Below are positions 1 to 37,527 of a DNA stretch of 37,527 bases, one piece after another; position 1 is the first letter of the stretch; each line of letters starts with the position of its first letter. The stretch lies in contig JACRNJ010000072.1 of assembly GCA_016219285.1 (NCBI GenBank), positions 1 to 37,527 on the forward strand. Direction: 5' to 3'. The notes beneath the pieces were generated by a model, which did not search any database, was not told the DNA's origin, and saw only the letters and a list, made by a program, of their open reading frames with translations. Source of the stretch: Deltaproteobacteria bacterium. GTDB lineage: Bacteria > Desulfobacterota > GWC2-55-46 > UBA9637. A program made the position numbers and the translations under genes.

Positions 1-93
1 ACCAGAATCTATGCGCCTGACTGCAGCAATTCTCAACTGCTCTTTCGCTTTTCGTGGCAGTCTACGAGCATCAAATATTTTTTTGCATATCAT
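1..93 (-). CDS. IS630-like transposase, N-terminal fragment running off the left edge
   Basis: Reading leftwards from an ATG at 93 gives 31 open codons that leave the window. The peptide begins MICKKIFDARRLPRKAKEQ and goes on LRIAAVRRIDSG. This resembles the helix-turn-helix start of IS630-family transposases, which typically read DARKLS..AQ..LRIRAVR..L.G. It is seen only as a fragment, so the catalytic DDE domain and completeness cannot be judged. A short inverted repeat (cctcat ... atgagg, 95-117) lies just upstream and could belong to the element end or its promoter. The sequence differs from the IS630-type transposase at the right edge, so they are not copies of one element. Confidence 0.45.
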   Translation of the reverse strand, partial: MICKKIFDARRLPRKAKEQLRIAAVRRIDSG

Positions 94-595
94 GCCTCAT
101 ATTATACACTAATGAGGCTTAGTTTGTGAAGATATTAGTACATTCTCTGTCTCAATGGGTTTATACCATAACATCATAAACTAACTTTAACAACATCTAA
201 TCGTAAAAACTCCTTTCAAACATTTCTTTTTTAAGATATACTTGTGAGCATATTTGACAAGGGGCATCTGCATTGATGGTTTCAACAATTCCCATGTTTT
301 TATGTTCAGGTATATTGCCCCTGAAAAGAGGGTGGAAGAGGGACCCAAAAACCCTTTTCTACGAGGCCTTGTATATGAAAAATCTCCGATAAGATTGTTT
401 TGCGGTAAGAAAATCTTATTCATAAAGCTCATTTTTTGTTAAAGAGTGGTTTTTCAGCAGCCAGCCAGATTACACCTATTAAAACTCTTTGAAATATCTG
501 TGTAATCACGGCTGTTGATGACTTTGTTAACAGTCCCTTAATTCATGCTGAATATTAGCTTGTAGGACAGTTATATCAGCTCAAAAAAGGAAAAG
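94..595. other. Gene-poor stretch with one possible coding relic and one hairpin
   Basis: No convincing intact gene is seen. On the minus strand 197-358 is open for 53 codons without a good start. It contains GNIPEHKNMGIVETINADAP followed by a CxxC (CQIC) and ends ...MFERSFYD; it looks protein-like, but I do not recognise the family. The overlapping longer frames on both strands look random. At 462-514 there is an inverted repeat described separately. Confidence 0.4.
462..514. repeat. Hairpin repeat with GATTACAC/GTGTAATC arms, copy 1
   Basis: Arms cagccagattacac and gtgtaatcacggctg pair with a one-base bulge around a loop of about 24 bases. The same gattacac/gtgtaatc core recurs at 2257-2337, on the other side of gpmI. 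Confidence 0.6.
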
Positions 596-625
596 GTGTC
601 TGATTCAATTATTAAGGATAACTTT

Positions 626-2161
626 ATGAGACCTCTTATGCTTATTGTGCTTGACGGCTGGGGCATAAATTTAAGCAAAGAGGGGAATGCCCAACTACTT
701 GCAAAAACCCCTGCCATAGACAGATTGTTCAAGGAATATCCCAACACAAAACTGGAAACATCAGGCCTGTCAGTTGGCCTGCCGGAAGGGCAGATGGGGA
801 ACTCAGAGGTAGGCCATCTTACCATGGGCTCTGGCAGGGTTGTGTATCAGGAGCTTACCCGTATAGACCGGGAAATAGAGACTGGAGATTTTTTCAAAAA
901 CAGAGTCCTTTTAGAATCTATGGCCGCAGTAAAAATGAACAATGGCGCACTGCATCTCATGGGTCTTGTTTCAGACGGCGGCGTCCACAGCCATATAAAC
1001 CACCTGTTTGCCCTGCTGGACATGGCAAAAAAACAGAGGCTGGATAAGGTTTTTATCCATGCCTTCCTTGATGGCCGGGATACATCGCCGACAAGCGGCA
1101 AAGGCTATCTTGAAAGCCTTCATGCAAACCTTGAGAAAACCTGCATTGGCAAGATTGCCACAGTTTCCGGTCGTTACTATGCTATGGACAGAGACAACAG
1201 ATGGGAACGGATAGAAAAGGCCTATAAGGCAATAAAAAATGGCGAAGGGAGATTAGCTAAAAGCGCAGTTGAGGCTGTTGCCGAGGCATACACAAGAGGC
1301 GAGACTGACGAGTTTGTATTGCCTAATGTTATCGCCGAAAACAACAGGCCTGCAGCCACTATAAATGATGGAGATGGAATAATATTTTTTAATTTCAGGG
1401 CAGACAGGGCAAGAGAGCTGACAAGGGCATTTACTCAGGAGGATTTCAAGGGGTTCAATAGAGTTGTTAAGCCAAAACTGTCCAGCTATGTATGCCTTAC
1501 AGAATATGACGTCACATTTAATCTTTCTGTTGCGTTTTCTCCTCAGAGTTTAAAGAATATCCTTGGGGAGGTCTTAAGCAAAAACAATATAAGACAACTG
1601 AGGATAGCTGAGACAGAGAAGTATGCCCATGTTACATTTTTCTTCAACGGAGGCATAGAAAAACCTTTTGATAGGGAAGATAGGATTCTTATACCTTCGC
1701 CAAAAGAAGTGCCAACATATGACAAAAAACCGGAGATGAGCGCATATCTGGTTACAGATGAGCTTATAAAAAAAATTGGAAGCGGTGATTATCAGTTTAT
1801 ACTGGCAAACTATGCAAACTGCGATATGGTGGGGCATACTGGCGTTATGAAGGCGGCTATTAAGGCGTGCGAGGTTATAAATGAGTGCCTTGACAAAGTT
1901 GTATCTGCGGCAAGAAAAAAAGAATGGCTTGTTATTATAACATCAGACCATGGGAATATAGAGCAGATGACAGACTACAATACGAATGATGTCTATACAG
2001 CCCACACTACAAATCCAGTGCCTTTTGTATTGATAGATGATAAAAAAAAGAATGTCTCTCTAACAGGAGGCGGATTGTCAGACGTAGCCCCTACCATCCT
2101 TGAATTGATGGGTATTAAAAAGCCTCAGGAGATGACAGGGAAATCGTTAATAAAGGTATAA
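626..2161 (+). CDS. gpmI: 2,3-bisphosphoglycerate-independent phosphoglycerate mutase
   Basis: Interconverts 3- and 2-phosphoglycerate in cytosolic glycolysis/gluconeogenesis, using two Mn ions and a phosphoserine intermediate. The ATG at 626 gives 511 residues, the normal family length, and starts MRPLMLIVLDGWG with the metal-binding Asp10. The catalytic serine is Ser60 in GNSEVGH. The C-terminal metal site SDHGN and the AHTTNPVPF stretch are present. AAGGA lies 8 bases before this ATG. A GTG at 596, with AAAGG 5 bases upstream, would add ten residues and cannot be excluded. It stands alone between two hairpin repeats, 200 bases ahead of the transketolase pair. Confidence 0.97.
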   Translation: MRPLMLIVLDGWGINLSKEGNAQLLAKTPAIDRLFKEYPNTKLETSGLSVGLPEGQMGNSEVGHLTMGSGRVVYQELTRIDREIETGDFFKNRVLLESMAAVKMNNGALHLMGLVSDGGVHSHINHLFALLDMAKKQRLDKVFIHAFLDGRDTSPTSGKGYLESLHANLEKTCIGKIATVSGRYYAMDRDNRWERIEKAYKAIKNGEGRLAKSAVEAVAEAYTRGETDEFVLPNVIAENNRPAATINDGDGIIFFNFRADRARELTRAFTQEDFKGFNRVVKPKLSSYVCLTEYDVTFNLSVAFSPQSLKNILGEVLSKNNIRQLRIAETEKYAHVTFFFNGGIEKPFDREDRILIPSPKEVPTYDKKPEMSAYLVTDELIKKIGSGDYQFILANYANCDMVGHTGVMKAAIKACEVINECLDKVVSAARKKEWLVIITSDHGNIEQMTDYNTNDVYTAHTTNPVPFVLIDDKKKNVSLTGGGLSDVAPTILELMGIKKPQEMTGKSLIKV

Positions 2162-2256
2162 CTTTCTCGCGGTTTTGGTGTTTCAAATCCCGCAGCAGCT
2201 TGCATAAATCAAGATAGTGTGTTAGAAAAAACAAGATAAATGGAGATGATATGAAA

Positions 2257-2337
2257 GATTACACGGCAGATTGTACAGATTTAAACAAAAACAAGCGCCT
2301 TAATTTGTGTATTTGTTTTTAAAAAATCGGTGTAATC
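2257..2337. repeat. Hairpin repeat with GATTACAC/GTGTAATC arms, copy 2
   Basis: The outer arms gattacac (2257-2264) and gtgtaatc (2330-2337) enclose inner complementary A-rich and T-rich tracts (aaacaaaaac / gtttttaaa). It sits between gpmI and the transketolase gene. It may act as a terminator-like hairpin, but no clean T-run follows. Confidence 0.6.
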
Positions 2338-2360
2338 AATCATAAAAAGGAGCATGAGTT

Positions 2361-3212
2361 TTGGTAAAACCAGATATTGAACAATTAAAAAAATGGGCAA
2401 GACAGTTAAGGCTTGATGTTTTAATGATGCTCAACAAGGCAAAATCCGGACATACCGGAGGTTCGCTCTCTGCCGCAGATATTATTGCAGCGCTTTATTT
2501 TTACAAGATGCGGCATAATCCAAAGGAAACAAAGTGGCCTGATAGAGACAGGTTTGTTTTATCAAAAGGCCATGCGGCGCCGATACAATATGCGGCGCTT
2601 GCAAGATGCGGATATTTCTCACCTAAAGAATTAACCACATTGAGAAGGTTTGGCACTATCCTTCAAGGCCATCCTGATATGAAATGTACACCCGGCATCG
2701 AAGTATGCACCGGCTCGCTTGGACAGGGGCTTTCAATGGCAAACGGAATAGCTCTGGCGCTCAGGCTTGACAAAAAGTCTTCACGTGTGTATGCCCTTAT
2801 GGGTGACGGCGAACAGGAAGAAGGTCAGGTATGGGAGGCTGCCATGAGCGCTGCCCATTACAAGTTAGACAATATCTGCGCCTTTGTTGACTTTAACGGT
2901 TTTCAGATAGATGGGGCTGTAACAGACATAATGAACATTGAACCATTAAGCCAGAAGTGGAAGGCGTTTGGCTGGCATGTGCTTATGATAGATGGCCATG
3001 ATATGGGACAGATAGTTAAGGCGCTTGATGATGCCGAAACAATAAAAGGCCAGCCCACCATGGTTATAGCAAGGACGGTCAAGGGCAAAGGTGTTTCAAT
3101 ATTTGAAGGAAAATATCAGTATCACGGCGTACCGCCGTCTGATGATGAATTAAAAAGGTCGCTGGAAGAATTAGGAATATCGGCGGATGGGTGGCCTGAG
3201 AGAGTTATATGA
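2361..3212 (+). CDS. tkt: Transketolase, N-terminal (TPP-binding) subunit
   Basis: First half of a split transketolase, which moves two-carbon units between sugar phosphates in the non-oxidative pentose phosphate pathway with thiamine diphosphate. The 283-residue protein holds GHTGGSLSAAD, DRFVLSKGHAAP, the TGSLGQGL loop, and the diphosphate-binding motif GDGEQEEG followed by N in VDFNGFQIDG. The start is a TTG at 2361, chosen because AAAAAGGAG ends 8 bases upstream; the nearby ATG at 2354 is out of frame and closes quickly. Its TGA overlaps the ATG of the C-terminal subunit (ATGA), which implies translational coupling and a two-subunit enzyme. Split transketolases of this kind are common in archaea and several anaerobic bacterial phyla. 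Confidence 0.95.
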   Translation: MVKPDIEQLKKWARQLRLDVLMMLNKAKSGHTGGSLSAADIIAALYFYKMRHNPKETKWPDRDRFVLSKGHAAPIQYAALARCGYFSPKELTTLRRFGTILQGHPDMKCTPGIEVCTGSLGQGLSMANGIALALRLDKKSSRVYALMGDGEQEEGQVWEAAMSAAHYKLDNICAFVDFNGFQIDGAVTDIMNIEPLSQKWKAFGWHVLMIDGHDMGQIVKALDDAETIKGQPTMVIARTVKGKGVSIFEGKYQYHGVPPSDDELKRSLEELGISADGWPERVI

Positions 3213-4147
3213 CAAAGCTTATAGCAACCCGTGATGTGTATGGCGAGACACTGGCAGAGATTGGCGCAGTGAATAAAAATATTGTTGTGCTTGATGCGGA
3301 TTTATCCAGCTCGACAAAAACAAATATCTTTGCAAAGAAATTCCCGGAAAGATTTTTTAATATGGGAGTTTCCGAGGCGGATATGATGGGGACTGCGGCA
3401 GGGCTCGCTGCCGGAGGCAAGATACCTTTTGCATCCACCTTCGCAATATTTGCGTCAGGCAGGGCATGGGAACAGATTCGGCAGTCCATTGCATATCCCA
3501 AGCTGAATGTGAAGATTGTCGCAACCCACGGCGGTATAACAGTTGGCGAAGATGGCGCCTCGCATCAGGCCATTGAAGATATTGCGCTTATGAGGGCAAT
3601 ACCTAATATGACAGTTGTTGTGCCTTGCGACGGTGTTGAAACCAAATCAGTTATTCATGAGATTATAAAATATAATGGTCCGGTTTATGTTCGGGTTGCT
3701 AGAGGTAAATTTCCGGTGGTCATGCCGGAGGATTATAAATTTACTTTGGGCAAAGGATCTGTTGTGAGAGACGGCAAGGATGCGGCGATTATTGCCAACG
3801 GCCTTATGGTAAGCCATGCGCTGGAGGCTGCAGAAATGCTGGCAAAGGAGGGCTTGAGTATACGGGTTGTCAACATGTCAACCATAAAACCTATTGACAG
3901 AGATATAATTATCAAGGCTGCAAAAGAGACAGGCGCCATATTGACCTGCGAGGAACATTCAATCATTGGCGGTCTTGGAGAGGCTGTTGCGACTGTTGCG
4001 GCTGAAGAATATCCTGTTCAGGTAAAGAGGTTGGGCATCCAAGATAGGTTCGGCCAGTCAGGACTTGCAGAGGAACTGCTTGTTCATTATGCTTTGATGC
4101 CTAAGGATATTGCAGAGGCGGTAAAAGAGGCAGTAAAAAAGAAGTAG
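3209..4147 (+). CDS. tkt: Transketolase, C-terminal (pyrimidine-binding) subunit
   Basis: Second half of the split transketolase, 312 residues. It has the pyrimidine-domain features DADLSSSTKTN, FFNMGVSEADMMGTAAGLA with the conserved Glu, and the THGGITVGEDGASHQAIEDI stretch. The C-terminal transketolase domain includes EEHSIIGGLGEAVA. It begins inside the stop codon of the N-terminal gene (ATGA at 3209-3212). The order and overlap match the usual two-gene arrangement. An alternative reading as a 1-deoxyxylulose-5-phosphate synthase-like protein is unlikely, because the N-terminal partner is a transketolase of the short type. Confidence 0.95.
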   Translation: MTKLIATRDVYGETLAEIGAVNKNIVVLDADLSSSTKTNIFAKKFPERFFNMGVSEADMMGTAAGLAAGGKIPFASTFAIFASGRAWEQIRQSIAYPKLNVKIVATHGGITVGEDGASHQAIEDIALMRAIPNMTVVVPCDGVETKSVIHEIIKYNGPVYVRVARGKFPVVMPEDYKFTLGKGSVVRDGKDAAIIANGLMVSHALEAAEMLAKEGLSIRVVNMSTIKPIDRDIIIKAAKETGAILTCEEHSIIGGLGEAVATVAAEEYPVQVKRLGIQDRFGQSGLAEELLVHYALMPKDIAEAVKEAVKKK

Positions 4148-4156
4148 GGGTTTATC

Positions 4157-4519
4157 ATGGTTGCCATTGCCGCATATAAAAGAAGCTGGGAGCGAATTTG
4201 GCGCAGAGAAAAAGCCTTGCAGGAAAAGCGCCGCTCCGAGGCGTTGAAAATTGCGGAGGGTTTGAAGGATATTCTTGTGCAGGAGTTCAAGGTCAGCAGG
4301 GTAATCCTGTTCGGCTCTGTTCTGAAAAAGCACGGTTTTGATGCGGCTTCGGATATAGACATCGCCGTCGAAGGACTGGCTAAAAAATCTTATTTCAAGG
4401 CAGTTGCAAGGCTTATGATGCAAAGCCAGTTTCCTGTGGATCTGAAGCCGGTAGAGGATGTCCGTGAGTCCATCAAGAAGAGCATAGCAAAGGGGGCCGT
4501 CCTGTATGAAGAAAGATAA
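4157..4519 (+). CDS. MNT-type nucleotidyltransferase, probable MntA-like antitoxin
   Basis: A 120-residue protein with the minimal nucleotidyltransferase motif GSVLKKHGFDAASDIDIAV (GS, then DxD), preceded by a basic helical segment. In MntA/HepT systems such proteins neutralise the HEPN toxin by transferring AMP to it. The partner gene starts at 4506 and overlaps by 14 bases, the standard arrangement. The ATG has GTAGGGG about 6 bases upstream and lies 9 bases after the transketolase stop, so readthrough transcription from that operon is likely. Both genes look intact. Assignment as antitoxin follows from family and context. Confidence 0.85.
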   Translation: MVAIAAYKRSWERIWRREKALQEKRRSEALKIAEGLKDILVQEFKVSRVILFGSVLKKHGFDAASDIDIAVEGLAKKSYFKAVARLMMQSQFPVDLKPVEDVRESIKKSIAKGAVLYEER

Positions 4520-4991
4520 ACTTCCCGAACTCATCTCCGAAATCAAAGACGAGCTTGAATTGCTGAAGCGGGTGGCGGCCGATATCGGAGATGCCCGCCG
4601 TGAAATGAAAGGCCATCCTGAAATGAGTGAAGTTTACGAGGAAAGCCTTGCGCTCAAACTTCATAATTTTTATACCGGCTGCGAGAGGATCTTTCATACA
4701 ATAGCGGATGACATGAACGGCGGCGCGTCTTCTTCTTTTGAGTGGCACAAGAGGCTGTTAAAGAGCATGTCCCTTGCAATAGAAGGAAAAAGACCGCCGG
4801 TAATCTCAAAAGCCACCGAAAAGGAACTTGAAGAGTTTCTTGCGTTCAGGCATGTGATAAGAAATATCTACGGTTTTGAAATTGACTCAGAACGGTTACA
4901 GAGGCTTCTTGAAAAGGTCAAGCCGGTATTTGAAAGTTTCAAAAAGGATACTATGAAGTTTCTCGGTTTTTTGAGGGGCATGGCAAAATAA
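4506..4991 (+). CDS. HepT-like HEPN-domain protein, probable toxin of the pair
   Basis: 161 residues, almost wholly helical by appearance, with the segment FRHVIRNIYGFEIDSERLQ near residues 118-136. This matches the HepT-like proteins encoded beside MNT nucleotidyltransferases; members of that family carry RHxxRNxYGF rather than the classical RNxxxHxY HEPN motif. The expected role is an RNase toxin held silent by AMPylation from the upstream protein. Start and length look normal, and the start codon overlaps the upstream gene. The lack of a canonical Rx4-6H means RNase activity is inferred only from kinship. Confidence 0.75.
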   Translation: MKKDKLPELISEIKDELELLKRVAADIGDARREMKGHPEMSEVYEESLALKLHNFYTGCERIFHTIADDMNGGASSSFEWHKRLLKSMSLAIEGKRPPVISKATEKELEEFLAFRHVIRNIYGFEIDSERLQRLLEKVKPVFESFKKDTMKFLGFLRGMAK

Positions 4992-5088
4992 GAAAGGATA
5001 CTTAATATTTATCGTTTGTGGATTGCGCCTTGTTTTTATTTAAAGTAGAAAAAGTTTAAATATATAGTTAGCTTCACCGGAGGCCGTT

Positions 5089-5375
5089 TTGGAGAAATCT
5101 TGGCGTGAAGCAATAAAGAGAGTGTTGGCGGAACAGGAGACACCGTTGCATTACACGGAAATCTCCGTGAGACGCCGTTGAATACTTCGCTCACGAGTCT
5201 CGTTGCTACATTAGAATCTCTACTCATTGAGGCACTGGAGCCACCCCAGAATAGGAAGCGCGGTGATGATTTTTCGGCCATTGAATACATACAGGAGATT
5301 GATCCAGAACTTATGGAACGAGAAATACAGAGTACTCTCCGCACTATTGAGCAAAAAATGCGTGGTGGCGCGTGA
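5089..5375 (+). pseudogene. Frameshifted HARE-HTH-like gene
   Basis: A TTG at 5089 with GGAGG five bases upstream opens a frame reading LEKSWREAIKRVLAEQETPL followed by HYTEIS, the hallmark of HARE-HTH (restriction/regulator winged-helix) N-termini. It stops after 30 codons at 5179-5181. The adjoining +1-type frame from about 5163 continues openly to 5375 (ETPLNTSLTSLVATLESLL ... IEQKMRGGA), so one indel explains the break. The second part alone (from a TTG at 5178) could still be translated. No function can be given beyond a DNA-binding N-terminus. A 7-bp inverted pair (gttagct 5067, agctaac 5381) flanks the unit. Confidence 0.5.
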
Positions 5376-5420
5376 GCAAAGCTAACAACGCGCCCCACAA
5401 GGTATTTGTGAGGAGGCAAT

Positions 5421-5642
5421 ATGAGAAAGCATTTTATGATATGTGTAGATAATCATGGCTACGAATCGTCGCTGGAGGCAAGAAAACTCTATGAGGTATT
5501 GACTGACAGGGCGGCTGAAAAACATCACCAGATAAGAGTGATTGATGAATCAGGAGAGGATTATTTATATCCTGAAAGCTTTTTTGCTCCGGTAATATTA
5601 CCTCATGTTACAAAAGAAAGATTAGAACTGGCAATGGCATAA
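5421..5642 (+). CDS. Small conserved protein of unknown function
   Basis: 73 residues with a strong ribosome-binding site (gaggagg, 5 bases before the ATG). The pattern MICVDNHGYESSLEARKLYE, then VIDESGEDYLYPESFFAPV, is a recurrent signature of a small, widely scattered bacterial family with no assigned role. It often appears singly near toxin-antitoxin or restriction genes. It has no membrane segment or cysteine motif. It lies 27 bases before hisS and may be co-transcribed with it. Function is unknown. Confidence 0.75.
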   Translation: MRKHFMICVDNHGYESSLEARKLYEVLTDRAAEKHHQIRVIDESGEDYLYPESFFAPVILPHVTKERLELAMA

Positions 5643-5669
5643 CCTTTCAAAATGCAAAGGACACCTTAA

Positions 5670-6965
5670 ATGATCAACTCCATCAGAGGCTTTAACGACA
5701 TACTTCCGCCGGAGACAAGTATCTGGCAGCATATAGAAAAAGAGGCGCGGGAGATTTTTGAGGCTTACGGATTTTCCGAGATTCGCGTTCCCATTGTGGA
5801 AAAGACCGGGCTTTTTTCGCGGAGCATCGGCGAGACAACCGACATCGTGGAAAAGGAGATGTATACCTTTGAGGACAGGCACGGCGAAGCCATTACGCTA
5901 AGGCCAGAAGGAACTGCGCCGGTTGTGCGCGCATACATAGAGCATAAAATTTACGGCAATGACCCTGTGGCGAAATTTTATTATCTCGGCCCCATGTTTC
6001 GGTATGAAAGGCCGCAAAAGGGGCGCTTCCGCCAGTTTCACCAGATAGGCGCGGAGGTCTTCGGCATAGACGACCCTAAAGCGGATGCAGAAACCCTTGA
6101 GATGCTTGTATGCCTTTTTCAGAAACTTGGTCTTGAAGGCATAACCCTCCAGATAAACTCTCTCGGCTGCAAGGAGTGCAGGCCGCTCTACAAAGAAAAA
6201 CTCCTCAGTTTTTTGCAGGATAAAAAATCTCAACTCTGTCATGACTGCCAGCGAAGGTTTGAAATAAATCCGCTGCGCACGCTTGATTGTAAAAGTCCGG
6301 GCTGCATCGAGATAACAGCGCACGCGCCGTCAATCCTTGATGCAGTATGCGATGGATGTAAAACCCATTTTGAAAAGGTAAAGGAATATCTTGCGCTCTC
6401 GCAAGTAGATTTTTCCTTAAATCAGAAAATGGTGCGGGGGCTTGATTATTACATCAGGACAACATTTGAGATAACCGCTTTGGGTCTCGGCTCGCAGAAT
6501 GCCGTCGCAGCAGGCGGCAGATATGACGGCCTGGTGAAAAGCCTTGACGGGCCTGATACGCCCGGCTTTGGATTCGCCATCGGCATGGAACGGTTGGTGA
6601 TGCTGGCAAAGGACAGGGGCCAACAGTTAGCGGTCAGCAATCAGCCGCTTGTATTTATTGCAATTCTCGGAGATAAAGCTGAAAAAGAGGCTGTTGGTTT
6701 GATTAAAAGAATAAGGACAAGCGGCATAAGACTCGAAAGGGATTACAGCAGCAAGAGTATTAAATCACAGATGAAACGCGCTGATAAACTTGGGGCAAGA
6801 TATGTTCTTATCCTCGGCGATGATGAGTTGTCATCCTGCAGCATCATAATAAAAAACATGCAGAGCGGAGAGCAGGAAAAGGTTGCGCTGGATAGGGTGG
6901 AAGATAGAATGAAGGAGCTTCTGCGAAAAAGTGCTTCAATCAAAATAAACCTTGACATATTATAA
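5670..6965 (+). CDS. hisS: Histidyl-tRNA synthetase
   Basis: Charges tRNA-His in the cytosol. The 431 residues carry class II motif 1 (INSIRGFNDILPPE and the first helix), motif 2 (MFRYERPQKGRFRQFHQIG), the histidine-specific LVRGLDYY-type segment (MVRGLDYYIRTTFEI) and motif 3 (GFGFAIGMERLVML). A C-terminal anticodon-binding domain follows (VFIAILGDKAEKEAVGLIK onward). The last ten residues (SIKINLDIL) look slightly extended. The ATG at 5670 has AAAGGA about 9 bases upstream. A perfect TTGACA lies inside the last codons (6952-6957) and may be the -35 box for the vapB transcript. Confidence 0.97.
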   Translation: MINSIRGFNDILPPETSIWQHIEKEAREIFEAYGFSEIRVPIVEKTGLFSRSIGETTDIVEKEMYTFEDRHGEAITLRPEGTAPVVRAYIEHKIYGNDPVAKFYYLGPMFRYERPQKGRFRQFHQIGAEVFGIDDPKADAETLEMLVCLFQKLGLEGITLQINSLGCKECRPLYKEKLLSFLQDKKSQLCHDCQRRFEINPLRTLDCKSPGCIEITAHAPSILDAVCDGCKTHFEKVKEYLALSQVDFSLNQKMVRGLDYYIRTTFEITALGLGSQNAVAAGGRYDGLVKSLDGPDTPGFGFAIGMERLVMLAKDRGQQLAVSNQPLVFIAILGDKAEKEAVGLIKRIRTSGIRLERDYSSKSIKSQMKRADKLGARYVLILGDDELSSCSIIIKNMQSGEQEKVALDRVEDRMKELLRKSASIKINLDIL

Positions 6966-6979
6966 ATACATACTAATAC
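6952..6979 (+). promoter_or_regulatory. Possible promoter for the vapB transcript
   Basis: A perfect TTGACA (6952-6957) and a weak TAATAC (6974-6979) are 16 bases apart. Transcription would start near 6986, which would place the CRISPR-like repeat at 7004-7035 wholly inside the 5' untranslated region. The -10 box is poor, so this is tentative. Confidence 0.3.
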
Positions 6980-7003
6980 ATATAAACAATACATATTAAA
7001 AGT

Positions 7004-7035
7004 GTCGCGTCCTACACGGGCTCGTGGATTGAAAC
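7004..7035 (+). CRISPR. Solitary type I-C-like CRISPR repeat directly before the vapB start codon
   Basis: A single 32-base unit begins GTCGCGTCC, has a tacac loop, and ends GTGGATTGAAAC. Length, the GTCGC start and the GTGGATTGAAAC end match the type I-C repeat family. The stem is imperfect (one mismatch and one G-T pair over 7 bp). No second repeat, spacer, leader or cas gene is visible within the window. The final C at 7035 is followed immediately by the ATG of vapB at 7036. Confidence 0.75.
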
Positions 7036-7233
7036 ATGAGAACAACACTGAACATAGAAGACGAACTGCTCAAGAAGGCAAAAAGACTGACTGGCATTCA
7101 GGAAAAAACTTCCCTTGTCAGACTGGGACTTGAGGCGTTGATTGCGAAGGAGAGCGGAAAGAGACTTGCCATGCTCGGAGGAACGGAAAAAAAACTGAAG
7201 CCGATTCCCCGTAGGCGGCCAACAGGCGATTAG
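7036..7233 (+). CDS. vapB: VapB-family antitoxin (ribbon-helix-helix type)
   Basis: 65 residues beginning MRTTLNIEDELLKKAKRLTG, followed by a SLVRLGLEALIAKES helix and a basic, proline-rich tail (KLKPIPRRRP). This is the short VapB family that pairs with PIN toxins. The N-terminal part would bind operator DNA and the tail would wrap the toxin. The gene is intact, but its partner just downstream (7235) is cut to 33 codons. No ribosome-binding site precedes the ATG; the preceding bases are the 3' end of a CRISPR repeat. With the toxin lost, it may persist as an orphan anti-addiction or autoregulatory protein. Confidence 0.88.
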   Translation: MRTTLNIEDELLKKAKRLTGIQEKTSLVRLGLEALIAKESGKRLAMLGGTEKKLKPIPRRRPTGD

Positions 7234-7234
7234 C

Positions 7235-7336
7235 ATGGTTCTTGTCGACACATCCGTCTGGATATCCCATCTCCTCAAGGGAAATGCCGGACTTGAAACT
7301 TTGCTCGACGACGGCCATGTTGTTTGTCATCCATAA
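7235..7336 (+). pseudogene. vapC: Truncated VapC (PIN-domain toxin)
   Basis: Starts one base after the vapB stop with MVLVDTSVWISHLLKGNAGL, which holds the first catalytic Asp of the PIN domain. It ends in a stop after 33 codons (...GHVVCHP). A complete PIN toxin has about 130 residues with three further acidic residues, all missing here. The break falls directly before the AT-rich leader of the next toxin-antitoxin relic, so a deletion or insertion junction near 7334 removed the remainder. Confidence 0.8.
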
Positions 7337-7356
7337 TTATGTAAGGAGGGAATAAA

Positions 7357-7545
7357 ATGTTAACATTAGATAAGGAAAAGATAATTAAAAGTTTACAAGA
7401 CTTACCGGTAAAAACCACTATTGAAGATGCAATGGAACGTTTATATCTGCTTGCAAAGATTGAAAAGTGACTTAAACAGGCAGACGAAGGTCAATGCATT
7501 TCTCATGAAGAAGCAAAAGAAAAGATGAAAAAATGGCTAAAATAA
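7357..7545 (+). pseudogene. RelB/ParD-like antitoxin with an internal stop
   Basis: The ATG at 7357 (ribosome-binding site aaggaggg) reads MLTLDKEKIIKSLQDLPVKT ... LYLLAKIEK, then TGA at 7468-7470. The same frame goes on LKQADEGQCISHEEAKEKMK to a normal TAA at 7543. Relatives read KIEKGLKQADEG at this point, so the stop replaces a glycine codon (GGA to TGA). Intact length would be 62 residues. The frame overlaps the start of the toxin relic. Confidence 0.7.
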
Positions 7546-7838
7546 AATAGACACCTCAAGCTCTGGATGATGTTGAAGCTATAACTAATTTTATTGATAG
7601 AGATTCAACTTATTATGCTGGTATTTTTACAATAAAAGTTTTTGAGTCGGTAGAACGGCTGGAATTATTTCCTGAATCTGGACGTATTGTTCCGGAATTA
7701 AATCATAAAGAAATAAGAGAAGTCATTCTGGGGAATTACAGGATAATTTATAGAGTTAAAGAGGAAATAGTAGAAATACTAACAGTTTATCATTCAGCAA
7801 GATTACTTGAAATTGAAAATATAGAAAATTTGTTATAA
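7533..7838 (+). pseudogene. RelE/ParE-like toxin with an early stop
   Basis: The ATG at 7533 overlaps the antitoxin end. It reads MAKIK, then TAG at 7548-7550, then TPQALDDVEAITNFI ... ELFPESGRIVPEL, with EIREVILGNYRIIYRV. That is the ParE/RelE fold with its conserved arginines. Relatives read KIKWTPQALDD, so the stop replaces the tryptophan (TGG to TAG). Otherwise it is open to TAA at 7836, about 101 residues. Both partners carry one nonsense change, so the module is dead unless read through. Confidence 0.75.
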
Positions 7839-7921
7839 CAAATCATTAGAGTGGACAACCAAAACTTGCCACGCAATTCATTCGTTATGACCACGTTATA
7901 CAAGAGAGAGGTATTGCCTCA

Positions 7922-8146
7922 ATGAACACAGCAAACATATTTCCGGCAATGATGGGCGCTTTTGGGATAATATTTATTATACTGTTTTTTGTTTTTCTGG
8001 CTATATGGATTGCCCTTCCCTTTTCCATCTTTGGCCTAAAAGACCTGATAAGAGAGGCAATAGAGGAACAGAAAAAGACCAACGAGTTTTTAAAGAACCT
8101 CCTGAAGGAAAAAGAGAAAAAAGAGGAATCAGGAAACAGGGATTAG
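7922..8146 (+). CDS. Small single-pass membrane protein with charged coiled-coil tail
   Basis: 74 residues: a hydrophobic stretch at about 13-40 (GIIFIILFFVFLAIWIALPF), then a highly charged helix (LIREAIEEQKKTNEFLKNLL, KEKEKKEE). It probably anchors in the inner membrane with the helix in the cytosol. agagagg lies about 11 bases before the ATG. The last residues (SGNRD) are encoded by a hairpin repeat (8126-8198) that overlaps the 3' end. I do not recognise the family. It may be co-transcribed with the ATPase gene 60 bases downstream. Confidence 0.55.
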   Translation: MNTANIFPAMMGAFGIIFIILFFVFLAIWIALPFSIFGLKDLIREAIEEQKKTNEFLKNLLKEKEKKEESGNRD

Positions 8147-8198
8147 AAAATAGAAGAGAAGAAACAGCCTCCTCTTTCCTAATTTCTGATTCCTGATT
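8126..8198. repeat. Hairpin repeat built from short reiterated units
   Basis: The left arm (gaatcaggaaacagggattag) and right arm (cctaatttctgattcctgatt) are partly complementary. The element overlaps the end of the small membrane protein gene and ends eight bases before the ATPase start codon. Confidence 0.55.
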
Positions 8199-8205
8199 AA
8201 AAATT

Positions 8206-10008
8206 ATGACCCCGCCAAAACAAGCGCTTACCATAGAATTTGCAGCGCAGATACTCCTTAAAAAGGGTATTATTTCGAAAGACCAATATACCGATGTTGT
8301 TGTAAAAGGCGATACACAGAGAGCCAGACTCCAGAAGCGTCAGGATGTGCCGCATCTTTCAAGGGTGCCATATCATCCTGATATGGTATCCCCTGCCGAG
8401 GTCATATCATCGTTCAATCTGGAAATACCCGGCGGCAATGGCAGGATTTTGACCGAGGAGGCCATAACTCAGGCCATTGCTGAAAAGATTGGTATTCCCT
8501 ACAAAAGGCTTGACCCTCTCAAGTTGAATATGGACATGGTAACCTCCCTGATACCGCGCCCCTTTGCCCAGAAATACACCATAATTGCAATAGAACAGGA
8601 AGGAGATACCGTTACGCTTGCTGTTGCCGACCCATTTAATATTGATGAGGCAATAGAAAATCTTTCCCGGACAAAAAAACTCAAGATAAAACTTGCATTA
8701 AGCTCAAAAAGCGATATACAGAAAATAGTCAGGGAATTTTATGGTTTTCGCACATCGGTTATGGCTGCACAGAAAAACATGGTGCAGTCTGTTGATATAA
8801 GCAATCTTGAGCAGTATGTAAAACTGAAAGGCCACGCAGAGATAGATGCGGGCGATCAGCATGTTGTCAATGCGGTGGAATATCTCTTACGATACGCCTT
8901 TGACCAGAGGGCAAGCGATATCCATATAGAACCAAAGAGGGATAAGTCCTTCGTAAGGCTCAGAATAGACGGCATACTCCATTACATACATACCATACCA
9001 AAGCTTATTCACCCGCCGATAATATCAAGAATAAAGGCGCTCTCCAGAATGGATATAGCCGAAAAGAGAAAACCGCAGGACGGCCGCATAAAAACGGATT
9101 ATAGAGACAAAGAGATAGAATTAAGGGTATCCACAATGCCGGTTGCATTTGGCGAAAAGGTGGTTATCAGGATATTTGACCCGGATATACTCTTTCAGGA
9201 TATTGACCAGCTTGGTTTTTATCCCAGGGAGTATCAGCTGTTTAGTTCCTTTATCAAAAGACCTAACGGCATTATACTGGTAACAGGCCCTACCGGAAGC
9301 GGCAAGACAACCACGTTGTATTCTGCGCTAAAGATACTTTCTTCGCCGGATGTAAATATAGTTACCATAGAGGACCCAATAGAGATGGTGATGGAAGAGT
9401 TTAATCAGGTAGGCATTCAGCCTGCTGCCGGTGTGACATTTGCCTCCACCTTAAGGACATTCCTCCGCCAGGACCCTGATATCATCATGGTTGGTGAAAT
9501 ACGGGATAAGGATACTGCGGAAGCAGCCATACAGGCAGCCCTTACCGGTCATCTTGTCCTGTCTACATTGCATACCAATGATGCGCCCAGCTCCATCATC
9601 AGGCTTATGGATCTTGGCACACCGGCATTCTTAATCTCGTCCACAATTATCGGCATTGTGGCGCAGAGACTGGTAAGAAAAATATGTCCGCAATGCAAAT
9701 TGAGCAGAAACCTGACATCAGGTGAAATTGATTATCTCCAGATTCTTTCCAAACAAAAGGTGTATACGGTTCACTACGGTGAAGGGTGTTTAGAATGCAG
9801 AGGTACTGGCTACAGAGGCAGGACAGGAATATTTGAGATATTGGATTTTTCGGACAGGGTGAGGGCAATGCTTTCCTCTCCCAAAGTAGAACTTGCAGCA
9901 ATTCAGGAGGCGGCAAAGGCAGACGGCATGCTTACCCTGCGGCAATGTGCTGTAAAAAAGATGCTGGAGGGGATTACGACCTATGAAGAAGTGGTGTCGG
10001 TAACCTAG
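8206..10008 (+). CDS. GspE/PilB-type secretion or type IV pilus assembly ATPase
   Basis: 600 residues. The N-terminal part (about 75-180) matches the GspE N-terminal domain (ITQAIAEKIGIPYKRLDPLK ... FAQKYTIIAI). The C-terminal AAA-like domain has Walker A GPTGSGKTT at 361-369, an Asp box (IVTIEDPIE), Walker B DIIMVGEIRD at about 425-434, and the His box GHLVLSTLHTNDA. A zinc-binding pair of CxxC motifs (CPQC near 496, CLEC near 528) marks GspE/PilB proteins. It would drive pseudopilus or pilus polymerisation at the inner membrane. No other type II secretion or pilus gene is nearby, so which machine it serves is open. No clear ribosome-binding site precedes the ATG because a repeat abuts it. 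Confidence 0.93.
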   Translation: MTPPKQALTIEFAAQILLKKGIISKDQYTDVVVKGDTQRARLQKRQDVPHLSRVPYHPDMVSPAEVISSFNLEIPGGNGRILTEEAITQAIAEKIGIPYKRLDPLKLNMDMVTSLIPRPFAQKYTIIAIEQEGDTVTLAVADPFNIDEAIENLSRTKKLKIKLALSSKSDIQKIVREFYGFRTSVMAAQKNMVQSVDISNLEQYVKLKGHAEIDAGDQHVVNAVEYLLRYAFDQRASDIHIEPKRDKSFVRLRIDGILHYIHTIPKLIHPPIISRIKALSRMDIAEKRKPQDGRIKTDYRDKEIELRVSTMPVAFGEKVVIRIFDPDILFQDIDQLGFYPREYQLFSSFIKRPNGIILVTGPTGSGKTTTLYSALKILSSPDVNIVTIEDPIEMVMEEFNQVGIQPAAGVTFASTLRTFLRQDPDIIMVGEIRDKDTAEAAIQAALTGHLVLSTLHTNDAPSSIIRLMDLGTPAFLISSTIIGIVAQRLVRKICPQCKLSRNLTSGEIDYLQILSKQKVYTVHYGEGCLECRGTGYRGRTGIFEILDFSDRVRAMLSSPKVELAAIQEAAKADGMLTLRQCAVKKMLEGITTYEEVVSVT

Positions 10009-10050
10009 AGTTTGTTAGATAGTTATGGATCTTAAAAAGTTATTTCTTTC

Positions 10051-10536
10051 TTAATGAAGCTCCAATATCTTCTTAATTATATTTGTAGTTGACCTCCCCT
10101 TTACCAGCTTTACCCGTGCAATCTTGCCGCCTGCTGCCTTTACCACATCAGCTCCGACAATCTCGTGGTTTGCCCAGTCTGCGCCTTTTACAAGGATATC
10201 AGGCAGGATAGCCTTGATAAGTTTTATTGGTGTCGGCTCATTAAAAATGACCACATAATCAACCGCCTCAAGGCCGGACAAAACTTCTGCCCTCTCTTTT
10301 TGCGGCACAATCGGTCTTTTCTCTCCCTTAATCTTTTTCACCGAAGAATCGCTGTTAAGCCCCACAACAAGAATATGGCCAAGGGTTTTTGACTTATTCA
10401 GGTATCTCACATGACCGGCATGGATAATATCAAAGCAACCGTTGGTGAAGACAATTCTCTTGTTTTTTCTGATGCTATGGATGAGTTTTTGCAGCTTTGA
10501 TAATGAAACAATCTTATTTTTATAGGTATTTACCAT
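10051..10536 (-). CDS. rfaE2: D-glycero-beta-D-manno-heptose 1-phosphate adenylyltransferase
   Basis: 161 residues of the nucleotidyltransferase-fold domain alone. It has the HxGH-type signature TNGCFDIIHAGHVRYL at 31-46 (His39 and His42) and the C-terminal GRSTTNII. It transfers AMP to heptose 1-phosphate on the way to ADP-heptose for lipopolysaccharide core. In E. coli this domain is fused to a kinase (HldE); here, as in many anaerobes, it stands alone and no kinase gene lies nearby. It runs with comF (13 bases between them) and is convergent with the ATPase gene. Its presence supports a Gram-negative envelope. Confidence 0.93.
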   Translation of the reverse strand: MVNTYKNKIVSLSKLQKLIHSIRKNKRIVFTNGCFDIIHAGHVRYLNKSKTLGHILVVGLNSDSSVKKIKGEKRPIVPQKERAEVLSGLEAVDYVVIFNEPTPIKLIKAILPDILVKGADWANHEIVGADVVKAAGGKIARVKLVKGRSTTNIIKKILELH

Positions 10537-10549
10537 TAAATATCTCCTA

Positions 10550-11299
10550 TCACAAATTCACCACCCTCGCAAGTGTAAGGATATTCACATCTTTGGCTCC
10601 AGCCTTTTTTAAAACCTTGCTGCATTCGGCAATGGTTGCGCCGGTTGTGTAAACATCGTCTATAAGCAAAACTTTTTTATCTTTAAATGCATCTCTGTCT
10701 TTTACTGCAAATGCGCCTCTAACATTTACCAGCCTGTCTTTCCCCTTGAGATTCACCTGATGGTCTGTTGAGCGGATTCTCTTGAGATTAAGATAATCTA
10801 TGGACAGATGGTATATCCCGGCAAGCCCCCTTGCTAAAAGCAGTGATTGATTAAACCCTCTCTCTTTAAGTCTGGTCTTGTGTAAAGGCACGGGAACAAT
10901 CAAATCAGGGCTGCCACTCAATATTGCGCCTGATGCCTTTTCAAAGGCAATGTTTCTATGACTCTGCATTCCTGTGGCAGAAGCCATTATCTTAACCAGA
11001 GCTTTTGACAGCGAGATCTTGCCGTTATATTTGAACTTGTGTATTGCCTCCAGCAATACCCCTTCATATACTCCAATGCTCCTTGCAGTTGAAAAGGGTA
11101 TTTGTTTTTTTATGCATCTTCCGCACAAATGGTCTTCACATTCCTGTGAAATGAACGGCACACCGCAGCAAAGGCAGATGGGGCTTGTGATTAGCCTGAT
11201 ATCAGAAAGACACTTTTGGCAGAATTGGTCGTCTTCACTATCTGTGCTGCAAAGCGGGCAGATTTGCGGCAGTAGTAGATTTAAGAATGTATTCAACAT
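10550..11299 (-). CDS. comF: ComF-family phosphoribosyltransferase-like protein
   Basis: About 249 residues from the ATG at 11299 (MLNTFLNLLLPQICPLC). An N-terminal zinc-ribbon region has several CxxC pairs (CPLC, CQKC, CLCC, CGRC). A phosphoribosyltransferase-type domain follows, with PVPLHKTRLKERGFNQS and the PRPP loop VLLIDDVYTTGAT near 210-222. ComF proteins serve in DNA uptake and single-strand DNA handling. A GTG at 11392 would add 31 residues, but part of that extension is encoded by a palindromic repeat (11308-11333), so the shorter form is preferred. It is divergent from ligA. Confidence 0.9.
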   Translation of the reverse strand: MLNTFLNLLLPQICPLCSTDSEDDQFCQKCLSDIRLITSPICLCCGVPFISQECEDHLCGRCIKKQIPFSTARSIGVYEGVLLEAIHKFKYNGKISLSKALVKIMASATGMQSHRNIAFEKASGAILSGSPDLIVPVPLHKTRLKERGFNQSLLLARGLAGIYHLSIDYLNLKRIRSTDHQVNLKGKDRLVNVRGAFAVKDRDAFKDKKVLLIDDVYTTGATIAECSKVLKKAGAKDVNILTLARVVNL

Positions 11300-11307
11300 G
11301 AGTTGAC

Positions 11308-11333
11308 CCAAAAAATGCGGTTGCATTTTTTGG
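11308..11333. repeat. Perfect palindrome ccaaaaaatgc-ggtt-gcattttttgg
   Basis: Eleven-base perfect arms with a 4-base loop, preceded by gttgac. Related ccaaaaat/atttttgg hairpins occur at 18725-18744 and 27526-27550. A gttgacccaaaaatagc variant sits at 14388-14406. It lies directly upstream of the preferred comF start. Confidence 0.65.
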
Positions 11334-11353
11334 CAAACGCACTTTTCAGTTAG

Positions 11354-13510
<2,157 letters not shown>

Positions 13511-13570
13511 AAACGGGAAATGGGTCAAATACTCAACCTTGACCTTAACCTGTTTTTATGGGAGGGGAAT

Positions 13571-14341
13571 ATGTTTTATAAAAATTCTGATAAAGAAACA
13601 AGGGGAGTGGTTGTTCTCACCCCGGCTGAATCCAAGAGGCTCATAGCAAAGGCTGTCAAAGAAATGCCTGAGGTGAAGAAGGCGCTAAAAAATGGGAGAA
13701 TCATCATCATTGGCAGCACAACCAATGCCTATGTGGCAGAGGAGATAACAGGAAAAAAGGTGGATAAGTTCTGGTTTGCAGTAGGAAGGATTACAAACGG
13801 CAAACTTGGGGCCAATGAGGTTGATAAGAAAATAAACCCGTTTGTGCTGAAAAACGGCATGGTTGTGGAGATATCTCCCAAGGACATGCTTCAGGAATTT
13901 ACAGCAGATGATGTGTATATAAAAGGCGCAAATGCAGTGGACGCAAACGGCCATGCCGGCATCCTTATGTCCAATGACAAGGGGGGCACAATAGGCGCAG
14001 CAATTGGCATAATCAATGCACGTGGAAGCCATTTGATTGTCCCTGTGGGCCTTGAAAAATTTGTTTCTTCTGTTATCGAGGCAGTAAAAAAATGCGGTCA
14101 GGAGAGGATTAGGTATGCTACAGGCGATAAAGTTGGCATGATGCCGCTTGTAAATGCCAAGGTGGTGACAGAATTACAGGCTATAGATATTCTTTTTGGA
14201 GCATCTGGTGTCAAAGCAACTCATGTGGCGTCTGGCGGTGTTGCCGGTTCAGAAGGGGCGATTGTGTTGGTATTGGAAGGAAAAAACAATGCTGTAAAAA
14301 AAGCCTTTGATTTTATCTGCAGGATAAAGGGGATGGAATAG
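13571..14341 (+). CDS. Conserved protein of unknown function
   Basis: 256 residues. The ATG at 13571 is chosen because ggaggggaa lies directly upstream; frames from 13520 would read through a repeat-like stretch. The protein is glycine-rich and alternating alpha/beta in look: RIIIIGSTTNAYVAEEITGK, KGANAVDANGHAGILMSND, GGTIGAAIGIINARGSHLIV. The pattern of a sugar-isomerase/CoA-transferase-like Rossmann fold is suggestive (a KGANAVD.nG.aGIL loop and a late VASGGVAGSEGA loop), but this is inference. No signal peptide or membrane segment is seen. It stands between ligA and the REC-PilZ gene, with no operon clue. I do not recognise a named family. Confidence 0.8.
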   Translation: MFYKNSDKETRGVVVLTPAESKRLIAKAVKEMPEVKKALKNGRIIIIGSTTNAYVAEEITGKKVDKFWFAVGRITNGKLGANEVDKKINPFVLKNGMVVEISPKDMLQEFTADDVYIKGANAVDANGHAGILMSNDKGGTIGAAIGIINARGSHLIVPVGLEKFVSSVIEAVKKCGQERIRYATGDKVGMMPLVNAKVVTELQAIDILFGASGVKATHVASGGVAGSEGAIVLVLEGKNNAVKKAFDFICRIKGME

Positions 14342-14451
14342 CGCTCATCATAAGTAAGAGGCGCTTAGTGTTTAAGATATTCTTGTAGTTGACCCAAAAA
14401 TAGCGATTTTACGGGTTGACCTTTTCATGGTTTTTAGCTATATATACATCT
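14342..14451. repeat. Repeat-bearing gap with gttgacccaaaaatagc element
   Basis: The stretch 14388-14421 reads gttgacccaaaaatagcgat... and ends gggttgacc. It resembles the ccaaaaa/tttttgg element family but with imperfect arms. No promoter could be assigned with confidence. Confidence 0.4.
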
Positions 14452-15186
14452 ATGATTACGAAAGATTCAAAGACTATAATTGTGGCGGACGATAGCGCAT
14501 TCTTCAGGGTAAAATTAAGCGACATCCTGACAGAGGCGGGTCATCGTGTAAGGGTTGTTAAGGATGGGGCAGAGCTTATAAAAGAGATACAGATAAACTC
14601 CAATGGTATAGACATGATACTCCTTGACCTCCAAATGCCCAATATGGACGGCTTTGGGGTTTTGGAATGGATAAACAATAACGGCCTAAAAGGTAAATTC
14701 CACATTCTGGCCATATCTGGTGTTTATGAGGCTGCCAATATCATAGATAGGTTAAAAAAACATGGTGTGGAAGGCATTATGACAAAGGCATACACCCCTG
14801 AAGAAATTGTATTCAGGGTTAATAAAATACTTTTCCCTCTTAAAAGAGTTGCACAGCGCTGCGATCCAAGAGTGCCCGTATCCCTTCCTGTAGATTTTAG
14901 TATTGGTGAAATATCAGCCACTGGCTATCTGCTGAATATAAGCAAAACAGGTCTTTTCCTGCATACTAAAAAAACGCTTTTCCCCGGAACAAATCTGCAT
15001 ATGAGATTTGTACTCCCTGGTTCTAAAAAGCTTTTAAACATCAAAGGGCTTGTCAAATGGTGCACCCAGATGGGTGGTGAAAAGAGTTTTTTTGGCGGAG
15101 CCGGAGTTCAGTTTGTTCATCCCTCACCAGAAGACCAAAAGAGCATATTGAAGTTTGTACGGGCTGAGCTAAAAAAATGGGATTAG
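14452..15186 (+). CDS. Response regulator with receiver and PilZ domains
   Basis: 244 residues from ATG 14452. Receiver domain 7-125: acidic pair Asp13/Asp14, phosphoacceptor Asp59 in ILLDLQMPNMDG, Ser/Thr position in ISGVYE, and Lys112. PilZ domain from about 136: RCDPR (R136, R140) and NISKTG (162-167), the two c-di-GMP-binding motifs, are both complete. The protein should therefore couple a phosphorylation input to c-di-GMP binding; in myxobacteria and relatives such proteins act on motility or polarity. No histidine kinase lies nearby. A TTG at 14416 would add 12 residues but has no better ribosome-binding site. It is convergent with lspA, 7 bases apart. Confidence 0.9.
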   Translation: MITKDSKTIIVADDSAFFRVKLSDILTEAGHRVRVVKDGAELIKEIQINSNGIDMILLDLQMPNMDGFGVLEWINNNGLKGKFHILAISGVYEAANIIDRLKKHGVEGIMTKAYTPEEIVFRVNKILFPLKRVAQRCDPRVPVSLPVDFSIGEISATGYLLNISKTGLFLHTKKTLFPGTNLHMRFVLPGSKKLLNIKGLVKWCTQMGGEKSFFGGAGVQFVHPSPEDQKSILKFVRAELKKWD

Positions 15187-15193
15187 AAAATGC

Positions 15194-15676
15194 TTAAGCA
15201 GGTAAACCGTTTTTACTTCCATATAAAGAAAAGACCGCAATAAAAACGCCTATGGTAATGGCAGAGTCAGCAACATTGAAAGCCGGCCAGTGGTATCGGC
15301 CTATGTAAACATCCAAAAAATCTATTACCTCGCCAAACCGAATCCTGTCTATCAGATTTCCAACAGCGCCGCCTGCAATAAGCGATAGCGCAATGCTGTA
15401 TGCCGCATTGTTTTTTATGCTTCTATAAACCAAAAATATGGCAATAAGCGCAGCAATGGACACGCCTGTTAAAAATAATATACGCAATGATTCGCTGCCG
15501 CTGCTAAACAGGCCAAATGCTGCGCCAGGGTTTCTTATGTAGATGATATTAAAAAAACCGCTTATAACCTCTATTGATTGGTGAAGGGAAAGGTAAGATG
15601 TAATAATAGCCTTTGTCAGTTGGTCAAGGATAACAATGGTTATAGAAACTAATATAAGGGTTTTGTATCTTTGCAT
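15194..15676 (-). CDS. lspA: Lipoprotein signal peptidase (signal peptidase II)
   Basis: 160 residues with four hydrophobic spans. Cleaves prolipoproteins after diacylglyceryl transfer in the inner membrane. Conserved features are IRNPGAAFG (48-55), GGAVGNLIDRI, and the catalytic aspartates Asp119 (GEVIDFLDV) and Asp137 (FNVADSAI), 18 residues apart as in E. coli. It lies downstream of ileS in the same direction, the usual ileS-lspA order. The two genes are separated by a hairpin repeat (15688-15759) that may affect readthrough. Confidence 0.95.
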   Translation of the reverse strand: MQRYKTLILVSITIVILDQLTKAIITSYLSLHQSIEVISGFFNIIYIRNPGAAFGLFSSGSESLRILFLTGVSIAALIAIFLVYRSIKNNAAYSIALSLIAGGAVGNLIDRIRFGEVIDFLDVYIGRYHWPAFNVADSAITIGVFIAVFSLYGSKNGLPA

Positions 15677-15687
15677 GGTATGGTTCG

Positions 15688-15759
15688 AGCGGATTAGCGA
15701 ATTAGCGGATTAGCGAATTGGAAAAATCTAATCTCTAATTCTCCAATTCGCTAATTCAC
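15688..15759. repeat. Hairpin repeat of 8-base units between ileS and lspA
   Basis: Tandem gattagcg/aattagcg units lead into perfect 11-base arms tagcgaattgg (15711-15721) and ccaattcgcta (15743-15753). It touches the ileS stop codon on one side and the lspA start region on the other. Confidence 0.75.
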
Positions 15760-18620
15760 TGGCCTGCCGCCTCCCGGCACCTTTCACAGATGGTCGGATG
15801 TTTTTCATTCTCTCCCACCCGTTCGCTGTAATTCCAGCACCGCTCGCATTTTTTCCCTTTTGCCGGAGCAACCCACACCTTGAGTCCAGGAATATCCTGA
15901 CTTTCAAATGCGCTCCCTTCCCCGGTTCCCAAAACGAGTTGGGATACAATGAGAATTTCTTTTAAGACAGCGGCATCTTTTTTTACAAGTTCTTCCAATT
16001 CCTTTGGCGGCATTATATTAACCATTGCGTCAAGTGGATGGCCTATCACCTTATCCTTTCTTGCTATCTCCATGGCCTTTGCAATCTCGCCTTTTATCTG
16101 CAGCAAGGCGTCCCATTTCTTTTCCAGTTTGTCATCTATCCATTCTTTGTTCACAACAGGGAATGTCGCAAGATGCACACTGGTTTCTGACCCCTGACCC
16201 CTGACCACTGACCCCTGTTCTTTGGGCATAAACCGCCACACCTCATCCGAGGTAAACACCAGAACCGGCGCAATTAGTCGGACCAGATAATCCGCCACAA
16301 AATAGATTGTTGTCTGGCCTGTGCGTCTTGCCTTAGAATCAACCCTTGATGTATAAAGCCTGTCCTTTAATATATCCAGATAGAATGCGCTCAAATCCAC
16401 ATTGCAGAAATTATGAACAGAATGATAAATGATGTGGAACTCAAATGTCTCATAAGCCTTTAATACACGTTCTGTAAGCTTGGCAAGCCTGTGAAGCGTC
16501 AATCTATCCAACTCTGTCAACTCACTGTATGGAACAGCATCTTTTCCAGGGTCAAAGTCATAGAGATTGCCGAGGATGTACCGGAAGGTGTTGCGGATTC
16601 TCCGGTATGCCTCGGAGAGCCTCTTTAATATTTCTTCTGATATGCGGATGTCTTCACGATAATCTTCGCCTGCAACCCAGAGCCGCAAAACCTCTGCCCC
16701 GTGTTTGCCGATGACCTCTTGCGGAGCAACCACATTGCCGAAGGATTTGCTCATCTTTCTGCCTGAGCCGTCAACCACAAAACCGTGAGTTAGCACGGCC
16801 TTGTAAGGCGCCATACCCCTTGTGCCGACTGAGGCAAAAATGGATGAGTGAAACCACCCCCTGTGCTGGTCGCTTCCTTCCAGATAAAGATCAGCAGGCA
16901 TCTTTAGATTTTCTCGTTTTTCCAGGACCCCGGCAAAACTTGTGCCTGAATCAAACCAGACATCAAGGATGTTTTCCTCTTTTTCAAAGTCCTGTTTGCC
17001 GCATTTTGCGCATTCTGTTCCGGCTGGCAATAAATCTTTTGCGGATTTTTCAAACCAAACATCCGCTCCTTTTATTTCAAACTCATCGGCAATTTTATTG
17101 ATGATATATTCTTCTAAAAGTGTGTGGCCGCATGTCCTGCAGATAAATGCCGTAATCGGCACGCCCCACGCCCTCTGTCTTGATATGCACCAGTCAGGCC
17201 TGTTGGCGACCATGTTGTAAATCCTGTCTCTTCCCCACGACGGTATCCATTCAACTTTATCAATTGCCTCAAGTGTCTTTTTTCTCAAATCGCCCTTTTC
17301 CATAGAGATAAACCACTGCTCAGTTGCCCTGAAGATTATTGGGTTTTTGCACCTCCAGCAGTGGGGATACGAATGTTTTATCTTTTCTTCAAACAAGAGA
17401 GCGCCTTTTTGTTTCAACAATTCAATGATTCCAGCATTTGCCTTGAATACATACTGACCTTCAAATTCAGGCGCCTGCGCAGTAAATTTTCCCTGATTGT
17501 CAACGGGGTTGTAAATATCAAGGCCGTATTTCAGGGCCATCTCATAATCTTCCTGACCATGACCAGGCGCGGTATGCACGCAGCCTGTGCCTGCATCCAA
17601 TGTTACATGGTCTCCCAACACAATCACAGAATCCCTCTCTATAAAAGGATGCCTTGCCTTGCTCCCCTCTAATTTTTCCGCCTTAAATGTCTCTAATATT
17701 TTGTAATCCTGCCAGCCGAGTTTTTGAGTTATGTTTTCCAAAAGACCTTTTGCTATTATAAATACTACTGACCCCTGACCCCCGATAGATGCATTCGAGG
17801 GCAGGCCCCTGACACTTGACTCCTGTATTTCAACCGCCGCATACTCAAATTCAGGATGCAGCGCTATTGCCAGATTTGCAGGCAAAGTCCATGGTGTTGT
17901 TGTCCATATGATTATGGAAACATCTTTACCGGCAAGACTTGGAAATATTTCTTGAAATCTTGAATCTTGAATCTTGAATCTTACATATATCGACGGCGAC
18001 TCTTTATCATTATATTCCACCTCTGCCTCGGCGAGGGCTGTCTGGCATGATGCGCACCAGTGGATGGGACGTTTGCCTTTATATACCAGATTCCTTCCAA
18101 CAAACCTTCCCAACTCTCTCAGGATGGTCGCCTGATATTTATAATCCATGGTAAGATAAGGATTATCCCATTCTCCAAGCACACCAAGCCTTTTAAACTC
18201 CTCTCTCTGAATATTCACATACTTTTCTGCATATGCGCGACAGTTTTTTCTTGTTTCTATCTTTGCCTGCCCCCTGCCCCCTGCCCCCTGCCCCCTTTCT
18301 TTCTCCACCTGAAGCTCTATTGGCAGGCCGTGGCAGTCCCAGCCCGGCACATAGTCAGTTGCAAACCCCATCATGAATCTTGATTTAACAATTATGTCTT
18401 TCAGTATTTTATTTAAGGCATGGCCGATATGGATATTGCCATTCGCATAAGGCGGGCCGTCGTGCAGGATGTATTTCTTCCTGGTTTTGCCTGCATCCAT
18501 AATCTTTGTATAAAGACCGGTCTCTTCCCATTTTTTAAGAATTTCAGGTTCTTTCTTAGCCAAATCGGCCTTCATGGGAAAATCGGTTTTGGGTAAGTTT
18601 AAAGTATCTTTATAGTCCAT
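15756..18620 (-). CDS. ileS: Isoleucyl-tRNA synthetase carrying several in-frame repeat insertions
   Basis: Class I synthetase charging tRNA-Ile, with an editing domain. Start ATG at 18620 (AAGGA six bases upstream; [20 protein letters not shown]) gives 954 residues. The HIGH motif is in [12 protein letters not shown] (61-71), followed by [10 protein letters not shown], the [11 protein letters not shown] editing region, [10 protein letters not shown], and a C-terminal zinc ribbon ([11 protein letters not shown] ... CERC). At least four insertions encoded by heptamer blocks interrupt otherwise conserved sequence: [13 protein letters not shown] (108-120), KIQDSRFQE (216-224), [20 protein letters not shown] (267-286), and [14 protein letters not shown] near residue 805-820. 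All keep the frame, so the enzyme is presumably active. The upstream leader carries a two-tier hairpin (18641-18681). Confidence 0.97.
16188..16215 (+). repeat. Heptamer repeat in ileS (TGACCCC x4)
   Basis: Four tandem units tgacccc, tgacccc, tgaccac, tgacccc lie in the C-terminal part of ileS. They are read on the other strand as the [10 protein letters not shown]-type insertion. Confidence 0.8.
17770..17826 (+). repeat. Repeat block in ileS editing-domain region
   Basis: Two tgacccc-type units, then a unit containing gatagatgcattcgagggcag and further cctgacacttgactcctg units. It is translated in frame as [20 protein letters not shown]. Confidence 0.6.
17957..17983 (+). repeat. Heptamer repeat in ileS (ATCTTGA x4)
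   Basis: Three exact atcttga units and one imperfect unit, read in ileS as the KIQDSRFQ insertion. Confidence 0.8.
18267..18294 (+). repeat. Heptamer repeat in ileS (CTGCCCC x4)
   Basis: Four exact tandem ctgcccc units, read in ileS as the [11 protein letters not shown] insertion just after the [10 protein letters not shown] region. Confidence 0.85.
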
Positions 18621-18640
18621 ATTTTTCCTTTTTCGTAGTT

Positions 18641-18681
18641 GCCCATCCCCGCTAAAAACCTGCGGGGACATGTTTATGGGC
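18641..18681 (-). promoter_or_regulatory. Two-tier hairpin in the ileS leader
   Basis: Outer arms gcccat (18641-18646) and atgggc (18676-18681) enclose inner arms ccccgc and gcgggg. It ends about 20 bases from the ileS start codon. It is not a T-box: no T-box core or specifier arrangement is seen. It could be a leader hairpin or another repeat. Confidence 0.35.
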
Positions 18682-18794
18682 GTATCTATCTAAGAGAGCC
18701 GATAAATCGGCAAGCTACATGATACCAAAAATATTGATTTTTGGGGTGATACCAAATATTGCGATTGATTATACACAGATTAGCCAAAAACTCA

Positions 18795-18877
18795 ACCCTT
18801 GACAAGTTATCTGTTTTGTTTTCAATAAAACAGATATAAATGTTTCATGTTAATAAAACACATAATTTGTCAAGGGT
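18795..18877. repeat. Long nested inverted repeat (three-stem shape)
   Basis: Outer arms acccttgacaa (18795-18805) and ttgtcaagggt (18867-18877) are perfect. They enclose a 10-base stem tatctgtttt/aaaacagata (18808-18836) and a short tgttt/aaaca stem (18841-18860). The whole can fold as a three-way junction. Confidence 0.6.
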
Positions 18878-18917
18878 CAAAGGGATTTTACTTTTTTGAT
18901 GATTTTTTTCATCTACT

Positions 18918-18946
18918 TTGATAACTTCATTATTTACAGGCATAAT
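18918..18946 (+). promoter_or_regulatory. Possible sigma70-type promoter for the HlyD-type gene
   Basis: TTGATA (18918-18923) and CATAAT (18941-18946) are separated by 17 bases. The transcript would begin near 18953, giving a very short leader with the aaaagga ribosome-binding site. Confidence 0.35.
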
Positions 18947-18963
18947 TTTTATAAAAGGATTCT

Positions 18964-20004
18964 ATGAAAAAGGTTGCACTTATTATTTTCATACTATGTA
19001 TTATCATTGCCGGGTTGTTTGCTTATATTAAACTTAAGAGGCCTGAAAAACTATCGGACTGTATTGACACTACAGGACTTATAGAGGCCACTGAGGTAGA
19101 ACTAGGTTCTAAGATTGCCGGCAGAATAGATTGGCTCTGCTGCAAAGAGGGAGATGCTATAAAATCCGGCGCATTGGCTATAAAACTAGACAATAGAGAA
19201 TTAAAGGCACGGGTTAAACAAGGCAGAGAATCGCTTAAGGCAGCACAGGCCTCTCTTAATATAAGCGAGGCTAATTTGGAAAGTACAAAACTTGAGGTGG
19301 ATGCTGTCATGGCAGAGGCTCAGGCAGCAGAGGCAGAGGTTGCGCGAATGAAGGCCTTGGTGGAAGATGCCAAAAAAAATCTTCAGAGGGTTAGCGGGCT
19401 TTTTAAAGACGGCTTGATATCAGAAAGGGAAATGGATGCGGCAAAGACAAACTACGATGCCAATCATGCCCAGTTTGACTCTGCAATGGCCCGCAAAATG
19501 GCGGCTGATGCAAAATTGAAGACTTCTATATCCAATATCAAGGCATCCGAAGCGCAGATATCTTCCGCAAAGGCAAAGATGCAGGAAGCGCAGGCATGGC
19601 TGAATGTATTGGATACGCAGCTTAAGGACACAGAGATAATCTCACCCATAGACGGCGTTGTTGTATATAAGGCGTTTGAGACAGGAGAGGTAGTCAATGC
19701 CGGCGCGCCTATTTACACTGTCCATGATTTAAAAAACATCTGGGCAAGGGTTGATATTGAAGAAACAACCATAGGAGAGATAAAGCTAGGCAACCCAGCG
19801 AAAATTTCAGCGTCAGCCCAGCCTGATAGAGAGTCCTCTGGCGAAGTTATTGAAATCGGCAGAGAAGGTGAATTCGCCACTCAGAGGGATGTAACAAGGG
19901 GCAGGTCTGACATAAGGACATTCAGGGTAAAGATAGGCATTAAAGAACCGAATGGGTTATTGAAATCAGGCATGACTGTGAAGGCAAAGATATATTGCAG
20001 ATAA
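18964..20004 (+). CDS. HlyD/EmrA-type membrane-fusion (periplasmic adaptor) protein
   Basis: 346 residues. One N-terminal membrane anchor (4-24), then a lipoyl-like half-motif (VELGSKIAGRIDWLCCKEGD), a long alanine-rich coiled-coil hairpin (about 75-220, SLKAAQASLNISEANLESTK onward), the second lipoyl half (DTEIISPIDGVVVYKAFETG), and beta-barrel and membrane-proximal parts. It would bridge an inner-membrane exporter and an outer-membrane channel. No permease, ABC ATPase or TolC gene follows. Instead the gene runs into a decayed GGDEF fragment, so partners may have been deleted or lie elsewhere. The two adjacent cysteines (LCCKEG) are unusual for the family. ATG has aaaagga five bases upstream. 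Confidence 0.93.
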   Translation: MKKVALIIFILCIIIAGLFAYIKLKRPEKLSDCIDTTGLIEATEVELGSKIAGRIDWLCCKEGDAIKSGALAIKLDNRELKARVKQGRESLKAAQASLNISEANLESTKLEVDAVMAEAQAAEAEVARMKALVEDAKKNLQRVSGLFKDGLISEREMDAAKTNYDANHAQFDSAMARKMAADAKLKTSISNIKASEAQISSAKAKMQEAQAWLNVLDTQLKDTEIISPIDGVVVYKAFETGEVVNAGAPIYTVHDLKNIWARVDIEETTIGEIKLGNPAKISASAQPDRESSGEVIEIGREGEFATQRDVTRGRSDIRTFRVKIGIKEPNGLLKSGMTVKAKIYCR

Positions 20005-20106
20005 AGGAATATTGGAAAATGTATAACTATTTTATAGTCTTTAATTTGCCTTTTAGAAGCTCAATATTTAAGCCGCTTGTTGCGATTTTTAAAATATATG
20101 GTTAAT

Positions 20107-20226
20107 CATAATTTAACGGTCTCAAGCGATTTTTTCAGGAAAAACTTTCTAACGAAATGGAAAGGGCGGAAAGATATGGCTGGGATAGAAAATTGGCAAG
20201 ATGTTTCAAGACGTGGTTGATTTGTT
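20107..20226 (+). pseudogene. Remnant of a GGDEF (diguanylate cyclase) domain start
   Basis: From 20121 the frame reads LKRFFQEKLSNEMERAERYG then WDRKL. This matches the opening of GGDEF domains (LTGLYNRRYFQEKLEEEIERARRYG). The preceding HNLT (20107-20118) is in another frame, so an indel sits near 20115-20120. After RKL similarity ends and the GG(D/E)EF catalytic part is absent. No start codon or upstream domain is clear. It is wedged between the HlyD-type gene and the shortened end of the methyltransferase gene. Confidence 0.55.
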
Positions 20227-20227
20227 T

Positions 20228-20893
20228 TTACACCCCAACCTCTATCAAAAACCTTTTAGCCACGCAGCCTGCTTTCGGCTGAACAAATTGAAATCTGCGA
20301 ATCACAAGCTTATTTGCAGTTATAGCAGAAAGCATCTCCTTAAGCCTGTAAACAGCATAGACATAGATAATCCTAGCTTTTTCTGCCGCCAAATATCTGG
20401 AAATCTTTACAATCTCTGCCAAATCGCATGTAAGCTCCATTTTTGCCTTTGCCTTCTCACTGCAAGGGCTTATCCTTTCTGTTCCGGGTTTCCAATAGGG
20501 AGGATTGCTTACAACAACGGAGAATACCCCCTTCCCCAGCTTTGTTGTGGGGACAGATTTTAAATCTGTCCCCAGTGTCCTGAAATCACCTTTGATTATA
20601 TCAATTCTTGAACAGAGATTATTTAATTTCACATTCCTCTCTGCAATATCCGCCAGGCCTTCCTGAATCTCAATGCCGACGATTTTTTGAACCGATGATT
20701 TTTGCGCAAGGATGAGCGGGATTACACCTGAACCAGTGCCAAGGTCTATAACTGAATCAGTAGATTTTAAAGGCAGGATAAAATCGGCGAGAAGTACGGC
20801 ATCAGTTGAAAATCTATAGCCATTTTTCCTCTGGATTATTTTATAGGAGTCAAGGTCGTCAATGGTTTCGTCAGGATTGAGGGAAGACATCAT
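20228..20893 (-). CDS. trmN6: TrmN6-like tRNA methyltransferase, shortened C-terminus
   Basis: S-adenosylmethionine-dependent methyltransferase of the tRNA1(Val) adenine-37 N6 family. It has GYRFSTDAVLLADFI, motif I VIDLGTGSGVIPLILAQ and the catalytic NPPY in VVSNPPYWKPG. Starts possible at TTG 20902 or ATG 20893/20890. An in-frame GTDLKSVPT segment at about 108-116, between the two catalytic motifs, is encoded by a perfect 25-base palindrome. Relatives run about 20-25 residues past KRFLIE; here the protein stops at RFLIEVGV, so the last strand is missing or replaced. This is consistent with a deletion scar next to the GGDEF relic. Activity is plausible but not assured. Confidence 0.85.
   Translation of the reverse strand: MMSSLNPDETIDDLDSYKIIQRKNGYRFSTDAVLLADFILPLKSTDSVIDLGTGSGVIPLILAQKSSVQKIVGIEIQEGLADIAERNVKLNNLCSRIDIIKGDFRTLGTDLKSVPTTKLGKGVFSVVVSNPPYWKPGTERISPCSEKAKAKMELTCDLAEIVKISRYLAAEKARIIYVYAVYRLKEMLSAITANKLVIRRFQFVQPKAGCVAKRFLIEVGV
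20549..20573. repeat. Perfect 25-base palindrome, copy 1 (in trmN6)
   Basis: Arms ggggacagattt and aaatctgtcccc around a single central t. It is translated in trmN6 as GTDLKSVP. Identical to 22060-22084. Confidence 0.9.
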
Positions 20894-20910
20894 AAGATTC
20901 AAGAAGTTCT

Positions 20911-20935
20911 CGTTCCCACGCTCTGCATGGGAACG
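20911..20935. repeat. Hairpin repeat cgttccca ... tgggaacg
   Basis: Eight-base perfect arms around cgctctgca, located between the trmN6 start and the end of the DUF1015 gene. The sequence resembles a repeat seen in many environmental bacterial genomes. Just after it, 20950-20972 has tactcgttactgcttactg units that encode the C-terminal SSNE of the DUF1015 protein. Confidence 0.65.
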
Positions 20936-20949
20936 CGTAATATCGCCGC

Positions 20950-22380
20950 TTACTCGTTACTGCTTACTGTTTCACAAACCACCTCGCCATTGCCAATCGG
21001 ATTTATTACCATGCCCGATAAAAGTTTAGGATAAAAATATGTGGATTTCTGCGGCATTACCTGGCCTGAGCTTGCAACTGCCTTTACCTGTTCAATCTTT
21101 GTCGGGTTTAAAAGAAACGCCATCTGCCTTCCGTGTTTCTTTGTCTCTTCAATTGCATCATCCATGCTCTTGATATAAACCAGGTTTGTCTGATTTTCCT
21201 GCGCCGCGCTGCTTATGCCGAGGATGTTGTTCAAGATAAGCGCATGAAGAACAGTCACATCAAGCGATTTAAACACATCATGAATTGAGCTCCCAAACAC
21301 CTCATCCATTGTATCTTTTTGCTTTAATGCAAGAGCAAAATACGAATCAATGCCGTTTATATAAAGGCCAAAACTCGGCAGCCTTGCCCCGGTATCTTCC
21401 ATGCTTTTATAAAATTCTTTTCTAACCCTTGGCTCAACCTTGCCGTTCCACTTAAATTCTTCAATATCAAAAAAGCTGGAGCAGTTTGCCAAGAATGTAT
21501 TTGGTTTGAAATCCGTGATGCTGTGTATAATACGGTGGGTCGGCATTATTGTCATACCCTCATCATCCATGTTGGAGAAATACATCATCACATAGTTGAA
21601 CAACTCATTTCCAGTATAATCCTTTAACTGTTCCCTCATCATATTTCTGTAGTTCAGAGCGGTTTCATACCTATGATGGCCATCCGCTATAAATAAAGGC
21701 TTGTCAGACATAGCTTCTACAACCTTTTTAATTGTTTCTGGTCTGTCAATCCTCCAGACCTTGCTCTCCACTCCGTCATCATCTGCAACATCAATAATGG
21801 GCGAACCATTTATACAACAATCCTCTAAAAGCCTGTTTATTGTCTTATGCGGCTCTGAATACAGAGAAAATATGCAGCTAAAATTTGCATTGCATGCCTC
21901 CATGAGTTTTAACCTGTCCGCCTTTGGACCGGCAAGGGTCTTTTCATGCGGGTGTATGCCTCCCTTGCCAAATTCCTCAAGCCTTGCCAGGGCTATAAAA
22001 CCCTTTCTTGCCCTTCGCTGGCCATTGACAAGCTCTATGTTTGTCAATGGCTGGCCGCTGGGGACAGATTTTAAATCTGTCCCCACTTTATAGACCTGGA
22101 TATAATAGTAGATAGCGGGAGTTTTATCTATGACAAGAATATCTTCATCGCGCCATTTCTTAAAATCTGCCGCAGCCCTTGAATATCTATCATTGGAAGC
22201 CGCATCATCTGGAAAAGTTTTTCCCAGTATCAGCCTTATAATATTATGAGGGTGCCTCTTGTAAAGCTCATCCTGAAACGCAGGAGAAATTACATCATAT
22301 GGCGGCGCCATAATCTTATTTAAATCTCCCACCTTATTTGGATTGTAAAGTATGCCTTTAAAAGGCGCTATCTTTGCCAT
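20950..22380 (-). CDS. DUF1015 family protein
   Basis: 476 residues of the DUF1015 (HI0933-unrelated) cytosolic family, function unknown. Typical features are the opening MAKIAPFKGILYNPNKVGDL then APPYDVIS, HPHNIIRLILGK and the conserved PLFIADGHHRYETALNYRN. In other genomes members often sit near serine-biosynthesis or PTS genes; here it follows ptsI. An in-frame segment VGTDLKSVPSGQPLTNIELV at about 98-117 is encoded by the 25-base palindrome (22060-22084) and an adjoining gccattgac/gtcaatggc hairpin (22021-22050). The extreme C-terminus is encoded by repeat units. ATG 22380 follows an aaaggagatgatt ribosome-binding site. Confidence 0.88.
   Translation of the reverse strand: MAKIAPFKGILYNPNKVGDLNKIMAPPYDVISPAFQDELYKRHPHNIIRLILGKTFPDDAASNDRYSRAAADFKKWRDEDILVIDKTPAIYYYIQVYKVGTDLKSVPSGQPLTNIELVNGQRRARKGFIALARLEEFGKGGIHPHEKTLAGPKADRLKLMEACNANFSCIFSLYSEPHKTINRLLEDCCINGSPIIDVADDDGVESKVWRIDRPETIKKVVEAMSDKPLFIADGHHRYETALNYRNMMREQLKDYTGNELFNYVMMYFSNMDDEGMTIMPTHRIIHSITDFKPNTFLANCSSFFDIEEFKWNGKVEPRVRKEFYKSMEDTGARLPSFGLYINGIDSYFALALKQKDTMDEVFGSSIHDVFKSLDVTVLHALILNNILGISSAAQENQTNLVYIKSMDDAIEETKKHGRQMAFLLNPTKIEQVKAVASSGQVMPQKSTYFYPKLLSGMVINPIGNGEVVCETVSSNE
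22060..22084. repeat. Perfect 25-base palindrome, copy 2 (in the DUF1015 gene)
   Basis: Identical to 20549-20573 (arms ggggacagattt / aaatctgtcccc). It is again read as GTDLKSVP, and is followed by a second hairpin gccattgac/gtcaatggc. Confidence 0.9.
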
Positions 22381-22395
22381 TAATCATCTCCTTTT

Positions 22396-22458
22396 TAAGA
22401 TTTATGATTTACGATTTACGAATTACGATTTCAAAATCTAAAATCGTAAATCTAAAAT
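22396..22458. repeat. Heptamer hairpin element GATTTACGA, copy 1 (3' side of ptsI)
   Basis: Reiterated gatttacga/attacgattt units followed after a short A-rich gap by the complement aaaatcgtaaatctaaaatc. It fills the gap between ptsI and the DUF1015 gene. Confidence 0.75.
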
Positions 22459-24227
22459 CAACTGTACTCCTCCGGAAACCGCTTTGCCATCTCACCTTTT
22501 ATAAATACTTCTATCTCCTGGGCCGTAGAAAGTGCAAGCGCCTTTTCACCTATCTCTCTTGCCTCGGAATATTTTATAGACCTTATTAGCTTTTTCACCT
22601 TCAGAATGGAAAGGGCATTCATGCTTAGCTGATCCAATCCGAGACCCAGGAGTATTAAGGCATGTTCCGGTTCGCCTGCCATCTCTCCGCATACGCCGAC
22701 GGCAATGCCGGAATTATGGGCGGCATCCACGATATGCTTTATAATCCTTAACGCCGCTGGATGCAGCGGCTCATATAAATATGCCACATGCTCATTTACC
22801 CTGTCTATAGCAAGAGAATACTGAAGCAGATCGTTTGTGCCTATGGAAAAAAAGTCAACCTCTTTGGCAAGTATATCTGCAATAATAGCAGCAGATGGAA
22901 CTTCTACCATTGCGCCCACAAATATCTTTGGATTAAATGGAATGCCATGGCTCCTCAGCTCTTCTTTAGCCTCTTCCATGATTGCCTTTGCCTTTCTCAG
23001 TTCCTCAACTCCGGATATCATAGGAAACATTATTTTAAGATTACCAAATACACTGGCCCGGAGTATTCCCTTAATCTGAGTCTTGAAAATATCAGGCTTT
23101 TTAAGACAGAATCTTATTGCCCTTAAACCCATTGCGGGGTTCATTTCAGGCGCAAGTTCCATTTGTGAAAGAAACTTATCCCCGCCTATATCAAGAGTGC
23201 GAATAATTGTTGGGTGGGGCGAAACCCTTTCAACCACATCCTTATAGACCTTGAAATGCTCATCCTCAGTAGGAAGGTCTTTTCTGTTGAGATATAAGAA
23301 CTCTGTCCTGTAAAGCCCAACACCATCGGCTCCGTGATCAAGGATGGATGAGACCTCTTCCACCATCTCTATATTGCCCATAAGCCTTATTCTTCTGCCA
23401 TCCTGCATCTCTGCCGGCAATTTTTTGTAGTGATGGAGCAGCTTTTCGTAATCAGAATATTGTCCCTGTTTTTTTTCATATTCTTTGATAACCTTTTTGG
23501 AAGGATTTATTACTACAAGGCCGCTGGCGCCGTCTATAATAAGAGTATCTCCGGCATTAATCTTCTGGGTTATATTCTCCAGCCCCACAACCGCAGGTAT
23601 TTCCAAAGACCTGGCTACAATGGCTGTATGCGAGGTCTTTCCGCCAATGTCCGTTAAAAACCCAAGAACTTTGCCCTTCACCATCTGTGCAGTATCGGTA
23701 GGCGCCAGGTCATGGGCAACCACAATCACCTCTTCTTTTATCTCTGCAATGGCCTCATGTTTTTTGCCCATGAGGTTTTTTAAGACACGGTCGCATATGT
23801 GGTCTATATCAGAACCCCTTTCCCTTATATATTCATCGTCAATGGTGTCAAAGAACTCTCTTATCTCCTTCATAACCATCCGGATGGCCCACTCTGCATT
23901 GACCTTTTCCTTCTTAATGATCTTTATAGTATCGTCTATAAGCATCTTATCTTCCATCATCATAATGTGCGCGTCAATGATGCGGATATGCTCTTTGCCT
24001 TTTCCATCCTTTAAAAGCTTGTTTCTTATCTTCAGCAGCTGGTCTTTTGACTCCTGAACAGCCTTTTTAAACCGTTTTGTCTCCGATGAGATATAGGTTG
24101 TATCTAAATAGCAATAGGCAGGCGTTTCCAAGCTGCCGTCATCTACAAGATATGCCCTGCCAATCTTGATGCCGGGAGAAACACCTATGCCTTTTAATAC
24201 TATGTCTGTTTTGGTTTGGTCTGTCAT
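22458..24227 (-). CDS. ptsI: PTS enzyme I (phosphoenolpyruvate-protein phosphotransferase)
   Basis: 589 residues. Takes phosphate from phosphoenolpyruvate and passes it to HPr. The active histidine is His200 in GGKTSHTAIVARS. The PEP-binding barrel has LYRTEFLYLNR, LRTLDIGGDK, IMFPMIS, and the catalytic cysteine in GVCGEMAGEP; GTNDLLQYSLAIDR is present. It runs in the same direction as HPr and the mannose-type EII genes. Unlike a typical tight operon, it is bracketed on both sides by copies of the GATTTACGA hairpin element. Full length, no insertion seen inside the protein. Confidence 0.97.
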   Translation of the reverse strand: MTDQTKTDIVLKGIGVSPGIKIGRAYLVDDGSLETPAYCYLDTTYISSETKRFKKAVQESKDQLLKIRNKLLKDGKGKEHIRIIDAHIMMMEDKMLIDDTIKIIKKEKVNAEWAIRMVMKEIREFFDTIDDEYIRERGSDIDHICDRVLKNLMGKKHEAIAEIKEEVIVVAHDLAPTDTAQMVKGKVLGFLTDIGGKTSHTAIVARSLEIPAVVGLENITQKINAGDTLIIDGASGLVVINPSKKVIKEYEKKQGQYSDYEKLLHHYKKLPAEMQDGRRIRLMGNIEMVEEVSSILDHGADGVGLYRTEFLYLNRKDLPTEDEHFKVYKDVVERVSPHPTIIRTLDIGGDKFLSQMELAPEMNPAMGLRAIRFCLKKPDIFKTQIKGILRASVFGNLKIMFPMISGVEELRKAKAIMEEAKEELRSHGIPFNPKIFVGAMVEVPSAAIIADILAKEVDFFSIGTNDLLQYSLAIDRVNEHVAYLYEPLHPAALRIIKHIVDAAHNSGIAVGVCGEMAGEPEHALILLGLGLDQLSMNALSILKVKKLIRSIKYSEAREIGEKALALSTAQEIEVFIKGEMAKRFPEEYS

Positions 24228-24237
24228 AATTCAATTT

Positions 24238-24306
24238 AGGATTTACGAATTACGATTTACGAATCAAAAATACAAATCTAAAATCCAAAATCGTAAATCT
24301 AAAATA
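24238..24306. repeat. Heptamer hairpin element GATTTACGA, copy 2 (5' side of ptsI)
   Basis: Same unit types and order as 22396-22458 (gatttacgaattacgatttacg ... aaaatcgtaaatctaaaat). It fills the gap between HPr and ptsI. Confidence 0.75.
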
Positions 24307-24315
24307 GATTCAGTT

Positions 24316-24603
24316 TTACTCTTCTCCAAAATTTCCCTCTATCAGAGTCTGCAATGCCTGAATCGCCTCTTTTGCATCTCCCCCTTTTGCCTTAACTAAA
24401 ATATGAGAACCGCACGCAGCGGCAAGCATCATAATGCCCATAATACTCTTTCCGCTTACCTCCTGGCTGTCTTTCTCTACAAAGATATCAGCGTTAAACT
24501 TATTTGCCATCTGCACAAATTGCGCGGCTGCCCTTGCATGAAGACCAAGCTTGTTGCTTATCGTGAAGGTCTTCTTGATATATGAATTTTCTCTGATATC
24601 CAT
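24316..24603 (-). CDS. ptsH: HPr phosphocarrier protein
   Basis: About 95 residues from ATG 24603 (a TTG at 24612 would add three). The active histidine lies in NKLGLHARAAAQFV and the regulatory-type serine in VSGKSIMGIMMLAA. The intact serine site would suit control by HPr kinase, but no hprK gene is present in the window. It starts two bases after the IID stop codon, so coupling with the EII genes is expected. agagga precedes the ATG. Confidence 0.95.
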   Translation of the reverse strand: MDIRENSYIKKTFTISNKLGLHARAAAQFVQMANKFNADIFVEKDSQEVSGKSIMGIMMLAAACGSHILVKAKGGDAKEAIQALQTLIEGNFGEE

Positions 24604-24604
24604 A

Positions 24605-25399
24605 TCAACCAATCCTCTGAAACATATTCATAACAATTAAAAATACAAACGCCGGTATAAACAATAAATATATGGCCAATGAAACCGATATCCCTTTTCT
24701 CAAGACACCTGATAGTAATATTGTTGTAATTACCATAAAAACTGCCATCAAAAATATCGGATAGATTTGAGCAGGCTGCCCTTCAACCATACTATATTTG
24801 AACCATTTAAATACTATAATTGCCACGAGGATACCAAGAAAGACTGTTGTAATAAGCCTAACCCTTAACGCCCGCTCTGGCAGTTCTAATGATTTGATAT
24901 AGTCTACAACATCTTCACCCAGCCTATATCCATTACACAAGCCGAACCATCTCATCCACAAGTGAAAGATATTATACACAATCAAAAATACGACAGGACC
25001 CCAGAGACCCCATATAAGCGCAGATATTACTCCAAGAACCGAAGCAAGCGGCCTTATAGCGCCCCAAAAAAATGTATCGCCTATAGCGCCGTATGGCCCG
25101 GTAAGGCTTTGTTTAAAATAAGAGATGTCTTTAGCATCACGAATCCCATCCCGTACCTCCTCTTCCATTTTTATAACAGCGCCAAGAATAGGCGAAGCCA
25201 TATAGGGATGGGCATTATAAAAAACCATGTGCCTTTTAAGAACCGCACAGGCCTTATCATTATCCTTTTTATACATATCCCTGATAGCAGGGGCTAGGTT
25301 TGCTGCAAATCCAAGACCCTGCATCTTTTCAAAACTCCAAGCCGACTGAATAAAAAAAGAATTCAAAAAGACTTTAAACATGGTAAATCTGCCTATCAT
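24605..25399 (-). CDS. PTS mannose/fructose/sorbose-family IID component
   Basis: 264-residue inner-membrane protein. The N-terminal cytosolic part has the family signature QSAWSFEKMQGLGFAANLAP, followed by GPYGAIGDTFFWGAIRPL. The C-terminal third has hydrophobic spans (VRLITTVFLGILVAIIVFKW and later). With IIC it forms the sugar channel. Its ATG overlaps the IIC stop codon (ATGA at 25396-25399). Substrate cannot be read from sequence; in many anaerobes such mannose-type systems are partial and thought regulatory. Confidence 0.93.
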   Translation of the reverse strand: MIGRFTMFKVFLNSFFIQSAWSFEKMQGLGFAANLAPAIRDMYKKDNDKACAVLKRHMVFYNAHPYMASPILGAVIKMEEEVRDGIRDAKDISYFKQSLTGPYGAIGDTFFWGAIRPLASVLGVISALIWGLWGPVVFLIVYNIFHLWMRWFGLCNGYRLGEDVVDYIKSLELPERALRVRLITTVFLGILVAIIVFKWFKYSMVEGQPAQIYPIFLMAVFMVITTILLSGVLRKGISVSLAIYLLFIPAFVFLIVMNMFQRIG

Positions 25400-26139
25400 C
25401 TGATTATCACCGCAAGGAAAGCAGCAACAATGAAGGTTGTTGCTAAAAATACAGGCAGAGACTTACTGCTGTACCCCGCGCTATAAACAGAAGAAAGGCT
25501 TAAGATAACCGCAGCGCCGCATGCCAATGGCAAAGACATAACAACAACTGCAGGCAAGCTGGGCAATAAAAAATATATGAGTAAAATGCCTGTAATGATT
25601 AAAACGAATATGGTTGTAAAGTTTAAAATAAAAAAGATGCCAAGCCCCTTCATATTATTTATTTCAACGCTCTTACTAAACCCGCTATTTAAATCTGTCA
25701 GTGCGGTATTTAAAAACCGCCCATTCAGACTCCTTGCCGCAGCATCTATCCTTTTACAAATCATATCCATAGGAATTACTATGAGAATTGTAAAACCAAT
25801 AATAAAAATTATATCTGCCCTGCCAAATTTCCATGGGAAAATATCAATGCCAGTTCCCATTAATGCCTTGTGCCCTATCAGCGAGACAGCTGTAATAAGC
25901 GCCGTCATTATTACCTCATGGGGCGGTATATGGCCGCCTATAGGCAGTTCGCCAATCCAGAGAAGCTCCAATACCCCTCCTATTGCCAGCCCTGTCATGG
26001 CATCGCCCAACATATAACCAATGACAGGCGCCGTAACAATCGGCCTTGATACCATAATCTGCAAAGCAGCAGTCCTATCAAGGGAAATGAGCCCGCCGAC
26101 AACAGAAGCTAGAAAAGACTGCCAGATAATATCAGCCAA
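25396..26139 (-). CDS. PTS mannose/fructose/sorbose-family IIC component
   Basis: 247 residues from a TTG at 26139 that follows aggagg by four bases (LADIIWQSFLASVVGGLISL then DRTAALQIMVSRP). Many hydrophobic segments and the conserved GGVLELLWIGELPIGGHIPP then HEV are present. An upstream ATG at 26202 would add a 21-residue leader (ESEKRRNGELFSDSLITGG), but that stretch is encoded by a hairpin repeat (26157-26199) and lacks family similarity, so the TTG start is preferred. It forms the membrane channel with IID. There is 66 bp between this start and the IIB gene. Confidence 0.93.
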   Translation of the reverse strand: MADIIWQSFLASVVGGLISLDRTAALQIMVSRPIVTAPVIGYMLGDAMTGLAIGGVLELLWIGELPIGGHIPPHEVIMTALITAVSLIGHKALMGTGIDIFPWKFGRADIIFIIGFTILIVIPMDMICKRIDAAARSLNGRFLNTALTDLNSGFSKSVEINNMKGLGIFFILNFTTIFVLIITGILLIYFLLPSLPAVVVMSLPLACGAAVILSLSSVYSAGYSSKSLPVFLATTFIVAAFLAVIIR

Positions 26140-26156
26140 TATTCCTCCTGTGATTA

Positions 26157-26207
26157 GAGAATCGGAGAACAATTCTCCGTTTCGCCGTTTCTCCGATTCC
26201 ACGATTC
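26157..26207. repeat. Hairpin repeat upstream of the IIC start
   Basis: Arms gaatcggaga (26159-26168) and tctccgattc (26190-26199) are perfect and inner ggagaa/ttctcc can also pair. It ends immediately before the aggagg ribosome-binding site of IIC on the minus strand. Confidence 0.7.
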
Positions 26208-26667
26208 ACAACTTCACCGCCTTATCCGACGGCACACCTCTTATATCTAATTCAATCCCCATGTCCAAAAAGTTATGCAATATATCCTCGTCCTCTTTAT
26301 CAACATATACAGACTGGGTAAGCTTCTTACCTTTCCCGTTGTGATGGATATTTCCAATATTAAGATGAGAAAACCTGAAACCATTCTTATACGCTTGCAT
26401 TATATCCTTCAAGGCAGAAAATATAATAATTACCCTCTCTGTGTTCATATTACTTGATTCTATATCTTCCAGCGACTCTTCTATGCCCTCCACCTTTATT
26501 GTCAGGGCCTTTGAGGCGCAAGACTCCAAGGCAATCCTTTGTATGCGGTTTTTTTTAGCTTCGTCACTGGCAACTACAATGCATGTTGCCTTGCAAAAAG
26601 GCGCCCATGCCTCTACTATCTGGCCGTGAACCAGCCTATCATCAACTCTGACTAATACTATGCTCAT
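26206..26667 (-). CDS. PTS mannose/fructose/sorbose-family IIB component
   Basis: 153 residues, cytosolic. The phosphorylated histidine is His14 in VRVDDRLVHGQI, the family hallmark. Other conserved parts are CIVVASDEAKKN and FSHLNIGNIHHNGKGKKLTQ then SVYVDKED. It accepts phosphate from IIA and hands it to the sugar. Its translation start (ATG 26667) directly abuts a hairpin repeat at 26668-26748, and no good ribosome-binding site is left, so expression may depend on that element or on coupling. Confidence 0.95.
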   Translation of the reverse strand: MSIVLVRVDDRLVHGQIVEAWAPFCKATCIVVASDEAKKNRIQRIALESCASKALTIKVEGIEESLEDIESSNMNTERVIIIFSALKDIMQAYKNGFRFSHLNIGNIHHNGKGKKLTQSVYVDKEDEDILHNFLDMGIELDIRGVPSDKAVKL

Positions 26668-26748
26668 AAAACCGTTATCCGTGACCGTGACCGTGTGCTC
26701 CGTGACCGTATTGTACGGTCACGGCAAACGGACGCGAATCACGGTTTT
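26668..26748. repeat. Hairpin repeat (GTGACCGT units) abutting the IIB start codon
   Basis: Outer arms aaaaccgt/acggtttt (26668-26675, 26741-26748). An inner perfect hairpin cgtgaccgta-ttg-tacggtcacg lies at 26701-26723, with extra gtgaccgt units. It fills the whole IIA-IIB gap. Confidence 0.8.
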
Positions 26749-26750
26749 TA

Positions 26751-27155
26751 TTAAGCCTTCCCTTTCAGCACCTCGCTTGCCAATACAATGCTTTTCTGTC
26801 CGTGCTCCCTCAAAAACAGCGCCAGTTCAGAAAGCGTCTTGTCTGTTCTGTGACTGGCAAACTTCAGGAGCATCGGCAGGTTCACGCCTGTCAATATCTC
26901 TACCTTGCCGGCTTCCAGAAATGAAAGACCTATATTTGACGGCGTGCCTCCAAACATATCAGTCAGGATTATAATGCCGTCTTTTTTATCCATTGTTTTG
27001 ATAGCATTAGAGATTGCATCGCTGATACATTTTGCGCTATCACAGGCATCAATAGAAATATATCTTACATTATCAAGTTTGCCTGTTATGGCCTCTGCTG
27101 TAGTAACAACAGCCTCTGCCAGTTTTCCATGAGTTATTATTATTGCGCCAATCAT
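26751..27155 (-). CDS. PTS mannose/fructose/sorbose-family IIA component
   Basis: 134 residues from ATG 27155 (MIGAIIITHGKLAEAVVTTA). His9 in ITHGK is the phosphorylated residue; LTDMFGGTPSNIGLSF is the second family landmark. The frame is open up to 27230, but those 25 extra residues (MQKEKMFSLSVCSLQFAFFN...) come from a gcaaact heptamer repeat and are rejected. The ATG overlaps the stop of the rapZ relic (ATGA), showing that rapZ and this gene were once translationally coupled. Cytosolic; receives phosphate from HPr. Confidence 0.94.
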   Translation of the reverse strand: MIGAIIITHGKLAEAVVTTAEAITGKLDNVRYISIDACDSAKCISDAISNAIKTMDKKDGIIILTDMFGGTPSNIGLSFLEAGKVEILTGVNLPMLLKFASHRTDKTLSELALFLREHGQKSIVLASEVLKGKA

Positions 27156-27436
27156 AAGTCGCTTCGCTTCATTGAAGAATGCAAATTGCAAACTGCAAAC
27201 TGAAAGAGAAAACATCTTTTCTTTTTGCATTGTCCAATTTGCATTTTACAATTTACAATTGCTTTTACTGTCTCTCTATCCCTGTGTCTTTTCTTAAGAA
27301 CACATCTTTCCCACGAAATTTTATCTGCAAGAAAATCAACAATTGCAACAGACCTGTGTTTGCCGCCAATGCAGCCAATAGCGATAGTGAGGCAGGTTTT
27401 CCCTTGCTTGCAGCAGCTGGGAATAAGAAACTTGGC
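27152..27436 (-). pseudogene. rapZ: C-terminal remnant of rapZ (yvcJ family)
   Basis: The minus frame below a TGA at 27437-27439 reads AKFLIPSCCKQGKTCLTIAI then GCIGGKHRSVAIVDFLADK and ends in KKRHRD.... GC.GGKHRSV is the diagnostic C-terminal motif of RapZ, the nucleotide-binding protein that acts as an RNA adaptor or PTS-linked regulator. Upstream of the TGA a short stretch (ALWLSFIHILSR) fits the family poorly, and the N-terminal P-loop domain (about 200 residues) is gone. The final 28 codons run through a gcaaact repeat and stop at the IIA start (ATGA). Confidence 0.8.
27178..27263. repeat. Heptamer hairpin element (GCAAACT units)
   Basis: Reiterated gcaaattgcaaactgcaaact, then, after about 30 bases, the complement-like caatttgcattttacaatttac. 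It lies over the rapZ/IIA junction and changes the apparent C-terminus of one and N-terminus of the other. Confidence 0.7.
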
Positions 27437-27668
27437 TCATCGTGAAAGAATGTGGATAAAAGATAGCCATAAAGCGTCCATAACATAGCATAAAACAATA
27501 GAGAAAAGAAGTTTTAGTTGATAACCCAAAAATAGACTTTGATTTTTTGGCGATAACATCTGCATCCTTTACATGAGAGGGTAAACCTGTTAAAATCCCC
27601 ATAAAAAATGCGCACGGTATTTGGCCAAATATTGTGTTTGCCATAAATGTATATATTGGGGGTTAACT
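27437..27668. other. Gap between rapZ relic and queF
   Basis: No gene is seen. It holds a ccaaaaat/attttttgg hairpin (27526-27550, within gttgataaccc...) and an AT-rich stretch before queF. No preQ1 riboswitch could be fitted. gggggtt provides the queF ribosome-binding site. Confidence 0.5.
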
Positions 27669-28028
27669 ATGAGATACGGCGAGAAGACCATAAAAACAGC
27701 TAAACTTGAACTCTGGGATAATCCAGTTACTGACAGGGACTATACTATTGATATTTCCTACCCTGAATTCACATGCCTTTGTCCACGCTCAGGTTATCCT
27801 GACTTTGCCACGATAAGGGTTAATTACATCCCGGACAAGAAGGTTGTTGAACTAAAGAGCCTGAAACTCTATCTAAACAATTTCCGCAATAAATACATCT
27901 CCCATGAGGCTGCAACAAATGAGATATTTGATGCATTGAAGAAAAGCCTCAAGCCAAGGCATCTTGAGGTTACAGGAGATTTTAATGTAAGAGGAAATGT
28001 GAAGACCGTGATAAAGGTCGTAACATGA
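27669..28028 (+). CDS. queF: NADPH-dependent preQ0 reductase
   Basis: 119 residues, the short (unimodular, B. subtilis-like) form. Reduces 7-cyano-7-deazaguanine to preQ1 in queuosine synthesis. The catalytic cysteine is Cys38 and the acid Asp45 in [34 protein letters not shown] supplies the conserved Glu and His of the substrate pocket. ATG 27669 has ggggg six bases upstream. No other queuosine gene is adjacent. It is followed closely by the left inverted repeat of a transposable unit. Confidence 0.96.
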
Positions 28029-28054
28029 AATACAGAAAATGTATAAAGAATGTA

Positions 28055-28073
28055 TAAAGGGGACGGTTCTCTT
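28055..28073 (+). repeat. Left inverted repeat of the RAYT unit
   Basis: taaaggggacggttctctt, the perfect reverse complement of 28803-28821. A tandem 11-base unit (aatgtataaag) precedes it. Confidence 0.9.
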
Positions 28074-28111
28074 AATTTGACAAATTTGGTCTGTGATGAT
28101 ACTTTTGACAT

Positions 28112-28822
28112 ATGCCAAGGACTGCAAGAGTAGCTCCAAGAGAGCATGTATATCATGTTCTGACAAGAGGCAACAACCGTCAGGATGTATTTGAGGACAA
28201 TGAGGATTTTAGAAAATATCTGGACATACTCCTTCGTTATAAAGAGAAGTATCATTTCAAGCTGTATCACTATGCTATGATGACCAACCATGTGCATCTG
28301 GTCATTGAGCCGTTAGAAGGAGGGGGCGATTTATCCGAAATAATGAAGGGGATTAACCTGGCCTATGTCCTTTATTATAAGCGCAAATATAATCATACCG
28401 GGCATTTCTGGCAGGACAGATACAAGAGCATAATAATTTCAAAAGACGAGTATCTGCTTGCCTGCGGCAGCTATGTTGAACTGAATCCGGTACGTGCAAA
28501 GATGGTGGAAGACCCAAAGGATTATACATGGAGCAGCTATCAGGTGTATGCTTACGGAAAGAAAAATGTCCTTGTAGATGAGCATCCTGTTTATTTTCAG
28601 TTGTCTGAAGATGAAGGAGAGCGGAGGAGGAAATATCGGCAGTTTGTGCGAGGAATGCTAAAAGAGAAAGAGGCAATGAAGGGGGAAATGGACAGGCGGA
28701 TAGTGTATGGCGGTAAGGATTTCGTGAAAGACATGGCTAAGACCTATAAGGTTTCTGAAAAGATAAAGCAAATGGGGCGACAAAAGGGCTGGAGGAAAAA
28801 TAAAGAGAACCGTCCCCTTTAG
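28112..28822 (+). CDS. REP-associated tyrosine transposase (HUH, IS200/Y1-like)
   Basis: 236 residues. The HUH pair is His60-x-His62 in MMTNHVHLVIEP; the nucleophile is Tyr121 in CGSYVELNPVRAKMV, followed by the family's YTWSSY. It cuts single-stranded DNA at hairpins and joins through a phosphotyrosine. The N-terminal MPRTARVAPREHVYHVLTRG and the basic C-terminal tail are typical of RAYT proteins. The stop codon (TAG 28820-28822) falls in the right inverted repeat, so the repeat encodes the last residues, ENRPL. The frame is intact and all key residues are present. Confidence 0.92.
   Translation: MPRTARVAPREHVYHVLTRGNNRQDVFEDNEDFRKYLDILLRYKEKYHFKLYHYAMMTNHVHLVIEPLEGGGDLSEIMKGINLAYVLYYKRKYNHTGHFWQDRYKSIIISKDEYLLACGSYVELNPVRAKMVEDPKDYTWSSYQVYAYGKKNVLVDEHPVYFQLSEDEGERRRKYRQFVRGMLKEKEAMKGEMDRRIVYGGKDFVKDMAKTYKVSEKIKQMGRQKGWRKNKENRPL
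28803..28821 (+). repeat. Right inverted repeat of the RAYT unit
   Basis: aagagaaccgtccccttta, the perfect reverse complement of 28055-28073. It includes the last codons and most of the stop codon of the transposase gene. Confidence 0.9.
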
Positions 28823-28877
28823 TTGCGTTGCTCAACCCTACATTTGAAATCACCACAAAAAGCACAAGGAGTTCACT

Positions 28878-31800
28878 TTGCCAAAACGAAATGACATAAA
28901 AAAAATCCTTATCATCGGCGCCGGCCCTATTGTCATCGGACAGGCGTGTGAGTTTGATTACTCAGGCACGCAGGCTTGCAAGGCTCTGAAAGAAGAGGGT
29001 TATAAGGTCATCCTCATCAACTCAAACCCTGCAACCATTATGACTGACCCTAATCTTGCGGACAGGACATATATTGAGCCTGTTATACCCGAGATAATTG
29101 AGAAGATAATTGAAAAGGAAAGGCCTGATGCGCTTTTGCCGACCATGGGCGGGCAGACTGCGCTTAATACTGCTGTTGCCCTTGCAGAATCGGGCACTCT
29201 TGACAAATATAATGTTGAACTTATTGGCGCAAAACTCCATGCAATAAAAAAGGCAGAAGACAGAGAGCTTTTCAAAGAGGCAATGGAGAGGATTGGTCTT
29301 TCTGTGCCGAGAAGCGGTTATGCAAAGACACTTACAGATGCAATAAGTATAATGGAGACCATGGATTATCCTGCCATTATAAGACCTTCCTTTACATTAG
29401 GCGGCACAGGAGGCGGTATTGCATATAACGCAGAGGAATTTAAGGAAATGGTTCAGTATGGTCTGGATGCAAGCCCTTACAGCGAAATCTTGGTTGAGGA
29501 ATCTGTTATAGGGTGGAAGGAATATGAGCTTGAGGTGATGAGGGATAGGCAAGACAATGTGGTCATCATATGCTCCATAGAGAATTTTGACCCCATGGGT
29601 GTTCATACCGGCGATTCAATTACAGTTGCGCCCGCACAAACCTTGACTGACAAGGAATATCAAATTATGAGGGATGCTGCGTTAAAGATTATCAGAGAGA
29701 TTGGCGTTGACACAGGCGGTTCAAATATCCAGTTTTCTGTGAACCCTGACAACGGCAAGATGTATATAATTGAGATGAATCCGAGGGTCTCCCGCTCATC
29801 CGCCCTTGCCAGTAAGGCAACTGGTTTTCCAATTGCAAAGATTGCCGCAAAACTTGCTGTTGGTTATACGCTTGATGAGATCCCAAATGACATAACAAAG
29901 AAGACGCCTGCATGCTTTGAGCCAACCATTGATTATGTTGTTACAAAAGTTCCAAGGTTCACATTCGAAAAATTTCCGCAGGCTGACACAATACTGACAA
30001 CACAGATGAAGTCTGTGGGTGAAGTAATGGCGATAGGCAGAACATTTAAAGAATCTCTGCAAAAGTCGCTCAGGTCTCTTGAGATAGGGAGTTATGGTTT
30101 TGAGATAAAGAAGTCTATGAGATACGAGGGGGCGGATGATTATATAGAAGTAATTAAGGAAAAACTGAGGGCGCCAAATTGGGAGAGGCTTTGGTATATA
30201 GGGGATGCATTCAGGTGCGGCATGACCGTTGATGAGATATTTGAATTGTCAAACATAGATAGATGGTTTTTAAATAATATAAAAGAAATAATAGAGTTTG
30301 AAGAAGAGATAAAAAATTGCGAAGGGCTTTCATCCGATGCATTGAGAATGGCAAAAGAGCTTGGTTTTTCTGACAGGCGCATAGCCCAGCTTCTATCAAC
30401 AGGAAAGAAGTCAGGCGGCAAAAGGTGCGATGTTCCTTCCGGCAAAGATTTAGAAGTAAAAGAACATGATATCAGAAAAAAAAGAATAGATGCCGGTATC
30501 CTGCCTGTCTATAAAACCGTTGACACCTGCGGCGCGGAATTTGAGGCACACACGCCGTATCTGTATTCAAGTTATGAGAAACCATACTACAACATAGAAG
30601 TCAGAAGTCAGAAGTCAGAAGTCGGAAGTTTAAAATCTGATTGTGAAGCAAATCCTACCAACCGCAAGAAGGTGATAATCCTCGGCAGCGGACCGAATAG
30701 AATCGGCCAGGGTATTGAATTTGACTACTGTTGTGTGCATGCGTCGTTTGCATTGAAAGAAGAAGGGATTGAAACAATAATGGTTAATTGTAATCCTGAG
30801 ACTGTTTCAACAGATTATGACACATCGGACAGGCTTTATTTTGAACCACTTACATTTGAAGATGTTATGAATATAATTGAAAAGGAAAAACCGTATGGTG
30901 TTATTGTTCAGTTTGGCGGTCAGACGCCTCTGAAACTTGCTGTGCCTCTGGAAAAGGCGGGAGTAAATATACTCGGCACATCGCCTGATTCCATTGACAT
31001 CGCAGAGGATAGAGAGCGATTTGACAAACTCCTTACAAAATTAAGCATCAAAAGACCGGAAAGCGGCATTGCCCGCTCAATAGATGAAGCAATAAAGGTT
31101 GCGGCAAGAATCGGCTATCCTGTAATGGTCAGGCCTTCCTATGTTCTCGGCGGCAGGGCAATGGAGATAGTTTACACAGAGGATAACTTGAAAGGTTATA
31201 TGACACGGGCAGTGGAGGCATCCCCTGAACATCCTGTGCTTATTGATAAGTTCTTAAACAATGCAACAGAGGTTGATGTTGATTGTATAAGCGATGGAAA
31301 GGATGTTGTTATCGGAGGCATTATGGAGCATATTGAAGAGGCAGGCATTCATTCCGGCGATTCAGCCTGCTCAATTCCGCCATACTCTCTTGATGTAAGA
31401 GTGGTTGATGATATAAGAAAGCAAACAATAGCCATGGCAAAAGAGTTGAAGGTCATCGGTTTGATGAATGTTCAGTTTGCAGTGAAAAAGTCAGAAGTCA
31501 GAAGTCAGAAGTCAGAAGTCAGAAATTCAGATTATGAAATATATGTGCTTGAGGTGAACCCAAGGGCGTCACGGACAGCGCCGTTTGTAAGCAAGGCCAT
31601 CGGCAGTCCACTGGCAAAGATTGCGGCAAAGGTAATGCTCGGCAAGACACTCAAAGAACTTGGATTTACAACAGAGGTTGTGCCGCAGCACACATCGGTC
31701 AAGGAATCAGTATTTCCATTCATCAAATTCCCTGGAGTTGATACCATCCTCGGCCCTGAGATGAAATCAACAGGCGAGGTTATGGGCATAGATGCGGATT

Positions 31801-32315
31801 TTGGCAAGGCCTTTGCCAAGGCGCAGATTGCGGCTGGCAATAAACTGCCACCCCCGCCTTTATCCTCCCCCTTAAAGGGGGAGGGATGGGGAGGGGGTAA
31901 TGTGTTTGTCAGTGTAAAGAATGATGATAAAAATGGTGTCGTAGAAGCGGCAAGGCAGCTAAGCGGGTTGGGCTTTAAAATTATTGCCACAAACGGCACT
32001 GCTGATTATCTTAAAGATAATGGAATTGATACAGAGTTTGTTTATAAAGTAGGCGAGGGCAGGCCTGACATAGTGGATAGGATAAAAAGCGGCGAGATAG
32101 CCATGGTGATAAACACATCCTTTGGGGCAAAATCTGCGGCAGATTCATATTCAATAAGACGTTCAGCACTGATATATAATGTCCCTTATTTTACAACCGT
32201 TGCCGGCGCAAAGGCTGCGGCGCATGGCATAGCATCGTTAATAAAAGAGGGTCTCAAGGTAAAGCCGATACAGGAGTATCATAACATTCAAAATGAGCTA
32301 TTAACGGCCGGATAA
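28878..32315 (+). CDS. carB: Carbamoyl-phosphate synthase large subunit with in-frame repeat insertions
   Basis: 1145 residues, against about 1070 in the family. Makes carbamoyl phosphate for arginine and pyrimidines with CarA (not in this window). Both ATP-grasp halves are present: [20 protein letters not shown] with [12 protein letters not shown] in the first, [20 protein letters not shown] with [11 protein letters not shown] in the second, and a C-terminal allosteric MGS-like domain ([18 protein letters not shown]). The TTG start has aaggag 7 bases upstream. The excess length is due to three inserts: about 573-590 (SQKSEVGS... from AGAAGTC heptamers), 870-884 ([13 protein letters not shown], same heptamer) and 990-1007 ([18 protein letters not shown] from a purine/pyrimidine hairpin). 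All keep the frame and lie at domain or linker positions. Confidence 0.97.
30596..30623 (+). repeat. Heptamer repeat in carB (AGAAGTC), block 1
   Basis: Three exact agaagtc units and one imperfect (ggaagtt), translated in frame at the junction between the two halves of CarB. Confidence 0.85.
31486..31527 (+). repeat. Heptamer repeat in carB (AGAAGTC), block 2
   Basis: Four exact agaagtc units (31493-31520) flanked by imperfect ones, inside the second ATP-grasp domain. Same unit as block 1, about 0.9 kb away. Confidence 0.85.
31848..31900. repeat. Purine/pyrimidine hairpin insertion in carB
   Basis: Perfect arms cctccccct (31864-31872) and agggggagg (31876-31884) within outer ccaccccc / gggagggggt. 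It is read as [18 protein letters not shown]. Confidence 0.8.
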
Positions 32316-32362
32316 CAAATTGGGGAAGGTAATGACTGTCCCGACTTTATCAGGAAATGATT

Positions 32363-34933
32363 ATGGCGAAAGAGAAGAAGAAAAGCGGATTAAATAAAGG
32401 CGATATTGAATCCTACAGGCATGAGTCTGAGACTCGAAAAAATGCCGTGCCTGTGGGTCTTGCGTCATATGACACTGCAAAACCAAAGCCAAAGAAATAT
32501 GAATACGACCCGCACCTTGACCCGCAGTTAGTCTGGGCAGGCAAAAAAGAGCATACTTCCTTTGAAGTTCCTACTGTATCACTCCACATCCATGAACACA
32601 TAGCGCCAGAGGCAATTATCCGTTCAGTGAAACGGGAGCCGACACAGCCTGAATTATTTGCAAAGCCGGAGATGCCGTTAAAAGAACTTGTTGAGTTTTA
32701 TCAGCATGAGATGGACTGGACAAACAGGCTGATACTTGGCGATTCACTTCTGATTATGAATTCCCTTCTTGAGAGGGAGATGATGGGCGGGAAGGTTCAG
32801 ACAATATTTGTTGACCCACCGTATGGCGTTAAGTTTTCCTCAAACTTCCAGCCTTCGGTTAAGCAGAGGGATGTAAAAGATTCCGATGAATTCATGGTGC
32901 GCGAACCTGAGCAAATCAAGGCGTATCGTGATACATGGCAACTGGGGATACATTCGTATCTTGCTTATCTGAGAGATAGACTGCTTCTAAGTCGAGATCT
33001 GCTAACAGATTCAGGGAGTATATTTGTGCAGATTTCTGATGAGAATATGCATCATGTAAGGGAGTTGATGGATGAGGTGTTTGAGAAAGAGAATTTTGTT
33101 AGCTTAATATCATTCACTACAACAAGCGGTATTCCATCAAATACTTTATCACGTGCTGGTGATTACATATTATGGTATGCAAAAGATTTAGAACAAATAA
33201 AATACAGACAACAGTTTAAAAATAAAGACCTCGAAGATATAGCGCATTACAATTTACTTTATCTTCCAGATGGAAAAATAAGAAGATTAAGTAAAGAAGA
33301 AACAGAGGACACTACTTTAATACCAAAAAATGCTAAATTAGCAACATCTCAGTCACTTACATCCCAAGGTGCAACAAAATCGGATTCAACAGTAGTCTTG
33401 AATGGAATAGAGTATAGGCCCCCAAGCGACCAACATTGGAAAACAACAGTAGAAGGGATCAAAAACCTTTTTGACAAAGGAAGGCTTTTGATTTCAGGAA
33501 AATCAATTAGATATCTCCGATTTGATAGTGATTTTCCAGTAAGCCCTATCAACAATATATGGACTGACACAGTAATAGGTAGCCAAGAGAAAGAATATGT
33601 TGTACAAACATCAATAAAAACTATCCAACGTTGTATCCTCATGACCACAGACCCCGGTGATTTGGTATTTGACCCGACCTGCGGAAGCGGGACAACTGCT
33701 TATGTTGCTGAGCAATGGGGAAGGCGCTGGCTCACTTGTGATACCTCAAGGGTTGCCCTTACGCTTGCAAGACAACGCTTGATGACTGCTGTATTTCCTT
33801 ACTACAAACTTGCTGATGATGAGATGGGTGTTAAGGGAGGATTTATATATGAGGAAGTGCCTCATGTAACATTGAAGTCTATTGCCCAGAACGAACCGTC
33901 TGAAAAGGAAATTCTTTTTGATAAGCCTGAGATTGACAGAAAAAGGATTAGGGTTGCAGGCCCATTGACTGTTGAAGGCATACCACAGCATTCTACTTTG
34001 GATTTTGCTGATGCGAATTATGAGGCTGAGGTAAAGGCACTTTCAGTAGAAAATGTCATTCCTGCGAAAGCAGGAATCCGGAAGGCTAAAAACATGGATT
34101 CCCGTTTGCACGGGAATGACAGATTAGATTCATGTAGCATCAGAGTGGAAGCCGACAACCATGTCCATACCCTCATAGAACTTCTCCGCAAAGACGGCGT
34201 AACCTTTCCCGGCAACAAAAAGATGAAATTTGAAAATCTTATATCCGTGAGAAGCGGTTTCATCCACGCTGAAGGCGAACCTGTTGAAAAAAATGGCATC
34301 AAGAAAGTAGCCGTATCTTTTGGGCCTCCGCATGGCCCTGTTACTGTAGGACAGGTTCAGGAGGGTATCCGTGAGGCTCACATCAATGGATATAACGGCA
34401 TAATCTTCTGTGGCTTTGCCTTCGATTCATCAGCAATGGATGTGAAACATCCAAAGGTAAAGGTCTTTTATTCCCATATCAGACCAGATGTGCTTGTGGG
34501 TGATTTGCTCAAGACAACAGCCTCAAGCCAGTTGTTTACAGTATTCGGCGAACCTGATATTGAGATAAAGAAAATCCCAAATCTCAAATCTCAAATTTCA
34601 AATCCTGAATACGAAGTAATCCTCAAAGGCGTTGACATCTACGACCCATTGACAGGCGAGGTCTATTCAGATAACGGCAACAGGATTGCCGCATGGTTTA
34701 TTGATACAGATTATGACAAGCGCGCCTTCTGCATATCTCAGGCATTCTTCCCTGACTCAACTGCATGGGACAAATTAAAGAGGGCATTGAAGGCAACAAT
34801 AGACGAAGATAAGTTTGAGCTCCTCACCAGCACCCAATCCCTGCCATTTAAACTCGGCAAAGAAAAACGAATCGCTGTCAAGGTCATTGACCACAGAGGA
34901 AATGAGGTTATGGTGGTGAGGGAGGTGGGGTAA
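32363..34933 (+). CDS. mod: Type III restriction-modification methyltransferase (Mod)
   Basis: Beta-class DNA adenine methyltransferase of a type III system. 856 residues from ATG 32363 (aggaaa upstream; ATG 32357 adds two). Catalytic DPPY motif in QTIFVDPPYGVKF near residue 152; AdoMet-binding FDPTCGSGTTAYVAEQWG near 436. The C-terminal half (from about 610) is a long conserved extension shared by this Mod subtype. Two repeat-derived inserts occur: a 22-residue VIPAKAGIRKAKNMDSRLHG-type cassette at about 565-586 (34055-34120) and NLKSQISNPE near 740 (34573-34606). The variable target-recognition region (about 240-410) is less GC-rich. Frame intact. Res lies downstream after a toxin-antitoxin pair. 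Confidence 0.93.
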   Translation: MAKEKKKSGLNKGDIESYRHESETRKNAVPVGLASYDTAKPKPKKYEYDPHLDPQLVWAGKKEHTSFEVPTVSLHIHEHIAPEAIIRSVKREPTQPELFAKPEMPLKELVEFYQHEMDWTNRLILGDSLLIMNSLLEREMMGGKVQTIFVDPPYGVKFSSNFQPSVKQRDVKDSDEFMVREPEQIKAYRDTWQLGIHSYLAYLRDRLLLSRDLLTDSGSIFVQISDENMHHVRELMDEVFEKENFVSLISFTTTSGIPSNTLSRAGDYILWYAKDLEQIKYRQQFKNKDLEDIAHYNLLYLPDGKIRRLSKEETEDTTLIPKNAKLATSQSLTSQGATKSDSTVVLNGIEYRPPSDQHWKTTVEGIKNLFDKGRLLISGKSIRYLRFDSDFPVSPINNIWTDTVIGSQEKEYVVQTSIKTIQRCILMTTDPGDLVFDPTCGSGTTAYVAEQWGRRWLTCDTSRVALTLARQRLMTAVFPYYKLADDEMGVKGGFIYEEVPHVTLKSIAQNEPSEKEILFDKPEIDRKRIRVAGPLTVEGIPQHSTLDFADANYEAEVKALSVENVIPAKAGIRKAKNMDSRLHGNDRLDSCSIRVEADNHVHTLIELLRKDGVTFPGNKKMKFENLISVRSGFIHAEGEPVEKNGIKKVAVSFGPPHGPVTVGQVQEGIREAHINGYNGIIFCGFAFDSSAMDVKHPKVKVFYSHIRPDVLVGDLLKTTASSQLFTVFGEPDIEIKKIPNLKSQISNPEYEVILKGVDIYDPLTGEVYSDNGNRIAAWFIDTDYDKRAFCISQAFFPDSTAWDKLKRALKATIDEDKFELLTSTQSLPFKLGKEKRIAVKVIDHRGNEVMVVREVG
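34055..34120. repeat. 66-base double-hairpin cassette inside mod
   Basis: Outer ends gtcattcc/ggaatgac; inner hairpin 1 attcctgc-gaaa-gcaggaat (34058-34077); inner hairpin 2 attcccgt ... acgggaat (34098-34117). Sixty-six bases equal 22 codons, so the frame is kept. The translated motif VIPAKAGI ... MDSRLHGND is a familiar repeat product in several bacterial groups. Confidence 0.85.
34573..34606 (+). repeat. Heptamer repeat in mod (AATCTCA units)
   Basis: Tandem aatctca, aatctca, aatttca, aatcctg units read in frame as NLKSQISNP. Confidence 0.75.
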
Positions 34934-35011
34934 TCAGTCTGGCGGGATGAATATCTCAAGGTAATCTGCGCCTTTGCGAATGCCGACGGCGGTAAATTGA
35001 CAGGGCAGTCA
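34934..35011 (+). pseudogene. Scrap of an AlbA/Schlafen-type (AlbA_2) domain gene
   Basis: Directly after the mod stop, the same frame reads SVWRDEYLKVICAFANADGG followed by KLTGQS. WRDEYLK.ICaFANa.GG.L is the start of AlbA_2 domains of COG2865-type regulators, where it is usually followed by YIG. Only about 25 residues survive, with no start codon, so this is a relic, perhaps left by a deletion between mod and the antitoxin gene. Confidence 0.6.
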
Positions 35012-35054
35012 ATGATGAATTATGAGATAATAACATATCGGAAAGGAGGTTAAG

Positions 35055-35291
35055 ATGCAGACGAATTATAAGGAAAAGATATTGCAGGAAATCGAAAAAA
35101 TCCCTGATGACAAGTTGGGGAATATTTACAAGATTATTCATTTGTTGACAGGGGAAATTACTACAGGCGCAAAAAGGACAGGGAAAAGGACTTCATTAAG
35201 AGGAATCTGGAAAGGCAGTCAGATTGATGAGTTCCTATTTACTGAAGCCAAGAAATCACTTTTCCCATATGAAAAAAGCAGGGGTGTCTAA
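35055..35291 (+). CDS. Antitoxin of a VapBC-type pair
   Basis: 78 residues, beginning MQTNYKEKILQEIEKIPDDK then LGNIYKIIHLL. This helix is typical of small antitoxins of the DUF2281-like kind, with a basic linker (GAKRTGKRTSLRG) and a C-terminal segment IWKGSQIDEFLFTEAKKSLF likely to wrap the toxin. A strong ribosome-binding site (aaaggagg) precedes the ATG. The stop overlaps the toxin start (TAATG), so the two are coupled. Intact, unlike the other VapBC pair in this window. Sits between mod and res. Confidence 0.82.
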   Translation: MQTNYKEKILQEIEKIPDDKLGNIYKIIHLLTGEITTGAKRTGKRTSLRGIWKGSQIDEFLFTEAKKSLFPYEKSRGV

Positions 35292-35677
35292 TGGACTATA
35301 TAACCGATACCCATTCGCTTGTCTGGTACTTTACAGACGACAGCCGGTTGAGCAACAAAGCCCTGCAAGCTTTTCAGCCGTCTGAAGAAAAAGGAATCAT
35401 ATTCGTTCCCGCTGTTGTTCTGGCTGAAATAATGTTCATAGCAAGAAAAGGCAGGATTACGCTTTCTTTTGAAGATACGCTTAATAGAATTGAAGAAAGC
35501 GAAAACTTTGAAATTGTCCCATTAAATACAGAGATATTGAGAACTGCTAATAAAATTGAAGCAGATATGGAGATGCATGACAGACTAATAGTTGCGACGG
35601 CTCTATGGCACAATGCATCTTTGATTACAAAAGATGAAACCTTGCGTGAGTCAGGTATTGTCTCAACGATTTGGTAA
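35291..35677 (+). CDS. PIN-domain toxin (VapC family)
   Basis: 128 residues, full length. The four acidic PIN positions are present: Asp6 (ITDTHSLVW), Glu46 (VVLAEIMF), Asp97 (MHDRLIVATAL) and Asp115 (LITKDETL). Expected to be a metal-dependent RNase that cleaves tRNA or rRNA when freed from the antitoxin encoded just upstream. Its presence inside the restriction-modification locus may stabilise the locus against loss. No defect seen. Confidence 0.92.
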   Translation: MDYITDTHSLVWYFTDDSRLSNKALQAFQPSEEKGIIFVPAVVLAEIMFIARKGRITLSFEDTLNRIEESENFEIVPLNTEILRTANKIEADMEMHDRLIVATALWHNASLITKDETLRESGIVSTIW

Positions 35678-36599
35678 GAGACAGGCGCATTCTATGTTAT
35701 TGCCTATAGAAAACCTATAAACCATGTCATTAGCTGTTGATGAGCCAATAATAAACAATCCCTTTGAGGCGCCAAGGGAATACTGGATTTATGAGGAAGG
35801 GCAGCCGAAAAGGATGTCCGGAAGGCGGCCTGCGGGATATTATTTTCGCACAGGCAAAAGACCTGATGCACAGATTGGTCTGTTTGTTGAGGAGCAGTTC
35901 AAGGAGCTTGAGCTTGTAAATAAAATCCGCCAGAAGGTGAAAGAGTGGCGTGAGCAAGGATACAAAGGCGCTACAAGTGTTACCGAAAGACTGCTTCAGC
36001 ACTGGAATTCTCCTGAAAGGGAAAGTAAATTATTTTTCTGCCAGATTGAGGCTGCTGAGACGATAATCTACCTTACCGAGATACTTCCCAAAAATCCGAA
36101 AGGAATAACCATCCCTCCTGATGTCCCCCTTGAGAGTGATATTGCAAAAGGATATAAGCCTTTGACACGTTATGGCTGCAAGATGGCAACAGGCTCTGGA
36201 AAGACAATTGTAATGGCTATGCTTGCAGCATGGTTTGTTATAAACAAAGCGCAATACAGACAGGATAAAAGATTTTCTGATGCTGTCCTTTTTGTATGCC
36301 CTAACCGGACAATAAATGAAAGGCTTCAGGTTTTAATCCCTTCAAAGCCAAATAATTATTACGATAAGTTTGACATTGTGCCGCGTTCAATCATGGATAT
36401 GCTCACAAAAGGGAATTTCTTTGTAACAAACTGGCACGCATTCTTGCCTGTTGATGACAGCAGAAGGAGAAGCGTTATTCAGAGAGGGGTGGAAAGCGAG
36501 AAGGCTTTTTGTAGCAGGGTATTGAAGGAGCTTGGCGGAAAAGAAAATATCCTTGTATTTAATGACGAGGCGCATCATGCATATAGGCCGAAGGAATTT

Positions 36600-36621
36600 G
36601 AGATTTCAGATTTGAAATCTC
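36600..36621. repeat. Palindrome gagatttca-gatt-tgaaatctc in res
   Basis: Perfect 9-base arms and 4-base loop, read in frame as ISDLKSQ. Confidence 0.75.
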
Positions 36622-37146
36622 AAATTACGGCTGAAGAGGTAAAGAAACTCAAAGAGGAAAAAGAAGAGGCAACTGTCTGGATTGGCGGGCTGGACAAGAT
36701 AAATTTCGCAAGGAAGATAAATTTTTGCGTTGACCTTTCTGCAACACCTTTTTACATTCAGGGAAGCGGATACCCCGAAGGCTCGCCTCTGCCGTGGTTG
36801 ACATCCGATTTTGGTTTGGTTGATGCGATTGAAAGCGGGATTGTGAAAATTCCGCGTGTGCCTGTGGATGATAATTCCGGGCAGCCTGTCCCAAAATATT
36901 TCCAGTTATGGAAAACGATAAATGAATCCCTGCCCGCTTCAGAGATGGCAACACAAAGAAGAAAGCCAAAGCCGGAATCAATCTTTAGAGAGGCAGAAGG
37001 GGCTTTAGCAACATTGGCGAGCGAATGGAAGAAGACCTTTGAGGATTTCAGGAGGGACAAACAGCCTGTACCGCCTGTGATGATATGTGTGTGCGACAAT
37101 ACTGACCTCGCAGAGCTTATATATGAATATATCAGTGGGGAAAAGA

Positions 37147-37180
37147 AGATTTCAGATTTGAGATTTGAGATTTCAGATTC
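37147..37180 (+). repeat. Heptamer repeat in res (TTGAGAT/TTCAGAT units)
   Basis: agatttcagatttgagattt then gagatttcagatt, about four imperfect 7-base units, read as ISDLRFEISDS. Confidence 0.75.
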
Positions 37181-37432
37181 AAAAACAAAAAAGCAAAGGA
37201 TATTTTTAGGCGGCGGGCTTTTTCCTGAGATGCTTGGAAATACAGAATCATTTCAGCCTACAATGAGAATAGACACAAAGCTATTGAATGAGGCAGAGAG
37301 CGAGGACGGCACTCAGACCAAACAGGAAGTGGCTCATGGTTTAAGAATCAAAGTTGCTACAGTCGGCAAGACAGATTGGGAAGGGGCTAGTGTAGTGTTA
37401 CATAAATAACTTTACTTATGTAAAATACTATG

Positions 37433-37471
37433 TATAATGGTTTTATGTGTAGAGTAGCAGAAACCATTATA
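37433..37471 (+). promoter_or_regulatory. Hairpin spanning the IS transposase start codon
   Basis: Perfect 11-base arms tataatggttt (37433-37443) and aaaccattata (37461-37471) enclose the ATG at 37445. Such structures commonly hide the start of transposase genes from ribosomes loading on outside transcripts. Confidence 0.55.
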
Positions 37472-37527
37472 TTGACAGAAAAAGAGCAGATAACAATAGA
37501 CGCATGGGCAAAGAGTAAAAAGATGCC
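37445..37527 (+). CDS. IS630-family transposase, N-terminal fragment
   Basis: Open from ATG 37445 to the window end: MCRVAETIILTEKEQITIDA then WAKSKKMP. The pattern R.A..I.LT..E...I..WA.s...p is the N-terminal helix-turn-helix start of IS630-family transposases. Only 27 codons are visible, so the catalytic residues and integrity are unknown. It reads in the same direction as the interrupted res gene. Confidence 0.7.
   Translation, partial: MCRVAETIILTEKEQITIDAWAKSKKM

Follow-up and report, generated by a model that had tools for sequence, protein, structure and literature searches.

Solitary repeat at the vapB start codon

The window, by which we mean the whole stretch of 37,527 nt analysed here, corresponds to an entire contig (C57) of a 2.28-Mb genome that is 99% complete in 84 contigs. 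Downstream of hisS, the window carries an intact vapB antitoxin gene and the remains of vapC, and a single 32-nt sequence, GTCGCGTCCTACACGGGCTCGTGGATTGAAAC, ends at the base immediately preceding the vapB ATG (Table 1). The first-pass annotation had described this sequence as one type I-C-like CRISPR repeat joined directly to vapB, and this description proved exact in both position and sequence. It had also noted the lack of any other repeat in 37 kb; consistently, we found neither a second copy with up to 8 mismatches nor a tandem array in the window.

Table 1. Positions of the repeat, the vapBC genes and other features in the window.
Feature	Position	Strand	Remarks
MNT-HepT type toxin-antitoxin pair	4157-4991		PolBeta-type nucleotidyltransferase and HepT-like genes, upstream of hisS
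hisS	5670-6965	+	histidyl-tRNA synthetase; upstream chromosomal neighbour, common to the sister genome
TTGACA hexamer	6952-6957		
AT-rich operator/promoter-like leader of vapBC module	6966-7001	+	conserved in the sister genome G001; similar before other vapB genes
Solitary type I-C-like repeat	7004-7035	+	32 nt; pattern and covariance-model searches
Repeat hairpin	7006-7024	+	arms 7006-7012 and 7018-7024; one mismatch, one G-U
3′ tag GTGGATTGAAAC	7024-7035	+	12 nt, abuts the vapB ATG
Predicted stem CTCGTG/CATGAG	7021-7040	+	7021-7026 with 7035-7040; folding prediction only
vapB	7036-7233	+	intact, 65 aa; PF09957, E = 1.6e-15
vapC remnant	7235-7336	+	truncated, 33 codons; intact 120-aa PIN protein in G001
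Remains of second toxin-antitoxin-like pair	7358-7837		directly past the vapC remnant; in-frame stops in both genes (by eye)
In-frame short tandem repeats AGAAGTCAG in carB	30582-30654 and 31479-31551		translated SQKSEV-like
DNA methyltransferase gene	32357-34933		type III Mod-like by eye

The unit follows the consensus and stem plan of type I-C repeats, and is full-length, intergenic and without other repeats nearby, as are solitary repeat units. In I-C systems, the 3′ tag region of the repeat provides the 5′ handle of the crRNA. Searched with a covariance model of such repeats, the complete set of contigs (2.28 Mb) yielded the window repeat at E = 2.9e-10, the repeat being itself among the 19 training sequences of the model. 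A degenerate I-C pattern search, which is independent of the model, gave zero matches when the pattern was reversed as a control. The window repeat is far above chance expectation. An Rfam search yielded no match at the repeat, and only spurious microRNA matches elsewhere in the searched stretch. The minimum free energy of the window 32-mer was -6.7 kcal/mol, no better than that of shuffled sequences (z = 0.06), whereas array repeats fold at -13 to -15 kcal/mol.

The locus encodes a VapB antitoxin domain and lacks a functional PIN toxin partner, the truncation of vapC having been correctly recognised in the first-pass annotation. The same annotation took a TTGACA hexamer as evidence that the repeat lies in the vapB transcript. 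The hexamer is present; owing to a poor -10 element, however, the forward strand gave no recognisable sigma-70-like promoter. Folding of the leader predicted a stem that buries the vapB start codon and competes with the repeat hairpin. The junction of repeat and vapB, proposed earlier as a thing to look for in relatives, was carried by none of 80 vapB relatives from named genomes, and distant relatives of vapB also have ordinary leaders.

CRISPR content of the genome and its congeners

We failed to find a type I-C cas locus or array elsewhere in this genome, where the first-pass annotation had suggested looking. The search for Cas5d (TIGR01876) gave no match in the genome, and no I-C array was found in the ~0.95 Mb inspected or by pattern and model searches of the whole genome. 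The reported absence of cas genes from the window agrees with genome-wide searches for Cas1 and Cas5d, in which Cas1 matches occurred only on two other contigs, C71 and C8, and Cas5d had none. The cas genes of this genome belong only to type I-B (Cst2-type Cas7) and type III-A (Csm4 and Csm5). What the degenerate I-C pattern did detect was two further solitary repeats on contig C49 (21341-21372 and 21767-21798), both differing from the window unit in their stems. The covariance model, trained on all three solitary repeats of this genome among others, scored them at E = 2.9e-10, 4.0e-9 and 1.7e-8, and nothing else below 0.08. Of the 33 hairpins in the family, these three rank among the four weakest.

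The assignment of the window unit to type I-C by its sequence agrees with the situation in two congeners, G002 and G003. Both possess Cas5d, that of G002 scoring below the curated cut-off, together with genuine I-C arrays whose repeats are related to the window unit and differ from it by 5 mismatches. Five further genomes from the same Deltaproteobacteria class, which is uncultured, also have Cas5d. A type I-C cas operon of G002 contains a degenerate solitary repeat (L014, 607-638) that separates its cas1 and cas2 genes and lies upstream of its array. Separately, on the reverse strand near position 6338 of locus L551 (G000:C31), we noticed GCGGATTGAAAC preceded by a perfect intergenic hairpin of ~15 bp, the whole resembling an enlarged repeat.

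We also considered whether GGATTGAAAC is a translation tag enriched before ATG throughout the genome. It occurs 8 times in 0.95 Mb of this genome, three times before ATG (one of these within carB and another being the window repeat itself), and the idea was abandoned as the copies are too few.

Empty sites

In the sister genome G001, a congener, the hisS-vapB-vapC locus is also present (85% identity), and its leader is free of the repeat. The G001 sequence reads TAAAA-AGGGGATAAATTT-ATG, while the window reads TAAAA-GT-repeat-ATG. Thus GT and the repeat stand in place of a 13-nt leader that bears the Shine-Dalgarno sequence in G001, and neither a spacer, a CRISPR leader nor a cas gene accompanies the repeat. 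The locus resembles other VapBC loci in its intact vapB and usual operator-like leader, but differs from them in having a repeat where the Shine-Dalgarno sequence should be and in its truncated vapC.

A second clean empty site was found at a lipoprotein gene, with GTAAAAA, the 32-nt repeat and GAACCAAAGG in G001 versus GTAAAAA-ACTTT-GAACCAAAGG in G002; the corresponding sequence in G000 is GTAAGAA-CTTT-GAACC. At both sites a whole 32-nt unit was gained, 13 and 5 nt, respectively, were replaced, and nothing was duplicated. Insertion by the Cas1-Cas2 integrase was rejected on account of the missing target-site duplications and the replaced nucleotides. Shedding from a resident array was likewise rejected: in G019 and G024, the solitary repeats are unlike the array repeats of the same genome and thus did not arise from those arrays recently. 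At the gene for a Mut7-C RNase, the whole repeat is present in G004 and only AAGCGGATTGAAAC-ATG in G000, the latter being probably the remains of a repeat. For adk, rpsK and uppS, the leaders were too diverged from those of sister genomes to define the insertion. A dispersed element of ~218 nt ends just upstream of one solitary repeat (L071, G004:C14); dozens of copies, with about 72-96% identity, occur in G000, G001, G004, G005, G006 and G008.

Lone repeats across the class

We used both the pattern and the covariance model to search 63 genomes of the class, removing arrays and chance matches inside ORFs (weak model matches at L144 and L149-L151 were discarded in this way). The search left 34 solitary I-C-like candidates, one of which (G040 C87) is doubtful. 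Eighteen of the 34 lie in sense orientation 0-32 nt upstream of an ATG and three in antisense, while positions drawn at random from the intergenic parts of these loci are adjacent to a start codon in 7.8% of cases (p ~7e-12). These counts considered ATG starts only, ORFs of at least 62 aa and distances within 32 nt, the ORFs being called mechanically so that a few short ones (e.g., 64 aa in G029) may be spurious. As the repeats of G047 and G061 form an orthologous pair, a stricter count is 17 of 33. The bias was not built into the search, since the sequence downstream of the repeats played no part in it.

The sense-oriented units precede vapB (0 nt), an ORF of G003 (1 nt; its relatives in G004 and G007 have a start at this position as well), secD (1 nt, between yajC and secD), rpmC (3 nt, between rplP and rpmC), the Mut7-C RNase gene (4 nt), uppS (5 nt, between frr and uppS), gcvT (6 nt), an FAD oxidoreductase gene (7 nt), a metallo-beta-lactamase-fold gene and a DUF374 gene (10 nt each), rpsK (15 nt), rpoZ (15 nt, between gmk and rpoZ), adk (16 nt, between secY and adk), rpmG (16 nt, after tuf), gapA (21 nt), a POR-family subunit gene (27 nt, in two related genomes), a polysaccharide deacetylase gene (28 nt) and a PapD-like chaperone gene with a TTG start (31 nt). 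The identities of these downstream genes are backed by Pfam, except for the G003 ORF. The association of the lone repeats of this class with the start codons of housekeeping genes was unexpected and is statistically strong, and lends unexpected support, at the class level, to the notion that it matters for a repeat to lie just before a start codon. No published description of lone repeats before start codons was found among open-licence papers, which counts as weak evidence.

In other classes of the phylum, sense adjacency was seen for one of 11 solitary I-C repeats, many of which are plain consensus repeats and some of which lie beside cas2 or other arrays. Among 57 solitary repeats of the exact pattern in viral contigs, 17 were adjacent in sense and 13 in antisense, leaving no clear sense bias; individual phage genes do carry a unit directly before their ATG. 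Viral loci such as L289, L323 and L353 contain I-C-like solitary repeats whose hairpins are shortened, with UUCG or GAAA loops, in a constant GTCGC...GCGTGGATTGAAAC frame; several of these repeats immediately precede phage genes.

Solitary repeats occur in 2 of 7 genomes with Cas5d and in roughly 15 of 56 without it, and so are no more frequent where Cas5d is present, the absence of Cas5d being uncertain for G019 and G024 because their arrays are at contig ends.

Discussion

We consider it probable, though well short of assured, that the window feature is an ectopic solitary I-C-like repeat of a dispersed family, which is now decaying as a passenger in the vapB leader. According to this scenario, single 32-nt repeats would have spread unit by unit, free of spacers, a CRISPR leader and cas genes, through the genomes of the class, with a preference for gene leaders and the sense orientation, a short distance 5′ of start codons. 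At vapB, a unit would have replaced the 13-nt Shine-Dalgarno leader, and the vapBC locus is now decayed. We infer the relic status of the window repeat and this order of events. The unit would be a passenger at present, as the genome has no Cas5d that could bind or cleave it and its hairpin is degraded. Because the Shine-Dalgarno sequence has been removed and the start codon is predicted to pair with the repeat, translation of vapB would, if anything, be lowered. Of the two readings offered in the first-pass annotation, a relic and a regulatory link, the former is the better for the window copy. Nevertheless, two observations speak against a mere passenger. The start-codon bias and the intact, covarying hairpins of many other copies fit selection equally well, and the 12-nt tag in the window is perfect despite the decayed hairpin; the tag itself could be what is kept there.

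In another reading, solitary repeats are functional leader elements, and binding or cleavage of the hairpin by a protein (Cas5d in genomes that have it, otherwise some other RNA-binding factor) sets the translation or stability of the downstream mRNA. We judge this rather unlikely, even though the strong sense bias and the closeness to start codons before essential genes suit it. In the 19 solitary repeats first aligned, 90% of the stem pairs are kept and the pairs covary (7 double-changed cells versus 2.2 in shuffles), and length variants keep long perfect stems, as in a degenerate G032 copy (-20.7 kcal/mol). Such stem conservation and covariation hint at a constraint on the hairpin in some genomes. 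There are also two orthologous retentions, one before the oxidoreductase gene of G047 and G061 and the other before the Mut7-C gene, where G004 has the whole repeat and G000 the 3′ tag only. On the other hand, most solo-bearing genomes are devoid of Cas5d and its presence does not make solitary repeats commoner, most insertions are species-specific, and the hairpin in the window is degraded. The covariation may even predate insertion, as array repeats vary in their stems as well.

Solitary repeat units that act as RNA anti-CRISPRs (Racr) have been sought in phages and plasmids, where they often have their own promoter and usually match the CRISPR subtype of the host (PMC10651486). They represent a known class of solitary repeats in mobile elements, I-C examples included, and share with the window unit one full repeat outside arrays, with hairpin and handle, and without cas genes (PMC10651486). 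Viral contigs do contain many I-C-like solitary repeats, and some of these immediately precede phage genes. We nevertheless find it very unlikely that the window unit is a repeat of this kind delivered by a phage or plasmid. It lies between hisS and vapB, at a chromosomal locus common to the sister genome, with no plasmid match and no exact copy in viral contigs, and its host has no type I-C system to match. Other copies in the class are also chromosomal, in the leaders of housekeeping genes including ribosomal-protein and sec operons, in hosts mostly without Cas5d, and the viral repeats show no clear sense bias.

The collapse of an array, the first proposal of the first-pass annotation, deserves hardly any credence. 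It supposes that a type I-C array once stood here and that recombination left one repeat. The window unit does share with real arrays of the congeners G002 and G003 the 32-nt repeat of the form GTCGC...GTGGATTGAAAC and the 7-bp stem plan, with 5 mismatches, but it differs from them in lacking a second repeat, spacer, leader and I-C cas genes. The empty site in G001, with only a 13-nt leader at the sister position, led us to reject array collapse, as the replacement by a single unit with no remains of a spacer, leader or cas gene argues against it. The genome moreover has three solitary repeats with different stems, and at least 17 other leader insertions precede unrelated genes. Regulation of vapB through Cas5d cleavage in this organism, the second proposal, is scarcely credible and is unsupported in this genome: the exact junction and intact vapB would suit it, but with Cas5d not found in a 99% complete assembly whose cas genes are of types I-B and III-A the link has no actor, the hairpin is weak, vapC is truncated and none of the 80 vapB relatives shares the junction.

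In the CreTA system, the CreA repeat with its spacer-like part guides Cascade to repress creT, which encodes a toxic RNA (PMC9458426). The vapB locus is reminiscent of CreTA in that an ectopic, partly degenerate CRISPR repeat resides near a toxin-antitoxin function. It differs in that the neighbouring vapB encodes a protein, that a cognate Cascade is probably absent (no I-C Cas5d was found) and that many unrelated genes take part in the pattern.

So far, the known ectopic CRISPR repeats have come for the most part from mobile elements and from a few regulatory RNAs that are linked to a resident CRISPR system. We think it improbable that the CRISPR repeats of this class left immunity to become a dispersed 5′-leader RNA element ahead of the start codons of housekeeping genes, through which a repeat-binding factor would be coupled to the expression of genes for the ribosome, secretion and metabolism. 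Such an element would be the natural counterpart of engineered leader processing by Csy4/Cas6. In any case, a class-wide set of chromosomal leader repeats, mostly without the cognate nuclease, raises the question of how a single repeat inserts alone. It also raises a second question, whether repeat hairpins in such a position are scars that do no harm, serve as sites of RNA processing, or pose a hazard that only genomes lacking Cas5d can tolerate.
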